64,000 bases of DNA from Saccharopolyspora erythraea NRRL 2338 (GTDB lineage Bacteria; Actinomycetota; Actinomycetes; Mycobacteriales; Pseudonocardiaceae): NCBI RefSeq assembly GCF_000062885.1, contig NC_009142.1, positions 6,375,584 through 6,439,583 on the forward strand, read 5' to 3'. A program made the translations under genes and the position numbers. Shown piece after piece: positions 1 to 64,000 of this stretch (position 1 is its first letter; each line of letters begins with the position of its first letter). The notes under the pieces were generated by a model. The model was given only the letters and a program-made list of their open reading frames with translations, was not told where the DNA came from and searched no databases.

Positions 1-575
1 GCGGCGGGCGCCTGCTCGGCGGCGGACGCGGCGGGGGCGGGCGCGGCCGACGCGGCGGCCTCGATGTCGGCCCGGATGATGCGGCCGCCGGGTCCGGTGC
101 CGGTCACCGTGGAGATGTCCACGCCGAGGTCCTTGGCGACCGCCTTGGCCAGCGGCGAGGCCTTCGGCTTCGCACCCGGCTCGGCGGGCACGGCGGCCGG
201 CTGCGCCTGAGCCTGTGCGGGAGCGGCCGAGGCAGCGGGCGCGGCGGAGGCGGACTCCGCCGGCTCGGCCGCGGCCGGCTCCGCCGGCTCGGCGGCCGGA
301 GCGGGAGCCGAGGCCGGGGCCTCGGCGGCGGCCGCACCCGAACCGTCGCCGAGGACGGCGATCGGGGTGCCGATCGGCACCGTCTCGCCCTCGCCGACGA
401 GCACCTTCTCCAGCACGCCGTCGTCGTAGGCCTCCAGCTCCATGAGGGCCTTGTCGGTCTCGATCTCGGCCACCACGTCGCCGCGGTTCACCTTGTCGCC
501 GACCTGCTTGCGCCAGTTGGCGATGACGCCCTCCTCCATGGTGTCGGAGAGCCTCGGCATCTGAATGTCAGTCAT
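1..575 (-). CDS. pdhC: Dihydrolipoamide acetyltransferase (E2) of pyruvate dehydrogenase, N-terminal part only
   Basis: E2 transfers acetyl groups from E1 to CoA on a swinging lipoyl arm in the cytosolic pyruvate dehydrogenase complex. The visible 191 residues hold a lipoyl domain (about 1-78) with the lipoylated lysine in ETDKALMEL (K42), a long Ala/Pro/Glu-rich hinge (about 80-138), and a peripheral subunit-binding domain (about 138-172, ending GTGPGGRIIRADI). The catalytic domain lies beyond the left window edge. The ATG at 575 has GAGGAAG just upstream. It is the last visible gene of a leftward lpdA-pdhA-pdhB-pdhC operon, 135 nt after pdhB. A branched-chain 2-oxoacid E2 would look similar at this end; the neighbouring E1 genes favour pyruvate. 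Confidence 0.9.
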   Translation of the reverse strand, partial: MTDIQMPRLSDTMEEGVIANWRKQVGDKVNRGDVVAEIETDKALMELEAYDDGVLEKVLVGEGETVPIGTPIAVLGDGSGAAAAEAPASAPAPAAEPAEPAAAEPAESASAAPAASAAPAQAQAQPAAVPAEPGAKPKASPLAKAVAKDLGVDISTVTGTGPGGRIIRADIEAAASAAPAPAASAAEQAPA

Positions 576-684
576 GGTCTTCCTCGGAGTGCCTCTCGGC
601 GAAGGCTTGGGTCGGGGTACGGAGCGGGCGGAGCAACCACGTGGGCTCGAGCATCCGCGCGAGCGCGGATGGCGCGTCGCGCCA

Positions 685-710
685 CCTGACGCCCCATCGG
701 GGGCGTCTGG
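685..710 (-). promoter_or_regulatory. Hairpin directly after the pdhB stop codon
   Basis: An 8-bp perfect stem (GACGCCCC / GGGGCGTC, loop ATCG) extended by 2 bp past one mismatch abuts the pdhB stop codon. No T-tract follows, so it is more likely a processing or mRNA-stabilising element between pdhB and pdhC than a full terminator. Function is inferred. Confidence 0.45.
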
Positions 711-1706
711 TCAGCGGCGGCGGCCGACCGCGTCCAGCGTCTGGTGGACCGCTGTGGTCAGGGACTCCGCCGACGGCAGCGCGGCGCGCTCCAGCGGCTT
801 GGCGTAGGGCAGCGGCACCTCGGCGGCGGCGACCCGGCGCACCGGGGCGTCGAGGTAGTCGAACGCGCCGTCGGAGATCGAGGCCGCGATCTCGGCGCCG
901 ATGCCGTAGGTCAGCCAGTCGTCCTCGGCGATCACCGCGCAGCCGGTCTTGCGCACCGACTCCACGAGCGTGTCGCGGTCCAGCGGGCGCAGGCTGCGCA
1001 GGTCGACGACCTCGGCGTCGATGCCCTCGTCGGCGTGCAGCTTGTCGGCGACCTGCTGGGCGACCATCGCCATCCGCGAGTAGCCGATGATGGTGATGTC
1101 GCTGCCCTCGCGGGTCACCTTCGCCTTGCCGATCTCGGCGGGCTCGACCTCGTCGGGAACCTCGCCCTTGGTGTTGTAGAGCGAGAGGTTCTCCAGGAAC
1201 AGCACCGGGTCGTTGTCGCGGATGGAGGCCAGCAGCAGCGCCTTGGCGTCGGCGGGCGTGCTCGGCGCGACGACCTTCAGGCCCGGCACGAAGGCGTAGT
1301 ACAGCTCGATGTTCTGCGAGTGCGTGGCGCCGAGCTGCTGCCCGCCGCCACCGGGGGTGCGCATGACCATCGGCACGCTGGTCTGCCCGCCGAACATGCC
1401 GTAGATCTTGGCCGCGTGGTTGACGATCTGGTCCAGCGCGATCAGCGAGAAGTTGATCGTCATGAGCTCCACGACCGGGCGCAGCCCGAGCATGGCCGCG
1501 CCGATGGCGGCGCCGACGAAGCCCTCCTCGGCGATCGGGGTGTCGCGCACCCGCTTCTCGCCGAACTCCTTGAGCAGCCCGGCGGTGATCTTGTAGGAGC
1601 CCTCGAAGACTCCGATTTCCTCGCCGATGAGCAAGACGTCCTCATCGCGCAGCATCTCTTCGCGAAGCGTGTCGTGCAGCGCTTGGCGATAGGTCATGAC
1701 GGCCAA
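711..1706 (-). CDS. pdhB: Pyruvate dehydrogenase E1 component, beta subunit
   Basis: Beta subunit of the alpha2-beta2 type E1, which decarboxylates pyruvate on thiamine diphosphate together with PdhA. The 331-residue product has the normal family length, with the N-terminal pyrimidine-binding half (LIGEEIGVFEGSYKIT, DTPIAEEGFVGAAIG) and the C-terminal transketolase-C half (VVDLRSLRPLDRDTLVESV). The chosen TTG at 1706 lies 8 nt after GGAG; an ATG three codons later (1697) is the alternative. It sits between pdhA (161-nt gap containing a palindromic repeat) and pdhC in the same operon. Confidence 0.93.
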   Translation of the reverse strand: MAVMTYRQALHDTLREEMLRDEDVLLIGEEIGVFEGSYKITAGLLKEFGEKRVRDTPIAEEGFVGAAIGAAMLGLRPVVELMTINFSLIALDQIVNHAAKIYGMFGGQTSVPMVMRTPGGGGQQLGATHSQNIELYYAFVPGLKVVAPSTPADAKALLLASIRDNDPVLFLENLSLYNTKGEVPDEVEPAEIGKAKVTREGSDITIIGYSRMAMVAQQVADKLHADEGIDAEVVDLRSLRPLDRDTLVESVRKTGCAVIAEDDWLTYGIGAEIAASISDGAFDYLDAPVRRVAAAEVPLPYAKPLERAALPSAESLTTAVHQTLDAVGRRR

Positions 1707-1730
1707 GGGTGTTTCTCCAAGAAAGGGGGC

Positions 1731-1782
1731 CGCGGGTCTTCCGGGTCGCGGTGGCGGCGCGGAAGACCCACGGGTCCTGCGG
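1731..1782. repeat. Palindromic intergenic repeat, copy A
   Basis: A 10-bp perfect inverted repeat (GGGTCTTCCG at 1734-1743, CGGAAGACCC at 1760-1769) lies between pdhA and pdhB. The whole 52-nt stretch aligns at roughly three quarters identity with 4933-4983, suggesting a dispersed palindromic repeat family in this genome. Confidence 0.55.
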
Positions 1783-1867
1783 CGGGGTGTCGGAATCGCG
1801 CTCGGCGGCGGACCCGGTCAGCGAACCGGGACGGCCCCGGGCCGGCGGACCTGGTCCGGTAACCGGG

Positions 1868-2974
1868 TCAGAAGACCGGGTCGGCGGGCAGGCGGCGCGA
1901 GTCGTTGGCCACCGGGGTGGCATAGGTGTAGTCGAACAGCGTCGACACGTCGGGGTGCGGGCTGTCGTCGGCGAAGGCGACCGCGGCGTCGGCGTCGGCC
2001 TGGGCCTTCTGCTCGATCTCGGCGGCGCCGTCCTCGTCGAGGACACCGGCCTCGATCAGCTGGGCGCGGAAGTTGAACACCGGGTCCGCGGCGCGGGCCT
2101 TGGCGTTGTCCTCCTCGCTGCGGTACTTGGCCGGGTCGACCACCGAGTGGCCCTTGAGCCGCTGGCTGGTGGCCTCCAGCAGCGCCGGCGCACCGGTCTC
2201 GCGGGCCCGCTCGACCAGCCGGGTCGCCACGTCGCGCACCGCCAGGACGTCGTTGCCGTCCACCCGCTCGCCGTGCATGTTGTAGGCGACCGCGCGCTTG
2301 TACAGCTCGGACTCGGCCGAGGACTTCTCCACGGTGGTGCCCATGCCGAGGTAGTTGTTGATGACCACGAAGACCACCGGCAGGTTCCACAGCGCCGCGA
2401 TGTTCAGCGACTCGTGGAAGGCGCCGATGTTGGTCGTGCCGTCGCCCATCTGGCACATCACGACCTGGTCGCCGCCGCGGTAGTCGATGGCCAGCGCGGC
2501 ACCGGTGGCCAGCGGGATCTGGCCGCCGACGATGCCGTAGCCGCCGAGCAGCCCGGCCTCCACGTCGAACATGTGCATCGAGCCGCCCCAGCCCTTGGAG
2601 GTGCCGGTGGTGCGGCCGTAGAGCTCGGCCATCACGCGGCCCGGCTCGATGCCCTTGGCGATCGCGTAGCCGTGCTCGCGGTAGTTGGTGAACAGGATGT
2701 CGGTCTTGCGCAGCGCCGTCATCAGGCCGACGACGGTGGCCTCCTCACCGAGGTTGAGGTGGCAGTAGCCGCCGATCTTGGCCTGGGTGTAGCCCTGGGC
2801 GGCGCGCTCCTCGAACCGGCGGATCAGCGTCATCTGCTGGAAGTAGTCGCGCAGGAGCTCCGGCGACTCACCGGCGAACCGGGTCTTGCCGGTGCCGCGC
2901 ACCGGGGCGGTCGCACGCCGGGTCTTCGCCCCGCCTCGCGAGGCAGGCTTGCTGCGGGTAGCCGTCTCTGCCAT
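1868..2974 (-). CDS. pdhA: Pyruvate dehydrogenase E1 component, alpha subunit
   Basis: Catalyses thiamine-diphosphate-dependent decarboxylation of pyruvate with PdhB. The 368-residue protein shows the E1-alpha signature GGSMHMFD and the ThDP/Mg motif starting GDGTTNIGAFHES and ending VVINN about 30 residues later. GHSVVDP near residue 285 is the phosphorylation-loop region of the family. The first ~35 residues are a basic, low-complexity tail. The ATG at 2974 is preceded by AAAGGACC. Only 18 nt separate it from lpdA upstream, supporting one transcript. Confidence 0.93.
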   Translation of the reverse strand: MAETATRSKPASRGGAKTRRATAPVRGTGKTRFAGESPELLRDYFQQMTLIRRFEERAAQGYTQAKIGGYCHLNLGEEATVVGLMTALRKTDILFTNYREHGYAIAKGIEPGRVMAELYGRTTGTSKGWGGSMHMFDVEAGLLGGYGIVGGQIPLATGAALAIDYRGGDQVVMCQMGDGTTNIGAFHESLNIAALWNLPVVFVVINNYLGMGTTVEKSSAESELYKRAVAYNMHGERVDGNDVLAVRDVATRLVERARETGAPALLEATSQRLKGHSVVDPAKYRSEEDNAKARAADPVFNFRAQLIEAGVLDEDGAAEIEQKAQADADAAVAFADDSPHPDVSTLFDYTYATPVANDSRRLPADPVF

Positions 2975-2992
2975 CTCGGAAGGTCCTTTCGG

Positions 2993-4468
2993 TCAGCGCT
3001 TCTTCGGCGGTGCTACGTGGATCGGGAGACCGAGCGCGGACATCGCCGCCTCCATCCCGATCTCGCCCAGCGTCGGGTGGGCGTGGACGGTCTCGGCGAG
3101 CTCGTCCAGCGTGGCTTCGAGGTTGATCGCCAGGGCGCCCTCGGTGATCAGGTCGCTGGCGGACTGGCCGATGATGTGGACGCCGAGGACCTCGCCGTAC
3201 TGCTTGCCCGCGACGATCTTCATGAAGCCATCGGAGTTGCCGTAGGTCTTCGTGCGGCCGATGGCGGCGAACGGGAACTTGCCGGTGACGACCTCGTGCC
3301 CGGCCTCGACGGCCTGCGCCTCGGTGAGGCCCACGCTGGCGATCTCGGGGTGGGTGAAGGTCGCGGCCGGGATGACGTCGTAGTCCATCCGCGCGTGGTC
3401 GCTGCCCGCGATGACCTCGGCGGCGGTGACGCCCTGGTGCGAGGCGACGTGGGCCAGCAGCACCCGGCCGGTGACGTCGCCGATGGCGTAGACGTGCTCG
3501 ACGTTGGTGCGCAACTGCTCGTCGACCGGCACGAAGCCGCGGGCGTCGGTGGCGACCCCGGCCTTCTCCAGGTCCAGCGCGGCGGTGTTGGGCTTGCGCC
3601 CGACCCCGACCAGCACCACGTCGGCGTCGATCTCCTGCGCCTTGGGGCCGTCGACGAAGACCTTCAGGCCGGCGTTCTTGCCGCGGCCGGCGCTCTCGAT
3701 CTTCGACACCGTCGAGCCGGTGAGGACGTTGATGCCCGCCTTGCCGAAGGAACGGCCCAGCGCCTTGCCGATCTCGGCGTCCTCGGCCGGCACCAGGGTC
3801 GGCTGCATCTCGATGATGGTGACCTCGGCGCCGAAGGTGTTGAACAGGCTGGCCCACTCGGCGCCGACGGCGCTGCCGCCGATGACGGCGATCCGCTTGG
3901 GCACCTCGGTGAGACCGAACGCGCCGTCGGAGGTGATCACGCCCGGCAGGTCCGCGCCGGGCAGCGGCAGCTGCACGGGGACCGAGCCGGTGGCGATGAT
4001 GACGTCGCGCGCCTTGACCTGCTCGACCGGCTGGTCGCCGGTGGGGTCGGCGGCGTACTTGGGGCCGCCTGCGCCGAGCGCGGACTCGCCGACGGCGTAG
4101 ACGTCCAGCGTGGTCGGGCCGGTGAAGCGGGCGTGGCCGTAGATGACGGTGACGCCGTTGGCCTTCAGCAGCGACGCGACGCCGTCGGTGAGGCCCTTGA
4201 CGATGCCGTCCTTGCGTCGCGAGACCGCGTCGTAGTCGAGGGAGACGTTCTCGGCCTGCACGCCGTAGTCGGCCGCGTGCAGAACCGTCTCGTACACCTC
4301 GGCGGAGCGCAGCATCGCCTTGGTCGGGATGCAGCCCCAGTTCAGGCAGACACCGCCGGTCCGCTCCTTCTCCACCACGCCGACCGAGAGGCCGCGCTGC
4401 GCTGCCCGGATCGCCGCGACGTAGCCGCCCGGGCCGCCACCGATCACGAGGACGTCGAATTCCTGCAC
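2993..4468 (-). CDS. lpdA: Dihydrolipoamide dehydrogenase (E3)
   Basis: FAD- and NAD-dependent enzyme that reoxidises the dihydrolipoyl arm of E2. The 491 residues start with the FAD-binding GGGPGGYVAAIRAAQRG, then the redox disulfide GGVCLNWGCIPTKAM, an NAD-binding glycine motif (IGGSAVGAEWASLFNTFG), and the C-terminal dimer/active-site HAHPTLGEIG. A GTG start at 4468 follows AAAGGAG with 9-nt spacing. It is the first gene of the pdh operon; about 480 nt of non-coding DNA upstream should hold the operon promoter. An insertion (about residues 125-150, VGESALGAGGPKYAADP) makes it slightly longer than E. coli Lpd. Confidence 0.95.
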   Translation of the reverse strand: MQEFDVLVIGGGPGGYVAAIRAAQRGLSVGVVEKERTGGVCLNWGCIPTKAMLRSAEVYETVLHAADYGVQAENVSLDYDAVSRRKDGIVKGLTDGVASLLKANGVTVIYGHARFTGPTTLDVYAVGESALGAGGPKYAADPTGDQPVEQVKARDVIIATGSVPVQLPLPGADLPGVITSDGAFGLTEVPKRIAVIGGSAVGAEWASLFNTFGAEVTIIEMQPTLVPAEDAEIGKALGRSFGKAGINVLTGSTVSKIESAGRGKNAGLKVFVDGPKAQEIDADVVLVGVGRKPNTAALDLEKAGVATDARGFVPVDEQLRTNVEHVYAIGDVTGRVLLAHVASHQGVTAAEVIAGSDHARMDYDVIPAATFTHPEIASVGLTEAQAVEAGHEVVTGKFPFAAIGRTKTYGNSDGFMKIVAGKQYGEVLGVHIIGQSASDLITEGALAINLEATLDELAETVHAHPTLGEIGMEAAMSALGLPIHVAPPKKR

Positions 4469-4932
4469 TTCGCTGTGCTCCTTTGGTGCTGCACGCGCTG
4501 GTTCGAGGGGCCCGGGACATCCGAGCGAATCTCACTCTGAGTGTCGTGAGCACGACCACTTCCGCGCCATGCCCGGCCGCCCAGACTTGCGGGGGAGCGA
4601 ATGTGCACACTGCACATCACAAGAGGGTGACGGGCACCACAGAGTTACATCCGAGCACGCAGTGTGCTCGAAACCACATGCATGCGTCCGTTTGGAGCAG
4701 CGGGAGCAGATCGGTTTTTTGGCGCCCGAAACTTCTCCGAAAATTGCGCGCGGGGATCGCTCGACAGTCCGGCCCGATGCCCGTATTAGGACTTGGCCGG
4801 AGACCGCCGCTGGGGACGACGCCAACCGGCGCCGTCCCCAGCAGTCGGATTGTGCGCTACGCCCCGCGGCACCGCGGTGGCTCCTCGGCGCTGCCCATCC
4901 CCGTTGCGCAGCGTGCACGGCTACGCCGTGGC
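4469..4932. other. Non-coding region upstream of the pdh operon
   Basis: No reading frame with protein-like composition is seen on either strand. It is notably less GC-rich than the surroundings between about 4590 and 4790, and contains a short hairpin GAGCAC-GCAGT-GTGCTC near 4652. It is expected to carry the pdh promoter, but I cannot place -35/-10 boxes with confidence. Confidence 0.5.
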
Positions 4933-4983
4933 CGCGGATCTTCCCGGTCGCTATGCCGGCCCGGAAGACTCGTGGGCCTCGCG
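4933..4983. repeat. Palindromic repeat, copy B, overlapping a gene end
   Basis: Second copy of the 1731-1782 element, with arms TCTTCC (4939-4944) and GGAAGA (4963-4968). It covers the stop codon and last ten or so codons of the MFS gene, so the repeat supplies that protein's C-terminus. Confidence 0.5.
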
Positions 4984-6249
4984 CTTGAGCACCGCCGTGC
5001 CGGCGAGCGACACCGCGGCGAGGGATGCCGCCACCCAGGGCACCGCGTGCAGCAGGCCCACCGCGCCGAGGGCCTGCGCCACCATCGGGAACGTACCGCC
5101 GAACAGCGCGACGGCGAGGGTGTAGGGCAGCCCCATGCACACCACCCGCACCCCGACCGGGAACATCCGCGTGAAGAGCACGTTGACCAGCGCGACCGTC
5201 GGCCCGACACCGAGCACCAGGTAGATCACCGTCGCCGCCCAGAGCGGCAGCACCCCGCCTGCCAGCCCCGCCATCACCGGCACGGTGATCACCACCAGCA
5301 TCCCCACTCCGGCGCGGAAGACCCGCATGCCGCCGAAGCGGTCGGCCAGCAGCCCGCTGACCGCCATCGCGACCAGCAGCACGAGAAGGCTCGGGATCAT
5401 GCTCAGGTTGTTCGACGCGGCGTGCGCGACGCCGACCTGCGCGGCGTAGGCGGGCAGGTAGGTCGTGCCGAAGTAGTAGCCGACCGTCGTACCGGTGGTC
5501 ATGAGGAAGACCGCGACCATGTTGCGGACGTGCGCGCGAACCCGGACCGGCTGCGCGGCGCCGCTGGTCGCGGCGCGCTCGAAGGCCCCGCTCTCGGCGG
5601 CGGTCCGGCGGACCCAGAACGCCAGCAGCCCGAACAGCGCCGCGAAGACGAACCCGAGGCGCCAGCCGCCGTCGGCCACGCCCCGCTCCCCCATCCACAG
5701 CAGCAGGAACCCGACGACCGCGAAGCACAGCACGTTGCCCACGATCACGCCGCCGTGGGAGAGGCCGCTGTAGAGGAACCGGCGGTCCTTCGGCGCGGTC
5801 TCGGTGATGTAGGCGGCGACGCTCGGCGGTTCCCCGCCCATCGCCACGCCCTGCACGGCGCGCAGCAGCACGAGCAGCACGGGGGCGGCGATCCCGATGC
5901 TCGCGGCCGTGGGCAGCGCGGAGATGAGCAGGCTGCCGAGGCAGATCGTGCCCATGCTCGCCACGAGCGCGAACCGCCTGCCGCGCGAGTCGGCGAGCCT
6001 GCCGAACAGGTAGCTGCCCAGCGGGCGCACCACGAAGCTCACCGCGAAGCCCGCGTAGGCGGCCAGCAGCTTGGTCAGCTCGTCGTCGCCCGCGAACATC
6101 TGCGACGCGAAGTAGGGCGCCATGACGGCGTAGATCGTCCAGTCGAACGACTCCACGGCCGCGCCGACCGCGCCGGCCAGCAGCTCGCGGCGTCCCCCGC
6201 CGCGTGCCCTGGCGGCACTTCCGGGACGTACCACGTCGGTCCGGGTCAC
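4951..6249 (-). CDS. MFS transporter, metabolite:H+ symporter type
   Basis: A 432-residue inner-membrane transporter with about 12 hydrophobic segments. The cytoplasmic loop motif GSYLFGRLADSRGRRFAL and the N-terminal GAVGAAVESFDWTIYAVMAP are typical of the MHS subfamily (ProP/ShiA/KgtP relatives), which import organic acids or osmolytes with protons. The substrate cannot be read from the sequence. The start is GTG 6249 because GAGGTGG precedes it by 5 nt; longer starts add only basic low-complexity residues. The C-terminus is formed by a palindromic repeat. A PucR regulator lies upstream on the same strand and may control it. Confidence 0.85.
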   Translation of the reverse strand: MTRTDVVRPGSAARARGGGRRELLAGAVGAAVESFDWTIYAVMAPYFASQMFAGDDELTKLLAAYAGFAVSFVVRPLGSYLFGRLADSRGRRFALVASMGTICLGSLLISALPTAASIGIAAPVLLVLLRAVQGVAMGGEPPSVAAYITETAPKDRRFLYSGLSHGGVIVGNVLCFAVVGFLLLWMGERGVADGGWRLGFVFAALFGLLAFWVRRTAAESGAFERAATSGAAQPVRVRAHVRNMVAVFLMTTGTTVGYYFGTTYLPAYAAQVGVAHAASNNLSMIPSLLVLLVAMAVSGLLADRFGGMRVFRAGVGMLVVITVPVMAGLAGGVLPLWAATVIYLVLGVGPTVALVNVLFTRMFPVGVRVVCMGLPYTLAVALFGGTFPMVAQALGAVGLLHAVPWVAASLAAVSLAGTAVLKREAHESSGPA

Positions 6250-6322
6250 TTCCCACCTCGCTCCCGCACGGCGCACTGCCTCGGAAGGGTGGCGGTAGAT
6301 GACCGGGGAGCCCGGGGAACTG

Positions 6323-6444
6323 CAACAAGATGCACAAATCGGTCAGCAAGATGCAGGAAGGGGACGCGTCAGGCCGTCACCGTGCAGGCTCGGCTCTTTC
6401 GACAGCAGGACGCGGGTGACTTCTTGGACAGCAGGACACGCGGG
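6323..6444. promoter_or_regulatory. Paired direct repeats upstream of the MFS gene
   Basis: Two pairs of direct repeats precede the transporter start: CAACAAGATGCAC (6323) with CAGCAAGATGCAG (6344), 21 bp apart, and GACAGCAGGACGCGGG (6401) with GACAGCAGGACACGCGGG (6427), 26 bp apart. Spacing near two helical turns suggests regulator binding sites, perhaps for the adjacent PucR protein. Inference only. Confidence 0.4.
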
Positions 6445-6503
6445 CGCTGTGGTCCCGCCCGGAACGGAGCCGGGCGCGAAGCACCGTCAGCCGTGCGGCG
6501 CCC

Positions 6504-7712
6504 TCAGCCGCGCAGACCGTCGCGCAGCCGCAGCGCCGACAGCGCCAGCGACAGCGCGACGTAGGCGCTTCGCCCGTACAGCGGCTGGCCGATCAGCGTC
6601 GTGATCCGGTGCAGCCGGTTGAGCACCGTGTTGCGGTGGCAGTGCAGCCGGACCGCCGCGTTGGCGGTCGAGCAGTTCTCCTCCAGCCACGCCGTCAGGG
6701 TGTCCAGCAGCATGTCCCGCTCCCGCACCGGCAGCTCCAGCACCGCCCCGAGCTGCGACTCCAGCAGCCGCTGCGCCAGGTCCGGCGACTGCACCAGCAG
6801 CGCCTCCGGGTAGCGCTCCTCCAGCGACACCAGCTCGCTCGCGCCGTGGGAGGAGGTCCCCAGCGTGGTCAGCGCGAGCTGGTGCGCCAGGCCGATCTCG
6901 GCCAGCCCGCGCACCGTCGGCGACGCGGCCACCCGGCCGCGCGCCAGGGGCCGCAACACCTCCAGCACCGGGTGCTCGTCGCGCTGCTCCAGCGCCACCA
7001 GGCCGACCAGGGTGTCGGCGCGCACCTGCCACACCGACCGGACGTTGAGCGCGCTCAGCGCGGCCTGCTGGCCGCGCAGCGCGAAGCTGCCGTCGGCGCG
7101 CATCTCGGCGACGACCACCAGGTAGCGCCCGCCGGTGGGCAGGTCGAGCTCCTTGGCGGTGCGCTGGGCGAAGGCGGTGTCCCTGGCCCGGCCGCTGAGC
7201 AGGTCCTCGACCAGCGCGTGCCGGCGCTGGTCGTCGCGGCGCAGCTTCTCCAGCTCGGTGTTGCGGTAGGAGGTCGACAGCGTCGAGGACAGGCCGTCGA
7301 TCACGGTCCACATCGAGGTGGCCGCGCCGAGCACCACGTCGGGGTCGGCGCGGTCGGCGTGGGCCTGCTCGACCAGCGCCTCCCAGACGATCCGGCCGCC
7401 GAGCCGGAAGGTGCGCAGCATGACCTCCAGCGGCACGCCCTGCTCGGCGCGCCTGCGCCCGATCGCGGCGGCGACGTCGTCGTCATCGGGTCCGGAGACC
7501 GCGCCGCTGAGGATCTGCAGGATCCGTTCGAGGTAGCGGTGGCAGCCTTCCCACAGGTCCTCGCGTGGCACCGGGCTGTAATCGGTCCACTCCGGGTTGT
7601 CGGTGAAGATGGCCGACATCAGCCGCTCGGCGAGCGCCGGGACGTCGTTGAGGCGCGCCTGGGCGAGGGAATGGGTGATTTCTTCGGAGGCGTCGGCAGG
7701 ATCGGCTACCAC
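6504..7712 (-). CDS. PucR-family transcriptional regulator
   Basis: Predicted 402-residue cytosolic DNA-binding regulator. The C-terminus carries the PucR-type helix-turn-helix (LLDTLTAWLEENCSTANAAV then CHRNTVLNRLHRI), and the N-terminal ~170 residues form an all-helical sensing region (SEEITHSLAQARLNDVPALAE). Members control purine, amino acid or organic acid use. The GTG at 7712 is chosen because upstream residues become low-complexity arginine-rich; its SD (GAGGGG) is unusually close, so the start is uncertain. It lies upstream of the MHS transporter on the same strand and is divergent from a GntR gene. Confidence 0.82.
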   Translation of the reverse strand: MVADPADASEEITHSLAQARLNDVPALAERLMSAIFTDNPEWTDYSPVPREDLWEGCHRYLERILQILSGAVSGPDDDDVAAAIGRRRAEQGVPLEVMLRTFRLGGRIVWEALVEQAHADRADPDVVLGAATSMWTVIDGLSSTLSTSYRNTELEKLRRDDQRRHALVEDLLSGRARDTAFAQRTAKELDLPTGGRYLVVVAEMRADGSFALRGQQAALSALNVRSVWQVRADTLVGLVALEQRDEHPVLEVLRPLARGRVAASPTVRGLAEIGLAHQLALTTLGTSSHGASELVSLEERYPEALLVQSPDLAQRLLESQLGAVLELPVRERDMLLDTLTAWLEENCSTANAAVRLHCHRNTVLNRLHRITTLIGQPLYGRSAYVALSLALSALRLRDGLRG

Positions 7713-7999
7713 GCCCCTCGACGATACCCGCCCCCTCGCACGCGCACGCGAGCGCGCGTACGCGTGCATGCAGGAAGGCGGTGATCGCCGGCGCCACGCG
7801 CGGTGGCGCCCGACCTCACCTCGGGATGGAACTCGGCATCCGGGTGCGACGTCCGACGGGGGTGGTATCAAGTTCTCCGGTGACCGGCACCGAGGGCGGC
7901 CGGCGGCTACGCGACGCCCGGCAGGTGGCCGGCCCGGGCGGCGGGCACGGGTCGCCGCAACCCGACAGCCGAGCCAACTCAGCGAAGATCGAGAGTGCG

Positions 8000-8665
8000 A
8001 TGCCCGGAGCAGGACGGCGTGCGCAGCTGCCGGAGGAGGTCGCCGCCTGGATCCGCGAGCGGATCCTCACCGGCCGGCTGCGCGGCGGCGCGCACCTGCA
8101 CCTGGAGCGGCTCGCCGACGAGCTGGGCGTCAGCGTCACTCCGGTCCGGGAGGCGCTTCTGGCGCTGCGCGGCGAGGGTTTCGTCGAGTTGCAGCCGCGG
8201 CGCGGGTTCACGGTGGTGCCGCTGACCCGCCGTGACGTCGAGGACACGCACCGTTTGCAGGCCACGCTCGCCGGGGAGTTGGCCGCCCGCGCCGCGCGCG
8301 ACATCGGGCCGCAACAACTCGCGCGCCTGGAGGCGTTGTACGCCGAGATGGAGAGCGCGGGCCGGTGCGGCGGGGAGATCGACGAGCTGGCGCTGCTCTT
8401 CCACCACGAGCTCAACAGCGTCGCGGACTCGGGAAAACTGGCCTGGTTCCTGGGAATCGCGCTGCGCTACACGCCGCGGCGGTTCACCTCGGGAGTGCCC
8501 GGCTGGCGCGACATGGCGGTGGCCGACCACCGGGAAATCCTGGTGGCGCTGCGGAATCACGACCCCTACGGCGCACGCGCGGCGATGCACAAGCACGTGA
8601 CCCACACCGGACGGTTACTGACCCATCACCTGGAGCAATCGGGAATGTGGGCGGGCGGGGACTGA
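8000..8665 (+). CDS. GntR-family regulator, FadR subfamily (FCD domain)
   Basis: A 221-residue regulator: an N-terminal winged helix (residues ~10-75, LADELGVSVTPVREALLALR and RRGFTVVPLT) and an all-helical FCD ligand domain (~85-215) with metal-binding-type Asp/His positions (FHHELN, DHREILVAL). The ATG at 8000 follows a weak GAGAG. It is divergent from the PucR gene and precedes a small peptide gene, so its target is unclear. Confidence 0.85.
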   Translation: MPGAGRRAQLPEEVAAWIRERILTGRLRGGAHLHLERLADELGVSVTPVREALLALRGEGFVELQPRRGFTVVPLTRRDVEDTHRLQATLAGELAARAARDIGPQQLARLEALYAEMESAGRCGGEIDELALLFHHELNSVADSGKLAWFLGIALRYTPRRFTSGVPGWRDMAVADHREILVALRNHDPYGARAAMHKHVTHTGRLLTHHLEQSGMWAGGD

Positions 8666-8866
8666 AACCGGTACCGCCAAAGGGGTTTCGGGGAGTTTCA
8701 CATCACACCCGGAAACATTCCGGGCATCCGCTAACGTTTGCCCTCTCGGCGGCGACACTGCAGGTGAGGCCGCTGCTCCCGGCCTCGATCTCCCCCGGTC
8801 CGAGGCCGGTCTCCGCGGAGATCACACCCCCGAAACACCTACCCCGAGAAAGCCGAGGGCCCCGCC

Positions 8867-9013
8867 ATGCGAATCAACAGCCGCACACTCGTGTCGGTTG
8901 TCGGAACTGTAGCGATGGTAGTCATGACCGTCCTGCTCGCCGCGTGGTCACCGCCCCAACCCCAGCCGCCGACCCCGGTCTCCTCCGGGACGATCCTGCA
9001 GATCGCGCGCTGA
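8867..9013 (+). CDS. 48-residue predicted membrane or secreted peptide
   Basis: A short gene with a good ribosome site (GAGGG, 7 nt from ATG). The peptide begins MRINSRTLVSVVGTVAMVVM and continues through a single hydrophobic helix (about residues 8-26), then a Pro-rich tail (SPPQPQPPTP) ending ILQIAR. Basic N-terminus plus hydrophobic core suggests a signal or anchor sequence. A perfect 10-bp terminator follows the stop by 12 nt, which supports it as a real transcription unit. I do not recognise a family and assign no function. Confidence 0.5.
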   Translation: MRINSRTLVSVVGTVAMVVMTVLLAAWSPPQPQPPTPVSSGTILQIAR

Positions 9014-9025
9014 CCAGGGTCTGTT

Positions 9026-9049
9026 CCCGAGCGGCGTAAGCCGCTCGGG
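9026..9049. terminator. Hairpin terminator between convergent genes
   Basis: Perfect 10-bp stem CCCGAGCGGC / GCCGCTCGGG with loop GTAA. It lies between the small peptide gene (plus) and the ligase gene (minus) and could serve both. Confidence 0.7.
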
Positions 9050-9098
9050 GTGCGGAATCCAGCCCGCACCGCCGTGAGAACCACGGCTGGAACAATCC

Positions 9099-10100
9099 CT
9101 AGGCCGGGGCTTCCCGGACCACCTCGTGCGCGGGTTTGTCGTTGCGCAGCCCCGAGAACCGCGGATGCCGGAGCCTGCCGTCGCTCGTCCACTCGGTGAA
9201 ACCGATCTGGGCGACCAGCTCCGGCTCCACCCAGTGCGCGTCCCGTTCCGCGACGCGGTCGTGGAACGGGGATGCGTCCCGCTCGATGCGGTCCAGCCTC
9301 GCCCGCAGGTCGCGCAGCGTCCGCTCGTCGTAGCCGGTGCCGACCTTGCCCGCGTAGCGGAAGCGGTCTCCCTCGTAGTAACCGAGCAGCAACGCTCCGA
9401 AGCCGACGCGCGATCCCTTGGGTTCGGTGTAGCCGCCGATGACGAACTCCTGGTCCGACACGCACTTGAACTTCAGCCAGTCGCGGGAGCGCCCGCTGCA
9501 GTAGGGGCGGTCGGCCCGCTTGGCGATCAGCCCCTCCCAGCCCCGCTCGCACGCCTGGGCCAGGAACTCCTCGCCGTTGCCGCTGCGATGAGCGCTGAAG
9601 CGCAGCGGGTCGGCGAAGTCGAAAGACTCTCTCAGCAGCCGCTTCCTGGTCCGCAGCGGCAGCCTCCGCAGGTCCACGCCGCCGAAGGCGAGCACGTCGA
9701 AGACGTAGTAGAAGACGCGCACCCCGGTGTTGCGCGCGGCGCGCGCGTCGCCCAGGTGGATGCGGCGCTGCAGGCGCGCGAAGCTGGTCTGGTCGCCCTC
9801 GAACGCCACCACCTCGCCGTCGACGACGAACCGGTCGGCCGCCTGCTCCGCGAGCGCGTCGGCCACCTCCGGGTAAGCCGTGTTGACCCGTCTGTGACTG
9901 CGCGACCACAGAACGGGTTCACCGCCCCCCTCGCTGCCCGCGATCACCCGCATCCCGTCGAGCTTGCGCTCGTAGATCCAGGCGGGGTCGGAGAAGGGCG
10001 CGTCGGTCAGGGTCGCGAGCTGGGGCTCCGCCCAGTCGCCGGTCCACCGCCGAAGCAGCGACCGTTCGTCGTCGTCCAGCAGGGCCTGCGGGTCGGTCAT
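9099..10100 (-). CDS. ligC: ATP-dependent DNA ligase, LigC-like
   Basis: Seals nicks using ATP; the stand-alone actinobacterial LigC enzymes act in DNA repair or as back-up to NHEJ ligase. The 333 residues contain the nucleotidyl-lysine motif YERKLDGMRV (K46), motif III FYYVFDVLAFGG, motif IV WEGLIAKRADRPY, motif V WLKFKC, and a C-terminal OB-fold (FGALLLGYYEG, YAGKVGTGY). No polymerase or nuclease domain is fused, unlike LigD, and no Ku gene is nearby. The ATG at 10100 has GGAACGAG upstream. It is divergent from dsbA across a 265-nt region with repeated AACCGG boxes. Confidence 0.88.
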   Translation of the reverse strand: MTDPQALLDDDERSLLRRWTGDWAEPQLATLTDAPFSDPAWIYERKLDGMRVIAGSEGGGEPVLWSRSHRRVNTAYPEVADALAEQAADRFVVDGEVVAFEGDQTSFARLQRRIHLGDARAARNTGVRVFYYVFDVLAFGGVDLRRLPLRTRKRLLRESFDFADPLRFSAHRSGNGEEFLAQACERGWEGLIAKRADRPYCSGRSRDWLKFKCVSDQEFVIGGYTEPKGSRVGFGALLLGYYEGDRFRYAGKVGTGYDERTLRDLRARLDRIERDASPFHDRVAERDAHWVEPELVAQIGFTEWTSDGRLRHPRFSGLRNDKPAHEVVREAPA

Positions 10101-10158
10101 GCTCGTTCCAGACGCCGGAGTGGTTCCCCACTCCTTACCCTCGCGCGCGCTCGGGGCA

Positions 10159-10252
10159 AACCGGCCCGGCGCCTGAGCCGGTCCGGGTGAACCGGTTCGG
10201 CGCACGGGGACGAACCGGCTGGGACGCGTGGTGTGAACCGGCTGAGAACCGC
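10159..10252. promoter_or_regulatory. Array of AACCGG boxes in a divergent promoter region
   Basis: AACCGG occurs at 10159, 10190, 10213 and 10237, with a fifth related AACCGC near 10247. Steps are 31, 23 and 24 bp; the box at 10190 is the palindrome GAACCGGTTC. Helical-turn phasing between divergent ligase and dsbA genes suggests a multi-site operator. The binding protein is unknown. Confidence 0.45.
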
Positions 10253-10365
10253 CTGAGATTTCCACCCCGCCTGATTTCACCTTCGTGTGAACGGTGCAGA
10301 CTGGATTCGCCCCGGTAGCAAAACGCGGGTCACACCCGCCGAGCACACGAAGGTGTAGCCAGCCG

Positions 10366-11112
10366 ATGCCGAAGACGACTAATCCGGTCACCCAGAAGAG
10401 CGGCTTTTCGATCAACATCATCCTGACCCTCATCGTGGTGGTCATGGCGGTGGTTGTGATCGGCGGCGTGCTGTGGATCAACCGTGATGGCAACGGCAGC
10501 TCGCTCAGCGGCGCGGTCCCGGCCGAGACGCTGAACAAGCCCGACAGCAGCACCCTGAGCCAGTCCCCGGACGGCAAGGTGACCGTCACCGAGTTCCTCG
10601 ACTACCAGTGCCCGGCGTGCGAGCAGTACTACCGCGGCATCACCAAGCAGGTCGAGCAGCAGTACGCCGGCCGCATCAACTTCGTCGTCCGCAACTTCCC
10701 GTTGGACATGCACCCGCTGGCCCGGCAGGCCGCCAGCGCCGCCGAGGCGGCGGGGATGCAGGGCAAGTTCAAGGAGATGTACCACGCGTTGTACGACAAC
10801 TACCAGGCGTGGGCGATCGCTCCCGACGGCCAGAACGTCAGCTCCGACAGCCAGAAGGCCGCGGCCCTGATCGACCAGTACGCCCAGCAGATCGGCCTGG
10901 ACGTCAACCGTCTCCACCAGGACATGGCCTCCCCGCAGATCAAGGCCAAGCTCGACCGGGACCTCGCCGACGGCGAGGCCGCCAGGGTCAACAGCACGCC
11001 CACGCTGTTCATCAACGGCAAGCAGTTCCAGGCGCCCAGCGGTGACGGCGTGACCTACCAGCAGGTCGCCGACAAGTTCCGCGCCGAGATCGACCAGGCG
11101 CTCGCCCGGTGA
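10366..11112 (+). CDS. DsbA-like membrane-anchored thiol:disulfide oxidoreductase
   Basis: Predicted extracytoplasmic thioredoxin-fold protein that inserts disulfides into exported proteins. The 248 residues have an N-terminal anchor (about 15-40, INIILTLIVVVMAVVVIGGV), the active site DYQCPACEQYY, and the cis-proline region VNSTPTLFINGKQF. ATG 10366 follows AAGGTG at long spacing. The stop overlaps the start of a VKOR gene by 4 nt (GTGA), so the two are translationally coupled; VKOR would reoxidise this protein. Confidence 0.9.
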   Translation: MPKTTNPVTQKSGFSINIILTLIVVVMAVVVIGGVLWINRDGNGSSLSGAVPAETLNKPDSSTLSQSPDGKVTVTEFLDYQCPACEQYYRGITKQVEQQYAGRINFVVRNFPLDMHPLARQAASAAEAAGMQGKFKEMYHALYDNYQAWAIAPDGQNVSSDSQKAAALIDQYAQQIGLDVNRLHQDMASPQIKAKLDRDLADGEAARVNSTPTLFINGKQFQAPSGDGVTYQQVADKFRAEIDQALAR

Positions 11113-11720
11113 CCGCGACCATGCCCGCCACGACCGGCACCGGCAGCGCCGGCACCCCGGTGCAGGTCCAGCGCGGGCTCGGCTGGCTCTACGTCGTCGG
11201 CGGCCTGGTCGGGCTGGCCGCCTCGTTCGCGCTGGTCCTGGAGAAGCTGGCCAAGCTGGCCAACCCGGGCTACGTGCCGACCTGCAGCCTCAACCCGATC
11301 ATCTCGTGCGGTTCGGTGATGGACAGCCCGCAGGCGGCGCTGTTCGGTTTCCCGAACCCGCTGCTGGGCGTGGCGAGCTTCCCGGTCATGGTGGTCTTCG
11401 GCGCGGCGCTGCTGGCGGGGTTCCCCGCCCCGCGCTGGTTCTGGGTCGGCGCCCAGCTCGGCACCACCCTCGGCGTGGTCTTCGTGCACTGGCTGATCTT
11501 CCAGAGCCTGTACGAGATCGGCGCGCTGTGCCCGTACTGCATGGTCGTGTGGGTCGTGACGATCCCGATGTTCTGGTACACCACGCTGCACAACCTGCGG
11601 CCCGGCCGCGTGGGGGAGGCGCTGGCGCGGGTGCACAGCGTGGTGCTGGCGGTCTGGTACCTCGCGATCGTGGTCCTGTGCCTGCAGGCGTTCTGGGACT
11701 ACTGGACGACCCTGCTGTAG
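11109..11720 (+). CDS. Vitamin K epoxide reductase (VKOR) family protein
   Basis: Integral membrane quinone reductase that plays the DsbB role in actinobacteria, passing electrons from DsbA to menaquinone. The 203 residues show about five membrane segments, the loop cysteine pair CSLNPIISC and the active-site CPYC motif (ALCPYCMVVWVV). GTG start overlaps the dsbA stop. A strong terminator follows immediately. Confidence 0.92.
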   Translation: MTATMPATTGTGSAGTPVQVQRGLGWLYVVGGLVGLAASFALVLEKLAKLANPGYVPTCSLNPIISCGSVMDSPQAALFGFPNPLLGVASFPVMVVFGAALLAGFPAPRWFWVGAQLGTTLGVVFVHWLIFQSLYEIGALCPYCMVVWVVTIPMFWYTTLHNLRPGRVGEALARVHSVVLAVWYLAIVVLCLQAFWDYWTTLL

Positions 11721-11725
11721 GGATG

Positions 11726-11752
11726 GCGGCCGCGCCCACCGGGCGCGGCCGC
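11726..11752 (+). terminator. Rho-independent-type terminator after the dsbA-VKOR operon
   Basis: Perfect 12-bp stem GCGGCCGCGCCC / GGGCGCGGCCGC with a 3-nt loop, followed by ACTGTTTG, starting 6 nt after the VKOR stop. Confidence 0.8.
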
Positions 11753-11789
11753 ACTGTTTGACACGGCCGCGTGCGCCGTGGAGAACATC

Positions 11790-11815
11790 GTTTGCCCCCT
11801 GGCCACCCCGGGTAT
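11790..11815 (+). promoter_or_regulatory. SigF/SigB-type promoter of rsbW-sigF
   Basis: GTTT (11790-11793), 16-nt spacer, GGGTAT (11810-11815): an exact match to the actinobacterial SigF/B consensus (GTTT-N14-16-GGGTAT/C). It lies 55 nt upstream of the rsbW ATG, so the sigma factor should activate its own operon. Confidence 0.85.
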
Positions 11816-11870
11816 CAGGTAGCCGTAAGGGGGCCACCGCCGCAGCGACCCGAGACGAGGTGGCAAGCAA

Positions 11871-12311
11871 ATGAGCCTGGAGCGCGACACCGGGTACGCC
11901 GAACCCGACACGCCCACGTCGAACCTGGTCGAGGTCCGCGTCGCTGCGGAGCCCGCCCAGCTCGCGGTGATGCGTGCGGTCATCGGCGACCTCGCCATGC
12001 GCGCGGATTTCGACGTCGACTCGATCGCCGACCTGCGGCTGGCAGTGGACGAGGCCTGCTCGTCGCTGGTCCGCCTCGCCGCTCCGTCGGCCTCCCTGGT
12101 CTGCCGGTTCCACATCCACGAGGGCGGGCTCTCGGTCACCGCGGAGGTGATCAGCGACGATGCCTTCGGCCCTCGCAAGGACACCTTCAGCTGGCGCGTG
12201 CTCAGCGCACTCGCCGACAGTGTGTCAACCTCGGTTCAGTCCGATGCGGGCTCCGACGGGAGCCATCTGGTGCGCATCGAACTGACCAAGGGACGGACGG
12301 CTCACGAGTGA
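11871..12311 (+). CDS. rsbW: Anti-sigma factor, RsbW/UsfX-like ATPase-fold protein
   Basis: A 146-residue GHKL-fold protein predicted to bind and silence the sigma factor encoded next to it. The N-box region reads LRLAVDEACSSLVRL, as in actinobacterial UsfX-type anti-sigma factors, where the classical asparagine is replaced. The C-terminal nucleotide-binding region is weakly conserved (ISDDAFGPRKDTF). The ATG follows GAGG at 10 nt. Its stop overlaps the sigma GTG by 4 nt, coupling the pair. No anti-anti-sigma (STAS) gene is present in the window, so the partner switch must be encoded elsewhere. Confidence 0.88.
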   Translation: MSLERDTGYAEPDTPTSNLVEVRVAAEPAQLAVMRAVIGDLAMRADFDVDSIADLRLAVDEACSSLVRLAAPSASLVCRFHIHEGGLSVTAEVISDDAFGPRKDTFSWRVLSALADSVSTSVQSDAGSDGSHLVRIELTKGRTAHE

Positions 12312-13150
12312 AGCATGCGGACTCCGGGCCTGCCGCCGCTTCGCGGAACCAGCGCTACGACGAACTGGCTCCGCTGTTCGCCGAGTTCGCGAAGGTGGAG
12401 CGGCAGGACCCCCGCCACGAGCAACTGCGCGACAGGCTGGTGACCGAGCACCTGCCGGTTGCCGAGCACATCGCGCGCAGGTTCAGCCATCGTGGGGAGT
12501 CCCAGGAAGACCTGACCCAGGTCGCCACGCTCGGTCTCATCAACGCCGTGGACCGCTTCGACCCCGGCCGCGGCGTCGACTTCCTCTCCTACGCGGTGCC
12601 CACCATCATGGGCGAGGTCCGCAGGCACTTCCGGGACACCGGGTGGGCGGTGCGGATGCCGCGCAGGCTGCAGGAGCTGCACCTGTCGGTCTCGGCGGCC
12701 ATCGCACGGCTGTCGCAGGAGTTCGGCCGCGCCCCGACACCGAGCGAGATCGCCGAGCACCTGGGCATCAGCACCAACGACGTCTACCACGGGCTGGAGG
12801 CGGGCAACGCCTACCGCAGCGCGTCGCTGGACGAGCTGCTGACCGACACCGACGAGATCCCCCTCGGCGACGCCATCGGCTCCAACGACGCGGAGCTCGA
12901 CGAGGTGGAGAACCGCGAGACCATCCGCCCGCTGCTGGCTGAGCTGGAGGAGCGCGAGCGGCGCATCCTGGTCATGCGCTTCTTCCGGGGCATGACCCAG
13001 ACGCAGATCGCCGAACAGGTCGGCATCTCCCAGATGCACGTGTCGCGGCTGCTGTCCCGGACGCTTGCCTGGCTGCGGGAGCGCCTGGAGACCGACGTCC
13101 CGGACCTGCGGCCGGGATGCTCCCACGAGGCCCGCACCAGGCAGGACTGA
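12308..13150 (+). CDS. sigF: RNA polymerase sigma factor, SigF/SigB family
   Basis: Alternative sigma factor of group 3 for stress or stationary phase. The 280 residues cover region 2 (DLTQVATLGLINAVDRFDPG, DFLSYAVPTIMGEVRRHFRD), region 3 (LSQEFGRAPTPSEIAEHLGI) and region 4 (MTQTQIAEQVGISQMHVSRL). GTG 12308 overlaps the rsbW stop. The operon's upstream promoter matches this sigma's own consensus, indicating positive autoregulation. A bidirectional terminator follows. Confidence 0.92.
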   Translation: MKHADSGPAAASRNQRYDELAPLFAEFAKVERQDPRHEQLRDRLVTEHLPVAEHIARRFSHRGESQEDLTQVATLGLINAVDRFDPGRGVDFLSYAVPTIMGEVRRHFRDTGWAVRMPRRLQELHLSVSAAIARLSQEFGRAPTPSEIAEHLGISTNDVYHGLEAGNAYRSASLDELLTDTDEIPLGDAIGSNDAELDEVENRETIRPLLAELEERERRILVMRFFRGMTQTQIAEQVGISQMHVSRLLSRTLAWLRERLETDVPDLRPGCSHEARTRQD

Positions 13151-13174
13151 CGCGGTTCGCCCTGGCCCAGAAGC

Positions 13175-13217
13175 ACGTGAGGCCCCTTCGCCCAGGTCGG
13201 GCGAAGGGGCCTCACGT
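13175..13217. terminator. Bidirectional terminator between sigF and the M23 gene
   Basis: Perfect 19-bp stem (13175-13193 with 13199-13217, arm core GTGAGGCCCCTTCGCC) and 5-nt loop between convergent genes. Confidence 0.85.
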
Positions 13218-13291
13218 CTTCACGGGGAGGACTGCCCGGAACCAGTCGGGGGAGGTCAGGTCCCGGGCAGCCGTTCTGGGGGCACCCGCCG

Positions 13292-14134
13292 TCAGACGGA
13301 GATGCCGTGCTTCTGCAGCCAGGGCAGCGGGTTGATCTTGCTGCCGCCCTCGATCACCTCGAAGTGCAGGTGCGGGCCGGTGGACTGGCCCTTGTTGCCC
13401 ATCGTGGCGATCTGCTCGCCGGCGTCGACCTGCTGGCCCACGCTGACGTCGATCGTGTTGATGTGGCCGTACACGGTCACGGTGCCGTCGTCGTGCTGGA
13501 CCCGGACCCACTGGCCGAAGCCGCTGGCCGGGCCGGCGCTGATGACCTTGCCCGCCGACACCGACTTGATCGGCGTGCCGATGCTGTTGGCGATGTCGAT
13601 GCCCTTGTGGCTGCTGCCCCAGCGGGCACCGAAGCCGGAGGTGAAGGTGCCCTCGGCCGGCTTGACGTAGCCGCTGGCGGCCTTCGCGCTGCGCTCGGCG
13701 GCGGCCTGCTCGGCCCGCTGCTTCGCGGCGGCCTCCTGGGCCTGGCGCTCGGCCGCGGCCTGGGCGGCGCGGGCCTGCTCGACCCTGGCCTGCACGATGG
13801 CGGTGCTCTTGTCGAGCTTCTGCGCCTCGGCGTGCGAGCCGGTCTCGGTCTTGGCCGCGAGCAGCTTGACCGAGGCGGGGGCCTCCGGGGTGCCCTTCAC
13901 CGCGGCGCTGAGGTTCTGCGTCTCGGCGGCCGGCTTGGCCGGCTGGCCTGCGTCGGCGTTGGCGGCCAGCGGCTGGCCGACGGCCGCGAAGGCACCGGCG
14001 GCGACGACCGCGGCGGCGACCTTGTTGCGGACCGGGACACCGGACTCGCCGGAACGGGGCTTGAAGGTGTTCACGAGGGTCTCGCGGAGGGACGCCATCG
14101 GGGTATGACCGTCCTCCTTGCGGTGCTTGCCCAT
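13292..14134 (-). CDS. M23-family peptidase (LysM-less peptidoglycan endopeptidase)
   Basis: Exported zinc metallopeptidase predicted to cut peptidoglycan cross-links. The 280 residues have a basic N-terminus, a hydrophobic signal region (about 30-50, VAAAVVAAGAFAAVGQPL), an Ala/Glu/Gln-rich helical linker (about 115-160), and a C-terminal M23 domain with zinc ligands in SSHKGIDIA and GPHLHFEV. The start at ATG 14134 (MGKHRKEDGH) is chosen because AAAGG sits 5 nt upstream. The long structured 5' leader upstream may regulate it. Confidence 0.88.
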   Translation of the reverse strand: MGKHRKEDGHTPMASLRETLVNTFKPRSGESGVPVRNKVAAAVVAAGAFAAVGQPLAANADAGQPAKPAAETQNLSAAVKGTPEAPASVKLLAAKTETGSHAEAQKLDKSTAIVQARVEQARAAQAAAERQAQEAAAKQRAEQAAAERSAKAASGYVKPAEGTFTSGFGARWGSSHKGIDIANSIGTPIKSVSAGKVISAGPASGFGQWVRVQHDDGTVTVYGHINTIDVSVGQQVDAGEQIATMGNKGQSTGPHLHFEVIEGGSKINPLPWLQKHGISV

Positions 14135-14163
14135 GTTCGCCTTTCCGTCTTCGGGGGAGGTCC

Positions 14164-14220
14164 GGTCACTCCCGCTCGGGGGTTGCGGGGCTCCTCTTCG
14201 GGGCGAGGAAGCTCGTGACC
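14164..14220 (-). promoter_or_regulatory. Predicted three-way-junction RNA in the M23 5' leader
   Basis: Read on the minus strand, GGTCAC and GTGACC close a junction with two internal hairpins: CCTC/GAGG (14193-14208) and CCCGC/GCGGG (14171-14189). It lies 30 nt upstream of the start codon. I could not match it to the c-di-AMP (ydaO) riboswitch, often found before such genes. Structure is read by eye. Confidence 0.35.
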
Positions 14221-14677
14221 GAACCGTGACGTACGAGAAGCGAAGGTAGCGGAGGGTCACCAACACCTTCAAGCTTCACCTGTTCGGTCGTACGGATAGG
14301 CCGTGAGTGCACACAGCGTGTAGCCGCCGAAGATGACCTCCAGGTAACGACGGCACCCAAGCGACTACTTGGCAAAGAGGGGCGGAGCGACCGGGGAAGG
14401 CGATCTCGGATCGCCCGGAGGCCCGGCCCGACTTTTCGTTGGCATGCCTGGAATGCCCGGGTATTCCGGTCGCCGCCACCACGCCCGCGTCGACCGTCCG
14501 ATCACGACACGTCGGGGCGCACGACGACTATGGGCAGCACACCGGGAATCCGAAGTGGATCAGCACCCGACCGGTCGGACGGTGGCCGTCAGAGGCCGAA
14601 AGTGGCCTTGCGCACACTGCGTGGCCGAACGCCGGAATAAGGCCTTACGCCCCCTTCCGGAGGGCTGGGCCCGCCCT

Positions 14678-14860
14678 TGCTGCCGGGCGTCGAGGCGCTG
14701 GCTTGCGGGCGTTTGAGCCCACTTGCTTCCGGGCGCCGAACCTCTCGCTTCCAGGCGCCGCGCCCCTCTCTTCCAGGCGCCGCGCCGCTTCGCCTCCAGG
14801 CGCTGAGCCGCCCGCGCTCCGGCGTCGAGCTTCCTCGCTTCCGGGGTGCCGAGCCGGTCC
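14678..14860. repeat. Degenerate minisatellite, about eight 22-25 bp units
   Basis: Units resembling GCTTCCAGGCGCCGCGCC recur about eight times (for example near 14725, 14748, 14772 and 14795). They decay towards both ends. No convincing gene lies here; open frames across it are repetitive Arg/Ala/Gly strings. The rest of 14221-15001 shows nothing I can support as a gene. Confidence 0.55.
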
Positions 14861-15001
14861 ACACGACGGCGAAGGCCCCTTCGCCCCCCCGGTCCGGGTC
14901 CCAGCGGCCCTTCGGGTGCACCCGTCAAGCGCGTCCGCTCACCAGTCCCGCACTTTGAGAGGACATCCCACTCGGACGCGCTATCTGGTTGACTGTCCCG
15001 C

Positions 15002-15094
15002 ATGACGCCCAGTGATCAGTGGAGCCTGCTCACGCAGCGCCGACACATCGACCTGCTGCGCGTCATCTCCGCAGGCTGTCGACTCGAACCGTAG
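15002..15094 (+). CDS. Putative sulfur-type attenuator leader peptide (30 aa)
   Basis: The peptide ends with LLTQRRHIDLLRVISAGCR plus LEP. The RRHIDLxRV..A.CR pattern is shared by short actinobacterial leader peptides found upstream of sulfate, cysteine and related sulfur genes, where ribosome progress through cysteine codons is thought to control transcription. The ATG lies only ~15 nt after a TATCT-like -10, so it may be nearly leaderless. The TauE gene begins 117 nt after its stop; between them CACGGCG/CGCCGTG (near 15134-15170) can pair, as an attenuator would need. Only one cysteine is present. Confidence 0.65.
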   Translation: MTPSDQWSLLTQRRHIDLLRVISAGCRLEP

Positions 15095-15211
15095 CCTTCC
15101 GCGCCTGTCCAGCACTGCATCCCGCACCGCACCACGGCGACGTTGCCGCCCCGAGGCGCGCACCGCCGTGCGTTCCCGGCTCATGCATTCGACGCATCCA
15201 ACGGAGACTTC

Positions 15212-16120
15212 ATGCCCGCATTCCTGCTCTTCGCCATCGGCGGCTTCGTCGCACAGCTCGTGGACGGCTCCCTGGGCATGGCCTACGGGGTGACCTCGAC
15301 CACGATCCTGCTAACCGCCGGCCTGACGCCCGCGCTCGCCTCGGCGTCGGTGCACCTGGCCGAGATCGGCACCTCCGTCGTCTCCGGCGCCTCGCACTGG
15401 AAGTTCGGCAACGTCGACTGGAAGATGGTGCTCCTGCTCGGCGTGCCCGGCGCGATCGGCGCGTTCCTCGGCGCGACGGCACTGAGCAACCTGTCGACCG
15501 AGGCCGCGGAGCCGTGGATGGCGGCCATCCTGTTCGCCCTCGGCTTCTACGTGGCGCTGAAGTTCGCGCTGCGGCCGGTGCGCCGCCGCCAGCTCACCGG
15601 GGTGAGCCCCAAGCTGCTGGCGCCGCTGGGCCTGGTCGCCGGTTTCGTCGACGCCACCGGCGGTGGCGGCTGGGGCCCGGTGTCCACCCCGACGCTGCTG
15701 AGCACCGGCAAGATCGAGCCGCGCAAGGTCATCGGGTCGGTGGACACCAGCGAGTTCCTGGTCGCGCTGGCGGCCAGCGTCGGCTTCCTGACCTCGCTTT
15801 CGGACCAGAAGTTCTCCTGGACCACGGTGGCCGCGCTGCTGCTGGGCGGTGTGATCGCGGCGCCGCTGGCGGCCTACCTGGTGCGGATCGTGCCGATGCG
15901 GCTGATCGGCGTCGGCGCGGGCGGGCTGATCGTACTGACCAACGCCCGCACGCTGGTCAAGGGCCTGGACATCACGACGCCGTCGCCGACGCTGATCTAC
16001 GCGCTCATCACGGCCGCGTGGATCGCCGCGCTGGCCTACACGATCCGCGGCGTGGTGCGCGAGCGCACCCAGCCGGTCGCCGAGCAGGAAGAGGAGCAGG
16101 TCGAGGCGGTCGCCGGCTGA
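15212..16120 (+). CDS. TauE/SafE (TSUP) family transporter, probable sulfite or sulfonate exporter
   Basis: A 302-residue membrane protein with about eight hydrophobic helices. It has the family's duplicated glycine/proline motifs GSLGMAYGVTSTTILLTAGL and FVDATGGGGWGPVSTPTLL. TSUP proteins move sulfite, sulfoacetate or related organosulfur anions. ATG 15212 has GGAG 6 nt upstream; in-frame upstream residues look non-coding. The sulfur-type leader peptide in front, and a UDP-sulfoquinovose synthase (a sulfite user) convergent downstream, both support a sulfur substrate. Confidence 0.85.
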   Translation: MPAFLLFAIGGFVAQLVDGSLGMAYGVTSTTILLTAGLTPALASASVHLAEIGTSVVSGASHWKFGNVDWKMVLLLGVPGAIGAFLGATALSNLSTEAAEPWMAAILFALGFYVALKFALRPVRRRQLTGVSPKLLAPLGLVAGFVDATGGGGWGPVSTPTLLSTGKIEPRKVIGSVDTSEFLVALAASVGFLTSLSDQKFSWTTVAALLLGGVIAAPLAAYLVRIVPMRLIGVGAGGLIVLTNARTLVKGLDITTPSPTLIYALITAAWIAALAYTIRGVVRERTQPVAEQEEEQVEAVAG

Positions 16121-16752
16121 GGCGGGTCCGCGGAGGCGGACACGCACCAGGACCAGTCGCGCGGAGCAAGACCAACGGCCTGCACCGCGCGATTCGTCTG
16201 CGGGCGGTGTCAACACGCCCCGGACTCGACGCCTTGTGCGGGCGCGACGGCCGTTCACCGGCCGTGAGTATTACCCACGTGTCGTATCGCGGTGCTCCGC
16301 ACGAAGGGATTACCGTTCAGTAGACCGTGTGGAAGCCCCCCGACACACGGTAGGCACCCCGGGTGCATCGATGATCTCCGCGCCCGGGGCGCCGCTCCCC
16401 GTACCGCGGTCGTTGAGCGCGACCGCCACGCTGCCGCCCGCTACCGGGCGGCGCAACGCCATCGGATGGCCGACGCCCACCCGAGCTTGCGGGTACCAGT
16501 GTGCACGGCCTGTTTGGCATATTCCAGCCCGCAACACCGCACAGCGGGAAACCATTTCGATCACGTTCGCGGCCGGGCTCGACCAGCGCGGAAGCGGCTG
16601 GAGCAGGTCCGCGACGGATTCCGGCGGCGGAGCCCCGCTCCACCGCCGGAACCGCCGGGTCCGGGCCCGCGCGCAACGGACTGCCCAACCGCGAGGGCGG
16701 CGAACCGACCCTCGAACCAGGCCGGCGCCAGCCCGTCGAAGAAGCAGGCCCG
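16121..16752. other. Gap between convergent tauE-type and sqdB genes, no gene recognised
   Basis: 632 nt without a frame I can defend; open frames here are Arg/Pro/Gly-rich and lack ribosome sites. A 6-bp hairpin (GTCCGC/GCGGAC near 16127) could weakly end transcription of the transporter gene. Confidence 0.45.
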
Positions 16753-17940
<1,188 letters not shown>

Positions 17941-18218
17941 TCAATGCGGAGCCCACACGGCAGGCAGACGTCCTTCGGCGACGCCGCACCCGGCGACATC
18001 GGCCGTTGAATACAACACCGCGCATGCTCTCATCGAATCTTCGATCGGCGAAGCCCCAGGGTTGCGCCGAGCAGGAGGCGACGCCGCGGCGCCCAGCGCC
18101 GCGTGCGCTCCGTGTCCGCGTGGCAACTCCGCGTTCTGCCGGTGTTTCCCGGCGCCGTCCGCCGTCCGCCGGTCGGTATCGTTCGGTGCCGGCCGGTGGA
18201 CGTCGAAGGGGAACGCTC

Positions 18219-18680
18219 GTGTCGCAGACCGCCCAGGAACGCAGCAGCGCGGAGACGCCCGCGCGCCGGTACTGGCGGCTGCTGAGCCGGTTCGCGGCGG
18301 CTTCGGTGGTGGCCACCGGCGTGAGCCAGGTCGTGTTCGTGACGTCGTTCGCGCTTGGTGCGGTCGCGGTCGTCTCGACGGTGCTGGCCTGGCTGGCGGG
18401 CGCGGTCCCCAACTTCCTGCTCAACAGGCGCACGTGGGGTGGTGGCGGCAGGTCGGCGCTGCGCGGCGAGATCCTGCGCTACGCCGTGATCTCGGTCGGC
18501 ACCGCGCTGCTGGCCGCGGGCGCGACCAGCGCGGCGGAGTCCCTTGCGGTGTCGGCGTTCCCCGGCTCCCGGACGCCGCAGGTCGCCGTGGTCTGGGGCG
18601 CCTTCCTGGGCACCTACCTGGTGATGTTCGTGGTCAAGTTCTTCCTGGTCGACCGACTGGTGTTCGCCTCCCGCCGCTGA
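18219..18680 (+). CDS. GtrA-like membrane protein
   Basis: A 153-residue protein with four predicted helices; GtrA proteins are thought to flip polyprenyl-phosphate-linked sugars or otherwise assist envelope glycosylation. Family features include FAAASVVATGVSQVVFV, PNFLLNRRTWGG and the C-terminal VVKFFLVDRLVF. GTG 18219 follows AAGGGG by 8 nt. It is divergent from sqdB and convergent with the glycosyltransferase fusion, whose GT2 half would make the lipid-linked sugar. Confidence 0.8.
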   Translation: MSQTAQERSSAETPARRYWRLLSRFAAASVVATGVSQVVFVTSFALGAVAVVSTVLAWLAGAVPNFLLNRRTWGGGGRSALRGEILRYAVISVGTALLAAGATSAAESLAVSAFPGSRTPQVAVVWGAFLGTYLVMFVVKFFLVDRLVFASRR

Positions 18681-18681
18681 C

Positions 18682-18805
18682 GGCCCGTGAGCCTTCAGGT
18701 CGGTGTAGCAGCCCTGAGAAGTGCATTCAGAACGCGTTGCTCGGGCGGTCACCCAAGACCATGAGCTTCGCTCATGCTCAAAGCATCCCGAAGGACTCAC
18801 GGGCC
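18682..18805. repeat. Imperfect inverted repeat with internal hairpin between convergent genes
   Basis: Arms GGCCCGTGAGCCTTC (18682-18696) and GAAGGACTCACGGGCC (18790-18805) pair with one bulge around a ~93-nt interior. The interior holds a second perfect hairpin, CATGAGC-TTC-GCTCATG (18760-18776). The right arm shares CCCGAAGGACTCAC with the terminator at 32438-32483. It may be a terminator pair or a small mobile-like palindrome. Confidence 0.5.
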
Positions 18806-18818
18806 GCGGCGGTCCGCC

Positions 18819-21278
18819 TCAGCGGTCGGCGGTGACCGGCTCCTCGACGCGCACGGGCGCGGACGCGGCGGTGCGGCGCTCGCGCAGCCAGGTGCCGACG
18901 ACGACCTTCAGGTAGCGGTAGCCGTAGAGGAAGTTGTTGCCCTTCTTGCTCTCCCCCGCCGTCCTGGCCAGCATCGCCATCGGCTGCTCCAGCACCCGGT
19001 AGCCGCGCGTGAGCACCCCGACCAGCAGCTCCGAGGACTGGTACTGGCGCTGGCGCAGCGTGACCGAGTTGGGCACCTCCACCTTCATGCCCCGGAAGCC
19101 GAAGGAGGTGTCGGTGATCCGCTGCCCGGTCATCGCGCTGACCATCCACGCGAAGAAGTAGGTGCCTGCGCGGCGCATCAGCTGCGGGCGCTCGCTGCTG
19201 CCGAGCCGGCGCGAGCCGGTGACGAAGTCGGCGGAGTCGTCGACCAGCGGCTGTAGCAGCTTCGGCAGCTCGGTGATGTCGTACTGCCCGTCGGCGTCGG
19301 TGGTGACGATGTAGCGGGCGCCCCGCTGGGCGGCGAGCCGGTAGCCCAGCCGCAGCGCGGCACCCTGCCCGCGGTTGACCGGCGCGACGCAGGTGTGGGC
19401 TCCGTGACGAAGGGCGACCTCGGCGGTGCCGTCGGTGGCGCCGTCCACGACGACCAGCGTGTCGACCTCCAGCCCGCAGCTCGCCGAGGGGATCGCCTCC
19501 AGGACCCCGCCCAGGGCTTCCTCCTCGTTGTAGGCGGCGATCAGCACGACGACCGGGGCGAACCGGTGGTCGCCGTAGCGGTCGGCGAACGCCTCCAGCG
19601 CGAGCCGGTCGACCCGGTCCGGGAACTCCCCGGGCTCGGTTCGCCCGGTGGCGGTGCCGGTGTCGCTGGTCGCGGGGCTGTTGGTGGAGGTCGGGGACAT
19701 CTCGCGCTCCTTAGCGGGGGTCGTCGCGCTCGGTTCGGGTACGCGGCAGGCCGCGTCGGCGGTGGCTTCGGGGGTGCGGGAGGTCGTGTCCGGTCCCGGG
19801 CCGCCGCGCGTCCCGGCCGGGTCGGTGTCGCGGCGGCCGGTGATGGCGGTGATGCCGAGGGCACCGGCGAGGGGCAGCAGCACGAGACCGGGGAGCTGGT
19901 AGCGCCACGAGAACTCCATCGCCGCCGCGGTCAGCAGCACGGTGGCGGCGAGTCCGGTGGGCAGCAGGCACAGCGCGCGCAGGCCGGAACGCCGCGCCCG
20001 GCCCGCGCCGAGCAGCGCCAGCACGCCGACGGCGAGCGCGCTGCCGAGCACGATGCCGGGCGTGTAACCGCCGCCGAGCTGGTAGGCGCGCAGGAAGCCG
20101 GCGAGTTCCGGGTCCGCCGACGGCTTCACGTCACCGTGGTGCTCGGCCCATTCCGCGACGTACCACTCGGCCCCGTACATCGGGTAGGTCGTCTGGAACT
20201 GCCAGCGGTCCAGCGGGACGTCGCCCGGGCTCTGCGTGCGGGTCGGCGCGAAGCCCTTGAGGAAGTCGGTCGCCACCCCGCCCGCGATGTCCATCGGCTG
20301 GTGCAGCAGCACCTTCCTGGCCAGCGATCCCTGTGCGGCGACGTAGTCGAAGTCCTCCGGCAGGGCCTGCACGTTGGCGGGGATGTTGTAGAAGTGGATG
20401 TAGTAGTCGATCCCGTTGCGCTCGCGGACCTCGCGCGGCTCGTCGGGGCATACCACCTGCTCGTCCGGCGTGAGGTCCAGCGCCTCGCAGTCGGCGACGG
20501 CGGCGGCGCGGCCGTAGACGACGCTGCCGGTGTGGCCGCCGAGCGCGAGCACGCCCGTCCAGGACAGGTGGTAGAGCGCGTAACCGAGGATCACCCCGGC
20601 GAAGACGCCGGCGAGCGCACCTGCCGAGACGAGCCGCCGCTTCCAGCCGTCCCGCGGCCGCAGGCCGGCCGCGAGCAGCACGAACACCGCTGCGGGCACC
20701 ACCAGCGTCAGCCCGACGATGCGGACCAGCACCGAGAGCGCGAGCACGCCGCCCGCGACCGCGGCGGGCACCGGGCCCGGGGTGCCGCGCCAGGTGAGCA
20801 CGACGACCACCGCGAGCAGCAGGAGCTGGAACAGCAGGTCGGACATGATGTTGTGCTCGATCTGGAGCTGGTAGGCGTCCAGCAGCACCGGTGCCGCCGC
20901 GAGCGCGGCGATCCACCGCCGCACCCCGAAGCGGTGCAGCAGCGCGTAGACCGCGGCGCCGAGCGCGAGACCGAGCAGGTGCTGCACGGCGGCCACGAAG
21001 GCCAGGTTGCCGACCACCAGCAGCGGACCGAGCAGCAACACCTCGTAGCCGATCGGGTTGATCCCGCCGGGGAAGAAGAACCCGAGGTCGTCGAGGTAGC
21101 GGAAGGAGTCGATGTAGAGCAGCGCGGGCTGGTAGGCCAGCTGCACGACCACCCGCAGCGCGGCCCCGGCGACCAGCAGCGACGTGATCAGCCAGTGCCT
21201 GCGCAGTGCACTCGGCCACTGGTGCCTCGGGGTGGCCGACCAGTGCGCCCGGGGCGCGCTCACCGACGTCGCGGTCAT
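18819..21278 (-). CDS. Fusion of GT-C membrane glycosyltransferase and GT2 polyprenyl-phosphate sugar synthase
   Basis: One uninterrupted 819-codon frame. Residues ~1-480 form a multi-pass GT-C protein with an early acidic loop (LLYIDSFRYLDDLG) and about ten helices. A hydrophilic Pro/Thr-rich linker (~480-560) follows. Residues ~560-819 are a GT2 enzyme with AYNEEEALGGVLEAIP, VVVDGATDGTAEV, GQGAALRLGYR and the metal site TTDADGQYD, as in dolichol/polyprenyl-phosphate mannose or glucose synthases. The ATG at 21278 overlaps the stop of the epimerase gene (ATGA). The GT2 half could load a polyprenyl carrier that the GT-C half uses as donor. Inside the linker a perfect SD precedes an in-frame ATG (19700), so the GT2 half may also be made alone. 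Confidence 0.82.
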   Translation of the reverse strand: MTATSVSAPRAHWSATPRHQWPSALRRHWLITSLLVAGAALRVVVQLAYQPALLYIDSFRYLDDLGFFFPGGINPIGYEVLLLGPLLVVGNLAFVAAVQHLLGLALGAAVYALLHRFGVRRWIAALAAAPVLLDAYQLQIEHNIMSDLLFQLLLLAVVVVLTWRGTPGPVPAAVAGGVLALSVLVRIVGLTLVVPAAVFVLLAAGLRPRDGWKRRLVSAGALAGVFAGVILGYALYHLSWTGVLALGGHTGSVVYGRAAAVADCEALDLTPDEQVVCPDEPREVRERNGIDYYIHFYNIPANVQALPEDFDYVAAQGSLARKVLLHQPMDIAGGVATDFLKGFAPTRTQSPGDVPLDRWQFQTTYPMYGAEWYVAEWAEHHGDVKPSADPELAGFLRAYQLGGGYTPGIVLGSALAVGVLALLGAGRARRSGLRALCLLPTGLAATVLLTAAAMEFSWRYQLPGLVLLPLAGALGITAITGRRDTDPAGTRGGPGPDTTSRTPEATADAACRVPEPSATTPAKEREMSPTSTNSPATSDTGTATGRTEPGEFPDRVDRLALEAFADRYGDHRFAPVVVLIAAYNEEEALGGVLEAIPSASCGLEVDTLVVVDGATDGTAEVALRHGAHTCVAPVNRGQGAALRLGYRLAAQRGARYIVTTDADGQYDITELPKLLQPLVDDSADFVTGSRRLGSSERPQLMRRAGTYFFAWMVSAMTGQRITDTSFGFRGMKVEVPNSVTLRQRQYQSSELLVGVLTRGYRVLEQPMAMLARTAGESKKGNNFLYGYRYLKVVVGTWLRERRTAASAPVRVEEPVTADR
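19698..19712 (-). promoter_or_regulatory. Internal ribosome site and in-frame ATG for the GT2 half
   Basis: AAGGAG (complement of 19707-19712) followed by 6 nt and ATG (19700) encoding MSPTSTNSP. A TAA overlapping this SD (GCTAAGGAG) is out of frame, hinting that an ancestral gene boundary was fused by a frame change. Confidence 0.55.
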
Positions 21279-22249
21279 GCCGTCCCGGAAGCGCCGGCCG
21301 CGGCCTGGAAGTCCTCCCACACCGTGCGCAGGCCGTCGGTCAGCTCGACCGAGGGGGTGTAGCCGAGCTCGCGGCCGGCCTTGGCGACGTCGACGATCAC
21401 CGCGGGCATCTCGCCGTTCTTGGCCGGGACGTGGGTGACCGGCAGCGGCCTGCCGGTGGCAGTCCGGACGGCCTCGATCAGCTCCGTCACCGAGATCGAG
21501 CGGCCGGCGCCGATGATCGCGGTGCCGCTGTACTGCTTGTCCCAGGCCGCCAGAACGCCCCGCACCACGTCGTCGACGTGCACGAAGTCGCGGCTCTGCG
21601 AGCCGTCGCCGTAGACCTCGACGCCGGCGCCCGCCAGCGCCGCGCGCATCAGGCGCGGGATGAAGCTGTCCTTGTGGCCCATGCCCGGGCCGTAGATGTT
21701 GGTGAAGCGCAGCGCGCAGGTGGCCAGGCCGTAGGCGCCGGCGTAGCCGGAGAGCAGCATCTCGCACGCGGCCTTGGTCGCGCCGTAGGGCGTCAGCGGG
21801 CGCAGCGGCAGCGACTCCGAGATCGTGCCGCGACCGATGTCGCCCACGACGGCGTTGGTCGAGGCGAGCACGAACTGCCCGAGGCCGCGCAGCCGCGCCA
21901 GTTCCAGCAGTTCCTGGGTGACCGCCACGTTGGCCGCGTAGGTCTCGGCGGGCCGGTCGACCGAGCGCAGCACCGAGGTGATCGCGGCCAGGTGGACGAT
22001 TCCGGCGGCGCCCTCGGTCACGGCGGCCTCCCGGGCCGCCGGGTCGCCGAGGTCGCCCGCGACGTGGGTGACCAGGTCGCCGCGGAGGTCCTCGGGCAGG
22101 GGCTGCTGGTCGATCACGGTGACGGGGGTGCCGCGTTCGACGAAGGCGCGCACCACGGCCCGTCCGACGAAGCCCGACCCTCCGGTGACCACGACCCGGC
22201 CGCCCGGCTGCGCGGCGTCTGCTTCGGGGGAACTAACGCTGCTTGGCAC
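21275..22249 (-). CDS. NAD-dependent sugar epimerase/dehydratase
   Basis: A 324-residue extended short-chain dehydrogenase of the UDP-glucose 4-epimerase type. It has GGSGFVGRAVVRAF for NAD binding, the catalytic YGATKAACE (Tyr-x3-Lys) and a sugar-binding region RFTNIYGPGMG. The exact sugar nucleotide is unknown. GTG 22249 is chosen since upstream residues are low complexity; its SD is weak. It is coupled by a 4-nt overlap to the glycosyltransferase fusion, so it probably makes that enzyme's donor. Confidence 0.85.
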   Translation of the reverse strand: MPSSVSSPEADAAQPGGRVVVTGGSGFVGRAVVRAFVERGTPVTVIDQQPLPEDLRGDLVTHVAGDLGDPAAREAAVTEGAAGIVHLAAITSVLRSVDRPAETYAANVAVTQELLELARLRGLGQFVLASTNAVVGDIGRGTISESLPLRPLTPYGATKAACEMLLSGYAGAYGLATCALRFTNIYGPGMGHKDSFIPRLMRAALAGAGVEVYGDGSQSRDFVHVDDVVRGVLAAWDKQYSGTAIIGAGRSISVTELIEAVRTATGRPLPVTHVPAKNGEMPAVIVDVAKAGRELGYTPSVELTDGLRTVWEDFQAAAGASGTA

Positions 22250-22369
22250 GCGCCAGACTCTAACCGGCGGAGTCTTCGCTTCCGCGAAGCCGTCCGGCGA
22301 ACGCGGCGCGTGCCGGGGCCCACCCGCTGACCAGCGCAAGTGCGATGGGACGCGCCCGCGCGGCCGCCG

Positions 22370-22804
22370 CTACGCGCCGTAGCGCCGCTGCAACGCCCTG
22401 AAACCGGCGCCGTACACGTCCTTGCCGAACTTCTCGTCGAGGGACGCTTCGTCGGCGGCCTCCGAGTCGTACTCGGAGTACCACTCGGCGAAGGTGTGCC
22501 CCCTGTCGGTGACCGGCGCGAGCCGGAGCGTGGCGACGTAGCGGCGGACCGCGAACGGGCCCTCGAGCATCTCGTAGGTGCACGAGCGCTGGATGTCGTC
22601 GAGCGCGCTCAGCCGCTCGCGGACCAGCGCGCCGTCCGACAGCGTCAGCGCGCGGACGCACCCGGGCCGGGCGTCGCCGCCACCCTCGATCTCGCTCGCC
22701 GCGACCTCCGGGTGCCACCGCGGCAGGCCGTCGAACTCGCGCACCAGGCGCCACACCTCGTCGGCCGACGCGGGGATCACGGCGCTTGTGTAGGTCCTGG
22801 CCAT
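22370..22804 (-). CDS. SRPBCC-family (polyketide cyclase/START-like) protein
   Basis: A 144-residue helix-grip-fold protein (TSAVIPASADEVWRLVREFD, LPRWHPEVAAS, FAEWYSEYD), a family that binds hydrophobic ligands or acts as cyclase/aromatase. Excellent SD GAGGAGGAACG before ATG 22804. It is the third gene of the Tm-1-like operon, 44 nt after the TIM-barrel gene, with a 9-bp hairpin (22823-22843) in between. Its role there is unknown. Confidence 0.78.
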   Translation of the reverse strand: MARTYTSAVIPASADEVWRLVREFDGLPRWHPEVAASEIEGGGDARPGCVRALTLSDGALVRERLSALDDIQRSCTYEMLEGPFAVRRYVATLRLAPVTDRGHTFAEWYSEYDSEAADEASLDEKFGKDVYGAGFRALQRRYGA

Positions 22805-22848
22805 CGTTCCTCCTCGCGGGTACCGGCGGGACCGTCCCGCCGGAGGGC

Positions 22849-23682
22849 TCAGCGGTCGCGGATCTCCAGGTTCGTGAAAGCCCGGGTCTGCTCGGTCAGC
22901 GCGCGCTCGGCGGGCAGCCGCTCCATGCTGCTGGCGCCGTAGAAACCGTGGCAGCGCTCGGTGCGCGCGAGCACGTACTCGGCGTCCTCCGGCATCGAGA
23001 TCGGACCGCCGTGGCAGAGCACCAGCACGTCCTCGCGCACCTCCGCCGCCGCGGCCGACCACTCGTCGATGAGCGCCACGCAGTCGTCGAGGCTCTTGGC
23101 GGTCTCCGCGCCGATCGACCCGCCGGTGGTCAGGCCCATGTGGCAGACGATGACGTCGGCCCCCGCCCGGGTCATCGCCCGCGCGTCGTCGGAGGAGAAG
23201 ACGTAGGGCGTGGTGAGCAGGCCGGCCTCGTGCGCGGCGGCGACCAGCTCGACCTCCAGCGCGTAGCTCATGCCGGTCTCCTCCAGGTTCGCCCGGAAGG
23301 TGCCGTCGATGAGGCCGACGGTCGGGAAGTTCTGGATGCCCGCGAACCCGAGGTCGCGCAGCTCCCGCAGGAAGCGGTCGCGCAGCATGAACGGGTCGGT
23401 GCCGTTGACCCCGGCCAGCACCGGGGTGCGGCGGACCACCGGCAGCACCTCGCGCGCCATCTCCACCACGATGTCGTTGGCGTTGCCGTAGGCCAGCAGC
23501 CCGGCCAGCGAACCGCGTCCGGCCATCCGGTAGCGGCCGGAGTTGTACAGGACGATCAGGTCGATCCCGCCGTCCTCCTCGCACTTGGCCGACAGCCCCG
23601 TCCCGGCACCTCCGCCGATGATCGGCTCGCCCGCGGCCACCTTCGCGCGCAGTCGCCGCACGATCTCGGCCCGGTCACCCAC
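22849..23682 (-). CDS. TIM-barrel protein of the phosphoenolpyruvate hydrolase-like family (Tm-1 C-terminal half)
   Basis: A 277-residue predicted TIM-barrel enzyme of unproven activity. Typical stretches are [54 protein letters not shown] and [12 protein letters not shown]. In tomato Tm-1 this domain is fused behind the UPF0261 domain, which is encoded by the gene just upstream here. GTG 23682 is placed 8 nt after GGGAG; GTG 23691, overlapping the upstream stop by 4 nt, is also possible. Plausible role: carbon-ligand chemistry on a small-molecule acid; not proven. Confidence 0.8.
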
Positions 23683-23687
23683 TGGTG

Positions 23688-24923
23688 TCACTCCCGCTGT
23701 CCTTCCTGGATCGTCCCGGCGCCGAGCACCTCTTCGAACGCGGTGAGCACGGCATCGGCGAAAGCCGGATCGTTGATGTTGTGCGGTACCCGGACGATGC
23801 GCCGGTCGCCGTCCTGGCGGAGCTCGGACTCCAGCACCTCGAACAGCACGCCGTCGGCGTCCGGGTCGTGGAACGGCTGGCCCGGCGCGTCCAGCAGCGA
23901 CACCCCGCCCTCCGGCAGCAGGAAACGCACCGGTCCCCGGCAGGCGTTGAGCTTCGCGGCGATGAACGAGCCGATCTCGCGGCATTCGTCCGGCGTGGTG
24001 CGCATCAGCGTCACCTGCGGGTTGTGCACGTAGAGGTTGCGGTCGCGGTAGCGCTCGGGGACCGTCTCGAAGGCACCGAAGTTGACCATGTCCAGCGCGC
24101 CGCACGAGCCGACGTAGGGCACGCCGGTGCGGGCGATGGCGTCGAGCCTGCCTTCACCGGCGCTCATCACGCCGCCCGCGACCAGGTCGCAGACCTCGGT
24201 GGTGGTCAGGTCGAGCACGGCGCCGATCAGGCCGTCGTCGACGAGCTTCTCCATGGCCCGGCCGCCGGTTCCGGTCGCGTGGAACACCAGCGGGTCGTAG
24301 CGCGCCTCCAGCCTGCTCGCGACCTCGGTCACGCACGGGGTGGTCACCCCGAACATCGTCAGCGCCACCGCCGGTTTGTCCTCAGTGGACGCGATGTCGC
24401 CGGTCATCGCACCGGCGAGGGCGTGCGCCGCGTTGCCGAGAACGCGGCGGGAAATCCGGTTCAGCCCGGCGACGTCGGTGACCGACGGGAACATCGCGAT
24501 GTCGGTTGCGTCCACGTAGGACGACACGTCGCCGGAGGCGACCGTGGAGACCATGACCTTGGGCACACCCACCGGCAGCGCCCGCATCGCCGGCGTGCAC
24601 AGCGCGGTACCGCCGGAGCCGCCCAGGGCGATCACACCGCCGACGGCGCGGCCCGCCAGGAACCGTTCGAGCGCCACGGCCATCGCGGTGACGGCGGTGC
24701 CGCGGTCGCCGGTGAACACCGCGGCGGCACCGTCCGGGTGGTGCCCGGCGACCTCGACGTTGCCGACGTCGGCGGGCCGGGCGTCGGCGGTGCCGGTCTC
24801 CGGGCCCGATGTGCTGACGTCGACGGTCACCACCGGAACGCCGCGCGCGGCGACGAGCCCGGCCACGTAGCCCAGCTCGGCGCCCTTGGTGTCGAAGGTC
24901 CCGACGACGTAGGCGGTGTCCAT
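23688..24923 (-). CDS. UPF0261 / Tm-1-like ATP-binding domain protein
   Basis: A 411-residue member of the UPF0261 family, related to the N-terminal domain of the tomato mosaic virus resistance protein Tm-1, which binds ATP. Conserved blocks include [75 protein letters not shown] and [22 protein letters not shown] 24923 has GGAGG upstream. It is the first gene of a three-gene operon with the TIM-barrel and SRPBCC genes. The bacterial biochemical function is not established. Confidence 0.85.
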
Positions 24924-25088
24924 GCGCAGCCTCCGCGACTCGGTGATCGTCGTCGCGCGCGAGCCTACTGATGCCGGGAGCTCGGCACAGTCCGTCGATC
25001 AAGCGAAGGCGGCGGCTGCGGAGCGTGCTGATGTCCGGTCGCGACGCCGGCGGCCGCTACTGCTCGAGGTCAGCGACACCCGCCGCTG

Positions 25089-25406
25089 CTACTGATCGAG
25101 GTCGTCGAGGCGCTTCTGCGCGGCGGCGATGTCGTCGGCGACCGCGCCGATCGCCTTCTCGAACCCGGCGGTGATCTTGTCCAGCTCGGCGTCGAGCGCG
25201 TCGAACGCGCTGCCGCCCGCCGCGTGCAACTTCGCTTTCAGGTCGTCCAGCGCCGAGTTCACCGCGTCGCGCACGAGCTCGCCCGCCGCCTCGTGGTCGC
25301 CGGCGAAGAAGCCCGGCGCGAGCTCGACCCGCTCGACCCTGCCGTCGGCCCCGACCGCCACCTCGACCGCACCGTCCCCGGCCGCACCGCTGCCCTGGAT
25401 CGCCAT
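25089..25406 (-). CDS. YbaB/EbfC-like small protein
   Basis: A 105-residue protein whose N-terminal half (GAVEVAVGADGRVERVELAP) resembles the beta-sheet of YbaB/EbfC nucleoid-associated proteins; the C-terminal half is a long acidic helix. In actinomycetes such divergent copies often accompany secretion loci rather than dnaX-recR. ATG 25406 follows GGGAG by 7 nt; a longer start at 25466 lacks an SD. It is separated from the next upstream gene by a strong terminator. Confidence 0.6.
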   Translation of the reverse strand: MAIQGSGAAGDGAVEVAVGADGRVERVELAPGFFAGDHEAAGELVRDAVNSALDDLKAKLHAAGGSAFDALDAELDKITAGFEKAIGAVADDIAAAQKRLDDLDQ

Positions 25407-25516
25407 GCCCTGCTCCCCCACCGCTTGCCTCCGGACGTCGTCGGGACGGTTGTTTCCGCGCACCATCCCACAAGTTCCCGCCGCCCCGGCAACCCGACCG
25501 GTAGCCCGTAAGCGTG

Positions 25517-25559
25517 ACGGCCGGTGGCCCGGAGCGCTGGGCTCCGGGCCACCGGCCGT
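25517..25559 (-). terminator. Strong hairpin terminator
   Basis: Perfect 18-bp stem (25517-25534 with 25542-25559, core GGCCGGTGGCCCGGAG), 7-nt loop. It ends the 51-aa gene reading leftward. Confidence 0.8.
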
Positions 25560-25576
25560 CCGGGTGGGACCTCAGG

Positions 25577-25732
25577 TCAGCGGTGGCCCTTGCCGCCGCC
25601 GAACAGCTTGTTCTTGACCTGCTCGATCTTGTGCTTGTTCTTCGGGTCCGAGGCGTACTTCTTGGCCTGGTTCAGCGCCTGGCGCCCCTGCGGGCTCTTG
25701 GCGAAGTCGGCCACCTTCTTGAACAGCGACAT
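25577..25732 (-). CDS. 51-residue basic conserved-looking small protein
   Basis: The product is a short, lysine-rich, single-helix-like protein: MSLFKKVADFAKSPQGRQAL, then NQAKKYASDPKNKHKIEQVK, ending in a glycine-rich tail. It resembles small actinobacterial proteins of unknown function found beside stress or antitoxin-like genes; I cannot name a family with certainty. The terminator 18 nt downstream supports a real monocistronic gene. Confidence 0.6.
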   Translation of the reverse strand: MSLFKKVADFAKSPQGRQALNQAKKYASDPKNKHKIEQVKNKLFGGGKGHR

Positions 25733-25859
25733 CACGGCTCCTGCGATTCGGATCAGGTCGTGTCCAGGGTACCGACACCGGGGTGCGCCACGCCGCCACC
25801 GATCTGCCCAGGTGGGCACGAACCGGTCATCTCGACGCACGCAGCGCGCGAGCACGCCG

Positions 25860-27038
25860 TCAGCCGAGCACGCCGCTGACCGAGGCGTGGCCCTTGAGGA
25901 GGTTGCGGGCGATGGTGCGGCGCTGGATCTCGTCGGTGCCCTCGAAGATCCGCAGCAGCCGCAGGTCCCGGTACCAGCGCTCGACCGGCAGCTCCCTGGT
26001 GTAGCCCATGCCGCCGTGGATCTGCATGACCCGGTCGACGATCTCGTTGGCCCGCACCCCGCCGTAGAGCTTGGCGATCGACTGCGCGTGCCGGGAGTCC
26101 ATGCCCTGGTCGACCTGCCAGGCGGCCTGCAGCACCAGCCAGCGCAGCGCCTCGATCTCCACCGCCGAGTCGGCGATCATCCACTGGACGGCCTGCCGCT
26201 CGGCGATCGGCTCGCCGAAGGTCTCCCTGGACCTGGCGTAGTCCATGCCCATCTCCAGCAGCCGCTCGCAGTTGCCGAGCGCCCGCGCGGGCAGCAGGTA
26301 GCGGCCCCGGCCGATCCACTGCATCGCCAGCGCGAAGCCCTTGCCCTGCTCACCGAGGATGTTCGCGTCCGGCACACGCACGCCGTCGAACACCAGGGCG
26401 GCGGGCTGGCGCTCGCGCTCACCCATGATCTCGATCGGCTCGGACTTCCAGCCCATGTCGCGGTCGACCAGGAAGCAGGTGACCCCGCCCGCGGCGCCCT
26501 TCTCCTTGTCGGTGACGGCGAAGACCATCGCGAAGTCGGCGTCGATGCCGCCGGTGATGAAGGTCTTCTCGCCGTTGATCACCCACTCGTCGCCGTCCTT
26601 GCGCGCGGTGGTCCGGATGTTCTTGGCGTCGGACCCGGCACCCGGCTCGGTGATCGCGAAGCAGGACTTGCGCTCGCCGGAGATCGTCGGCAGCAGGTAG
26701 CGCTGCTTCTGCTCCTCGTTGGCGTGGTAGAGGATGTTGTCGGCGTAGCCGCCGAAGCGGAACGGCACGAAGGTGCGGCCGAGCTCGACCTCGATCAGCG
26801 CCGTCATCACCGCCGACAGGCCCATGCCGCCGTACTCCTCCGGCGTCTGCACGCCCCAGAACCCGGCCTGCTTCGCCTTCTGCTGGAGCCCGGTGAGCTC
26901 GGTCGTGGTCAGGCCCGCTTCACCGGCGCGTTCGCGGCGCAGCACCTCCTGCTCCAGCGGCATCAGCTCCCGCTGCACGAAGTTGCGCACCCAGTCGCGG
27001 ATGTCGCGTTCGGTGTCGGAGAGGGCGAAGTCGACCAT
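25860..27038 (-). CDS. Acyl-CoA dehydrogenase
   Basis: FAD enzyme introducing the alpha-beta double bond in acyl-CoA. The 392 residues span the N-terminal helical domain, the central beta domain (CFAITEPGAGSDAKNI, WVINGEKTFITGG), and the C-terminal domain (MQIHGGMGYTRELPVERWYR, IFEGTDEIQRRTIA) holding the catalytic glutamate region. ATG 27038 follows AAAGGAAG. It is divergent from a TetR gene; a perfect operator in the shared promoter region suggests that the TetR protein represses it. Chain-length specificity is unknown. Confidence 0.92.
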   Translation of the reverse strand: MVDFALSDTERDIRDWVRNFVQRELMPLEQEVLRRERAGEAGLTTTELTGLQQKAKQAGFWGVQTPEEYGGMGLSAVMTALIEVELGRTFVPFRFGGYADNILYHANEEQKQRYLLPTISGERKSCFAITEPGAGSDAKNIRTTARKDGDEWVINGEKTFITGGIDADFAMVFAVTDKEKGAAGGVTCFLVDRDMGWKSEPIEIMGERERQPAALVFDGVRVPDANILGEQGKGFALAMQWIGRGRYLLPARALGNCERLLEMGMDYARSRETFGEPIAERQAVQWMIADSAVEIEALRWLVLQAAWQVDQGMDSRHAQSIAKLYGGVRANEIVDRVMQIHGGMGYTRELPVERWYRDLRLLRIFEGTDEIQRRTIARNLLKGHASVSGVLG

Positions 27039-27099
27039 CTGGGCTTCCTTTCCGGGAACGGGGTGCCTGCGTGGCGCCCGCCCCGACTGGCGGGGCCGT

Positions 27100-27116
27100 A
27101 ACTAACGACGTTAGTT
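27100..27116. promoter_or_regulatory. TetR operator between acyl-CoA dehydrogenase and tetR genes
   Basis: Perfect inverted repeat AACTAAC-GAC-GTTAGTT (7-3-7), AT-rich against its surroundings, placed 62 nt from the dehydrogenase start and 61 nt from the tetR start. Confidence 0.75.
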
Positions 27117-27176
27117 TTGTGGCAGCCTAAGACCGCCCCGGCGACGGCCGCAAGAGGCGACCCTTGGAGACCGACC

Positions 27177-27839
27177 GTGCCCAGACCCAGCAATCCCCTG
27201 CTTTCCGCCGACCGGATCCGACGGGCCGGGCTGGAGATCATCGACGCGCGGGGACTGGAGGGCCTGTCGATGCGCGGGCTCGCCGACGAGCTCGGGGTCA
27301 AGGCGGCCTCGCTCTACAACCACGTGCCCGCCAAGGAGCAGCTGCTCCAGGAGATCGCCGACGACGTCACCGCCTCGGTCGACGTCTCCGGGTTCGAGGT
27401 CGACTGGCCGACCGGCATCCGGACCTGGGCGCGCTCCTACCGCGCCGCCCTGACCGCGCATCCGAACCTGGTGCCCTACATCGCCTCCGGGCCCGCGCGG
27501 CGCGAGGCGGCGCTGCGCCGGGCCGACGCCGTGCACGGCGGGCTGACCAGGGCGGGCTGGCCGCAGCGCTACGCGACGATGATCGGCGCCTCGACGAAGT
27601 ACCTGGTCGTGGGCTCGGCGATGGGGTCGTTCTCGGGCGGGTTCGTCGACGACGCCGAGGTCTACGACGAGCGCTTCCCGCACCTGGACCGCGCGCACCT
27701 GCTGCGCGAACACGCCGCCGAGATCGACAACGACAGCTTCGAGCTGGCCCTGGCGGCCCTCATCGACGGCCTGCACCGGCTGTACCACGACCTCGTCGAC
27801 GGAGACGGCCCGCAGGTGCGGGCCCGACCGGAAGGCTGA
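27177..27839 (+). CDS. TetR-family regulator
   Basis: A 220-residue repressor: N-terminal helix-turn-helix (LSMRGLADELGVKAASLYNH) and a C-terminal ligand domain with TetR-C-like features (YRAALTAHPNLVPYIASGPA). GTG 27177 has GGAGA 6 nt upstream. It is divergent from the acyl-CoA dehydrogenase gene, which it probably controls, sensing an acyl-CoA or related ligand (inference). Confidence 0.88.
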   Translation: MPRPSNPLLSADRIRRAGLEIIDARGLEGLSMRGLADELGVKAASLYNHVPAKEQLLQEIADDVTASVDVSGFEVDWPTGIRTWARSYRAALTAHPNLVPYIASGPARREAALRRADAVHGGLTRAGWPQRYATMIGASTKYLVVGSAMGSFSGGFVDDAEVYDERFPHLDRAHLLREHAAEIDNDSFELALAALIDGLHRLYHDLVDGDGPQVRARPEG

Positions 27840-27951
27840 GCCGGACGGCGGAGCGAGAACTGCCCCGGATGGCTGTGCGCACGCCACCGCGAAGACGAGG
27901 CCGGTGCGGCGCCGAGAACGTTCACGGCGCCGAGATCACTCCGGCGTCCTG

Positions 27952-27980
27952 TTGACTGGGCAACCCCGTCTACGTAGCGT
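27952..27980 (+). promoter_or_regulatory. Sigma-70-type promoter for the glycine riboswitch-gcvT unit
   Basis: TTGACT (27952-27957), 17-nt spacer, TAGCGT (27975-27980), about 45 nt before the riboswitch begins. Confidence 0.65.
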
Positions 27981-28023
27981 CCTCGGCCAGAACGACAACC
28001 GAACACCGCAGCCGAAGACGTCG

Positions 28024-28218
28024 TGCGGGAGAGTCCTCACCAGCGGATGAGGCGCCGAAGGAGCAATACTCCCCGCCAAACTCTCAGGCCCAGTCACCGC
28101 ACGGCACCAGGCTGAACACGGAGAAAAGCAGGGGCGCGCGAGCGCCTCTCGCCCAAGGTGCAAGCCGCGCGTTCCGGCGTGGTGAAACTCTCAGGCCAAT
28201 GACTCCGGGGAGACCGCC
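28024..28218 (+). promoter_or_regulatory. Tandem glycine riboswitch
   Basis: Two aptamer halves are visible. The first runs from GCGGGAGAGTCCTCACC through GCGCCGAAGGAGCAA to AACTCTCAGGCCCA (about 28024-28095). The second runs from about 28118 through CCCAAGGTGCAAGCC to GAAACTCTCAGGCCAATGAC (about 28205). These are the hallmark conserved blocks of the class, just upstream of gcvT. Glycine binding would switch on the cleavage genes; the expression platform reaches towards the gcvT ribosome site. Confidence 0.92.
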
Positions 28219-28334
28219 GACCAGCGCATGCCCGCGCGGGTCGCAGTCGAGCTGGCCCGGATAAGGTAAGGCCGAAGTGAGCGGCCCGGCTCTGGACTGC
28301 CGACCGGCGCCCCCACCAGGAGGAGTTCCGCACC

Positions 28335-29438
28335 ATGTCGTCGCCCCGGCAGACACCCCTGCACGAGATCCACGAAGCGCTCGGCGCCACCTTCACCGAG
28401 TTCGCCGGCTGGCGGATGCCGCTGCGCTACACGGGCGACGCGGCCGAGCACAACGCGGTGCGCACCGCCGCGGGCCTGTTCGACTTGACCCACATGGGTG
28501 AAATCCGCATCAGCGGCCCGCAGGCGCCCGAGGCCCTGGACTACGCGCTGGTGGCCAACGCGTCGGCCATCACCGTCGGCCGTGCCCGCTACACCATGAT
28601 CTGCAACTCCGAGGGCGGCGTCCTCGACGACCTGATCGTCTACCGGCTGGGCGAGCAGGAGTACCTGGTGGTGGCCAACGCCGCCAACGCCGCGGTGGTC
28701 TCGGCCGAGCTGGCCGAGCGGGTCGCCCGGTTCGAGGCGAGCCACGAGGACGTCTCCGACGACTACGCGCTCATCGCCGTGCAGGGCCCGAAGGCGGTGG
28801 ACATCCTCGCGCCGCTGACCAGCACGGACCTGAGCACGGTCAAGTACTACGCCGGTTACCGCAGCGAGGTCGCCGGCGCGCGCGTCATGCTGGCCCGCAC
28901 CGGCTACACCGGCGAGGACGGCTTCGAGCTGTTCACCTCCCCCGCCGACGCCCCCGCCGTGTGGCAGGCGCTGGCCGACTCCGGCGCCGAGCACGGGCTG
29001 CGCCCGGCCGGGCTGTCCTGCCGCGACACGCTGCGGCTGGAGGCGGGCATGCCGCTGTACGGCAACGAGCTCTCGGCGGAGCTGACGCCGTTCCACGCCA
29101 ACCTCGGCCGGGTCGTCAAGCTCGACAAGCCCGGCGACTTCGTGGGCAAGGCGCCGCTGGCCGCGGCCGCCGAGAAGCCCACCGAGCGCAAGCTCGTCGG
29201 CCTGCGCACCGACCAGCGCCGCGCCCCCCGCCACGGCTACCGGGTGCTCGACGCCGGCGGAGCCGAGATCGGCGTCGTCACCAGCGGCGCGCCCTCCCCG
29301 ACCCTGGGACACCCGATCGCGATGGCCTACGTCGACCGGGACCACGCCGAACCCGGCACCGCCCTGCAGGTGGACATCCGCGGCACGGCCGTCCCGGTGG
29401 AGGTCGTCGCACTGCCCTTCTACCGCCGCAACGCCTGA
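28335..29438 (+). CDS. gcvT: Aminomethyltransferase, glycine cleavage T protein
   Basis: Transfers the aminomethyl group of glycine to tetrahydrofolate, releasing ammonia. The 367 residues match the family length, with [51 protein letters not shown] and [27 protein letters not shown] precedes the ATG by 11 nt. It is controlled by the glycine riboswitch and followed 37 nt later by glyA. GcvP and GcvH are not in the window. Confidence 0.95.
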
Positions 29439-29475
29439 CCAGCCACCGAAGCCGAGATCCAACAGGAGGCAAAAC

Positions 29476-30756
29476 ATGTCGACACCCGGACAGTTCAACA
29501 GCGAGCTCTCCGCCGTGGACCCCGAGGTGGCTGCGGCGGTGGGGGCCGAGCTGAACCGTCAGCAGACGACCCTGGAGATGATCGCTTCGGAGAACTTCGC
29601 GCCGCAGGCGGTGTTGCAGGCGCAGGGTTCGGTTCTGACCAACAAGTACGCCGAGGGGTATCCGGGCAAGCGCTACTACGGCGGTTGCGAGCACGTCGAC
29701 GTCGTCGAGCAGCTGGCCATCGACCGGGTCAAGGAGCTCTTCGGCGCCTCGTTCGCCAACGTGCAGCCGCACTCGGGGGCCCAGGCCAACGCCGCGGCGA
29801 TGTTCGCGCTGCTCAAGCCCGGTGACACGATCATGGGCCTGGACCTGGCCCACGGCGGGCACCTGACCCACGGGATGCGGATCAACTTCTCCGGCAAGCT
29901 CTACAACGTGGTGCCCTACCACGTCGGCGACGACGACCACCGGGTCGACATGGACGAGGTGGCCCGCCTGGCCCGCGAGCACCGGCCGCGGCTGATCATC
30001 GCCGGCTGGTCGGCCTACCCGCGCCAGCTGGACTTCGCGCGGTTCCGCGAGATCGCCGACGAGGTCGGCGCGTACCTGATGGTCGACATGGCCCACTTCG
30101 CCGGGCTGGTGGCCGCCGGGCTGCACCCGAACCCGGTGCCGCACGCCCACGTGGTCACCACCACCACGCACAAGACCCTCGGCGGCCCGCGTGGCGGGGT
30201 GATCCTGTCGGCCGACGAGGAGTTCACCAAGAAGTTCAACTCCGCGGTGTTCCCCGGCCAGCAGGGCGGTCCGCTGGAGCACGTCATCGCGGGCAAGGCG
30301 GTGCTGTTCAAGCTCGCCGCGGGTGAGGAGTTCCGCGACCGGCAGCGGCGCACCCTGGAGGGCGCCAAGATCCTGGCCGAGCGGCTGCTGGCCGACGACG
30401 CGGCCCGGGCCGGGGTCCGGCTGGTCTCCGGCGGCACCGACGTGCACCTGGTGCTGGTGGACCTGCGCGAGGCCGAACTGGACGGCAAGCAGGCCGAGGA
30501 CCGCCTGCACGAGATCGGGATCACGGTCAACCGCAACGCGGTGCCCAACGACCCCCGCCCGCCGATGGTGACCTCCGGCCTGCGCATCGGCACCCCGGCA
30601 CTGGCCACCCGCGGCTTCGGCAAGACCGAGTTCACCGAAGTCGCCGACATCATCGCCGAAGCCCTCAAACCCGACTTCGACGAGGCCACCAGCGCCAAGC
30701 TGCGCTCCCGGGTGGAGGCGCTGGCCGCCGGCTTCCCGCTCTACCCCAACCTGTAA
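29476..30756 (+). CDS. glyA: Serine hydroxymethyltransferase
   Basis: PLP enzyme interconverting serine and glycine with tetrahydrofolate. The 426 residues contain [20 protein letters not shown], the serine-binding YYGGCEHVD and the PLP lysine in [19 protein letters not shown] lies 6 nt before the ATG. Forms an operon with gcvT, so glycine cleavage and glycine-serine exchange are co-regulated. A strong terminator follows. Confidence 0.96.
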
Positions 30757-30769
30757 ACGCACGACCACG

Positions 30770-30811
30770 CGAAGCCGCATTTCGTCCGATTCCGGACGGA
30801 ATGCGGCTTCG
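30770..30811 (+). terminator. Terminator after glyA
   Basis: 19-bp stem (30770-30788 with 30793-30811) containing one G-U pair, loop ATTC, 13 nt after the glyA stop. It separates the permease gene from the riboswitch operon. Confidence 0.85.
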
Positions 30812-31038
30812 TGCTGTCCACAGTGGTGTCCCCCTTTCGGCCACAATCCGAAAAAGGCTTACCCGAAAACGCATTCCTCCCTTGCGGGCTCCAGCGCGAT
30901 AGCCCAATATCTCGGCAAGCCAGGCGCACCCGGGACGACGTGCCGCGTGCCGGTCGACCGCCCGCGCGCCGCACACCGACCGCGTTGGAGAACAGCAACG
31001 GCTTCCACAAGAAGCTCGGCTCGAAGGAGTTCGTTTCA

Positions 31039-32430
31039 ATGTCAGAGCCAGTGGCCGAGGAGTACCGGAAGGATCTGAGTACCCGGCACATCAACATGAT
31101 CGCGATCGGTGGTGCGATCGGTGTCGGGTTGTTCCTCGGTTCGGGCAAGGCGCTCAACCAGGTCGGGCCCGGTCTGATCCTCATCTACGCCGTCGCGGGT
31201 CTGATGATCTTCTTCGTGATGCGGGCGCTGGGCGAGTTGCTGATGTACCGGCCGGTGAGCGGGTCGTTCGCCGAGTACGCCGGGGAGTTCGTGGGCCCGT
31301 GGGCGCGGTTCGCCACCGGGTGGGGCTACTGGCTGGTGTGGATCGTGACCGGCATGGCCGAGATCACCGCGGTGGGCGAGTACTTCCAGTTCTGGTTCCC
31401 CCACGTGCCGCAGTGGATTCCCGCGCTGGGCGCGCTGATCGTGCTCTCGGGGGTCAACCTGATCGCGGTCAAGCTCTTCGGCGAGTTCGAGTTCTGGTTC
31501 GCCCTGGTCAAGGTCGTGGCGATCGTGGGCCTGATCGTGCTGGCCGCGGCGATCCTGGCGTTCGGGTTCTCCGACGTCGGCGACACCGCGGCGGTGTCGA
31601 ACCTGTGGGCCCACGGCGGGATGTTCCCCACCGGCTCGACCCAGGCGCTGCTGGCGTTCCAGATCGTGATGTTCGCCTTCATCGGCGTGGAGATGGTCGG
31701 CCAGACCGCCAGCGAGAGCGCGAACCCGCAGAAGGTGCTGCCGCGCGCGGTCAACTCCATCATGTGGCGGATCCTGATCTTCTACGTCGGTGCGCTGGCC
31801 GCGCTGTGCGCGCTGGTGCCGTGGAACCAGTTCCCCGCCGACGGCAGCCCGTTCGTGCACGCCTTCACCCTGATCGGCATCCCCGCCGCGGCCGGCGTGG
31901 TCAACTTCGTGGTCACCACCGCCGCGCTGTCGTCGTGCAACTCCGGGATCTATTCCACCGGGCGGATGCTGCGCACCCTGTCCGAGGACGGCCAGGCCCC
32001 GCGGGCGGTGTCCAAGCTCAGCTCCCGGGCGGTGCCCGCGCGGGCGATCGCGGTGACCTTCGTGGCCATGCTCATCGGGGTCGTGCTCAACTACTTCGTG
32101 CCCGAGCAGGCCTTCACCTACATCACCAGCGCCTCCACCGTGGGAGCGATCTTCACCTGGGGCATGATCCTCATCGCCCACCTCGGCTACCGCCGCAAGG
32201 TCGCCACCGGCACCCTGCCCGAAGGCACCTTCCGCATGCCGCTGGCCCCCTACTCCAACTACGTCGTGCTGGCCTTCCTCGCCCTGGTCGTGGTCCTGCT
32301 CGCCTTCGACGCCGAAACCCGCATCGCCCTCTACATCACGCCGGTCCTGGCCGTGGCGATGGTCGTGGGCTACCTCGCGACCCGCAACAAGCAGCAGTCC
32401 CCCGCGCCGGCTGAACAGCCGACCAAGTGA
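31039..32430 (+). CDS. Amino acid permease of the APC superfamily (CycA/AAT-like)
   Basis: A 463-residue, about 12-helix cation-amino acid symporter. The hallmark start RHINMIAIGGAIGVGLFLGS, the motif SANPQKVLPRAVNSI and SSCNSGIYSTGRMLRTL place it in the AAT family with CycA (D-serine/alanine/glycine) and related permeases. ATG 31039 follows AAGGAG. It sits behind gcvT-glyA, supporting glycine, serine or alanine as substrate, though it has its own leader of ~230 nt after a terminator. A strong terminator ends it. Confidence 0.88.
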   Translation: MSEPVAEEYRKDLSTRHINMIAIGGAIGVGLFLGSGKALNQVGPGLILIYAVAGLMIFFVMRALGELLMYRPVSGSFAEYAGEFVGPWARFATGWGYWLVWIVTGMAEITAVGEYFQFWFPHVPQWIPALGALIVLSGVNLIAVKLFGEFEFWFALVKVVAIVGLIVLAAAILAFGFSDVGDTAAVSNLWAHGGMFPTGSTQALLAFQIVMFAFIGVEMVGQTASESANPQKVLPRAVNSIMWRILIFYVGALAALCALVPWNQFPADGSPFVHAFTLIGIPAAAGVVNFVVTTAALSSCNSGIYSTGRMLRTLSEDGQAPRAVSKLSSRAVPARAIAVTFVAMLIGVVLNYFVPEQAFTYITSASTVGAIFTWGMILIAHLGYRRKVATGTLPEGTFRMPLAPYSNYVVLAFLALVVVLLAFDAETRIALYITPVLAVAMVVGYLATRNKQQSPAPAEQPTK

Positions 32431-32437
32431 TCCGGAG

Positions 32438-32483
32438 CCTGTGAGTCCTTCGGGTAGCTCTGGCAACCCGAAGGACTCACAGG
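32438..32483 (+). terminator. Terminator after the amino acid permease
   Basis: Perfect 18-bp stem (32438-32455 with 32466-32483), 10-nt loop. The right arm shares CCCGAAGGACTCAC with the inverted repeat at 18682-18805, pointing to a genome-wide terminator family. Confidence 0.85.
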
Positions 32484-32646
32484 TCGCTCCGCCTGCGCCG
32501 CCCGGCCGGGAGCGTCCACTGCGGACCGACCGTCCTCATAGGACCGGCGACCGGTCTCGGGCTGACAGCTTTGCCGGATATCCCGCGGACGAAAAGTGAC
32601 GACAACAATCTGGTCACCACCTCCGTCCTGCGGGAGAATCCCCTTC

Positions 32647-33198
32647 ATGCCGCCGCACACCGACATGCTGGTCATCACCCGCAGTGCGGCCGAGGAGCGG
32701 CGGGTGCAGCGGTCGTCGCTGGTCAGCATCGTGTGCCTGCTGCTGAGCTCGACGCTGTGCGCCACGTTGACCGTGGGCTGGCTGACCGGGACCATCGTGG
32801 GAATTCCCGGTCTTTTCGCGTTTCTCCCGCTTTTCGCATCGGTGCTCGGGCTCTACGTGATGTGGACCGAGATCCGGATGCGCCGGCTGAACCGCGCGAT
32901 GCGCAACCTCCAGCTGGCGCTCACCTCCAAGGGCGTGGCCTACCGTTCGTGCGCGGGAACGTTCTTCGCACCCTGGTCGGCGGTGCGCCAGATCCGCTTC
33001 CGCCGCCACCTGGGCACCGCCTTCGTGGTGGTCGACGCCCTGGACTGGGGCGGCCCGGCCGCCGAGGTCGGCAGGCTCAACCGCCTCGGCCGCGTGGGCA
33101 GGCTCGCCCTGCCGCTGCCCGGCAGCGGCGTGGACACCGGCCAGGTCTGGCAGTCGGTGTACTACCTCAGCGACGGCGCCGTGCAGGTGCGCAGCTAG
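32647..33198 (+). CDS. Membrane protein of unknown function with two N-terminal helices
   Basis: The 183-residue product has two hydrophobic segments (about 22-44 and 48-70, LVSIVCLLLSSTLCATLTVG and GLFAFLPLFASVLGLYVMW), then a cytosolic-looking basic domain (VVVDALDWGGPAAEVG) that resembles a membrane-anchored PH-like fold in pattern only. ATG 32647 follows GGGAGA by 9 nt. No family recognised. Confidence 0.65.
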   Translation: MPPHTDMLVITRSAAEERRVQRSSLVSIVCLLLSSTLCATLTVGWLTGTIVGIPGLFAFLPLFASVLGLYVMWTEIRMRRLNRAMRNLQLALTSKGVAYRSCAGTFFAPWSAVRQIRFRRHLGTAFVVVDALDWGGPAAEVGRLNRLGRVGRLALPLPGSGVDTGQVWQSVYYLSDGAVQVRS

Positions 33199-33219
33199 CC
33201 CGACTGTGGCCGGCGGGTC

Positions 33220-33369
33220 CTACTGCCCTTCGCCCTCAGGGGCCAGCTGCGCCGCACCGCTGAGGTCGCCCAGGGCCTGGGTGAGCGCTCGGTATGCCCG
33301 CATGACGCGGTTCTGCCCGTCGGCGAAGGTCCGGGCGACCTCGTAGTAGTCCTCCGGGCGGACGTTCAA
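33220..33369 (-). pseudogene. Truncated type VII secretion-associated small gene (EspC-like)
   Basis: A 49-codon frame from a TTG reads NVRPEDYYEVARTFADGQNR, then VMRAYRALTQALGDLSGAAQ. This is the pattern of the first ~40 residues of EspC/WXG100-like type VII substrates, but it stops where such proteins continue for about 50 more residues. With the neighbour at 33425-33700 it looks like a decayed secretion-substrate pair. Confidence 0.4.
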
Positions 33370-33424
33370 CCGGCGTCGCCGGGCCGGGGCCGGGCGGCGG
33401 TGCCAGCGAGGTCGGGCGCACGGC

Positions 33425-33700
33425 TCAGACCTGCCAGATCCTCGAGTTGGCGCGGACCGCAGAGGCCTGGTTCCCGTGCGCGGTCACCAGCAGCCGGTGC
33501 ATCTCGCGCACGTTCTCGCGCATCCCGGCCACCGCCGCGTCCCACTCGTCCTGCGCCGCGCTTCGCGACTCGCACTCGATGCTTGCGAGCACGCTGAGAA
33601 GGGCCGCCAGGAGGCGTGCACGGGCCTTCTCAGGCACCACGCCGTGCCCGAGGCCATCGCCACCGAGGGTTGCAAGCGCGGCGCCCAGCGGGGCTGACAC
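33425..33700 (-). pseudogene. WXG100-like remnant
   Basis: The 91-codon frame ends QDEWDAAVAGMRENVREMHR, LLVTAHGNQASAVRANSRIW and resembles the second helix of WXG100/ESAT-6-type proteins. It has no ribosome site, and its apparent GTG start lies against the leuA terminator, so the 5' end has probably been lost. Confidence 0.4.
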
Positions 33701-33703
33701 CAG

Positions 33704-33734
33704 GGGGCCGGGACACGCGCCGTGTCCCGGCCCC
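33704..33734 (-). terminator. Terminator after leuA
   Basis: 12-13 bp perfect stem (GGGCCGGGACAC / GTGTCCCGGCCC), 5-nt loop, 8 nt beyond the leuA stop. Confidence 0.8.
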
Positions 33735-33741
33735 GCCCGGT

Positions 33742-35472
33742 TCAGCTTCCGGCGGTCGCCGAGTTCGCCGCGCCGAGCACCGCGGCGAGACTGGCCGCGA
33801 TCACCGAGTCGTCGATGCCGACCGCCCACCGCGTGCTCGCGCCGACCCGGTGCTCCAGGTAGGTCGCGGCGCGCGCCCGGTCTCCCGCGCCGACCGACTG
33901 CTGGACCAGGTTGACGATCTCCACGTCCCGGCCGTGTTGGGCGAGCATCCGCACCAGCGCCGAGACCGCGCCGTCGGCGGTCACCTGGTGGGCGACCGGC
34001 TCGCCGTCGACCTCCAGGGTGGCGCGCAGCCGGTCACCGTCCGGGCCGTGCCCGATCGACCACTCCTTGAGCCCCACCGCACCGGGGACCAGGTACTCCG
34101 CGGCGAACAGCTCCCAGAGCGTCGCCGCGTCGACCTCGGTGCCGGTTTCGTCGGTGTGGCGCTGCACGACGCGCGAGAAGTCGCGCTGGAGCCCTCGCGG
34201 CAGGTCGAGCTGGTGCTCGGTCTGCATGACGTGGGCGATTCCGCCCTTGCCGGACTGGCTGTTGACGCGGATTACGGCTTCGTAGTCGCGCCCGATGTCC
34301 TTCGGGTCGATCGGCAGGTAAGGCACCTCCCACCTGGCCTGCTCCACCGGCACTCCCGCTCGCGCCGCCGATTCGGCGTGTTGGCGGAACCCCTTGCGGA
34401 TCGCGTCCTGGTGCGTGCCCGAGAACGCGGTGTGCACGTACTCGCCCACGTAGGGATGGCGTTCGTGGACACCGATGCGGTTGCAGTGCTCGACCGTCTC
34501 GCGCACCGAGTCGACGTCGGAGAAGTCGATCATCGGGTCGACGCCCTGCGCGTGCAGGTTCAACGCCAGCGTGACCAGGTCGACGTTGCCGGTCCGCTCG
34601 CCGTTGCCGAACAGGCAGCCTTCGACCCGCTGCGCACCGGCCAGCACCGCCAGCTCCGCGCACGCGACGCCGGTGCCGCGGTCGTTGTGCGGGTGCACGG
34701 ACAGGATCACGTGCTCGCGCCGCGCGAGGTTGCGGTGCATGTGCTCGATCTGGTCCGCGTAGACGTTGGGGGTGGCGACCTCGACCGTCGCGGGCAGGTT
34801 GACGATGACCGGACGTCCCGGCCCGGCCTGCCACAGCTCGGTGACGGAGTCGCAGACCTCGAGCGCGAATTCCGGCTCGGTCTGGTTGAAGACCTCGGGT
34901 GAGAACTCGAACCGCACGCCGTCTCGGCCTTCGGCGCAGCGCAGCACGTCCTGGACCCCGGTTCGGATCATCTCGCGCAACTCGTCGCGGCCGGTGCGCA
35001 GGACTACGTCGCGCCAGACCGGCGCGGTCGCCGTGTACATGTGCACGATGACGCGGTCGAGGCCCTCGATCGCCTCGAAGGTGCGCTCGATCAGGTCGCG
35101 ACGCGCCGGGGTGAACACCGAAACGGTCACGTCGTCGGGCACCAGGTCCGAGTTCGCGAGCATGCGGACGAAGTCGAAGTCGGTCTGCGAGGCCGACGGG
35201 TAACCGACCTCGATCTCCTTGTAGCCGATGCGCACGAGCATCTCGAAGAAGCGGCGCTTGCGGGCGGGGTCCATCGGTTCGGGCAGCGCCTGGTTGCCGT
35301 CGCGCAGGTCGACCGGCACCCACAGCGGGGCCTCGGTGATGCGGTTGGCGGGCCAGGTCCGTTCGACCGCGGGCACCGGCACGCGGTCGAAGACGTCGCG
35401 GTAGCGCTGGTGCGGCATGCCGGAGGGGCGTTGCGGGTTCCACGCGGGAGTCGCGTGCTTCCGGGACTTCAT
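33742..35472 (-). CDS. leuA: 2-isopropylmalate synthase
   Basis: Condenses acetyl-CoA with 2-oxoisovalerate, the first step of leucine synthesis. The 576 residues show [17 protein letters not shown], the metal-binding [36 protein letters not shown] and NSQSGKGG. They also have a C-terminal regulatory domain (about 440-576) for leucine feedback. ATG 35472 with AAAGG upstream. The 190-nt leader has strong hairpins and a short frame, suggesting attenuation. It is divergent from a GntR regulator gene. Confidence 0.95.
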
Positions 35473-35514
35473 GGGTGACCTTTCGGGAGAACACCGGACG
35501 GTGGACCGGCGTGC

Positions 35515-35604
35515 GCGACCTCCCCGCAGCAGGTCGCCGGCCCGTCAGCCCCTGCCGCGGCGAGTAAGCTCGCCCCGCGTCAGCCACCAGGTCGTCATCC
35601 GCAT
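35515..35604 (-). promoter_or_regulatory. Structured leuA leader with candidate 19-residue leader peptide
   Basis: From ATG 35604 to TGA 35545 a short frame encodes MRMTTWWLTRGELTRRGRG. Hairpin GGCGAG-TAAG-CTCGCC (35559-35574) lies within it. A second hairpin, GCGACCT/AGGTCGC (35515-35537), lies between its stop and leuA. A TATAGG box ends 9 nt before the ATG, so the leader might be leaderless. Attenuation is inferred; the peptide has tandem Trp rather than the expected Leu codons. Confidence 0.35.
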
Positions 35605-35661
35605 GGCGATCAACCTATAACAACTCAGGTCCTCAGACAACCTTGTAACCGGAGGAACAAC

Positions 35662-36348
35662 GTGCCCCCGCTGCGTCGCAACCCGCTCTCGGGCCAGGCC
35701 ACCCAGGCGATGATGGAACTGATCACGGGCGGGCAGTGGCCGCTGGGCCGCAAGATCCCCAGCGAGACCGCCCTGGCCGCCGAGTTCGGCATCGGCCGCT
35801 CGACGGTGCGGGAAGCGCTGCGCGAGCTGGCGGTGCGCGGGCTGCTGGAGGCCCGGCAGGGCTCCGGGGTCTTCGTCGTGGGGACCGAACCCGTCGAGGA
35901 GTGGTCGCTGGTCGTGCGCAGGGCCGAGATCACCGAGGTCGTGGAGGGCCGCATCGCGGTCGAGACCGAGGCCGCCCGCCTCGCCGCCGCCAAGCGCACC
36001 GCCGACGACATGCGCGCCATCGAGGCCGCCAACGGTGCCCGCCAGGCCGCGGGCGACGGCTCGGCGGAGGCGTTCGTCGACGCCGACATCGCCTTCCACC
36101 GCGCCGTCGTCGACGCCGCCCGCAACTCCGTCATCACCGGTCTGTTCGTCTCGCTGACCCCGCGCGTGCGGGAGGCGATGCTCGACGTGGTGGCGGTGGT
36201 CGAGGACTCCGGCGAGCCGCGGCCGGTCGACCGCACCGAGCACCAGGCGATCGTCGACGCCATCGGAGACGGTGACGCCGACCGCGCCGCACGCGTCACT
36301 CGCGAACATCTCGGAAAGGTGCTCGGCTACCTGGACAACCCGCAGTGA
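35662..36348 (+). CDS. GntR-family regulator, FadR subfamily
   Basis: A 228-residue protein: winged helix (LAAEFGIGRSTVREALRELA, QGSGVFVVG) followed by an FCD domain with metal ligands (DADIAFHRAVVDAARN, EHQAIVDAI). GTG 35662 follows GGAGGAACAA. Divergent from leuA; the spacer contains ACAAGGTTGT, an inverted repeat of GntR-operator type. Target unknown. Confidence 0.88.
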   Translation: MPPLRRNPLSGQATQAMMELITGGQWPLGRKIPSETALAAEFGIGRSTVREALRELAVRGLLEARQGSGVFVVGTEPVEEWSLVVRRAEITEVVEGRIAVETEAARLAAAKRTADDMRAIEAANGARQAAGDGSAEAFVDADIAFHRAVVDAARNSVITGLFVSLTPRVREAMLDVVAVVEDSGEPRPVDRTEHQAIVDAIGDGDADRAARVTREHLGKVLGYLDNPQ

Positions 36349-36404
36349 TCCCTTGCAGGGAGAGGGTTTCCGCTGCACTGGTCACGGCCACCCACCTGGG
36401 TGCT

Positions 36405-37610
36405 TCAGAACTTCCCGGAGGCCGGAGCCTTTCCCAGCGCCGCGACGGCGAGTGCCGCGAGCGCCAGTCCGCCGGCGACGTACATCACCGCGCCGACTCC
36501 CGCGGCGTCCACGACCTGACCGCCCACCAGCGCACCGAGCGCGATGACCGCGTTGAACACCCCGACGAACAACGCCGAACCCGCCTCCCGCGCCTCGGGC
36601 ACCGAGGCCAGCACCCAGGTCTGCGTGCTGACGGACACGCCGCCGTAAGCCAGGCCCCACACGACAAGCAGCACACCGGCCGTCAGGACCGATCCGCCGA
36701 TCAGCGGGACGAGCAGCAGGGTCGCCGCCAGCACCGCGCTGATGACCACCAGCGTCGCGCGCGGAGAACGCGCCGAGCCCGCGCCCGCGGCGAAGTTGCC
36801 CAGCACGCCGGCGATCCCGTACGCCAGCAGCAGCGTGCCGATCATCCCGGCGCCGGCACCGGACAACTCCTCCAGCGCCGGCCGCACGTAGGTGTAGGCG
36901 GCGAAGTGCGCGGCGACGACCAACCCGACCAGCACCAGTCCGGTGCGCATCCGCGGGTTGCGGACCAGCGCAGGCACACCCCGCAGCGCGACCGCCTGCT
37001 CCGCGGGCAGCTTCGGCAGCAGCACCAGCATCGCGACCGCGACGGCCGAGGCCAGCGCGCCGATGCCGACGAAAGCGGCCTGCCAGCCGGCGAGCTCCCC
37101 GACGTAGGAGCCCGCGGGCACGCCGAGCACCGATGCCATCGCGATGCCGCTGAACACCAGCGATGTCGCCGGTCCCACCGACCTGGCGGGCACCAGCCGC
37201 GCCGCGATGCCCGCCGAGATGGCCCACACCGCGCCCATGCCGACGCCCACCAGCACGCGCGCCACGACCATGACCTCGAAGCCCGGCGACCAGGCGGCGA
37301 GCAGGTTCGCCGCCGCCAGCGACGACATCAGCGCCACGAGCACCGCCCGGCGGTCGAACCGGCCGAGCACCGGCGTCAGCAGCGGAGCAGTCACCGCGGC
37401 GACCAGGCCGGTGATCGTCAGCGTCAGCCCGGCGGTCCCCTCGCTGACGCCCAGCGCGGCCCCGATCGGCGTGAGCAGGCCGACCGGCAGCATCTCGGAG
37501 GTCACGACCGTGAACGTCCCGAGCGCGACGGCGACCACTCCCAGCCATCCCCGCGTCACCGACGGTCGCCGTGCCGGTGCCTCGTGTGCGATTTCCGCGA
37601 CTTTCCCCAT
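36405..37610 (-). CDS. MFS drug/sugar efflux transporter (DHA1, AraJ/Cmr-like)
   Basis: A 401-residue, 12-helix proton antiporter. The first helix TVVTSEMLPVGLLTPIGAAL and the motif RFDRRAVLVALMSSLAAAN are typical of the DHA1 export group (AraJ, Cml, PbuE relatives). Efflux of a drug, sugar or nucleobase is likely. ATG 37610 lacks a clear SD. Divergent from a LysR gene, its probable regulator. Confidence 0.85.
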   Translation of the reverse strand: MGKVAEIAHEAPARRPSVTRGWLGVVAVALGTFTVVTSEMLPVGLLTPIGAALGVSEGTAGLTLTITGLVAAVTAPLLTPVLGRFDRRAVLVALMSSLAAANLLAAWSPGFEVMVVARVLVGVGMGAVWAISAGIAARLVPARSVGPATSLVFSGIAMASVLGVPAGSYVGELAGWQAAFVGIGALASAVAVAMLVLLPKLPAEQAVALRGVPALVRNPRMRTGLVLVGLVVAAHFAAYTYVRPALEELSGAGAGMIGTLLLAYGIAGVLGNFAAGAGSARSPRATLVVISAVLAATLLLVPLIGGSVLTAGVLLVVWGLAYGGVSVSTQTWVLASVPEAREAGSALFVGVFNAVIALGALVGGQVVDAAGVGAVMYVAGGLALAALAVAALGKAPASGKF

Positions 37611-37716
37611 GACCGCAAGGCAACCCGTCGCGCCGCGCGGGAACAACGGCGAATCGCTGAACCTTCCATTAGGCGTACTGATCGATGCGCCGGCCTGCAC
37701 CGCTGAGGAGAACCCC

Positions 37717-38607
37717 TTGGAACGCCTGGAGATCCGCGAGCTGGAGTGCTTCCTCGTGCTCGCCGAGGAACTGCACTTCGGCCGCACCGGTGAGCGGCTG
37801 TACGTGTCGCAGGGCCGGGTGAGCCAGCTCCTGCGCTCGCTGGAAAGGCGGATCGGCGGCGCTCTGGTCGAACGCAGCAGTCGCCGGGTGCGGCTGACGC
37901 CGCTGGGCGAACGCTTCCTGGCCGGTCTCCGCCCCGCCTACCGCGAGCTGTCCGACGTGGTGGCCGACGCGCGGACCGCCGCGCGCGGCGTCGAGGGCGA
38001 GCTGCGGATCGGTTTCCAGGGCAGCGCCGACGAGCGGGTCACCGACGCCATCGAGCTGTTCCAGCGCACGCATCCGGGTTGCGCCACCGAGATCGTGGAG
38101 ATCCCGCTGTGCGACCCGTTCGGACCGGTGCGAAGCGCCGAGGTCGACGTCGCGGTGGTGCTGCTGCCCGTCGACGAGCCCGGACTCGTGCTCGGGACGG
38201 TGTTCTCGGAGAACCAGCAGACTCTCGCGATCGCGGCCCGCCACCCGCTGTCGGACCGCGCCACGCTGTGCGCCGAGGACCTCGCCGAGCTGCCGTTGAT
38301 CGGGTTCGGTGGGCCGGCTCCGGAGTACTGGCGGCGTGCGCAGGCTCCACCGTCCACGCCCGGTGGACGGCCGGTTCCCGCCGGGCCGGCCGTCCGCTCG
38401 TTGCAGGAAGGGCTGACCCTGGTGGCCGCAGGCCGCGGCGCGATGCTCCTGTGCCGCCCGACCGCGGCCTCCTGCAACCGCGGCGACATCCGGTTCGTAC
38501 CCGTGACCGGGCTGCCCGCGTCGCGGCTGGGGCTGGTCTGGCACCGCGACCACGAGACCGCGCGCAGCCGGGCGTTCGCCCGGGCCCTCACAGACGCCGC
38601 GGCGTGA
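37717..38607 (+). CDS. LysR-family regulator
   Basis: A 296-residue regulator with N-terminal HTH (ELECFLVLAEELHFGRTGER, LYVSQGRVSQLLRSLERRIG) and a LysR substrate-binding domain (GELRIGFQGSADERVTDAI). TTG 37717 is preceded by GAGGAG at 6 nt. Divergent arrangement suggests it controls the MFS exporter gene. Confidence 0.9.
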   Translation: MERLEIRELECFLVLAEELHFGRTGERLYVSQGRVSQLLRSLERRIGGALVERSSRRVRLTPLGERFLAGLRPAYRELSDVVADARTAARGVEGELRIGFQGSADERVTDAIELFQRTHPGCATEIVEIPLCDPFGPVRSAEVDVAVVLLPVDEPGLVLGTVFSENQQTLAIAARHPLSDRATLCAEDLAELPLIGFGGPAPEYWRRAQAPPSTPGGRPVPAGPAVRSLQEGLTLVAAGRGAMLLCRPTAASCNRGDIRFVPVTGLPASRLGLVWHRDHETARSRAFARALTDAAA

Positions 38608-38692
38608 GGCCCAGTCGGGCGGAGGCCCGGTCGAGCCGAGGCCGGTCGGGCTGAGATCCGGTGAGGCCAAGGGCCGGTAGGGCTGAGTCCCG
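38608..38692. repeat. Degenerate 16-bp tandem repeat
   Basis: About five to six units resembling GGCCGGTCGGGCTGAG fill the whole gap between the LysR and DedA stop codons. Confidence 0.5.
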
Positions 38693-39367
38693 TCAGGCCA
38701 CCGCTTCGACGTCCTCGGGTTCGGCCGGCGGCTGCTGCTGGGCGGCGGCCTCGAGCTTGCGTGCGCGCGAACGCTTCCACAGCCACACGCCCACCCCGGC
38801 CAGGACCAGCGCGCCGAGCACGATTCCGCCTGCGCGGCCGAGGACCTGCTCGATGTACTTGGCCGACGCGCCCGCGCCCCAGCCGATGCCCACGTGCGTG
38901 AACGACCACGCGGCGGCGCCGATCAGCGACGTGGCCAGGAAGCGCCCGTAGCCGAGGCCGCTGACCCCGGCGGCGGCCGGGGTCATGGTGCGGGCGAAGG
39001 GCAGGAACCGGCCGACGAGCACCGCGCCGATGCCGTACTTGCGGACCAGTTCGCTGGCCCGGTCCCAGCGGTGCTGCCCGAGCCTGCGGATGGCCTTGGT
39101 CTCGCGGATGCGGAAGCCGTAGCGGCGACCGAGCCAGTAGCCGATGCTGTCGCCGGTCGCCGCGCACAGCGCGACCGTCGCCGACAGGGTGAGGAAGAAC
39201 GGCAGGTCGGTCACCGCGGCCGAGGCGATGAGCAGCCCGCTCTCGCCCGGCACCAGGAATCCCAGGCCCAGCGTGCACTCGCCGAGCACCAGGGCACCGG
39301 TGACCAGCACCAGGAGCGGTCGTGGCAACCCGGCGATCGCCGCCAGGAAGTCGCTGATGAAGGTCAC
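38693..39367 (-). CDS. DedA-family (VTT domain) membrane protein
   Basis: A 224-residue membrane protein of the DedA/VTT family, which scrambles or flips lipids such as polyprenyl phosphate or phosphatidylethanolamine. Family motifs: GLGFLVPGESGLLIASAA, ATGDSIGYWLGRRYG and GRFLPFARTMTPAAAGVS. GTG 39367 has GGAG 8 nt upstream. It lies downstream of the reverse transcriptase gene on the same strand (207-nt gap without a gene). It has an ordinary housekeeping character, but is the nearest downstream gene to the retron-like locus. Confidence 0.88.
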   Translation of the reverse strand: MTFISDFLAAIAGLPRPLLVLVTGALVLGECTLGLGFLVPGESGLLIASAAVTDLPFFLTLSATVALCAATGDSIGYWLGRRYGFRIRETKAIRRLGQHRWDRASELVRKYGIGAVLVGRFLPFARTMTPAAAGVSGLGYGRFLATSLIGAAAWSFTHVGIGWGAGASAKYIEQVLGRAGGIVLGALVLAGVGVWLWKRSRARKLEAAAQQQPPAEPEDVEAVA

Positions 39368-39574
39368 TGGTCTCTCTCCTACGCGCTGATCGGCAACGGG
39401 CGCCACGCTACCGACCCCGGCGCGCCCGCAGGTCCGGAACTCCCCTTGCTCCGACCCTGAAACCCGGACCACGGGGTTGGGGGCGACCCTTACCCGGAAA
39501 GTCGAGGCGCGGCGCGTTCTCCCGCTGTTTCCCCGATGTTTTCCCGTTTTGCCGTTCAGCGCGGAGAGTGCCGC

Positions 39575-40876
39575 TCACCAGTTGATGCGGTCGAACAGCT
39601 CCCCGAGCTTGCGCGCTCGGCCCGGGTGGTTGATCCCCACCCACGCGATGCGGCCGAGCAGGTGCGACCGGAAGTCCGGGTGTGCCTCGTGGTTCTGGGC
39701 CTGCGGGCCGGTGCGGGCGCAGTTGTGCAGCAACGCCCGCAGTGCGTCGTACTCTGCGCGCGGCGCCACCGCGCGTCCGTCGTTGACGACGAGCCCGGCG
39801 ATGCGCTGGCGCTGGTGCGGCGCGAGAACGCGGGTCTTGCTCTGGCGCAGTCGCAGGCCCTCCGCTCGCACGATCGCGGTGACACCGCGCAGCAGCGCCG
39901 CGACCGGAAGTCGCCGGTCGCCGGAGAACGCGAGGTCGTCGGCGTAGCGGGTGTAGGTCGCGCCGAGCGTTCCCGCGTACGCGTCGATCCTGCGGTCGAG
40001 GCGGTGCATGAGCGCGTTGGCCAGCGCGGGTGAGCTGGGCGCGCCCTGCGGTACGTGCGCGGCGGCGAGCCGGCCGAGCAGCCGGCGCCGGGCGTCCACT
40101 TCGGACTCCCGGACGCGCGGTGCGGCGGCCAGCACGTCCCGCGGGGTGGCTGTGGTCAGCAGGCCGCCGATGGCCCCAGCGACCGCGCCGGGATACCCGG
40201 CGGCGCGCATCGCGCGGCTGATCCGGGTGAACGTCAGCGACGCGAAGAAGCCCTCCACGTCGACCCGAACCAGGAAGTGCCGCCCGGCGTGCTCGGCGGC
40301 GCAGGTGGCGGCCGAACGACCGCGCCGGAAACCGTGGGCGGCCTCGTGCACCGGCATCGCGTCGACGACGCGGCGGGTGATGCGGCGCTGGAGTTCGGCC
40401 AGGCGCGCTTTCGGTTGCTCGATCAGGCGGATCCCACCGCTGCGGGTGCGCATCCAGCGGCAGCGGTAGTGGCGCAGCGGCGGGTGCGCGTGGCGCAGCC
40501 ATCCGCCGCGGTCGGCGAACCACATCAGCTCGCCGACGTCGAGGTCGAGGCCGTGGGCGAGCTGTTCGGCGGTGTGCCAGCGGGCGACCGGCCACCGCCA
40601 CCCCGGCGAGAGTTCGACCTCCAGCGCCGGCCTCGGCGCCTTCGGCAGCGCGGCGGTCAGTTCCGGCACCGCCACGAGGAGCGCGAGCAGTTCCTCGGCC
40701 GACTCGGGCGGCTCCGGCACGTGAGCGAGCAGCGTCCACGCGAAAGCATCCGATGCCCCGCCGTCGCGGCGGAAGTGCCGGAGGAGCGCCGCGGCGAGCT
40801 CGGACTGCTCCCAGGCGTCGGCGTTGACGGCGGTCTCGGCGAGCGCGCGCAGCGCCACGTCCTGCCAGATCACCAC
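39575..40876 (-). CDS. Retron-type reverse transcriptase
   Basis: RNA-templated DNA polymerase. The 433 residues comprise an N-terminal region (~1-130) and an RT core. Core blocks: RT1-2 SGGIRLIEQPKARLAELQRR and HEAAHGFRRGRS; the first catalytic Asp in RVDVEGFF (D206); QGAPSSPALAN (277-287); catalytic YADD (311-314); and KTRVLAPHQRQRIAGLVVN, where IAG stands in the place of the retron VTG. The retron NAxxH position reads CAAEH (192-196). The C-terminus GRIAWVGINHPGRARKLGEL fits retron/UG-type RTs. GTG 40876 or 40873 follows GGAGAA. A hairpin-rich RNA candidate bounded by inverted repeats ends 19 nt upstream. No second effector gene is evident, so the N-terminal region may carry effector or RNA-binding functions. 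Confidence 0.88.
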   Translation of the reverse strand: MVIWQDVALRALAETAVNADAWEQSELAAALLRHFRRDGGASDAFAWTLLAHVPEPPESAEELLALLVAVPELTAALPKAPRPALEVELSPGWRWPVARWHTAEQLAHGLDLDVGELMWFADRGGWLRHAHPPLRHYRCRWMRTRSGGIRLIEQPKARLAELQRRITRRVVDAMPVHEAAHGFRRGRSAATCAAEHAGRHFLVRVDVEGFFASLTFTRISRAMRAAGYPGAVAGAIGGLLTTATPRDVLAAAPRVRESEVDARRRLLGRLAAAHVPQGAPSSPALANALMHRLDRRIDAYAGTLGATYTRYADDLAFSGDRRLPVAALLRGVTAIVRAEGLRLRQSKTRVLAPHQRQRIAGLVVNDGRAVAPRAEYDALRALLHNCARTGPQAQNHEAHPDFRSHLLGRIAWVGINHPGRARKLGELFDRINW

Positions 40877-40895
40877 TTCTCCATCGCCGTTCGGG

Positions 40896-41095
40896 GTGCG
40901 GTGGCGCGGCGGCGACCCGATCTGCGTTCCCCGGCGCGCGGACAGACGCGGCAGCGTCTCCCAGTGGCGCGTCGGACGCCGTGCTCGACTGCGTTGGTAC
41001 TCCCCGAGGTTGCCTCGGAGCGGTGCCCGCCCGGCACCGGACGCCTCGGCGTCCGGCAGCGGACCCGCACCCGCTCGCCGCCCGCGCCACCGCAC
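40896..41095 (-). ncRNA. Candidate retron msr-msd RNA with a1/a2 inverted repeats
   Basis: On the minus strand the region opens with a 21-nt arm (41095-41075, starting GTGCGGTGGCGCGG) and closes with its 20-nt complement (40915-40896), paired throughout except for one bulged G. The first arm is followed by GC, so the junction reads AGC, as at retron branching guanosines (candidate G at 41074). Between the arms are hairpins CCGGACGC/GCGTCCGG (41037-41056), GGTGCC/GGCACC (41022-41038), CCGAGG/CCTCGG (about 41002-41016) and AGACGC/GCGTCT (40944-40959). It ends 19 nt before the reverse transcriptase start, the standard retron order. Boundaries are by eye. Confidence 0.6.
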
Positions 41096-41224
41096 TGGCC
41101 CGACACGCTACCCGCCGGCGCAAGGCCGCGGTGCCACAACGCCGGACATCGCGTTCCCTGCCATCACGCGAACAGCCGTCTTTCTCCGCTGTGCGCGGAA
41201 ACAGCGGTGCGCGTGCTCAGGCGG

Positions 41225-42802
41225 TCAGCACGCCTTGACCCACGAGCACTCCAGCGCCGACTCGTCGACGCCGGTGGCCGGGTCGTCGGCGGGCAGCGGC
41301 GCGCGCCGCACACGTGGCGTCGACGGCGCGTCGGCCGCGCCGTCGTACTCGGCGAGCCGGACGGCGATGGCGTCCTCGAGGTCCTTCGGCGAGGAGGACA
41401 CGAAGTCGTTGAACACCACCGAGAACACCAGTGGCCGGCCGTTGGCGGCGGTTACGTAACCGGAGAGCGAAGTGACCCCGGTCAGCGAACCGGTCTTGGC
41501 GTGGACGTTGTCCTGCCCGGGAGTTCCCACCATCCGCGAACGCAAGGTGCCGCCGACCATCCGGTCCGCATTGCCCGCGACCGGCAGGGAGTCGTACCAG
41601 ACCTGGAACCACGGGCGCTGCCGCGCGTTGTCGAGCAGCAAGGCGAGCTGCCGCGGCGTCACAGCGTCCATCGTGGACAGACCGGAGCCGTCGACCATGC
41701 GCATCACCTTCGAGTCCACGCCCAGGCCGTTGAGCTTCTCGTTGAGCACCTCGATGCCGCCACCCCACGTGCCGGTGCCGGTGGCCTGCCTGCCCATCGC
41801 CTTGACCAGCACCTCGGCGTGGCCGTTGTTGCTGAGCTTCATGAACGGCACGAGCAGATCCCGCAGCGGCATCGAGTCGCGGCCGGCCAGCGACCGCGCA
41901 CCCTCCGGCGTCCGGCCCGGCGCGACCCCGCCCACCTGCACGCCGTGGGCCGCGAGCGCGCGGGCGAACACGTCACCGGCGTAGGCGGCGGGATCGGGCA
42001 CGGTGCTGAAGTCCTCGACGACGGGTCCGCCTGCCGGCACCGATCCGCTGACCACGACCCGGTTTCCGCCGTGCTCGCGCTCGACCGACAGCGCGGGAGC
42101 GCTGCCCGGCGCGGAGGTCGTGGTCCGGTTGTCGATCTCCAGCACGGCCGTCGCCGGTTCGAGGGCGACCTCCGCCGGCTCGCCCTCGGCGCCCGGCGTC
42201 GCGCGCACCAGCGCGGTCCCCGCGTCGAAGTCGGTGTTGGGCGCGACGGTGAGCGCCGAGATCGGCGCGGCGTAGTAGTAGGGCTCGTCGTCCCAGGCCC
42301 AGCCCGAACCCAGTGGCACGTCGTCGAACGCACCGGCGTCGGTGCGCAGCTTCCCCTTCACCTCGCGCACACCGCTCTCGGCGACCTGCGCGGCGAGCCG
42401 GTCGTAGTCGGCGGCCAGCATCGTCGGATCGCCGGTGCCGCGCAGGAACAAATCGCCCTGCAGGACCGGACCCCGCTGCTGGCCATCGGTGAGGACGTCG
42501 GTGCGGAACCGGTAGTCCGGGCCCAGTGCCTCCAGCGCGGCCGCCGCGGTGAGCAGCTTCGCGTTCGACGCGGGCGTGGCGCGCGCGTCGGCCTGGCTGC
42601 TGTAGAGCACCTCGTCGGTCTCGGGGTCGCGGACCACGACCCCGGCGTGCGAACCGTCGAGCCGGGGATCGGCGAGGATCTTGTCGAGGTCGACGCGCAA
42701 CGCGTCGGGCCCCGCGGGAGCGGCGGTGGTCGGAGCCGCCACCGCGATCGAAGCACCAAGCACCGAAACCAGACCTATGGAAACACCCCAACGACGACGC
42801 AT
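41225..42802 (-). CDS. dacB: D-alanyl-D-alanine carboxypeptidase/endopeptidase (PBP4, S13)
   Basis: Exported penicillin-binding protein trimming peptidoglycan peptides. The 525 residues have a signal peptide (MRRRWGVSIGLVSVLGASIA), the SxxK motif in TPASNAKLLTAA, SNNGHAEVLVKAMG for SxN, and HAKTGSLTGVTSLSG for KTG, with the long S13 insertion between the first two. ATG 42802 follows GAGGGG. It lies upstream of the reverse transcriptase on the same strand with a 348-nt gap filled mostly by the ncRNA candidate, so the two are probably unrelated. Confidence 0.92.
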   Translation of the reverse strand: MRRRWGVSIGLVSVLGASIAVAAPTTAAPAGPDALRVDLDKILADPRLDGSHAGVVVRDPETDEVLYSSQADARATPASNAKLLTAAAALEALGPDYRFRTDVLTDGQQRGPVLQGDLFLRGTGDPTMLAADYDRLAAQVAESGVREVKGKLRTDAGAFDDVPLGSGWAWDDEPYYYAAPISALTVAPNTDFDAGTALVRATPGAEGEPAEVALEPATAVLEIDNRTTTSAPGSAPALSVEREHGGNRVVVSGSVPAGGPVVEDFSTVPDPAAYAGDVFARALAAHGVQVGGVAPGRTPEGARSLAGRDSMPLRDLLVPFMKLSNNGHAEVLVKAMGRQATGTGTWGGGIEVLNEKLNGLGVDSKVMRMVDGSGLSTMDAVTPRQLALLLDNARQRPWFQVWYDSLPVAGNADRMVGGTLRSRMVGTPGQDNVHAKTGSLTGVTSLSGYVTAANGRPLVFSVVFNDFVSSSPKDLEDAIAVRLAEYDGAADAPSTPRVRRAPLPADDPATGVDESALECSWVKAC

Positions 42803-43117
42803 TCGGCAACCCCTCGGCAGGACTGGACGGTCACCGCCGGACACGGGTCGGCGACCGCGAGCGATGAGGCAGCCTAGAGCTGGTCTTCAGCGGCGGTCAA
42901 CGCGTTCGGCGCTGCGCACGGCTCCACGGGATCCGCGCGCCGGGTCCCATTCTGCGCGGAGCCCCGGTTCCCGACCACGCCGGAACACCCGAACGGGAAG
43001 TCGCGGCAGGGTTCCCCTGTGCCGTGACGTCCAGGTCTCCTCGGCGGAATCGTCGGAGCATGCTGGGAAATCCTCGCCCGTTCCAGCCCGAAGCGTTCGC
43101 GCGCGGTAGTCGGCCCG
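42803..43117. other. Gap upstream of dacB, nothing recognised
   Basis: 315 nt with no defensible gene; it should contain the dacB promoter and the lost 5' end of the broken lipoprotein gene downstream. Confidence 0.4.
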
Positions 43118-43572
43118 GTGGTGCTCGTGCTGGTCGGTGCGACTGCTTGCGGCAGCCCGGTGCTCGAACGCCGGAGCGGGCTCGAAGCGACGCTTCCGGT
43201 GCAGGAGGACGTTCCGGGCTACCTCCACGTCAACCGGGAAGCGGTGACCGGCAACGCCCTGCGCGACCAGCGCCAGTCCGACCAGGCGGAGGAAGACGGC
43301 TGGACCTGCGAGGGCCTGCTAGGGCGAGGCACGGCCGCTTTCGCGGACTGGACGTACCACAGAGCCAGGCCCTCGCGATGCCCACGGGCAGGATCGTGGT
43401 GACGCGGACCGTCACGGTCGTGGCGCTCATCAGGACCTACCGCCAGGAGGGTCACTGGAACACCGGCAGCGACGACGGCACGGTCAGCGAGGACGACCCG
43501 CGCAGGGACCCCGTCCGGATGTGGCTCCAGGTGCACTTTCGGAAAAACCAGGACGCCCTCGCCCAGTCCTGA
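43118..43572 (+). pseudogene. Frameshifted lipoprotein gene
   Basis: One frame begins with a lipoprotein signal (VVLVLVGATACGSP, lipidation Cys) and continues with EDVPGYLHVNREAVTG and DGWTCEGLLGRGTAAFADWT up to about 43350. The protein-like sequence then resumes in the next frame (RIVVTRTVTVVALIRTYRQE and RMWLQVHFRKNQDA) to a stop at 43572. A single frame change near 43350-43370 would join them into one ~150-residue lipoprotein. The start is unclear: arginine and lysine codons precede 43118 without a start codon. Confidence 0.5.
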
Positions 43573-43603
43573 CCGAAGCCACGACCTGACCAGCCCAGTG
43601 GCC

Positions 43604-43648
43604 GCCGCGCGAAAAGCGCGGCCTTCCCGCGGGTTGCGCGGAAAGGCC
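43604..43648. terminator. Two adjacent terminator hairpins between convergent genes
   Basis: GCCGCGC-GAAAA-GCGCGGC (43604-43622) and GGCCTT..CCGCG / CGCGG..AAGGCC (43620-43648). They serve the lipoprotein remnant (plus) and the LysE gene (minus). Confidence 0.7.
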
Positions 43649-43668
43649 GTCGCGACAGGTGAACTCGG

Positions 43669-44277
43669 TCAGGAGAAGGCGATCGAGGTGGCCATCGCCA
43701 GCAGCGCGCCCCCGCAGCAGCGCTCGAACACCTTGCGGCGGCCCGGGTCGGCCAGCAGCGCCGAGAGCCGGCGCACCGACGGGACCACCAGCAGCCACCA
43801 CAGGCCGAACGCACCGACGGCGACCGCGCTGAGCAGAGCGGCCTGCGACATCGGGTCGCCCGCCGGGTCCATCGCCTGCGGCAGCAGCGTCAGGAAGGTC
43901 AGCATCACCTTCGGGTTGAGCACGTCGATCAGCAGGCCGCGCAGGAACACCGACCGCCCGGAACGCGGCACGTCGGCGGTCGCCTGCTGCTGCGCCGCGC
44001 CGGACCTGCGCAGGATCTGGACCCCCATGTACCCCAGGTAGACCACGCCGATCGCCTTGACCACGACCAGCGCGGGCGGAACCGTCATCAGCAGCGCCGA
44101 CAGCCCCAGCGTGGCGGCGGTGGCGTGGATGAGCAGCCCGCAGGTGACGCCCGCCGCGGCCAGCCACCCCTTCCGCGCACCGGTCGCCGCGCTGCTGGTC
44201 ACCACCACGAAGTCCGGTCCCGGAACCAGGACGATCACCACCAGGGCGAGCAGGTACGGCCCCCACGCGATGTGCAC
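43669..44277 (-). CDS. LysE/RhtB-family amino acid exporter
   Basis: A 202-residue, six-helix exporter with the family opening LVPGPDFVVVTSSAATGARK and a central LIDVLNPKVMLTFLTLLPQ. Exports an amino acid or derivative by proton antiport; the substrate is not readable. GTG 44277 has AAGGAGG. Divergent from an Lrp gene, a classic pairing in which amino-acid-bound Lrp activates the exporter. Confidence 0.9.
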   Translation of the reverse strand: MHIAWGPYLLALVVIVLVPGPDFVVVTSSAATGARKGWLAAAGVTCGLLIHATAATLGLSALLMTVPPALVVVKAIGVVYLGYMGVQILRRSGAAQQQATADVPRSGRSVFLRGLLIDVLNPKVMLTFLTLLPQAMDPAGDPMSQAALLSAVAVGAFGLWWLLVVPSVRRLSALLADPGRRKVFERCCGGALLAMATSIAFS

Positions 44278-44334
44278 GACTCCTCCTTCTCCTCACGCAC
44301 GCGTCTGAAAAGCAGGCCGATCGTGCGCGGAACG

Positions 44335-44364
44335 TTCGCCGTCACGCCACATCCACCGTAGAAT
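44335..44364 (+). promoter_or_regulatory. Promoter of a leaderless lrp transcript
   Basis: -10 TAGAAT (44359-44364) lies 8 nt before the ATG, with TTCGCC (44335) 18 nt further upstream. No SD exists, so transcription should start at or next to the start codon. Confidence 0.5.
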
Positions 44365-44372
44365 GTTCGGTT

Positions 44373-44873
44373 ATGCGTGAATCCGTAGAACTCGATTCGG
44401 TGGACTGGCAGATCCTCGAGGAGTTGCAGAACGACGCGACCCTGCCCAACCGCACGCTCGCCGATCGGGTCGGGCTGGCCGCGTCGAGCTGCCTGCAACG
44501 GGTGCGCCGGCTGCGTGAACAGGGCGTGATCAGGGGGTCGCACATCGACGTCGACCCGGCGGCCACCGGGCTGGCGCTGGAGGCGATCGTGTCGATCAAC
44601 GTCCGGCCGCACACCCGCGAAGTCGTCGACCAGTTCCGCAAGTTCGTGCTGGCGCAGCCCGAGACGCGGTCGCTGCTGCACGTCAGCGGGCAGGCCGACT
44701 TCCTCCTGCACGTCGCGGTGGCCGACACCGCGCACCTGCAGGGCTTCCTGGTCGACAAGCTGGCGTCGCGCCCGGAGGTCCGCCACTTCACCAGCTCGAT
44801 CGTGCTGGAGCAGGTGCACACCCGGGCGCTGACGGCGCCCGCGCACCTGCGGCCGAAGCGGCGACGCAAGTAG
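44373..44873 (+). CDS. Lrp/AsnC-family regulator
   Basis: A 166-residue protein: N-terminal HTH (LPNRTLADRVGLAASSCLQR) and a RAM ligand domain (LLHVSGQADFLLHVAVADT). The ATG has no SD but lies 8 nt after a TAGAAT box, implying leaderless translation. Divergent from the LysE-type exporter it probably controls. Confidence 0.92.
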   Translation: MRESVELDSVDWQILEELQNDATLPNRTLADRVGLAASSCLQRVRRLREQGVIRGSHIDVDPAATGLALEAIVSINVRPHTREVVDQFRKFVLAQPETRSLLHVSGQADFLLHVAVADTAHLQGFLVDKLASRPEVRHFTSSIVLEQVHTRALTAPAHLRPKRRRK

Positions 44874-44882
44874 CGGCACGAA

Positions 44883-44914
44883 GGACCCCGCCCGACCTGG
44901 CCGGGCGGAGGTCC
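44883..44914 (+). terminator. Terminator after lrp
   Basis: 12-bp stem with one bulged A (GGACCCCGCCCG / CGGGCGG-A-GGTCC), 9 nt after the stop. Confidence 0.75.
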
Positions 44915-45150
44915 GCCGTGCCGGGTATCAGCCCGCCGGGAAGAGCTGTCCGGCCGGGATGATCCGCTGCGCGGTGTTCGGGCTCGACCACAGCAGCTTC
45001 ATCGCCGCCTCACCACCTCGTTCGGTCTGCTCCAGCCGGAGGGTGTGGCGACGGCGCAATCGGAGCCCGGGCGGGACGGTGTGCTCGGTCACGCGGAGTT
45101 CGTGGCGGCGCGGGAGGCGCGGGTGAGCTCATAGCCGGCGTGGTGCTCGC

Positions 45151-45342
45151 CGATGCTTCGACCAGTTGCGGGTCCTGGGTGATGAACAGCATGATCGCGC
45201 CCATCAGCAGCGTAGCCGACACCATGCCGCCCAGCGCCGTGCCGAACGACCGGTCGGCGAACAGCCGCAGGTCCAGCAGCGGATGCTTCAGCCTTCGCTG
45301 CCCGCGGACGAAGACGACGGCGAATGCTGCGCCGATCGCACC
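45151..45342 (-). pseudogene. Fragment of a DHA2-type MFS transporter within a decayed region
   Basis: About 64 codons read RRLKHPLLDLRLFADRSF and GTALGGMVSATLLMGAIMLF, the middle segment of a 14-helix EmrB/QacA transporter, with no start or remaining helices. The wider stretch 44915-45480 has other short protein-like scraps (minus strand MKLLWSSPNTAQRIIPAGQL near 44930-45005), so it looks like several genes in decay. Confidence 0.55.
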
Positions 45343-45482
45343 GCGGCGGGCAAGTTGTCGCAGACAGGTCGGAGCGGTCGACCGATCTTTGACATCCGGC
45401 ACGGGACCCCGCGATGAACGCACCGGGCGGGGAGGTCCGGACCGCCTGCGCGATCGGTGCTGGACCGGCCCGGACAGCGAAG

Positions 45483-45514
45483 AACCCCGCCGGACCGCGT
45501 GGTCGGGCGGGGTT
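45483..45514 (-). terminator. Terminator after tesB
   Basis: AACCCCGCC / GGCGGGGTT stem extended inward by GACC/GGTC past one mismatch, 44 nt beyond the tesB stop. Confidence 0.75.
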
Positions 45515-45557
45515 GCGCGTCCTTCGGCGTCAGCGGCCGGAGACCGTCAGCGCGGCG

Positions 45558-46493
45558 TCACTGGTTGACGCGCAGCAGGCCCTCCTGCACCACGGTCGCG
45601 ACGAGGCGTCCGTCGCGGGAGAAGAAGCGCCCGGTCGCCAGGCCGCGCGCACCGGAGGCGCTCGGCGACGCGCAGTCGTAGAGCAGCCACTCGTCGGCGC
45701 GGAAGCGGCGGTGGAACCACATCGCGTGGTCCAGGCTCGCGCCGGAGACGTCGTCGAACCCCCAGTAGACGCCGTGCCTGCCGAGGACGGCGTCCAGCAG
45801 CGTCAGGTCGGAGGCGAAGGCGACCATGCAGACGTGCAGCAGCGGGTCGTCGGGCAGCGAGCCGTCGGCCTTCATCCACACCTGGCTGCGCGCCTCGCGG
45901 TTGTCGCTGCCGCGGCGCTCCCACGGCGGGTCGGTGACGTAGCGGACGTCGATCGGGCGGGGCTGCGCCCGCCCCAGCTTCCTGAGCATCTCCCCCGCGA
46001 GCTCGCCGTAGGTCGGCAGCGTCTCGGGGTCGGGTACCTCCGGCATCGGCTCCTGGTGGTCGATGCCGTCCTCCTCGACCTGGAAGGAGGCCGAGAGCGA
46101 GAAGATCGCCTTGCCACGCTGCACGGCGACCACTCGACGGGTTGTGAACGACCGGCCGTCCCGGGTGCGGTCCACCTCGTAGACGATCGGGATGCTCGGG
46201 TCCCCGGGCCGGATGAAGTAGGCGTGCAGCGAGTGCACCGACCGGTCCTCCGGCACCGTGCGACCCGCGGCGACCAGGGCCTGCCCCGCGACCTGACCTC
46301 CGAAGACCCGCACCGGGGACTCCGCCGGGCTGACGCCGCGGAAGATGTTCTCCTCGATGCGCTCGAGGTCCAGCAGCGCCACCAGGTCGTCCAGCACGGG
46401 CTGGCCGTGCGGCACGCCGTGGTCCAGCGCAACTGAGCCGTCGATGCGGCTGCCCGCCGGGTCGGCGGCGGCAGCTCTGGCCGCTTCGGTCAC
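45558..46493 (-). CDS. tesB: Acyl-CoA thioesterase II
   Basis: Double hot-dog thioesterase hydrolysing medium/long acyl-CoA. The 311 residues carry RVFGGQVAGQALVAAGRTV, the first-half HSLHAYFIRPGDPSIPI, SASFQVEEDGIDHQ, and the C-terminal catalytic region SLDHAMWFHRRFRADEWLLY. GTG 46493 follows GAGGAG by 7 nt. 88 nt downstream of pyk on the same strand. Confidence 0.93.
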   Translation of the reverse strand: MTEAARAAAADPAGSRIDGSVALDHGVPHGQPVLDDLVALLDLERIEENIFRGVSPAESPVRVFGGQVAGQALVAAGRTVPEDRSVHSLHAYFIRPGDPSIPIVYEVDRTRDGRSFTTRRVVAVQRGKAIFSLSASFQVEEDGIDHQEPMPEVPDPETLPTYGELAGEMLRKLGRAQPRPIDVRYVTDPPWERRGSDNREARSQVWMKADGSLPDDPLLHVCMVAFASDLTLLDAVLGRHGVYWGFDDVSGASLDHAMWFHRRFRADEWLLYDCASPSASGARGLATGRFFSRDGRLVATVVQEGLLRVNQ

Positions 46494-46581
46494 TGCGGAC
46501 TCCTCGGGTCGCGCGCCGCGGTGGCCGGTTTTCCGGGCCGGGGCCGGAAAACTGCCACCTGCGGCACTGGCCCGGCCAGGA

Positions 46582-48003
46582 TCAGATGTGGTCTTCCTCG
46601 CCCAGCCGGTGCACACGGATCAGGTTGGTCGACCCGACGGTGCCCGGCGGCGAACCCGCGACGATGACGACCATGTCGCCCCGCTGGGAACGTCCCAGCG
46701 ACAGCATCGCCTGGTCCACCTGCCGTACCATCTGGTCGGTCGTGTCCACCTTAGGCACGAGGAACGTCTCCGTCCCCCAAGTGAGAGCGAGCTGACTGCG
46801 CACCGACTCCTCGGGGGTGAAGGCCAGCAGAGGCAGCCGGGTGTGCAGCCGCGCGAGCCTTCGCACGGTGTCGCCGGACTGCGTGAACGCCACCAGCGCC
46901 TTGGCGTTGAGCCGCTCCCCGATGTCGCGGGCGGCGTAGGAGATCACGCCGCGCTTGGTGCGCGGGACGTGGCTCAGCGGCGGCGGCGCGGTGGAACCGG
47001 CCTCGACGGCCTCGACGATGCGCGCCATCGTCTGCACCGTCTCCACCGGGTAGCGCCCGACGCTGGTCTCGCCGGAGAGCATCACCGCGTCGGTGCCGTC
47101 GAGCACCGCGTTGGCGACGTCGGAGGTCTCGGCCCGGGTCGGACGCGAGTTCTGGATCATCGAGTCCAGCATCTGGGTGGCCACGATGACCGGCTTGGCG
47201 TTCTCCCGCGCTATGCGGATCGCCTTCTTCTGCACCAGCGGCACGTGCTCGAGCGGGACCTCGACGCCCAGGTCGCCGCGCGCGACCATGATGCCGTCGA
47301 AGGCCAGCACGATGGCCTCGAGGTTGTCGACCGCCTCCGGCTTCTCCAGCTTGGCGATCACCGGCGCCCGGCGCCCGACCCGGTCCATCACCTGGTGCAC
47401 CAGGTCGATGTCGGCGGGGCTGCGCACGAACGACAGCGCGACGAAGTCCACGCCGAGCTGGAGGGCGAACTCCAGGTCCTCGACGTCCTTCTCCGACAGG
47501 GCGGGCACCGAGATGTCCATGCCGGGCATGGACAGGCCCTTGTTGTCCGAGACCGGACCGCCCTCGGTCACCTCGCACACCACGTCGTTGTCCTCGACCG
47601 CGCTGACGACCAGGCCGACCTTGCCGTCGTCGACCAGGAGCCGGTCACCGACCTTGGCGTCGGAGGCCAGCCCCTTGTAGGTGGTGGACACGCGGTCGTG
47701 GGTGCCCTGGACATCGTCGACCGTGATTCGTACGACGTCGCCGGTGCGCCACTCGACCGGCCCGGCGGCGAACTTGCCGAGGCGGATCTTCGGTCCCTGC
47801 AGGTCACCCAGGACGCCCACGGCGCGGCCGGACTCCTTGGCCGCGGCCCGGACCATGTCGTAGACCCGCTGGTGATCGGTGTGGCTGCCGTGGCTGAAGT
47901 TCAGCCGGGCGACGTCCATTCCGCTGCTGACGAGCTCCGCCATCCGCTCGGGATTGGCAGTGGCGGGGCCCATGGTACAAACGATCTTGGCTCGTCGACT
48001 CAC
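46582..48003 (-). CDS. pyk: Pyruvate kinase
   Basis: Glycolytic enzyme making pyruvate and ATP. The 473 residues show KIVCTMGPATANPERMAEL, LNFSHGSHTDH, the signature IAKLEKPEAVDNLEAI, MVARGDLGVEVPLEHVP and ATQMLDSMIQNSRPTRAE. The GTG at 48003 has no SD; TAGGCT lies 8 nt upstream, so the mRNA may be leaderless like that of lrp. Confidence 0.96.
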   Translation of the reverse strand: MSRRAKIVCTMGPATANPERMAELVSSGMDVARLNFSHGSHTDHQRVYDMVRAAAKESGRAVGVLGDLQGPKIRLGKFAAGPVEWRTGDVVRITVDDVQGTHDRVSTTYKGLASDAKVGDRLLVDDGKVGLVVSAVEDNDVVCEVTEGGPVSDNKGLSMPGMDISVPALSEKDVEDLEFALQLGVDFVALSFVRSPADIDLVHQVMDRVGRRAPVIAKLEKPEAVDNLEAIVLAFDGIMVARGDLGVEVPLEHVPLVQKKAIRIARENAKPVIVATQMLDSMIQNSRPTRAETSDVANAVLDGTDAVMLSGETSVGRYPVETVQTMARIVEAVEAGSTAPPPLSHVPRTKRGVISYAARDIGERLNAKALVAFTQSGDTVRRLARLHTRLPLLAFTPEESVRSQLALTWGTETFLVPKVDTTDQMVRQVDQAMLSLGRSQRGDMVVIVAGSPPGTVGSTNLIRVHRLGEEDHI

Positions 48004-48078
48004 GTTGGGTCAGCCTAGTCTGTTGACCGCCGCGTGCAGTACGCAGCGTCGGCTGCGGAGTCGAATCGGGGAACATCG

Positions 48079-48420
48079 TTGCTGGATCATTACAGAGCGC
48101 AGCTCACCAGGGTTCCGTTCGGTCTGGCGGTGGCGGCCAGCCTGGTCGTCCTGTTCACCCCCGAATCCGGCGTTCCGGTCGCGCCGCCCGGCACCGACAA
48201 GGTCGTGCACCTGCTGCTGTTCGCGGCGCTGGCGATCACCGGCCGGATGGCGGGCCTGCGTCGCCCGCTGCTGCCGGGCCTGCTGGCCTACGCGGTGTTG
48301 TCCGAGGTCGCGCAGGGCCTGCTGCCGATCGGGCGCAGCTTCGACCCGGTCGACATCGGCTTCGACGCGCTGGGCGCGGTGGCCGGTTGGACGGTGGTCG
48401 CGGTGTCGCGCCGCGGCTGA
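48079..48420 (+). CDS. VanZ-like family membrane protein
   Basis: A 113-residue protein with about four helices and VanZ-family polar residues TDKVVHLLLFAALA, LSEVAQGLLPIGRSFDPVDI and GFDALGAVAG. Function in these small relatives is not established. TTG 48079 follows GGGGAA; a GTG at 48034 is the alternative. Divergent from pyk. Confidence 0.7.
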   Translation: MLDHYRAQLTRVPFGLAVAASLVVLFTPESGVPVAPPGTDKVVHLLLFAALAITGRMAGLRRPLLPGLLAYAVLSEVAQGLLPIGRSFDPVDIGFDALGAVAGWTVVAVSRRG

Positions 48421-48433
48421 TTTGCTGGTCGGC

Positions 48434-49054
48434 ATGCACCAGACCCGCGGGCCGGGACGGCCGCCGAAGCTGACGAGGGACGCGGTGGTCGGGGCGGCCG
48501 AGGAGATCGTCCGGCGCGACGGGGTCGACGCGCTGACGATGCGCTCCGTGGCCGTCGCGCTCGGAGCCTCCCCGATGTCGCTGTACCGGCACGTGGGAGG
48601 CAAGGACGAGCTGCTGGTGCTGCTGCTCGACCGCGCCGCCCGGCAGATCGTGGCGCCGGACCTCCCCGCCGATCCCCGTGAGCGGCTGACGGCTCTGTGC
48701 ACGCTCCTGCACGACGAGCTGGTACCCCGCCCCTGGGCGGTGCGGGTGCTCGCGGCGGGCAACCTCGTCGGCCCGTCGGTGCTGTGGCTGATCGAGGACA
48801 TCACCGCGAGCTTCGCGGCTTGCGGGCTCGATCCCGACGCCGCATACGACGCTTACCGGGTGGTGTGGCGGTTCGTCGTGGGCGAGCTGGTGGTGCGGCA
48901 GTCGGCGCGGACCGAGCCGGCCCAGTCGCGGCAGGTGCTCGGCGAGGTCGACGCCTCGCGGTACCCGGCGCTGGCGGCGGTGGCGCACCCCAGGACGACG
49001 GAGACCTTCGGCCCCGGGCTGGAGGCGTTGCTGGACGGGCTGACCCGCGGGTAG
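48434..49054 (+). CDS. TetR-family regulator
   Basis: A 206-residue regulator: HTH LTMRSVAVALGASPMSLYRH and a C-terminal domain of the TetR_C type. ATG 48434 follows the VanZ stop by 13 nt with a poor SD. A perfect operator immediately downstream suggests it represses the SnoaL-like gene, and possibly itself through upstream sites not seen. Confidence 0.87.
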   Translation: MHQTRGPGRPPKLTRDAVVGAAEEIVRRDGVDALTMRSVAVALGASPMSLYRHVGGKDELLVLLLDRAARQIVAPDLPADPRERLTALCTLLHDELVPRPWAVRVLAAGNLVGPSVLWLIEDITASFAACGLDPDAAYDAYRVVWRFVVGELVVRQSARTEPAQSRQVLGEVDASRYPALAAVAHPRTTETFGPGLEALLDGLTRG

Positions 49055-49058
49055 TACT

Positions 49059-49078
49059 TTTGCGTACACGTACGCAAA
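49059..49078. promoter_or_regulatory. Perfect TetR operator before the SnoaL-like gene
   Basis: TTTGCGTAC-AC-GTACGCAAA, a 9-2-9 perfect inverted repeat, 4 nt after the tetR stop and 18 nt before the SnoaL-like ATG. Confidence 0.78.
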
Positions 49079-49096
49079 CCTTGGGGGTGTCGCCGG

Positions 49097-49519
49097 ATGG
49101 AACCGACCGCGCACGAGCTGTACCGCCGCTGGCTGCCCGGGCTGTGGAACGCGCCGCCGGAGGAGATGGCCGGCATCGCGGAAGGGATCTTCACCGCCGA
49201 CGCCATTGCGCACTGGGGGCCGGGCAGGGACTACAGCGGAGCGCGGGTCATCGCCGACAAGGTGCGCGAGGGCGTCGAGATGTTCGACGACGTGGTGGTC
49301 GAGCTGGAGCACGGGCCGATCGTCGACGGCGACCTGGTGGCCGCGCGGTGGACCTTCGCGGGGCGTTTCCGCGGCGGCGTGCCCGACTTCCCGGGCAAGG
49401 CCGGGGCCGAGGTCCGCTACCACGGCATGGACCTGTTGCGGGTCCGCGACGGCCGCTTCGCGGAGTACTGGCCGATGGGCGACAACCTGACCCTGATGCA
49501 GCAGCTCGGCCTGGCGTGA
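49097..49519 (+). CDS. SnoaL-like / nuclear transport factor 2-fold protein
   Basis: A 140-residue cone-barrel protein (ELYRRWLPGLWNAPPEEMAG, FTADAIAHWGPGRDYSG, DGRFAEYWPMGDNLTLMQQL) of the SnoaL-like polyketide cyclase/ester-cyclase group; exact activity unknown. Placed directly behind a TetR gene and operator, so likely induced by that regulator's ligand. Confidence 0.8.
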   Translation: MEPTAHELYRRWLPGLWNAPPEEMAGIAEGIFTADAIAHWGPGRDYSGARVIADKVREGVEMFDDVVVELEHGPIVDGDLVAARWTFAGRFRGGVPDFPGKAGAEVRYHGMDLLRVRDGRFAEYWPMGDNLTLMQQLGLA

Positions 49520-49595
49520 GGCCGCCGGGCGCACTTGGCCCGCTGCCACGCGATGCTGACGCGCCACGTGCGACCGTCAGCGGCGCCGCTTCGCC

Positions 49596-50255
49596 TCAGC
49601 GGCGCTTCTTCTCCGTCAGTCCGATGTGGTCGGCGCACCACTGGTTCAGCTCGCGCACCTGCTTCCAGCTCCGGCGCACCCGCTGCAGGCAGTCGCGCTC
49701 GTGCAGGACGTCGTCGGGTTCCCATCGCCGGAGGGCGTAGAGGGTGCGGTGGCGCAGCAGGTCGAGCCTCGGGTGGTCCTCGGACACCCCGCGCGGACGG
49801 CTCTTGAGCCTCTCCCCCGCGATCTCCCAGCCCCGCAACGAGTCCAGGATCTCGCGCAGCCGCTCGCCGTGGATCTCGGTGTCGACGGCGGTGCGGAAAC
49901 GGGCGAGCTGGTCGGACTCGGTGTGGTAGCAGCCGCCCGCGACGAGCATCCCGGCCGCGCTGATCTCGACGTAGTAGGCGCCGCCACCGCGTCCCTGCTC
50001 GATCACCGCGCCGCAGTGGGTCTTGTACGGCGACTTGTCGGAGCTGAACCGCACGTCGCGGTGCGGGCGGAACACCTTGCCGCTGCCGAACCCGGGGCCG
50101 AACTCCGGCTCCAGCTCGGCGACCAGCGCCTCCATCGGCCCGCGCACGTGCTCCCGGTAGAGCTGGAGGTTGTCGGTCCAGAACGCCTTGGAGTTGTCCT
50201 CCTCCAACTGCTCGAAGAACTCCACCGCACCGTCGCCGAAACCCTCGAACCGCAC
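49596..50255 (-). CDS. DUF2461 family protein
   Basis: A 219-residue cytosolic protein of the DUF2461 (TIGR02453) family, recognised by FFEQLEEDNSKAFWTDN, RDVRFSSDKSPYKTHCGAVI and GGAYYVEISAAGMLVAGGCY. No function is established. GTG start at 50255. Confidence 0.82.
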   Translation of the reverse strand: MRFEGFGDGAVEFFEQLEEDNSKAFWTDNLQLYREHVRGPMEALVAELEPEFGPGFGSGKVFRPHRDVRFSSDKSPYKTHCGAVIEQGRGGGAYYVEISAAGMLVAGGCYHTESDQLARFRTAVDTEIHGERLREILDSLRGWEIAGERLKSRPRGVSEDHPRLDLLRHRTLYALRRWEPDDVLHERDCLQRVRRSWKQVRELNQWCADHIGLTEKKRR

Positions 50256-50443
50256 GGGCCAACCCTAGAACAGCGCCCGTCGCTCCAGTCCGACCGATCT
50301 CCGGCTACGCCGAGCGGGTACGAGTCGCCCGGGAAGCTTGCCCGGCGGAACCGAACGCCGATTGGATCGCCGACATCGCGAACACACGGCAGTCGGTCGG
50401 AGGGCGCTCGTCAGGAGCGGATGAGGTTCCGTACCCGCTGCTG

Positions 50444-50863
50444 GTGCTCGGCGGTGCCGTGGCTGCCCTTTGGGCGGCCAGCGGCACCCTCTACGTCGCG
50501 GTCGCCGTCCCCGCGACCGGCCTCTCGCCGCTGGAGCACGCGAGGCAGGTGCTCGCGGCGATGCCCTACATCGCGGCCGTCGTGGTCGTCCTCGGCGTAC
50601 CGCTCGCACTCGTGGTGGACCGGTTCTGCCGCCTACGGCGATGGGGACCGGGCAGCGTTGTGGCCGCTTTCGCCGTACTCGGCGTGTTGGCGGGGCTGCT
50701 CCTCTGGGCGGTGCTCGGGCGCGACCCGCTTTTCATGTGGCCCGCGGTGGTCGCGGCACCGGCCGGGCGCGCCGCCGCCGAGAGCCTCGCGCGGCGCCGC
50801 TGGGTGCTGGCCGTGCTCACCGCCGCGCCGGTCGCCATCTCCGCGATGCCGCTGGCCGGCTGA
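50444..50863 (+). CDS. Hypothetical four-helix membrane protein
   Basis: A 139-residue hydrophobic protein (about four helices, for example YIAAVVVVLGVPLALVVDR and VVAAFAVLGVLAGLLLWAVL). No family recognised. The start is uncertain: GTG 50444 is the first usable codon but lacks an SD, and in-frame protein-like residues continue a little upstream. Confidence 0.55.
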   Translation: MLGGAVAALWAASGTLYVAVAVPATGLSPLEHARQVLAAMPYIAAVVVVLGVPLALVVDRFCRLRRWGPGSVVAAFAVLGVLAGLLLWAVLGRDPLFMWPAVVAAPAGRAAAESLARRRWVLAVLTAAPVAISAMPLAG

Positions 50864-50889
50864 CGCGCCGCGGGCGACGCGCCGGGACC

Positions 50890-51342
50890 TCACTTGACGA
50901 CCTGGACCTCGTCGCCCGGGTTGAGGGTGTCGAAGAACCGCTTCGCCGCGGTCGTGGACAGGTGGATGCAGCCGTTGGACTGCTGCTCCAGGCTGCCCTC
51001 GTGGAAGGCGACGCCGGTCTTGGTGAAGAACACCGAGTTCGGCATCGGCGCGTTGTTGAACTCGGTGCTGACGTGGTCGGCGTCCTTCCAGAGCACCTTG
51101 TGCACGCCCTCCGGGGTTTCCGATCCGGGCTTGCCGCTCGTGGTGGGGACGGGCCCGTAGGTGGTCTTGCCGTTGTCCTGCAGCCAAGCCTGGTTGGTCG
51201 ACAGGCTCACGCACGCCTTCGCGCTGGCCTGGCACGGGCTGGGGCTGCCGCCGGTGGCCTGCGCGCTCAGCGCCCCACCGGCGAGCACGCCGCCCGCGAC
51301 CAGTGCCGCGACGGTCAGCGCTGGAGCTTTCCTGGTGCCCAT
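50890..51342 (-). CDS. L,D-transpeptidase (YkuD domain), secreted
   Basis: Forms 3-3 peptidoglycan cross-links outside the membrane. The 150 residues have a signal peptide (MGTRKAPALTVAALVAGGVL), a mature cysteine pair near the start, and the YkuD catalytic signature FHEGSLEQQSNGCIHLS with His and Cys. ATG 51342 has GAGGAGAG. Short for the family, lacking an N-terminal Ig-like or LysM module. Confidence 0.9.
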   Translation of the reverse strand: MGTRKAPALTVAALVAGGVLAGGALSAQATGGSPSPCQASAKACVSLSTNQAWLQDNGKTTYGPVPTTSGKPGSETPEGVHKVLWKDADHVSTEFNNAPMPNSVFFTKTGVAFHEGSLEQQSNGCIHLSTTAAKRFFDTLNPGDEVQVVK

Positions 51343-51650
51343 CGCTCTCCTCACATCCTCCGTGCGCATCGCTGTGCGCCCCCTAGACGGTGCCACACGT
51401 CCGGAGGACGTTCGCGCGTCCGCCCAGGCCGGGCCGTGCCTGAGGCCGACCCGGCGTCGGCACGCGTTCGTTCCGGATCAGGCCGTTGCGCTGCTGAAAC
51501 GAAGACGTGCGATCTGTGGCGGACGCCACTACGGTGCCGGGGGACCGACCCCCACGAAACGTGTCCGGCGCCTCACCCGACGGGGTCGGCGACCGGACAC
51601 CTGCCGAAAGTCCCTGTTCCCCGAGCCGGTCTTCGGAGGAAATGGAACCC
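51343..51650. other. Divergent promoter region, no gene recognised
   Basis: 308 nt between the transpeptidase (minus) and a small secreted protein (plus). No defensible gene or clear promoter boxes were seen. Confidence 0.4.
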
Positions 51651-51926
51651 ATGCGCTCCCCCCGACGTAACCGCCCCGCGTCCACGTTCTTCCTCACCCT
51701 CGTCACCACCGGAGTCCTCTGCGCCTGGCTGAGCGTGCCGGGCCAGGGCACCGAACCCGCCGACAACGGCCGGAGCACCGGCCCGGTGCCGGTCCTGGAG
51801 GGCGACGGCGCCGTGACCGGACCCGGCGCCCGCGACCCCGACGCCTACGGCGGCGGGAAGTCCTCCGGCGACCTCCAGCGCGAGTACGGCTGCGAGCGCG
51901 GGTACGTGCCCGCCGAGCACTGCTAG
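51651..51926 (+). CDS. Small secreted protein of unknown function
   Basis: A 91-residue product with a signal sequence (STFFLTLVTTGVLCAWLSVP), a Gly/Asp-rich mature part, and a C-terminus with two cysteines (REYGCERGYVPAEHC) that could form a disulfide. GGAGG lies 11 nt before ATG 51651; an ATG 9 nt earlier is too close to it. No family recognised. Confidence 0.6.
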   Translation: MRSPRRNRPASTFFLTLVTTGVLCAWLSVPGQGTEPADNGRSTGPVPVLEGDGAVTGPGARDPDAYGGGKSSGDLQREYGCERGYVPAEHC

Positions 51927-52009
51927 CGGCCGCGCGCACGCGGGTTCGAGTAGCGATGGTGCGATCGTCTTCGCAGGCCACGCCGCCGCGAGCGGGTTAC
52001 GCTCGGGAT

Positions 52010-54370
52010 GTGGTCTCCACTGCACAGGCCCGTGTTCGGGAGCCGGCGGGCAACCTCCCGGTCGACGTCACGAGCTTCGTCGGCCGCAGGCGCGAGATCA
52101 CGCTCACCAAGCGGCTGCTGGCCGAGTCCAGGGTCGTGACCATCACCGGTCCCGGGGGCGTCGGCAAGACGCGGCTGGCGCTTCGGGTGGCGGGCAACAT
52201 GCGGCGGTCGTTCCGCGACAAGGTGTGGTGCGTCGGGCTGGAGGACGTGCTCGACCCCCGATTGCTGACCGACGCCGTCATCGACCAGCTCGGGCTGGGC
52301 GGCCCGTCCTCGGGCGATGACATCGACACCGTCGTCGAGCACCTGAAGAACCGCGAGATCCTGCTGGTGCTCGACAACTGCGAGCAGATCGTCGACGCCG
52401 TCGCCGACCTCGTCGACAGCGTGATCCGGTGGTGCCCCGGCGTGCGGGTGCTGGCCACCAGCAGGCAGTCGCTGGGCGTGGCCGGGGAGAGCACGCTGTC
52501 GCTGGCGCCGCTGCAGGTGCCCGACATCGACAACCTGCCGCCCGCCGACGCCTACGAGCAGTTCGCCTCGGTGCGGCTGTTCGTCGACCGCGCCAAGGCC
52601 GCCGTGCCGGAGTTCGAGGTCGACGAGCACAACGCCGCCTCCCTGATGCGGCTGTGCTACCACCTCGACGGCAACCCGCTGGCGATCGAGCTGGCCGCGG
52701 TGCGGCTGCGCTCGCTGTCGCCGCAGCAGCTGGAGGAGCGGCTGGCCGAGCGCTACGACCTGCTCAGCGAGGGCAGGCGGGGCGCCCCGGCGCGCCAGCA
52801 GAGCCTGCGCGCGCTGATCGACTGGAGCTACGAGCTGGCCTCCGACCAGGACAAGCTCGCCTGGGCGCGGGTGTCGGCCTTCTCCGGCAGCTTCGACCTG
52901 GACGCCGCCGAGTTCGTCGCGGGCGGCGCCGAGCTGGACCGGCTGGACGTGGTCGGGGCCATGCACTCGCTGGTGGACAAGTCGATCCTGATCCGCGAGG
53001 AGGACGGCGGCGAGGTCCGCTTCCGCCTGCTGCACGCGCTGCGCGAGTACGGGCAGGAGAAGCTGGCCGCCTCCGGCGAGGCGGAGGACGTGCGCAGGCG
53101 GCACCTGCGCTGGTACGACCGGATGATCGAGCGCTTCGCCATGGAGTGGGTCGGACCCGAGCAGGTCGCGTGGGTCAACCGGCTCACCAGCGAGCAGTCG
53201 AACCTGCGCACCGCGATGAAGTCGGCGCTGGACCAGCCTCCCGAGCACGGCACCGCCCTGCGCGTGACCCGGAACATGGCGATCTTCTGGGGCATCCGGG
53301 GCCTGGCCGGGGAGGCCAGGTACTGGCTGGACCAGGCGCTCGAGGCGTCCCCGCAACCGAGCCGCGAACGGGTGTCGGCGCTGCGCAGCACCGCCTGGTT
53401 CGCCCTGCTGCAGGGCGACCACGACGCGGCGCGGCCACCGCTGGAGGAGGCGCTGTCGCTGGCCGGGGAGTACGCGGGCCCGATCGAGCGCTCCTACCTC
53501 CAGCAGACGCGCGGGATGGCCGAGTTCTTCGACGGCAGGCTCGACCGGGCGGGCGAGCTGTTCCGCGAGTCGCTGGGCGGCTTCCAGGAGCACAACGTCC
53601 CCGGCGGCGAGCTGTTCGCGCTGTTCGGCCTGGGCCTGACGCGCGGGCTGAGCGGCGACCACACCCTCGGCCTGGACCTGCTGGAGCGCTGCGTGCGGCT
53701 CAGCACCGACCTCGGCGAGCTGTTCTGGCGCTCGCACGCGCTGTGGGCGACGGCGCACGTGGAGGTCTCGCGCGGCGAGGTCGACCACGCCGAGGAGGTG
53801 GCCAAGGAGGCGCTGCGGCTCCAGCGCAGGCTGTCCAACCGGCTGGCCACGGCTTTCACCCTGGACACACTGGCGTGGACGGCCGGCATCCAGGGCCGCC
53901 ACGAACGTGCGGCCCGGTTGTTCGGTGCCGCCGCCGCCGTGTGGGAGGCGCTGCGAGCCGCGCCCGCCTACTATTCGACGTTCGAGATCGGGCACGACGA
54001 GCACGTGTCCCGGGTGCGGGAGGCGCTGGGCGACCGCGACTTCCAGGAGGCGTTCGACCGCGGCTACGAGATGCCGCCGGCCGCCGCGCACGACTTCGCC
54101 CTCGAGTCCAAGAAGCACGCCCGCGCCACGACCGCGCGGCGCGACAACGTCCACCCGATGCCGCTGACCCGCCGGGAGCGCGAGATCGCCGAGCTGGTCG
54201 CGCAGGGCCGGACGAACAAGGAGATCGCCGAGGGCCTGGTGATCGCCCAGCGCACCGTCGAGGGGCACGTGCAGAACATCCTGACCAAGCTCGACTTCAC
54301 CTCGCGGGCCCAGATCGCGGGCTGGATCGCCGGGCAGAAGCAGAGTGGCCCAGCCGACACCGGGACCTGA
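52010..54370 (+). CDS. Large LuxR-type regulator with NB-ARC-like ATPase and TPR-like repeats
   Basis: A ~786-residue signal-integrating transcription factor. Order: P-loop ATPase (~25-300; TSFVGRRREI, GPGGVGKTRLALRVA, Walker B ILLVLDNCEQ, VRVLATSRQSLGVAGE), a winged-helix region (LRALIDWSYELASDQDKLAW), tetratricopeptide-like helices (~430-690), and a C-terminal LuxR HTH (LTRREREIAELVAQGRTNKE, TVEGHVQNILTKL). Start GTG 52010 sits 6 nt after TACGCT and may be leaderless; ATG 51956 is the alternative. The activating signal is unknown. Confidence 0.88.
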   Translation: MVSTAQARVREPAGNLPVDVTSFVGRRREITLTKRLLAESRVVTITGPGGVGKTRLALRVAGNMRRSFRDKVWCVGLEDVLDPRLLTDAVIDQLGLGGPSSGDDIDTVVEHLKNREILLVLDNCEQIVDAVADLVDSVIRWCPGVRVLATSRQSLGVAGESTLSLAPLQVPDIDNLPPADAYEQFASVRLFVDRAKAAVPEFEVDEHNAASLMRLCYHLDGNPLAIELAAVRLRSLSPQQLEERLAERYDLLSEGRRGAPARQQSLRALIDWSYELASDQDKLAWARVSAFSGSFDLDAAEFVAGGAELDRLDVVGAMHSLVDKSILIREEDGGEVRFRLLHALREYGQEKLAASGEAEDVRRRHLRWYDRMIERFAMEWVGPEQVAWVNRLTSEQSNLRTAMKSALDQPPEHGTALRVTRNMAIFWGIRGLAGEARYWLDQALEASPQPSRERVSALRSTAWFALLQGDHDAARPPLEEALSLAGEYAGPIERSYLQQTRGMAEFFDGRLDRAGELFRESLGGFQEHNVPGGELFALFGLGLTRGLSGDHTLGLDLLERCVRLSTDLGELFWRSHALWATAHVEVSRGEVDHAEEVAKEALRLQRRLSNRLATAFTLDTLAWTAGIQGRHERAARLFGAAAAVWEALRAAPAYYSTFEIGHDEHVSRVREALGDRDFQEAFDRGYEMPPAAAHDFALESKKHARATTARRDNVHPMPLTRREREIAELVAQGRTNKEIAEGLVIAQRTVEGHVQNILTKLDFTSRAQIAGWIAGQKQSGPADTGT

Positions 54371-54488
54371 TATTTTCACGCACCGTCACCAATTGGAGGC
54401 GTGACGTCGCCCGAAGGGCGTAAACCAGGTACCTGGGCCGTTGCAAACCTCGGTGTGCAGCACTCTCCGTATCCGGACTCTTGGATGC

Positions 54489-55334
54489 GTGACCTCCCGA
54501 AACCCCGAAACCCCCGAGACCCCCGAAACCCCGACCACCCCCGAAACCGCCTCCAGCCCCTTCGCGCGCCTCCGGGAGAGGGTGGCGCCCGCGGTGGCCT
54601 GGTGGCACCACGACGACACCGGCAACGGCCGGCTGTCCCCGCGGATGCGCTCGGTGCAGCTCGGCGCCGTGGTCGCCGCCGCGGGCGTCGTCGGCGTGCT
54701 CAGCGGCATCGGCCAGCCGGCCGAGCCGGAACACGTGCAGAGCGCGCACGTCGCCCAGGCCGCCGAGACCGCCCCGCTGCGGGCGGCGACTCCGGTCGAG
54801 GCCACGTCTCCGGCTCCCGCGGCGGCTCCCGCGGCGGCTCCCGCGGCGGCTCCCGCGGCGGCTCCGGTGGAGGCCGCTCCGGGCGGCGCTCCCGCCGCCG
54901 TCCAGGAGCGCGGCGCCGAGGCCGCGCCGAAGGAGCGCTCCGCGGCCGCGCCCGCGGCCCCGGCCGACCCGCCGAAGGACCAGCTCGACGGCTGGATCAA
55001 GGAGGCGGTGGCCGTGCTGGAGGCCAACGGCACCCCGAAGAGCAAGGCCGACGTCGAGGACATCCGCACGATCATCGAGCACGAGTCCGGTGGCGACCCC
55101 AAGATCGTCAACAACTGGGACTCCAACGCCGCGATGGGCACCCCGTCGAAGGGCCTGATGCAGACCATCGAGCCGACCTTCGAGTCCTACGCGCTGCCCG
55201 GCCACGGCGACATCCTGGACCCGGTGGACAACATCATCGCCGGTGTCCGGTACTCGATCGACCGCTACGGCTCGGTCTCCGACGTGCCAGGCGTGGTCGG
55301 GGTCGACTCCGGCGGCAGCTACCGCGGCTACTGA
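54489..55334 (+). CDS. Membrane-anchored transglycosylase-like (SLT) protein
   Basis: A 281-residue predicted cell-wall lytic protein. Order: PETPETPETPTTPETA low-complexity start, a membrane anchor (~60-80, LGAVVAAAGVVGVLSGIG), an Ala/Pro linker built on a 12-bp repeat, and a C-terminal SLT domain (TIIEHESGGDPKIVNNWDSN, SKGLMQTIEPTFESYA) with the catalytic Glu in EHESGG. GTG 54489 is chosen; a TTG at 54441 would add a cysteine-bearing leader. Terminator follows at 55378. Confidence 0.85.
   Translation: MTSRNPETPETPETPTTPETASSPFARLRERVAPAVAWWHHDDTGNGRLSPRMRSVQLGAVVAAAGVVGVLSGIGQPAEPEHVQSAHVAQAAETAPLRAATPVEATSPAPAAAPAAAPAAAPAAAPVEAAPGGAPAAVQERGAEAAPKERSAAAPAAPADPPKDQLDGWIKEAVAVLEANGTPKSKADVEDIRTIIEHESGGDPKIVNNWDSNAAMGTPSKGLMQTIEPTFESYALPGHGDILDPVDNIIAGVRYSIDRYGSVSDVPGVVGVDSGGSYRGY
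54813..54860 (+). repeat. Four perfect 12-bp tandem repeats inside the SLT gene
   Basis: GCTCCCGCGGCG repeated four times in frame, encoding Ala-Pro-Ala-Ala units of the linker. Slippage would change linker length without changing the reading frame. Confidence 0.85.
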
Positions 55335-55377
55335 TCCAGCACACTCCCCCGACAACCGAACACCGTTCCCCCGAACC

Positions 55378-55416
55378 CAGGCGGCCGGTTCCCTTCCCCC
55401 GAGGACCGGCCGCCTG
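55378..55416 (+). terminator. Terminator after the SLT gene
   Basis: Perfect 12-bp stem CAGGCGGCCGGT / ACCGGCCGCCTG, 15-nt loop. Confidence 0.75.
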
Positions 55417-55470
55417 CCTCTGCCCAGGGCCGGAATGCGACCCGCCCGCCGCGGCGTTGCACGCCCCGGC

Positions 55471-55513
55471 CGCTCGCGAGCGGGCTGCCCGCCGCCGTGC
55501 GACAGGTATATTG
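55471..55513 (+). promoter_or_regulatory. Promoter of the HelD-like gene with palindrome
   Basis: -10 TATATT at 55508-55513 and a perfect 14-bp palindrome CCGCTCGCGAGCGG (55471-55484) just upstream of the -35 position. The -35 itself is poor, so activator dependence is plausible. Confidence 0.45.
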
Positions 55514-55578
55514 GCGGGTCGGGCCGCATCCGCCTGCGGCCGCCGAACCTGGCCGTGTGAGCGCAGAAGGTGGAGCCA

Positions 55579-57870
55579 TTGTCCAGCCCCCGAGCTGATC
55601 GGGAAGCCGACCGGACCGACGAGATCACCGCCGAACAGCAGTACGTCTCGATGCTGTACGCCAAGCTCGACGAGCTGCGGCGCGACACCACGAAGCGTCT
55701 CACCGAGACGCTGCGCCAGACCGGCGGGACGCCGCAGGCGCGCACCGAGCGCGACATCTCCACCACGATGTACACCGACAAGCTGACCCAGCTCAGCGCG
55801 GTGGAGCACGGGCTGTGCTTCGGGCGCCTGGACCTCGACAGCGGCGAGGTCTTCCACGTCGGCAGGCTCGGGCTGTTCGACGAGGAGGACGAGTACGAGC
55901 CGCTGCTGATCGACTGGCGGGCCCCGGCGGCCCGGCCGTTCTACCTGGCCACCGCGGCCGCCCGCGACGGCGTGCGGCGCCGCAGGCACCTGCGCACCCG
56001 CTGGCGCGAGGTGGTCGACTTCGAGGACGAGGTGCTCGACCTCGACGCCGCCGAGCAGGGCAGCGACCTGGGCCTGGCGGGCGAGGCCACGCTGCTGGCC
56101 GCGCTGGACGCCCGGCGCACCGGGCAGATGGGCGACATCGTCGCCACCATCCAGGCCGAGCAGGACCAGATCATCCGCGCCGGGATGAACGGCGTGCTGG
56201 TCGTGCAGGGCGGGCCGGGCACCGGCAAGACCGCCGTCGCGCTGCACCGCGCCGCCTACCTGCTCTACACCTTCCGCGAGCAGCTCACCAAGCGCGGTGT
56301 GCTCGTGGTCGGCCCGAACTCGACCTTCCTGCGCTACATCGGGCAGGTGCTGCCCTCGCTCGGCGAGACCGGCGTGCTGCTGTCCACCGTCGGCGGCCTG
56401 TTCCCGGGCATCACGGCGACGGCCGCGGAGCCCGCGCGCGCCGCGGAGATCAAGGGCTGGGCGAGCATGGTCGACGTGCTCACCGCCGCGGTCCGCGACC
56501 GGCAGCAGGCGCCCAAGGACCACATCGAGGTGCAGTTCGACCGCGAACCGCTGCGGATCCAGCGGCGTGACGTCACCCACGCCCGCACGCGCGCCCGCCG
56601 CTCGCGCAAGCCGCACAACCTGGCCCGGCGGGTCTTCCTGCAGGAGATGTTCTCGGCGCTGACCACCCAGGTCGCCGACCGGCTCGGCCGGGACCTGCTG
56701 GACCGCCGCGACCTCGACGAGATCAACGTCGAGCTGCGCGGCGACCCGGCGGTCGTCGAGGCCCTGGACGGGCTGTGGCCGGAGCTGACCCCGCAGGAGG
56801 TGCTCGACGACCTGCTGTCCTCGCCGGAGCGGCTGACCACCGCCGCGCGCAAGCACCTCGACCCCGGCGAGCGGGAGGAGCTGCTGCGCGAGCCCGGGGC
56901 CGAGTGGACCCCGGCCGACGTGCCGCTGCTGGACGAGCTGGCCGAGCTGCTCGGCGTGGACGACGCCAAGGAGCGCGAGGAGCGGGCCAGGCAGGCCCGC
57001 GAGGAGCTGGCCTACGCCCAGGGCGTGCTGCACATCATGGAGCAGGACGAGGAGATCGCCGACGAGGAGCGGCTGCGCGTCTCCGACGTCCTGGACGCCG
57101 AGCTGCTCGCCGAGCGCCACCAGACGCGCAGCGACCTGACCGCCGCCGAGCGCGCCGCCGAGGACCGCACCTGGACCTTCGGCCACGTGATCGTCGACGA
57201 GGCGCAGGAGCTGTCGGAGATGGCGTGGCGGGTGCTGATGCGTCGCTGCCCGAGCCGGTCGATGACGCTGGTCGGCGACATCGCCCAGACCGGCGCGCCG
57301 GGCGGGGCCAGGTCCTGGCACGAGGTGCTCGGCCCCTACGTCGCCGACCGGTGGAAGCTCGCGGAGCTGACGGTCAACTACCGCACGCCTGCCGAGATCA
57401 TGACCGTCGCCGCCGACGTGCTCGACGCGATGGACACCGAGCTGGAGGCGCCGACCTCGGTGCGCAGCAGCGGTCACCGGCCGTGGCTGCGCCACGTCGC
57501 CGAGGAACGGCTGGCGACGGAGCTCCCGGGCGTCGTGGCCGACGAGCTGCACGCGGTCGGCGACGGCAGGCTCGCGGTGCTGCTGCCGCCGGAGCGGCTG
57601 GCCGAGCTGGGCGGGAAGGTGGCCGAGGAGGTGCCGGGCACCGCCGTCGGCACCCGCCCCGACGGCCTGGAGTCGCCCGCGGTGCTGCTCACCGTGGAGC
57701 AGGCCAAGGGCCTGGAGTTCGACTCGGTGCTGGTCGTGGACCCCGCAGGGGTCGTGGAGGAGTCCGAGCGCGGGCTCAACGACCTCTACGTCGCGCTGAC
57801 GCGCGCGACGCAGCGGCTCGGCGTCGTGCACACCGGCGAGGTCCCCGACGTGCTGGGCGCCCTGAGCTGA
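55579..57870 (+). CDS. HelD-family RNA polymerase recycling ATPase (HelR-like)
   Basis: UvrD/SF1-like motor that pries stalled RNA polymerase from DNA; HelR members in actinomycetes also give rifamycin tolerance. The ~763 residues start with the coiled-coil arm (EITAEQQYVSMLYAKLDELR). They then show Walker A VVQGGPGTGKTAVALHRAAY, Walker B VIVDEAQELSEMAWRVL, QTGAPGGARSWHEVL and the C-terminal LLTVEQAKGLEFDSVLVVD and LYVALTRATQRL. TTG 55579 is 8 nt after AAGG; GTG 55570 is an alternative. No rifamycin-associated palindrome (inverted GGGGCTTGC) is seen upstream. Confidence 0.9.
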   Translation: MSSPRADREADRTDEITAEQQYVSMLYAKLDELRRDTTKRLTETLRQTGGTPQARTERDISTTMYTDKLTQLSAVEHGLCFGRLDLDSGEVFHVGRLGLFDEEDEYEPLLIDWRAPAARPFYLATAAARDGVRRRRHLRTRWREVVDFEDEVLDLDAAEQGSDLGLAGEATLLAALDARRTGQMGDIVATIQAEQDQIIRAGMNGVLVVQGGPGTGKTAVALHRAAYLLYTFREQLTKRGVLVVGPNSTFLRYIGQVLPSLGETGVLLSTVGGLFPGITATAAEPARAAEIKGWASMVDVLTAAVRDRQQAPKDHIEVQFDREPLRIQRRDVTHARTRARRSRKPHNLARRVFLQEMFSALTTQVADRLGRDLLDRRDLDEINVELRGDPAVVEALDGLWPELTPQEVLDDLLSSPERLTTAARKHLDPGEREELLREPGAEWTPADVPLLDELAELLGVDDAKEREERARQAREELAYAQGVLHIMEQDEEIADEERLRVSDVLDAELLAERHQTRSDLTAAERAAEDRTWTFGHVIVDEAQELSEMAWRVLMRRCPSRSMTLVGDIAQTGAPGGARSWHEVLGPYVADRWKLAELTVNYRTPAEIMTVAADVLDAMDTELEAPTSVRSSGHRPWLRHVAEERLATELPGVVADELHAVGDGRLAVLLPPERLAELGGKVAEEVPGTAVGTRPDGLESPAVLLTVEQAKGLEFDSVLVVDPAGVVEESERGLNDLYVALTRATQRLGVVHTGEVPDVLGALS

Positions 57871-57872
57871 CC

Positions 57873-57910
57873 GCGCGGGCCCGGACCGTGCTCGCCGGTC
57901 CGGGCCGCGC
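57873..57910 (+). terminator. Terminator after the HelD-like gene
   Basis: 14-bp stem with one bulged G (57873-57887 with 57897-57910), 9-nt loop. Confidence 0.8.
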
Positions 57911-57987
57911 TGTGGTCCGACCCGCGTCCTGGGGTGTCCCGATCGCCGAGTCGTCGGGCTCCCCCGATCGTCGAGGCTCTGTTTCAC

Positions 57988-58146
57988 AAGCGGCGGAGCC
58001 GCTTGCGGTGGGGACTCAACTGGACCACCCGCGGGTTCTCAGCCGTCTTCTCGCGAGGACAGCTTCGACGCCCCGGGACATACGTCAGTCGAAGATCCCG
58101 GAGTGAGAAGGCGGCTGAGGTTCCGCCAAGCGCCCCACTACGCAAG
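57988..58146. repeat. Large nested palindromic element
   Basis: Three nested inverted pairs share one centre: CTTGCGGTGGGG (58002) with CCCCACTACGCAAG (58133); CTCAGCCGTCTTCTC (58038) with GAGAAGGCGGCTGAG (58105); CTTCGAC (58063) with GTCGAAG (58088). A separate perfect hairpin AAGCGGC-GGA-GCCGCTT (57988-58004) sits at the left edge. It occupies most of the gap between convergent genes; a MITE-like repeat or an elaborate terminator are both possible. Confidence 0.6.
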
Positions 58147-58187
58147 CCACATCCGAAACACGTCCGAGTCGTCGCGTCGCGCCCGTG

Positions 58188-59474
58188 TCAGGTCGTCGCG
58201 GCGACCTCCGCCGGGCGCTGTCCGCGCACCAGCGGGGTGATCAGCGCCGACGCCACCATCGTCGCGGCCATCATGACGAACGACGCCGCCGTGCCGCCGG
58301 TGGCGTCGTTGAGCCATCCCACCAGGTAGGTCCCGAAGAACCCGCCTACCGAGCCCGCCGTGTTCACGCACGCGATCCCGGCACCGGCGAAGTTCTTCGG
58401 CAGGATCTCCGCGACGTGGGCGAAGTAGGGCCCGTACGGCGCGTACATCGCACCGCCGGCCAGCACCAGCAGCGCGAACGCGGGCCAGAAGTTGTCGGGT
58501 CCCAGCAGATACGACAGGTAGAAGCCGACACCGCCGAACAGCAGCCACGGCCACACGAACCGGGGGCGGCTGCCCGCGCGGTCCGACAGCCGGGAGTTGA
58601 GAACCATCAGCAGTGCCGCGACGCCGAACGGGATCGCCGCGAGCAGCCCGCTCATCCCGATGCCCTGGCCGGTGCCCGCCGCCACGATGCTGGGCAGCCA
58701 GAACACCAGGCCGTAGACGCCGACGCTCCACAGCAGGTACTGCGCCGAGAGCAGCACCACCGGCCGTGAGCGGAAGGCCGCCGCGAAGGTGCTCGCGGGC
58801 GTGGCCTGCGCGCGCTCGGCGTCCAGCGCGGAGATCACGCGCCTCTTCTCGCCCTCGTCGAGCCACTTCGCCTCGGCCGGGTGATCCGACACAAGCGCGC
58901 GGAACACGAACGCCCACACCACCGCGGGCAGGCCCTCGATGATGAACATCTCCCGCCAGCTCGTGAGCTCGACCAGGTAGCCGGAGACGGCGTTGAGCCA
59001 CATCACGGTGATCGGGTTGCCGAGGATCAGGATCGCGTTCGCGCTGCCGCGCTCGCCCCTGGTGAACCACCTGGCGAGGAACACCACCATCGCGGGCAGC
59101 ACCGCCGCCTCGACCGCTCCGAGCAGGAAGCGCACCACGATCAGCAGCACCGCGCTGTGCAGGAGTCCCTGCACGGCGGCCAGCAGCCCCCACGCGAGGG
59201 TGCACCAGAAGATCAGCCCGCGCACGCTGCGCCGCTCGGCGTAGAGCGTGCCGGGGATCTGGAAGAGGCAGTAGCCGAGGAAGAAGGACGCGCCGATCAG
59301 CGAGGACATCGCGCCGGTGAGGACCAGCTCCTCCTTCATCCCGCCGGCGACGCCGATCGAGAAGTTGGAGCGGTCCAGGTAGGCCAGCGAGTAGGTCACG
59401 AACGCGACCGGCAGCAGGCGGAACCACCGCTGCCTCCCCAGCTCGGCGGGACCGGTCGGTGCGGGTGCTGTCAC
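58188..59474 (-). CDS. MFS transporter, anion:cation symporter (ACS) family
   Basis: A 428-residue, 12-helix importer of organic anions. ACS features: VTYSLAYLDRSNFSIGVAGG, FFLGYCLFQIPGTLYAERR, RFLLGAVEAAVLPAMVVFLA and RWFTRGERGSAN, as in transporters of hydroxyphenylacetate, phthalate, tartrate or glucarate. GTG 59474 follows AAGGGAG. Divergent from an IclR gene, which usually regulates aromatic or sugar-acid uptake, so the substrate is probably of that kind. Confidence 0.88.
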   Translation of the reverse strand: MTAPAPTGPAELGRQRWFRLLPVAFVTYSLAYLDRSNFSIGVAGGMKEELVLTGAMSSLIGASFFLGYCLFQIPGTLYAERRSVRGLIFWCTLAWGLLAAVQGLLHSAVLLIVVRFLLGAVEAAVLPAMVVFLARWFTRGERGSANAILILGNPITVMWLNAVSGYLVELTSWREMFIIEGLPAVVWAFVFRALVSDHPAEAKWLDEGEKRRVISALDAERAQATPASTFAAAFRSRPVVLLSAQYLLWSVGVYGLVFWLPSIVAAGTGQGIGMSGLLAAIPFGVAALLMVLNSRLSDRAGSRPRFVWPWLLFGGVGFYLSYLLGPDNFWPAFALLVLAGGAMYAPYGPYFAHVAEILPKNFAGAGIACVNTAGSVGGFFGTYLVGWLNDATGGTAASFVMMAATMVASALITPLVRGQRPAEVAATT

Positions 59475-59624
59475 GGCGGACTCCCTTGTACGCCTTGCGC
59501 TTCGGTTGTTTTCCGCGATGCGGGAAGCTTTACTGTGTTGTGGAAGCCTAAGGACGAAGATCCAGGTCGGTCAACAGCGAGGCGATAACATCCGCGGCAC
59601 CGGTCCACGACAGATTGGGGAAGC

Positions 59625-60398
59625 GTGCCGGACGCGCCCGACGCCGCACCGCGCGGCGACATGGTGAGCAAGGCGCTGCGCCTGCTGGTCCTGCTCGGCG
59701 AGGCACCGCGCGGGATGACGCTGTCCGAACTGGCCAGACGCGCCGGCTACCCGGTCAGCACCACGCACCGGCTGCTCACCTCGATCGCCCGCGAGGACTT
59801 CGCGGTGCTCGACGAGGAACGCCGCTGGAACCTCGGACTCCGCCTGTTCGAGCTGGGCCAGCGCGTGCTGCACGCCCGCGGCTTCACCGAGCTGGCCACC
59901 CCGGTGCTGCGGCGGATCACCCGGGAGACCGGCGAGCCGACGCTCATGGCGGTGCTCGACGGCCACAGCCAGCTCTACGTGCACTACGTCGAGGGCACGC
60001 GGCAGGTGCAGATCACCGGCGAACCCGGCCAGCGCGGCCCGCTGCACGCCACCTCGATGGGCAAGTGCCTGATCGCCTTCGCCTCCGAGCAGGCGCGCGA
60101 GGAACTGCTCGAAACCGTGGAGCTGCCCCCGCTCGGCCCCCGGACCATCACCGACCGGCAGCGCTTCCGCGAGGAGATCGAGCGGGTGCGCCGGGACGGG
60201 TACGCGATCGCCGACGAGGAGCACGAGGAGGGCATCCTCGCCATCGGCGTGCCGGTGCTCAACCCGGCCGGGATCGCGGTTGCCGCCGTGTCCAGCGCCG
60301 CACCCGCCTTCCGCAGCTCCGTCGAGGAGCTCCGCTCCTACCTCCCGCATCTGCGCCGGGCCGCGAAGGAACTCGCCGTCGGCCTGCCGCCGCGGTAG
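59625..60398 (+). CDS. IclR-family regulator
   Basis: A 257-residue regulator: winged HTH (MTLSELARRAGYPVSTTHRL) and an IclR effector domain (LHATSMGKCLIAFASEQARE, IADEEHEEGILAIGVPVLN). GTG 59625 follows GGGGAAG. Divergent from the ACS transporter; the 150-nt spacer contains CCGC-GAT-GCGG (59513-59523) flanked by TT..GG-type half sites as a possible operator. Confidence 0.9.
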   Translation: MPDAPDAAPRGDMVSKALRLLVLLGEAPRGMTLSELARRAGYPVSTTHRLLTSIAREDFAVLDEERRWNLGLRLFELGQRVLHARGFTELATPVLRRITRETGEPTLMAVLDGHSQLYVHYVEGTRQVQITGEPGQRGPLHATSMGKCLIAFASEQAREELLETVELPPLGPRTITDRQRFREEIERVRRDGYAIADEEHEEGILAIGVPVLNPAGIAVAAVSSAAPAFRSSVEELRSYLPHLRRAAKELAVGLPPR

Positions 60399-60598
60399 CC
60401 GTCGCAGGCCGGGATCCCCGGCGGCGTAGCGGAAAAGCGTGGTTTCCAGAGGTCAGCCGCTGGGGGCGTTCGCCTTCCGTCGAGCTGGAAGGCGGAATTC
60501 TGCCGCTGTTCGCCAAGTCGCGCGTGGAGAGCTTCCCGGACCCCGGACCCGGCGTGCTCCCGCCGCCCGATCCGGGGAACCCGATCAGGGCGAATACG

Positions 60599-60627
60599 TC
60601 ACCGGACAAGGTGATCAGCGGTTTTTT
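60599..60627 (+). terminator. Possible terminator after the IclR gene
   Basis: Weak stem TCACC/GGTGA (60599-60614) followed after 7 nt by a run of six T, rare in this GC-rich window. The remainder of 60399-60787 shows no gene; TACATT at 60655 may be the -10 box for the next gene. Confidence 0.35.
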
Positions 60628-60787
60628 CCGGGCGGTCGCGGCGCCCGCGTCCCCTACATTGCAGCCTGATGCGACGGCCGCCCCAGGCCGAAACCAGTTC
60701 CCGCGCCGCTTGCAGGCCTCCTCGTTCCTCCGGACTCCACCGCTGCCGAGCCGCACGGGACCGTCCGCACCCCAGGAGCTGCAGCAG

Positions 60788-62698
60788 ATGGCCGAAGACG
60801 CACCGACCACGACGGAACCGCCTGCGCCGCTTCGGCCGCAGAGACCTCGCAGCGGTGGGGTGCTGCTCGCCCACCGCACGTTCTTCGCCGGTCCGTCGAC
60901 GCTGGCGCCCGACGAGCTGTACTCGCGGGCCCGCCGGGGCGCGGTGCTCCGGGAGCGCGAGCGGGTCACGCTGGAACCGCACACCAGGCTCACCACCAAC
61001 ACCTACTTCGGACGGTTCGCGGCCAGCCACTGGCAGCGCTGGACCGAGATCGGCGTCGTCGAGGTCACCGCGCTGGTCCACGGCGCGGGCCGGGTCTCGG
61101 TCGCGGCCTCCGACAGCTCCGGCGACCAGCGCACCGTGTCCACCACGGTGGTCGCCGGACCGGAGGAGCAGGCGGTGCGCCTGACCGCGCGCATCGACCG
61201 GTTCGTCGACGGCGGTGCGCTGTGGCTGGACGTGGAGACCGACGACGAGCAGGTGACGGTCGAGAACGTCCGCTGGCTGGTGCAGGCCCCGCGCACCCCG
61301 CGCCCGACCGCGCTGGTGATCTCCACCCGCAACCGCCCGGACCACTGCGTCGACGCGCTGGTCGAGCTGGTCCGCGACACCGAGCTGCTGGGCAGGCTCG
61401 ACTCGGTGCACGTGGTCGACCAGGGCGAGGACCGCGCCGAGGACCACTCGCGGTTCGGCTTCGTCAGCCGGGTGCTCGGGCCGAAGCTGCACTACCTGCG
61501 GCAGCAGAACCTCGGCATCGCAGGCGGTTTCTCGCGCGGGCTGGCCGAGAGCGTGCGCTGCCGGGGCCGGGTCAACACCCTGCTCATCGACGACGACGTC
61601 CGGCTGGAACCGGAGACGCTGTCGCGCCTGATGACCTTCGCCGCCTGCACCGCCGAGCCCTCGCTGGTGGGCGGGCAGCTGCTGTGCGAGCTGCACCCCG
61701 ACCAGCTCGACCCCGTCCTGGCCGGCTCGGGCCCGGACCTCACCGGGCTCGGCACCGCACCGGCCGGCGGCCCGGTCCCGCAGGTCAGCGGTCCGGCCGC
61801 CCAGAGCCTCGATCCGGGCGCCCCGGCCAGCGTGCTGCGCCGCACGCTGGACCGCCGGGAGGACGCCGCGTCCAACGCCGGGTGGTGCTGCCTGGTCCCG
61901 TCCGAGGTGGCGGCCCGCATCGGCTACCCGTTGCCGTTCTTCCAGCAGTGGGACGACGTCGAGTTCGGGCTGCGCGCCCGCGCCGCCGGCTACCCCACGA
62001 TCGCGCTGCCCGGAGCCGGGGTCTGGCACGGCGACTCCCGTTGGCGCAGCCAGGACGACCACGCCGGCTACTTCCACCTGCGCAACGGCCTGATCACCGC
62101 GGGCCTGCACGGCGGGTTCGGGGTGGCGGTGGTGGCGCGCCGGATGCTGGGCGCGCTCGTCGAGGACCTGGTGTCGATGCGCTACGGCCTGGCCGCCACC
62201 CGCATCCGCGCGGTCGAGGACTTCCTGCGCGGGCCCGAAGGTCTCGACGACGGCGGGATCGAGGCGGCCGTGCTGGTCGCCAAGCTCCGCGCCGAGTTCC
62301 CCGAAACGCACTGCGTGCCCGCCGTGGAGGTGCCGGGCGAGGTGGCGCTGTGCGCCGCCGGTCCCGCCCCGCGCCGGCCGCGGCTGGCGATGCTGGCCCG
62401 CCTCGTCGCGCACCTGTGCAACCGGCCGGCCGGCAGCGCCGCGATCCAGGCCGCCGACGAGAAGTGGTGGCACGTCTCGCGGTTCCGCACCGCGGTCGTC
62501 ACCGACCCGTCCCAGCGCGGCGTCCGCGTCCGCCGGTTCGACCGGGAGCTGATGCTCCGGCTCTGCAGGCGGAGCGCCCTGGTGCTGTGGCGGTTCCTGC
62601 GCCACGGCGCCAGAACCGCCCACCGATACCGCGAAACCGCGTCGACGCTGAGCAGTCCCGCGAACTGGGAGCGGCTGTTCAGCGGTCCGGCTCGCTGA
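60788..62698 (+). CDS. GlfT2-family galactofuranosyltransferase paralogue
   Basis: A 636-residue GT2-family enzyme with the same layout and length as mycobacterial GlfT2, which builds the galactan chain of arabinogalactan on the inner membrane face. N-terminal beta-sandwich (~1-165, TTNTYFGRFAASHWQRWTEI); GT-A domain with STRNRPDHCVDALVELV; the metal-binding DDD in NTLLIDDDVRLEPET (~267); the catalytic WDDVEFGLRARAAGY; a histidine in GAGVWHGDS; and a helical C-terminus. ATG 60788 follows AGGAG by 9 nt. It is clearly less like GlfT2 than the next gene, so it may add a different galactofuranose linkage or act as a GlfT1-type starter. Confidence 0.85.
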   Translation: MAEDAPTTTEPPAPLRPQRPRSGGVLLAHRTFFAGPSTLAPDELYSRARRGAVLRERERVTLEPHTRLTTNTYFGRFAASHWQRWTEIGVVEVTALVHGAGRVSVAASDSSGDQRTVSTTVVAGPEEQAVRLTARIDRFVDGGALWLDVETDDEQVTVENVRWLVQAPRTPRPTALVISTRNRPDHCVDALVELVRDTELLGRLDSVHVVDQGEDRAEDHSRFGFVSRVLGPKLHYLRQQNLGIAGGFSRGLAESVRCRGRVNTLLIDDDVRLEPETLSRLMTFAACTAEPSLVGGQLLCELHPDQLDPVLAGSGPDLTGLGTAPAGGPVPQVSGPAAQSLDPGAPASVLRRTLDRREDAASNAGWCCLVPSEVAARIGYPLPFFQQWDDVEFGLRARAAGYPTIALPGAGVWHGDSRWRSQDDHAGYFHLRNGLITAGLHGGFGVAVVARRMLGALVEDLVSMRYGLAATRIRAVEDFLRGPEGLDDGGIEAAVLVAKLRAEFPETHCVPAVEVPGEVALCAAGPAPRRPRLAMLARLVAHLCNRPAGSAAIQAADEKWWHVSRFRTAVVTDPSQRGVRVRRFDRELMLRLCRRSALVLWRFLRHGARTAHRYRETASTLSSPANWERLFSGPAR

Positions 62699-62801
62699 GT
62701 CGAACCCCGCGGCGGACGCCGACCGCCTGCCGGCTTCGCCGCCCTGTTGCCCGCACCGACTCCTGATGTCATCCGCACCCGCCAAGAACTGGACGACGAC
62801 C

Positions 62802-64000
62802 ATGCCCACCAACCTCGCCGGCCACCTGGCCCAGCCGGACCCCGCCCCGGTCATCTCGCCACCCGCACTGCTCCAGCGCATCGTCATGCCGCGCACCACC
62901 GACCCGATGGACGTGCGCGCGCTCTACTTCGACGAGTCCCCGCCGCCGGCCCGCATCGCCCGCGGCAAGCACCTGCGCGCGGTCGGCGCGCCCGCGCGCA
63001 ACGCCCGCCCGCTCTCCCGCAGCTCGGTCCACGTGCGGGAGCGCAGCACGGTGTCGTTCTCGGCCTACTTCAACGCCTTCCCGGCCGGCTACTGGCGCCG
63101 GTGGACCACGATCACCGCGATCCGGCTGAACCTGATGCTGGAGGGCCCCGGCCGGGTGGACGTCTACCGGTCGCGGGCCGACGGCGGCCGGGTGCACGTG
63201 CGCAGCGCACCGTTCGACGCACCCGGCGCGCACGAGCTCAACCTGATCCTGGAGCTCGGCCCGTTCGAGGACGGCGGCTGGTACTGGTTCGACGTCACCA
63301 CCGAGGACGAGCCGGTGGTGCTGCACTCCGGCGGCTGGTACGCGCTGGTGCCACCGCCCGGACGGGCGTCGGTCGCGCTGGGCATGCCGACGTTCAACCG
63401 CCCCGCCGACTGCGTGGCCACGCTGCGCGCGATCGCCGGGGACGAGATGCTGCGCGAGGTCGTGACCGCGCTGATCATCCCGGACCAGGGCGCGGACAAG
63501 GTCTGCGACCAGGAGGGCTTCGGCGAGGTGCGGGAGGTGCTCGGCGACCGGCTGCGGATCGTCGACCAGCCCAACCTCGGCGGCTCCGGCGGCTACGCGC
63601 GCATCATGTACGAGGCGCTGACCACGACCGACTGCGAGCAGATCCTGTTCATGGACGACGACGTCCAGCTCGAACCGGACACGATCCTGCGGGCGCTGGC
63701 GTTCTCCCGCTTCGCCCGCCAGCCGATGCTGGTCGGCGGCCAGATGCTCAACCTGCCCGCGCGCTCGCAGCTGCACGTGATGGGCGAGATCGTCGACCGC
63801 GGCGGGTTCGGGTGGCGGCACCACCCCGACACCGACACCGACCACGACTTCGCCGAGCAGCCGCTGCGGCACACGCCATGGCTGCACAAGCGCGTCGACG
63901 TCGACTACAACGCCTGGTGGATGTGCATGATCCCGCGGGCGGTCGCCGAGCGGATCGGGCTGCCGCTGCCGCTGTTCATCAAGTGGGACGACGTGGAGTA
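62802..64000 (+). CDS. glfT2: Galactofuranosyltransferase GlfT2, N-terminal part (runs off the right edge)
   Basis: Bifunctional beta-(1-5)/(1-6) UDP-galactofuranosyltransferase of arabinogalactan synthesis. About 400 residues are visible: YFNAFPAGYWRRWTTITAIR, FEDGGWYWFDVTTEDEPVVL, MPTFNRPADCVATLRAI, IPDQGADKVCDQEGFGEV, DQPNLGGSGGYARIMYEALT, QILFMDDDVQLEPDT, GGQMLNLPARSQLHVMGEIV and LFIKWDDVEY at the edge. These follow mycobacterial GlfT2 block by block. Start ATG 62802 (or 62766, in frame, no SD). It follows the paralogue by ~100 nt, probably in one operon. Confidence 0.9.
   Translation, partial: MPTNLAGHLAQPDPAPVISPPALLQRIVMPRTTDPMDVRALYFDESPPPARIARGKHLRAVGAPARNARPLSRSSVHVRERSTVSFSAYFNAFPAGYWRRWTTITAIRLNLMLEGPGRVDVYRSRADGGRVHVRSAPFDAPGAHELNLILELGPFEDGGWYWFDVTTEDEPVVLHSGGWYALVPPPGRASVALGMPTFNRPADCVATLRAIAGDEMLREVVTALIIPDQGADKVCDQEGFGEVREVLGDRLRIVDQPNLGGSGGYARIMYEALTTTDCEQILFMDDDVQLEPDTILRALAFSRFARQPMLVGGQMLNLPARSQLHVMGEIVDRGGFGWRHHPDTDTDHDFAEQPLRHTPWLHKRVDVDYNAWWMCMIPRAVAERIGLPLPLFIKWDDVE

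Follow-up and report, generated by a model that had tools for sequence, protein, structure and literature searches.

A predicted GT-C-like sugar transferase fused to a polyprenyl-phosphate-sugar synthase in Saccharopolyspora erythraea: a putative lipid-linked sulfoquinovose enzyme with a clade-specific internal start and a fusion probably split at least five times

In Mycobacterium tuberculosis, Lnt and PPM synthase are fused in the protein Ppm1 (Rv2051c), the two parts of which are encoded by adjacent genes in M. smegmatis (PMC3485146, PMC3460810). Ppm1 is a close formal precedent for the protein described here, from Saccharopolyspora erythraea: in both, a membrane half is N-terminal to a GT2 polyprenyl-phosphate-sugar synthase, and the two are fused or split depending upon the species. 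A different membrane enzyme is joined, however. The membrane half of Ppm1 is an apolipoprotein N-acyltransferase and not a sugar transferase, whereas in S. erythraea the partner of the GT2 domain is the presumed user of the lipid-linked sugar, and the change between fused and split forms recurs within one clade that carries an internal Shine-Dalgarno (SD) sequence. The division of labor is that of ArnC/ArnT and DPMS/PMT, which supply the nearest solved structures for each half but are separate proteins. ArnC possesses membrane helices after its GT2 domain, whereas the S. erythraea fusion displays a single one (residues 783-806). A similar division involves Rv3779, which is a GT-C enzyme. PpgS (Rv3631) makes a polyprenyl-phosphate sugar (polyprenyl-P-GalNAc) for transfer to the envelope by Rv3779 (PMC3485146). 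The same scheme, with a GT2 enzyme making the lipid-linked sugar and a GT-C enzyme delivering it to the envelope, is predicted for S. erythraea; PpgS and Rv3779, however, are separate genes dealing with GalNAc, and the S. erythraea GT2 domain scores 90.8 bits against the PpgS equivalog model NF058614, below its cut-off of 370. In Sulfolobus acidocaldarius, the UDP-sulfoquinovose synthase Agl3 feeds a surface N-glycan containing sulfoquinovose (PMC4388408). A comparable supply of a surface glycan, rather than of a sulfolipid, is proposed for S. erythraea, although the Agl3 system is archaeal and, according to the same work, the donor for Agl1, the transferase proposed there, is UDP-sulfoquinovose itself rather than a sugar carried on a lipid phosphate (PMC4388408). 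Among open-licence papers, nothing directly on point was found for GT2/GT-C fusions.

The fused gene spans 18819..21278 (-) of the window, i.e., the whole 64-kb stretch of DNA analysed. It encodes 819 residues, comprising the GT-C half, a linker, and the GT2 half, without any stop. The earlier note had claimed a single 819-codon frame, and this frame (21278-18819, minus strand) is both open and coding. GC contents at the three codon positions are coding-like in the GT-C half (0.76/0.46/0.96) and in the GT2 half (0.71/0.48/0.97), which rules out a frame left open by chance; the upstream frame of a paralog (L002), open by accident and non-coding, was used as a control for this signature. The pooled GC3 of the linker is 0.81, a value that is weak as proof of coding. 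A sister genome of the same genus harbors the same fused frame, 95% identical over residues 1-819, devoid of stops and with an identical SD-ATG stretch. A sequencing error, such as an indel in the linker against which a check had been advised, is therefore excluded in practice as the cause of the fused frame. Since no stop separates the two halves, we infer that the full-length fusion is made. Compared with the sister species, the two domains are constrained (pN/pS of 0.25 and 0.27), and linker residues 483-522, with six nonsynonymous and no synonymous changes, are unconstrained.

The GT2 domain (residues 555-805; 18864..19616 (-)) is assigned to the polyprenyl-phosphate-sugar synthase type by Pfam, PDB, and Foldseek searches. 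PF00535 matches residues 578-732 above its cut-off (E=1.9e-18), and the acidic catalytic motif DADGQY is conserved. The PDB sequence search returns DPMS (5mlz, E=6e-9) as well as ArnC, and the nearest folds found by Foldseek are those of ArnC, DPMS, and GtrB, with GpgS also ranking high. The nearest NCBIfam model is a dolichyl-phosphate hexose transferase (105 bits for a cut-off of 375); since the score is far under every NCBIfam equivalog cut-off, the sugar is not assignable by homology. By the positive-inside rule, the GRR cluster that follows the final helix of the membrane half suggests that the GT2 half is cytoplasmic.

The multipass membrane half (residues 25-480; 19839..21206 (-)) is described as GT-C-like from AlphaFold2, Foldseek, and sequence motifs. 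Its AlphaFold2 model reaches a pTM of 0.83, and the nearest solved folds, Pmt4, Pmt1, ArnT, and AftB (E-values from 5e-3 to 0.1), are all GT-C; the Foldseek probabilities go up to 1.00, but with E-values of 5e-3 or worse and TM-scores of ~0.3. The Pfam PMT family is matched at E=0.13 only, with no curated Pfam match, and a PDB sequence search with this half returned no match. Neither Pfam nor NCBIfam matches it to apolipoprotein N-acyltransferase, the domain that a Ppm1-type Lnt fusion would carry here. A QIE motif is conserved, and Asp57 of a YIDS motif is invariant in 28 homologs; this aspartate would be the acidic residue of the first outer loop of the GT-C type. Of the enzyme types proposed in the earlier note, the GT2 is firmly assigned, while the GT-C is supported by predicted fold and conserved motifs, without a curated family model, and the N-terminal half is predicted to be a GT-C-like sugar transferase.

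The neighborhood of the fusion is a conserved cassette. An NAD-dependent sugar epimerase (21275..22339 (-); PF01370, E=6.8e-56; motifs YGATK and GGSGFVG) has a stop that overlaps the fusion start (ATGA), and its true start probably lies inside this listed ORF. A convergent gene encodes a GtrA-like membrane protein (18006..18680 (+); domain at ~18288-18665, PF04138, E=1.6e-6). The best clue to function, which the earlier note did not mention, is the UDP-sulfoquinovose synthase next door (SQD1/SqdB family; 16753..17922 (-)), the sole copy in the S. erythraea genome and close to plant SQD1 (PDB 1qrr, E=3e-162). It keeps TMGEY and YHLSK, in line with the family signature [ST]MG...YxxxK (PMC8987622), and its putative activity is the synthesis of UDP-sulfoquinovose from UDP-Glc and sulfite. 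It is probably SACE_5690, listed among UDP-sulfoquinovose synthases without a pathway (PMC4388408). Further away, a TauE/SafE-family (sulfite exporter) membrane protein is encoded at 15212..16120 (+) (PF01925, E=2.9e-39). Sulfite is the co-substrate of UDP-sulfoquinovose synthase. Among 74 distinct homologous cassette loci sampled in Pseudonocardiaceae, SQD1 is found in 68, the epimerase in 73 (adjacent), GtrA in 71, and TauE/SafE in 19, the last only in Saccharopolyspora and close kin. Six cassettes are devoid of a nearby SQD1, and at least two of the genomes concerned (G003, G048) have it elsewhere. At L118, L122, and L172, the GT-C gene has moved beyond SQD1 and the GT2 gene adjoins the epimerase, the gene set staying together. 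Related GT2 genes near SQD1 also occur in Acidimicrobiia and Chloroflexi. Some fused cassettes (L131, L132, L183, L184, L191) carry a UDP-sulfoquinovose synthase only ~45% identical, which suggests replacement by a distant version. Upstream of the epimerase (22370-24923 of the window), a UPF0261 protein and its neighbors form a conserved flank of the cassette in both Saccharopolyspora and Actinopolyspora, and were not seen beside it in the wider family.

The two halves are connected by a linker (~residues 481-554; 19617..19838 (-)) of variable length and sequence, predicted as disordered (pLDDT <50 at residues 484-550). Within it, the internal SD AAGGAG (19707..19712 (-)), conserved in a clade of 32 loci in the form (A/G)AGGAG at a spacing of 5-9 nt, precedes an ATG at codon 527 (19698..19700 (-)) that opens a free GT2 protein of 293 residues. 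The stretch AAGGAG-CGCGAG-ATG (19712-19698 (-)) has a 6-nt spacing and is in frame, at the natural start of the GT2 domain. The pattern AAGGAG-N4-9-ATG is observed twice in the 64-kb window versus 0.69 expected from shuffles, which alone is not above chance; the meaning of the internal SD and ATG comes from their conservation in relatives, not from window statistics. The in-frame signal reported earlier is indeed kept across the clade, and its ATG coincides with the GT2 gene start in 13 relatives in which the genes are split. The out-of-frame TAA at 19713-19711, previously read as a hint of an old gene boundary, is confined to S. erythraea and its sister species. Other relatives read ccgaaggag, cacgaaggag, or ccgaggag at this position, and the TAA is rejected as a relic and considered incidental.

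The GT-C half is found in 90 of 240 family genomes, covering 24 of 46 genera. The comparison of orthologous loci recommended in the earlier note reveals both forms, with 61 fused and 13 split loci among the 74. Forty-two loci, from many Pseudonocardiaceae genera, are fused through a short, compact linker without a comparable internal SD. The SD and ATG are found in only one clade of 32 loci (Saccharopolyspora, Halosaccharopolyspora, and Actinopolyspora), 19 of them fused and 13 split into two adjacent genes. In the first ortholog set (15 fused and 11 split loci, window and sister species included), an SD-like (A/G)AGGAG or AGGAG precedes the GT2 ATG with a spacing of 5-9 nt in all members except L020, which is fused and without an SD-like stretch; one split species has a weakened version, ATGGAG. 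Median SD pairing energies are -9.3 kcal/mol in the 19 fused and -8.4 in the 13 split loci of the clade, versus -4.65 in the other fused loci when the best of any candidate start is taken (p=3e-7, relatedness ignored). As judged from these sequences, the SD is the start signal of the separate GT2 genes in the split species, and the fused species of the clade probably make free GT2 in addition to the fusion; in S. erythraea, a second initiation at ATG 19700 would probably add the 293-residue protein. Genes that are separate but share this SD and its spacing, which the earlier note had held to speak against the fusion, do exist in the 13 split loci; they do not refute it, because fusion is the family-wide state. 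Several loci that are still fused (L120, L163, L168-L170, L173, L175, L178) show CGGAGG (or CGGAG) ~6 nt before an in-frame TTG/ATG, at the same position as the start of the SD clade and in a longer linker; this is possibly a second, independent internal start.

On a tree of 94 rows, built without the linker, the loci with the SD group together in a single clade (SH-aLRT 100), with five changes between fused and split states and a single change for the SD. The five splits are those of HNM0983, of S. rectivirgula, of S. elongata together with S. shandongensis and S. spinosa, of L136, and of Actinopolyspora. They differ in form: the ATG is immediately preceded by an in-frame TGA, the two genes are separated by a 28-nt gap, or the GT-C gene overlaps the first 70-80 nt of the GT2 gene in a different frame. 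Because relatives outside the SD clade are fused without an SD, the fusion is probably ancestral in the sampled Pseudonocardiaceae and the split genes derived, by at least five splits, a polarity that is probably the reverse of the passage from two genes to a fusion implied earlier. It rests on parsimony, and a biased re-fusion rate could reverse it. The SD may have been gained in the clade (one gain) or kept from before the fusion (two losses). Among the fused loci of the SD clade, linker length has undergone at least 11 in-frame changes, versus five splits (p=0.004 against one third in frame), and in SD-less loci at least nine changes, all in frame and without a break; frame-breaking does not differ significantly between the clade and the other loci (Fisher p=0.12). 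Changes that are always in frame where the GT2 has no other start indicate that the frame is kept there, and less strictly in the SD clade. By supplying extra free GT2, the internal start would remove the need for a covalent link, and this may be why the gene has split repeatedly. The open-licence literature returned nothing directly on point for gene fission initiated by an internal start.

Two other histories have been weighed. Only the fusion might be made, the internal SD and ATG being vestigial or incidental, as the SD-less fusions of the rest of the family and the chance-level frequency of such a signal in the window would allow; the SD and its spacing are nevertheless kept clade-wide, in fused and split loci alike, in a linker that is otherwise unalignable, and this possibility is judged quite improbable. 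Slightly less so, albeit still unlikely, is an origin from two genes, in which stops between coupled genes were often lost in a stop-poor genome and fusion was nearly neutral. It would accord with the GT2 gene being alone in Acidimicrobiia and the GT-C gene alone elsewhere, with the ease with which high-GC frames open by accident (as upstream of L002), and with the lack of amino-acid constraint on the linker, but it requires many more than five changes on the tree and has to accommodate 42 compact, SD-less fusions outside the clade as well as linker length changes biased to in-frame.

As for function, SQD1 would make UDP-sulfoquinovose, possibly epimerised, from which the cytoplasmic GT2 domain would load the sugar onto polyprenyl phosphate. 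With help from the GtrA-like protein, the lipid-linked sugar would flip across the membrane, and the GT-C half would pass it to an envelope acceptor outside, the fusion holding maker and user of the lipid-sugar together. We infer the sugar, the topology, the acceptor, and the two-product output of this pathway from sequence. UDP-sulfoquinovose is the most likely GT2 donor because of the conserved neighbors, SQD1 with the cassette; the epimerase could mean a sugar other than sulfoquinovose. A cassette devoted to such a sugar (a hexose, for instance, or GalNAc, as in the arabinogalactan pathway of PpgS and Rv3779), with SQD1 serving the SQDG sulfolipid, is somewhat unlikely. The galE-like epimerase is the closest neighbor, and the nearest NCBIfam models are the dolichyl-phosphate hexose transferase, at 105 bits, and PpgS, at 91 bits, yet these scores are far from the equivalog cut-offs of 375 and 370, and SQD1 accompanies the cassette at 68 of the 74 loci; a query with S. 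meliloti SqdD found no homolog in the S. erythraea genome, a weak negative.

The reading of a bifunctional membrane enzyme acting in a lipid-linked sulfoquinovose pathway, with an internal start particular to one clade and an ancestral fusion subsequently split at least five times, is considered fairly probable. The more specific proposal, tentative at this stage, is that one chain both makes and uses polyprenyl-phosphate-sulfoquinovose to build a sulfonated envelope glycan, and that the clade records a fission series that began with an internal ribosome-binding site and continued with at least five separations. If true, donor synthesis and use of a lipid-linked sugar would be united in one chain, and the finding would point to a sulfonated sugar in the cell envelope of actinomycetes that produce antibiotics, for which no such pathway was found described in the open-licence literature. 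The fused, fused-with-start, and split forms exist side by side, so that the passage from a single gene to a pair is open to direct testing. Stand-alone GT-C paralogs, without nearby GT2, SQD1, or epimerase, are also observed (L157, L167, L171, L176, L180, L181, L186), some of them in genomes with a fused copy elsewhere.
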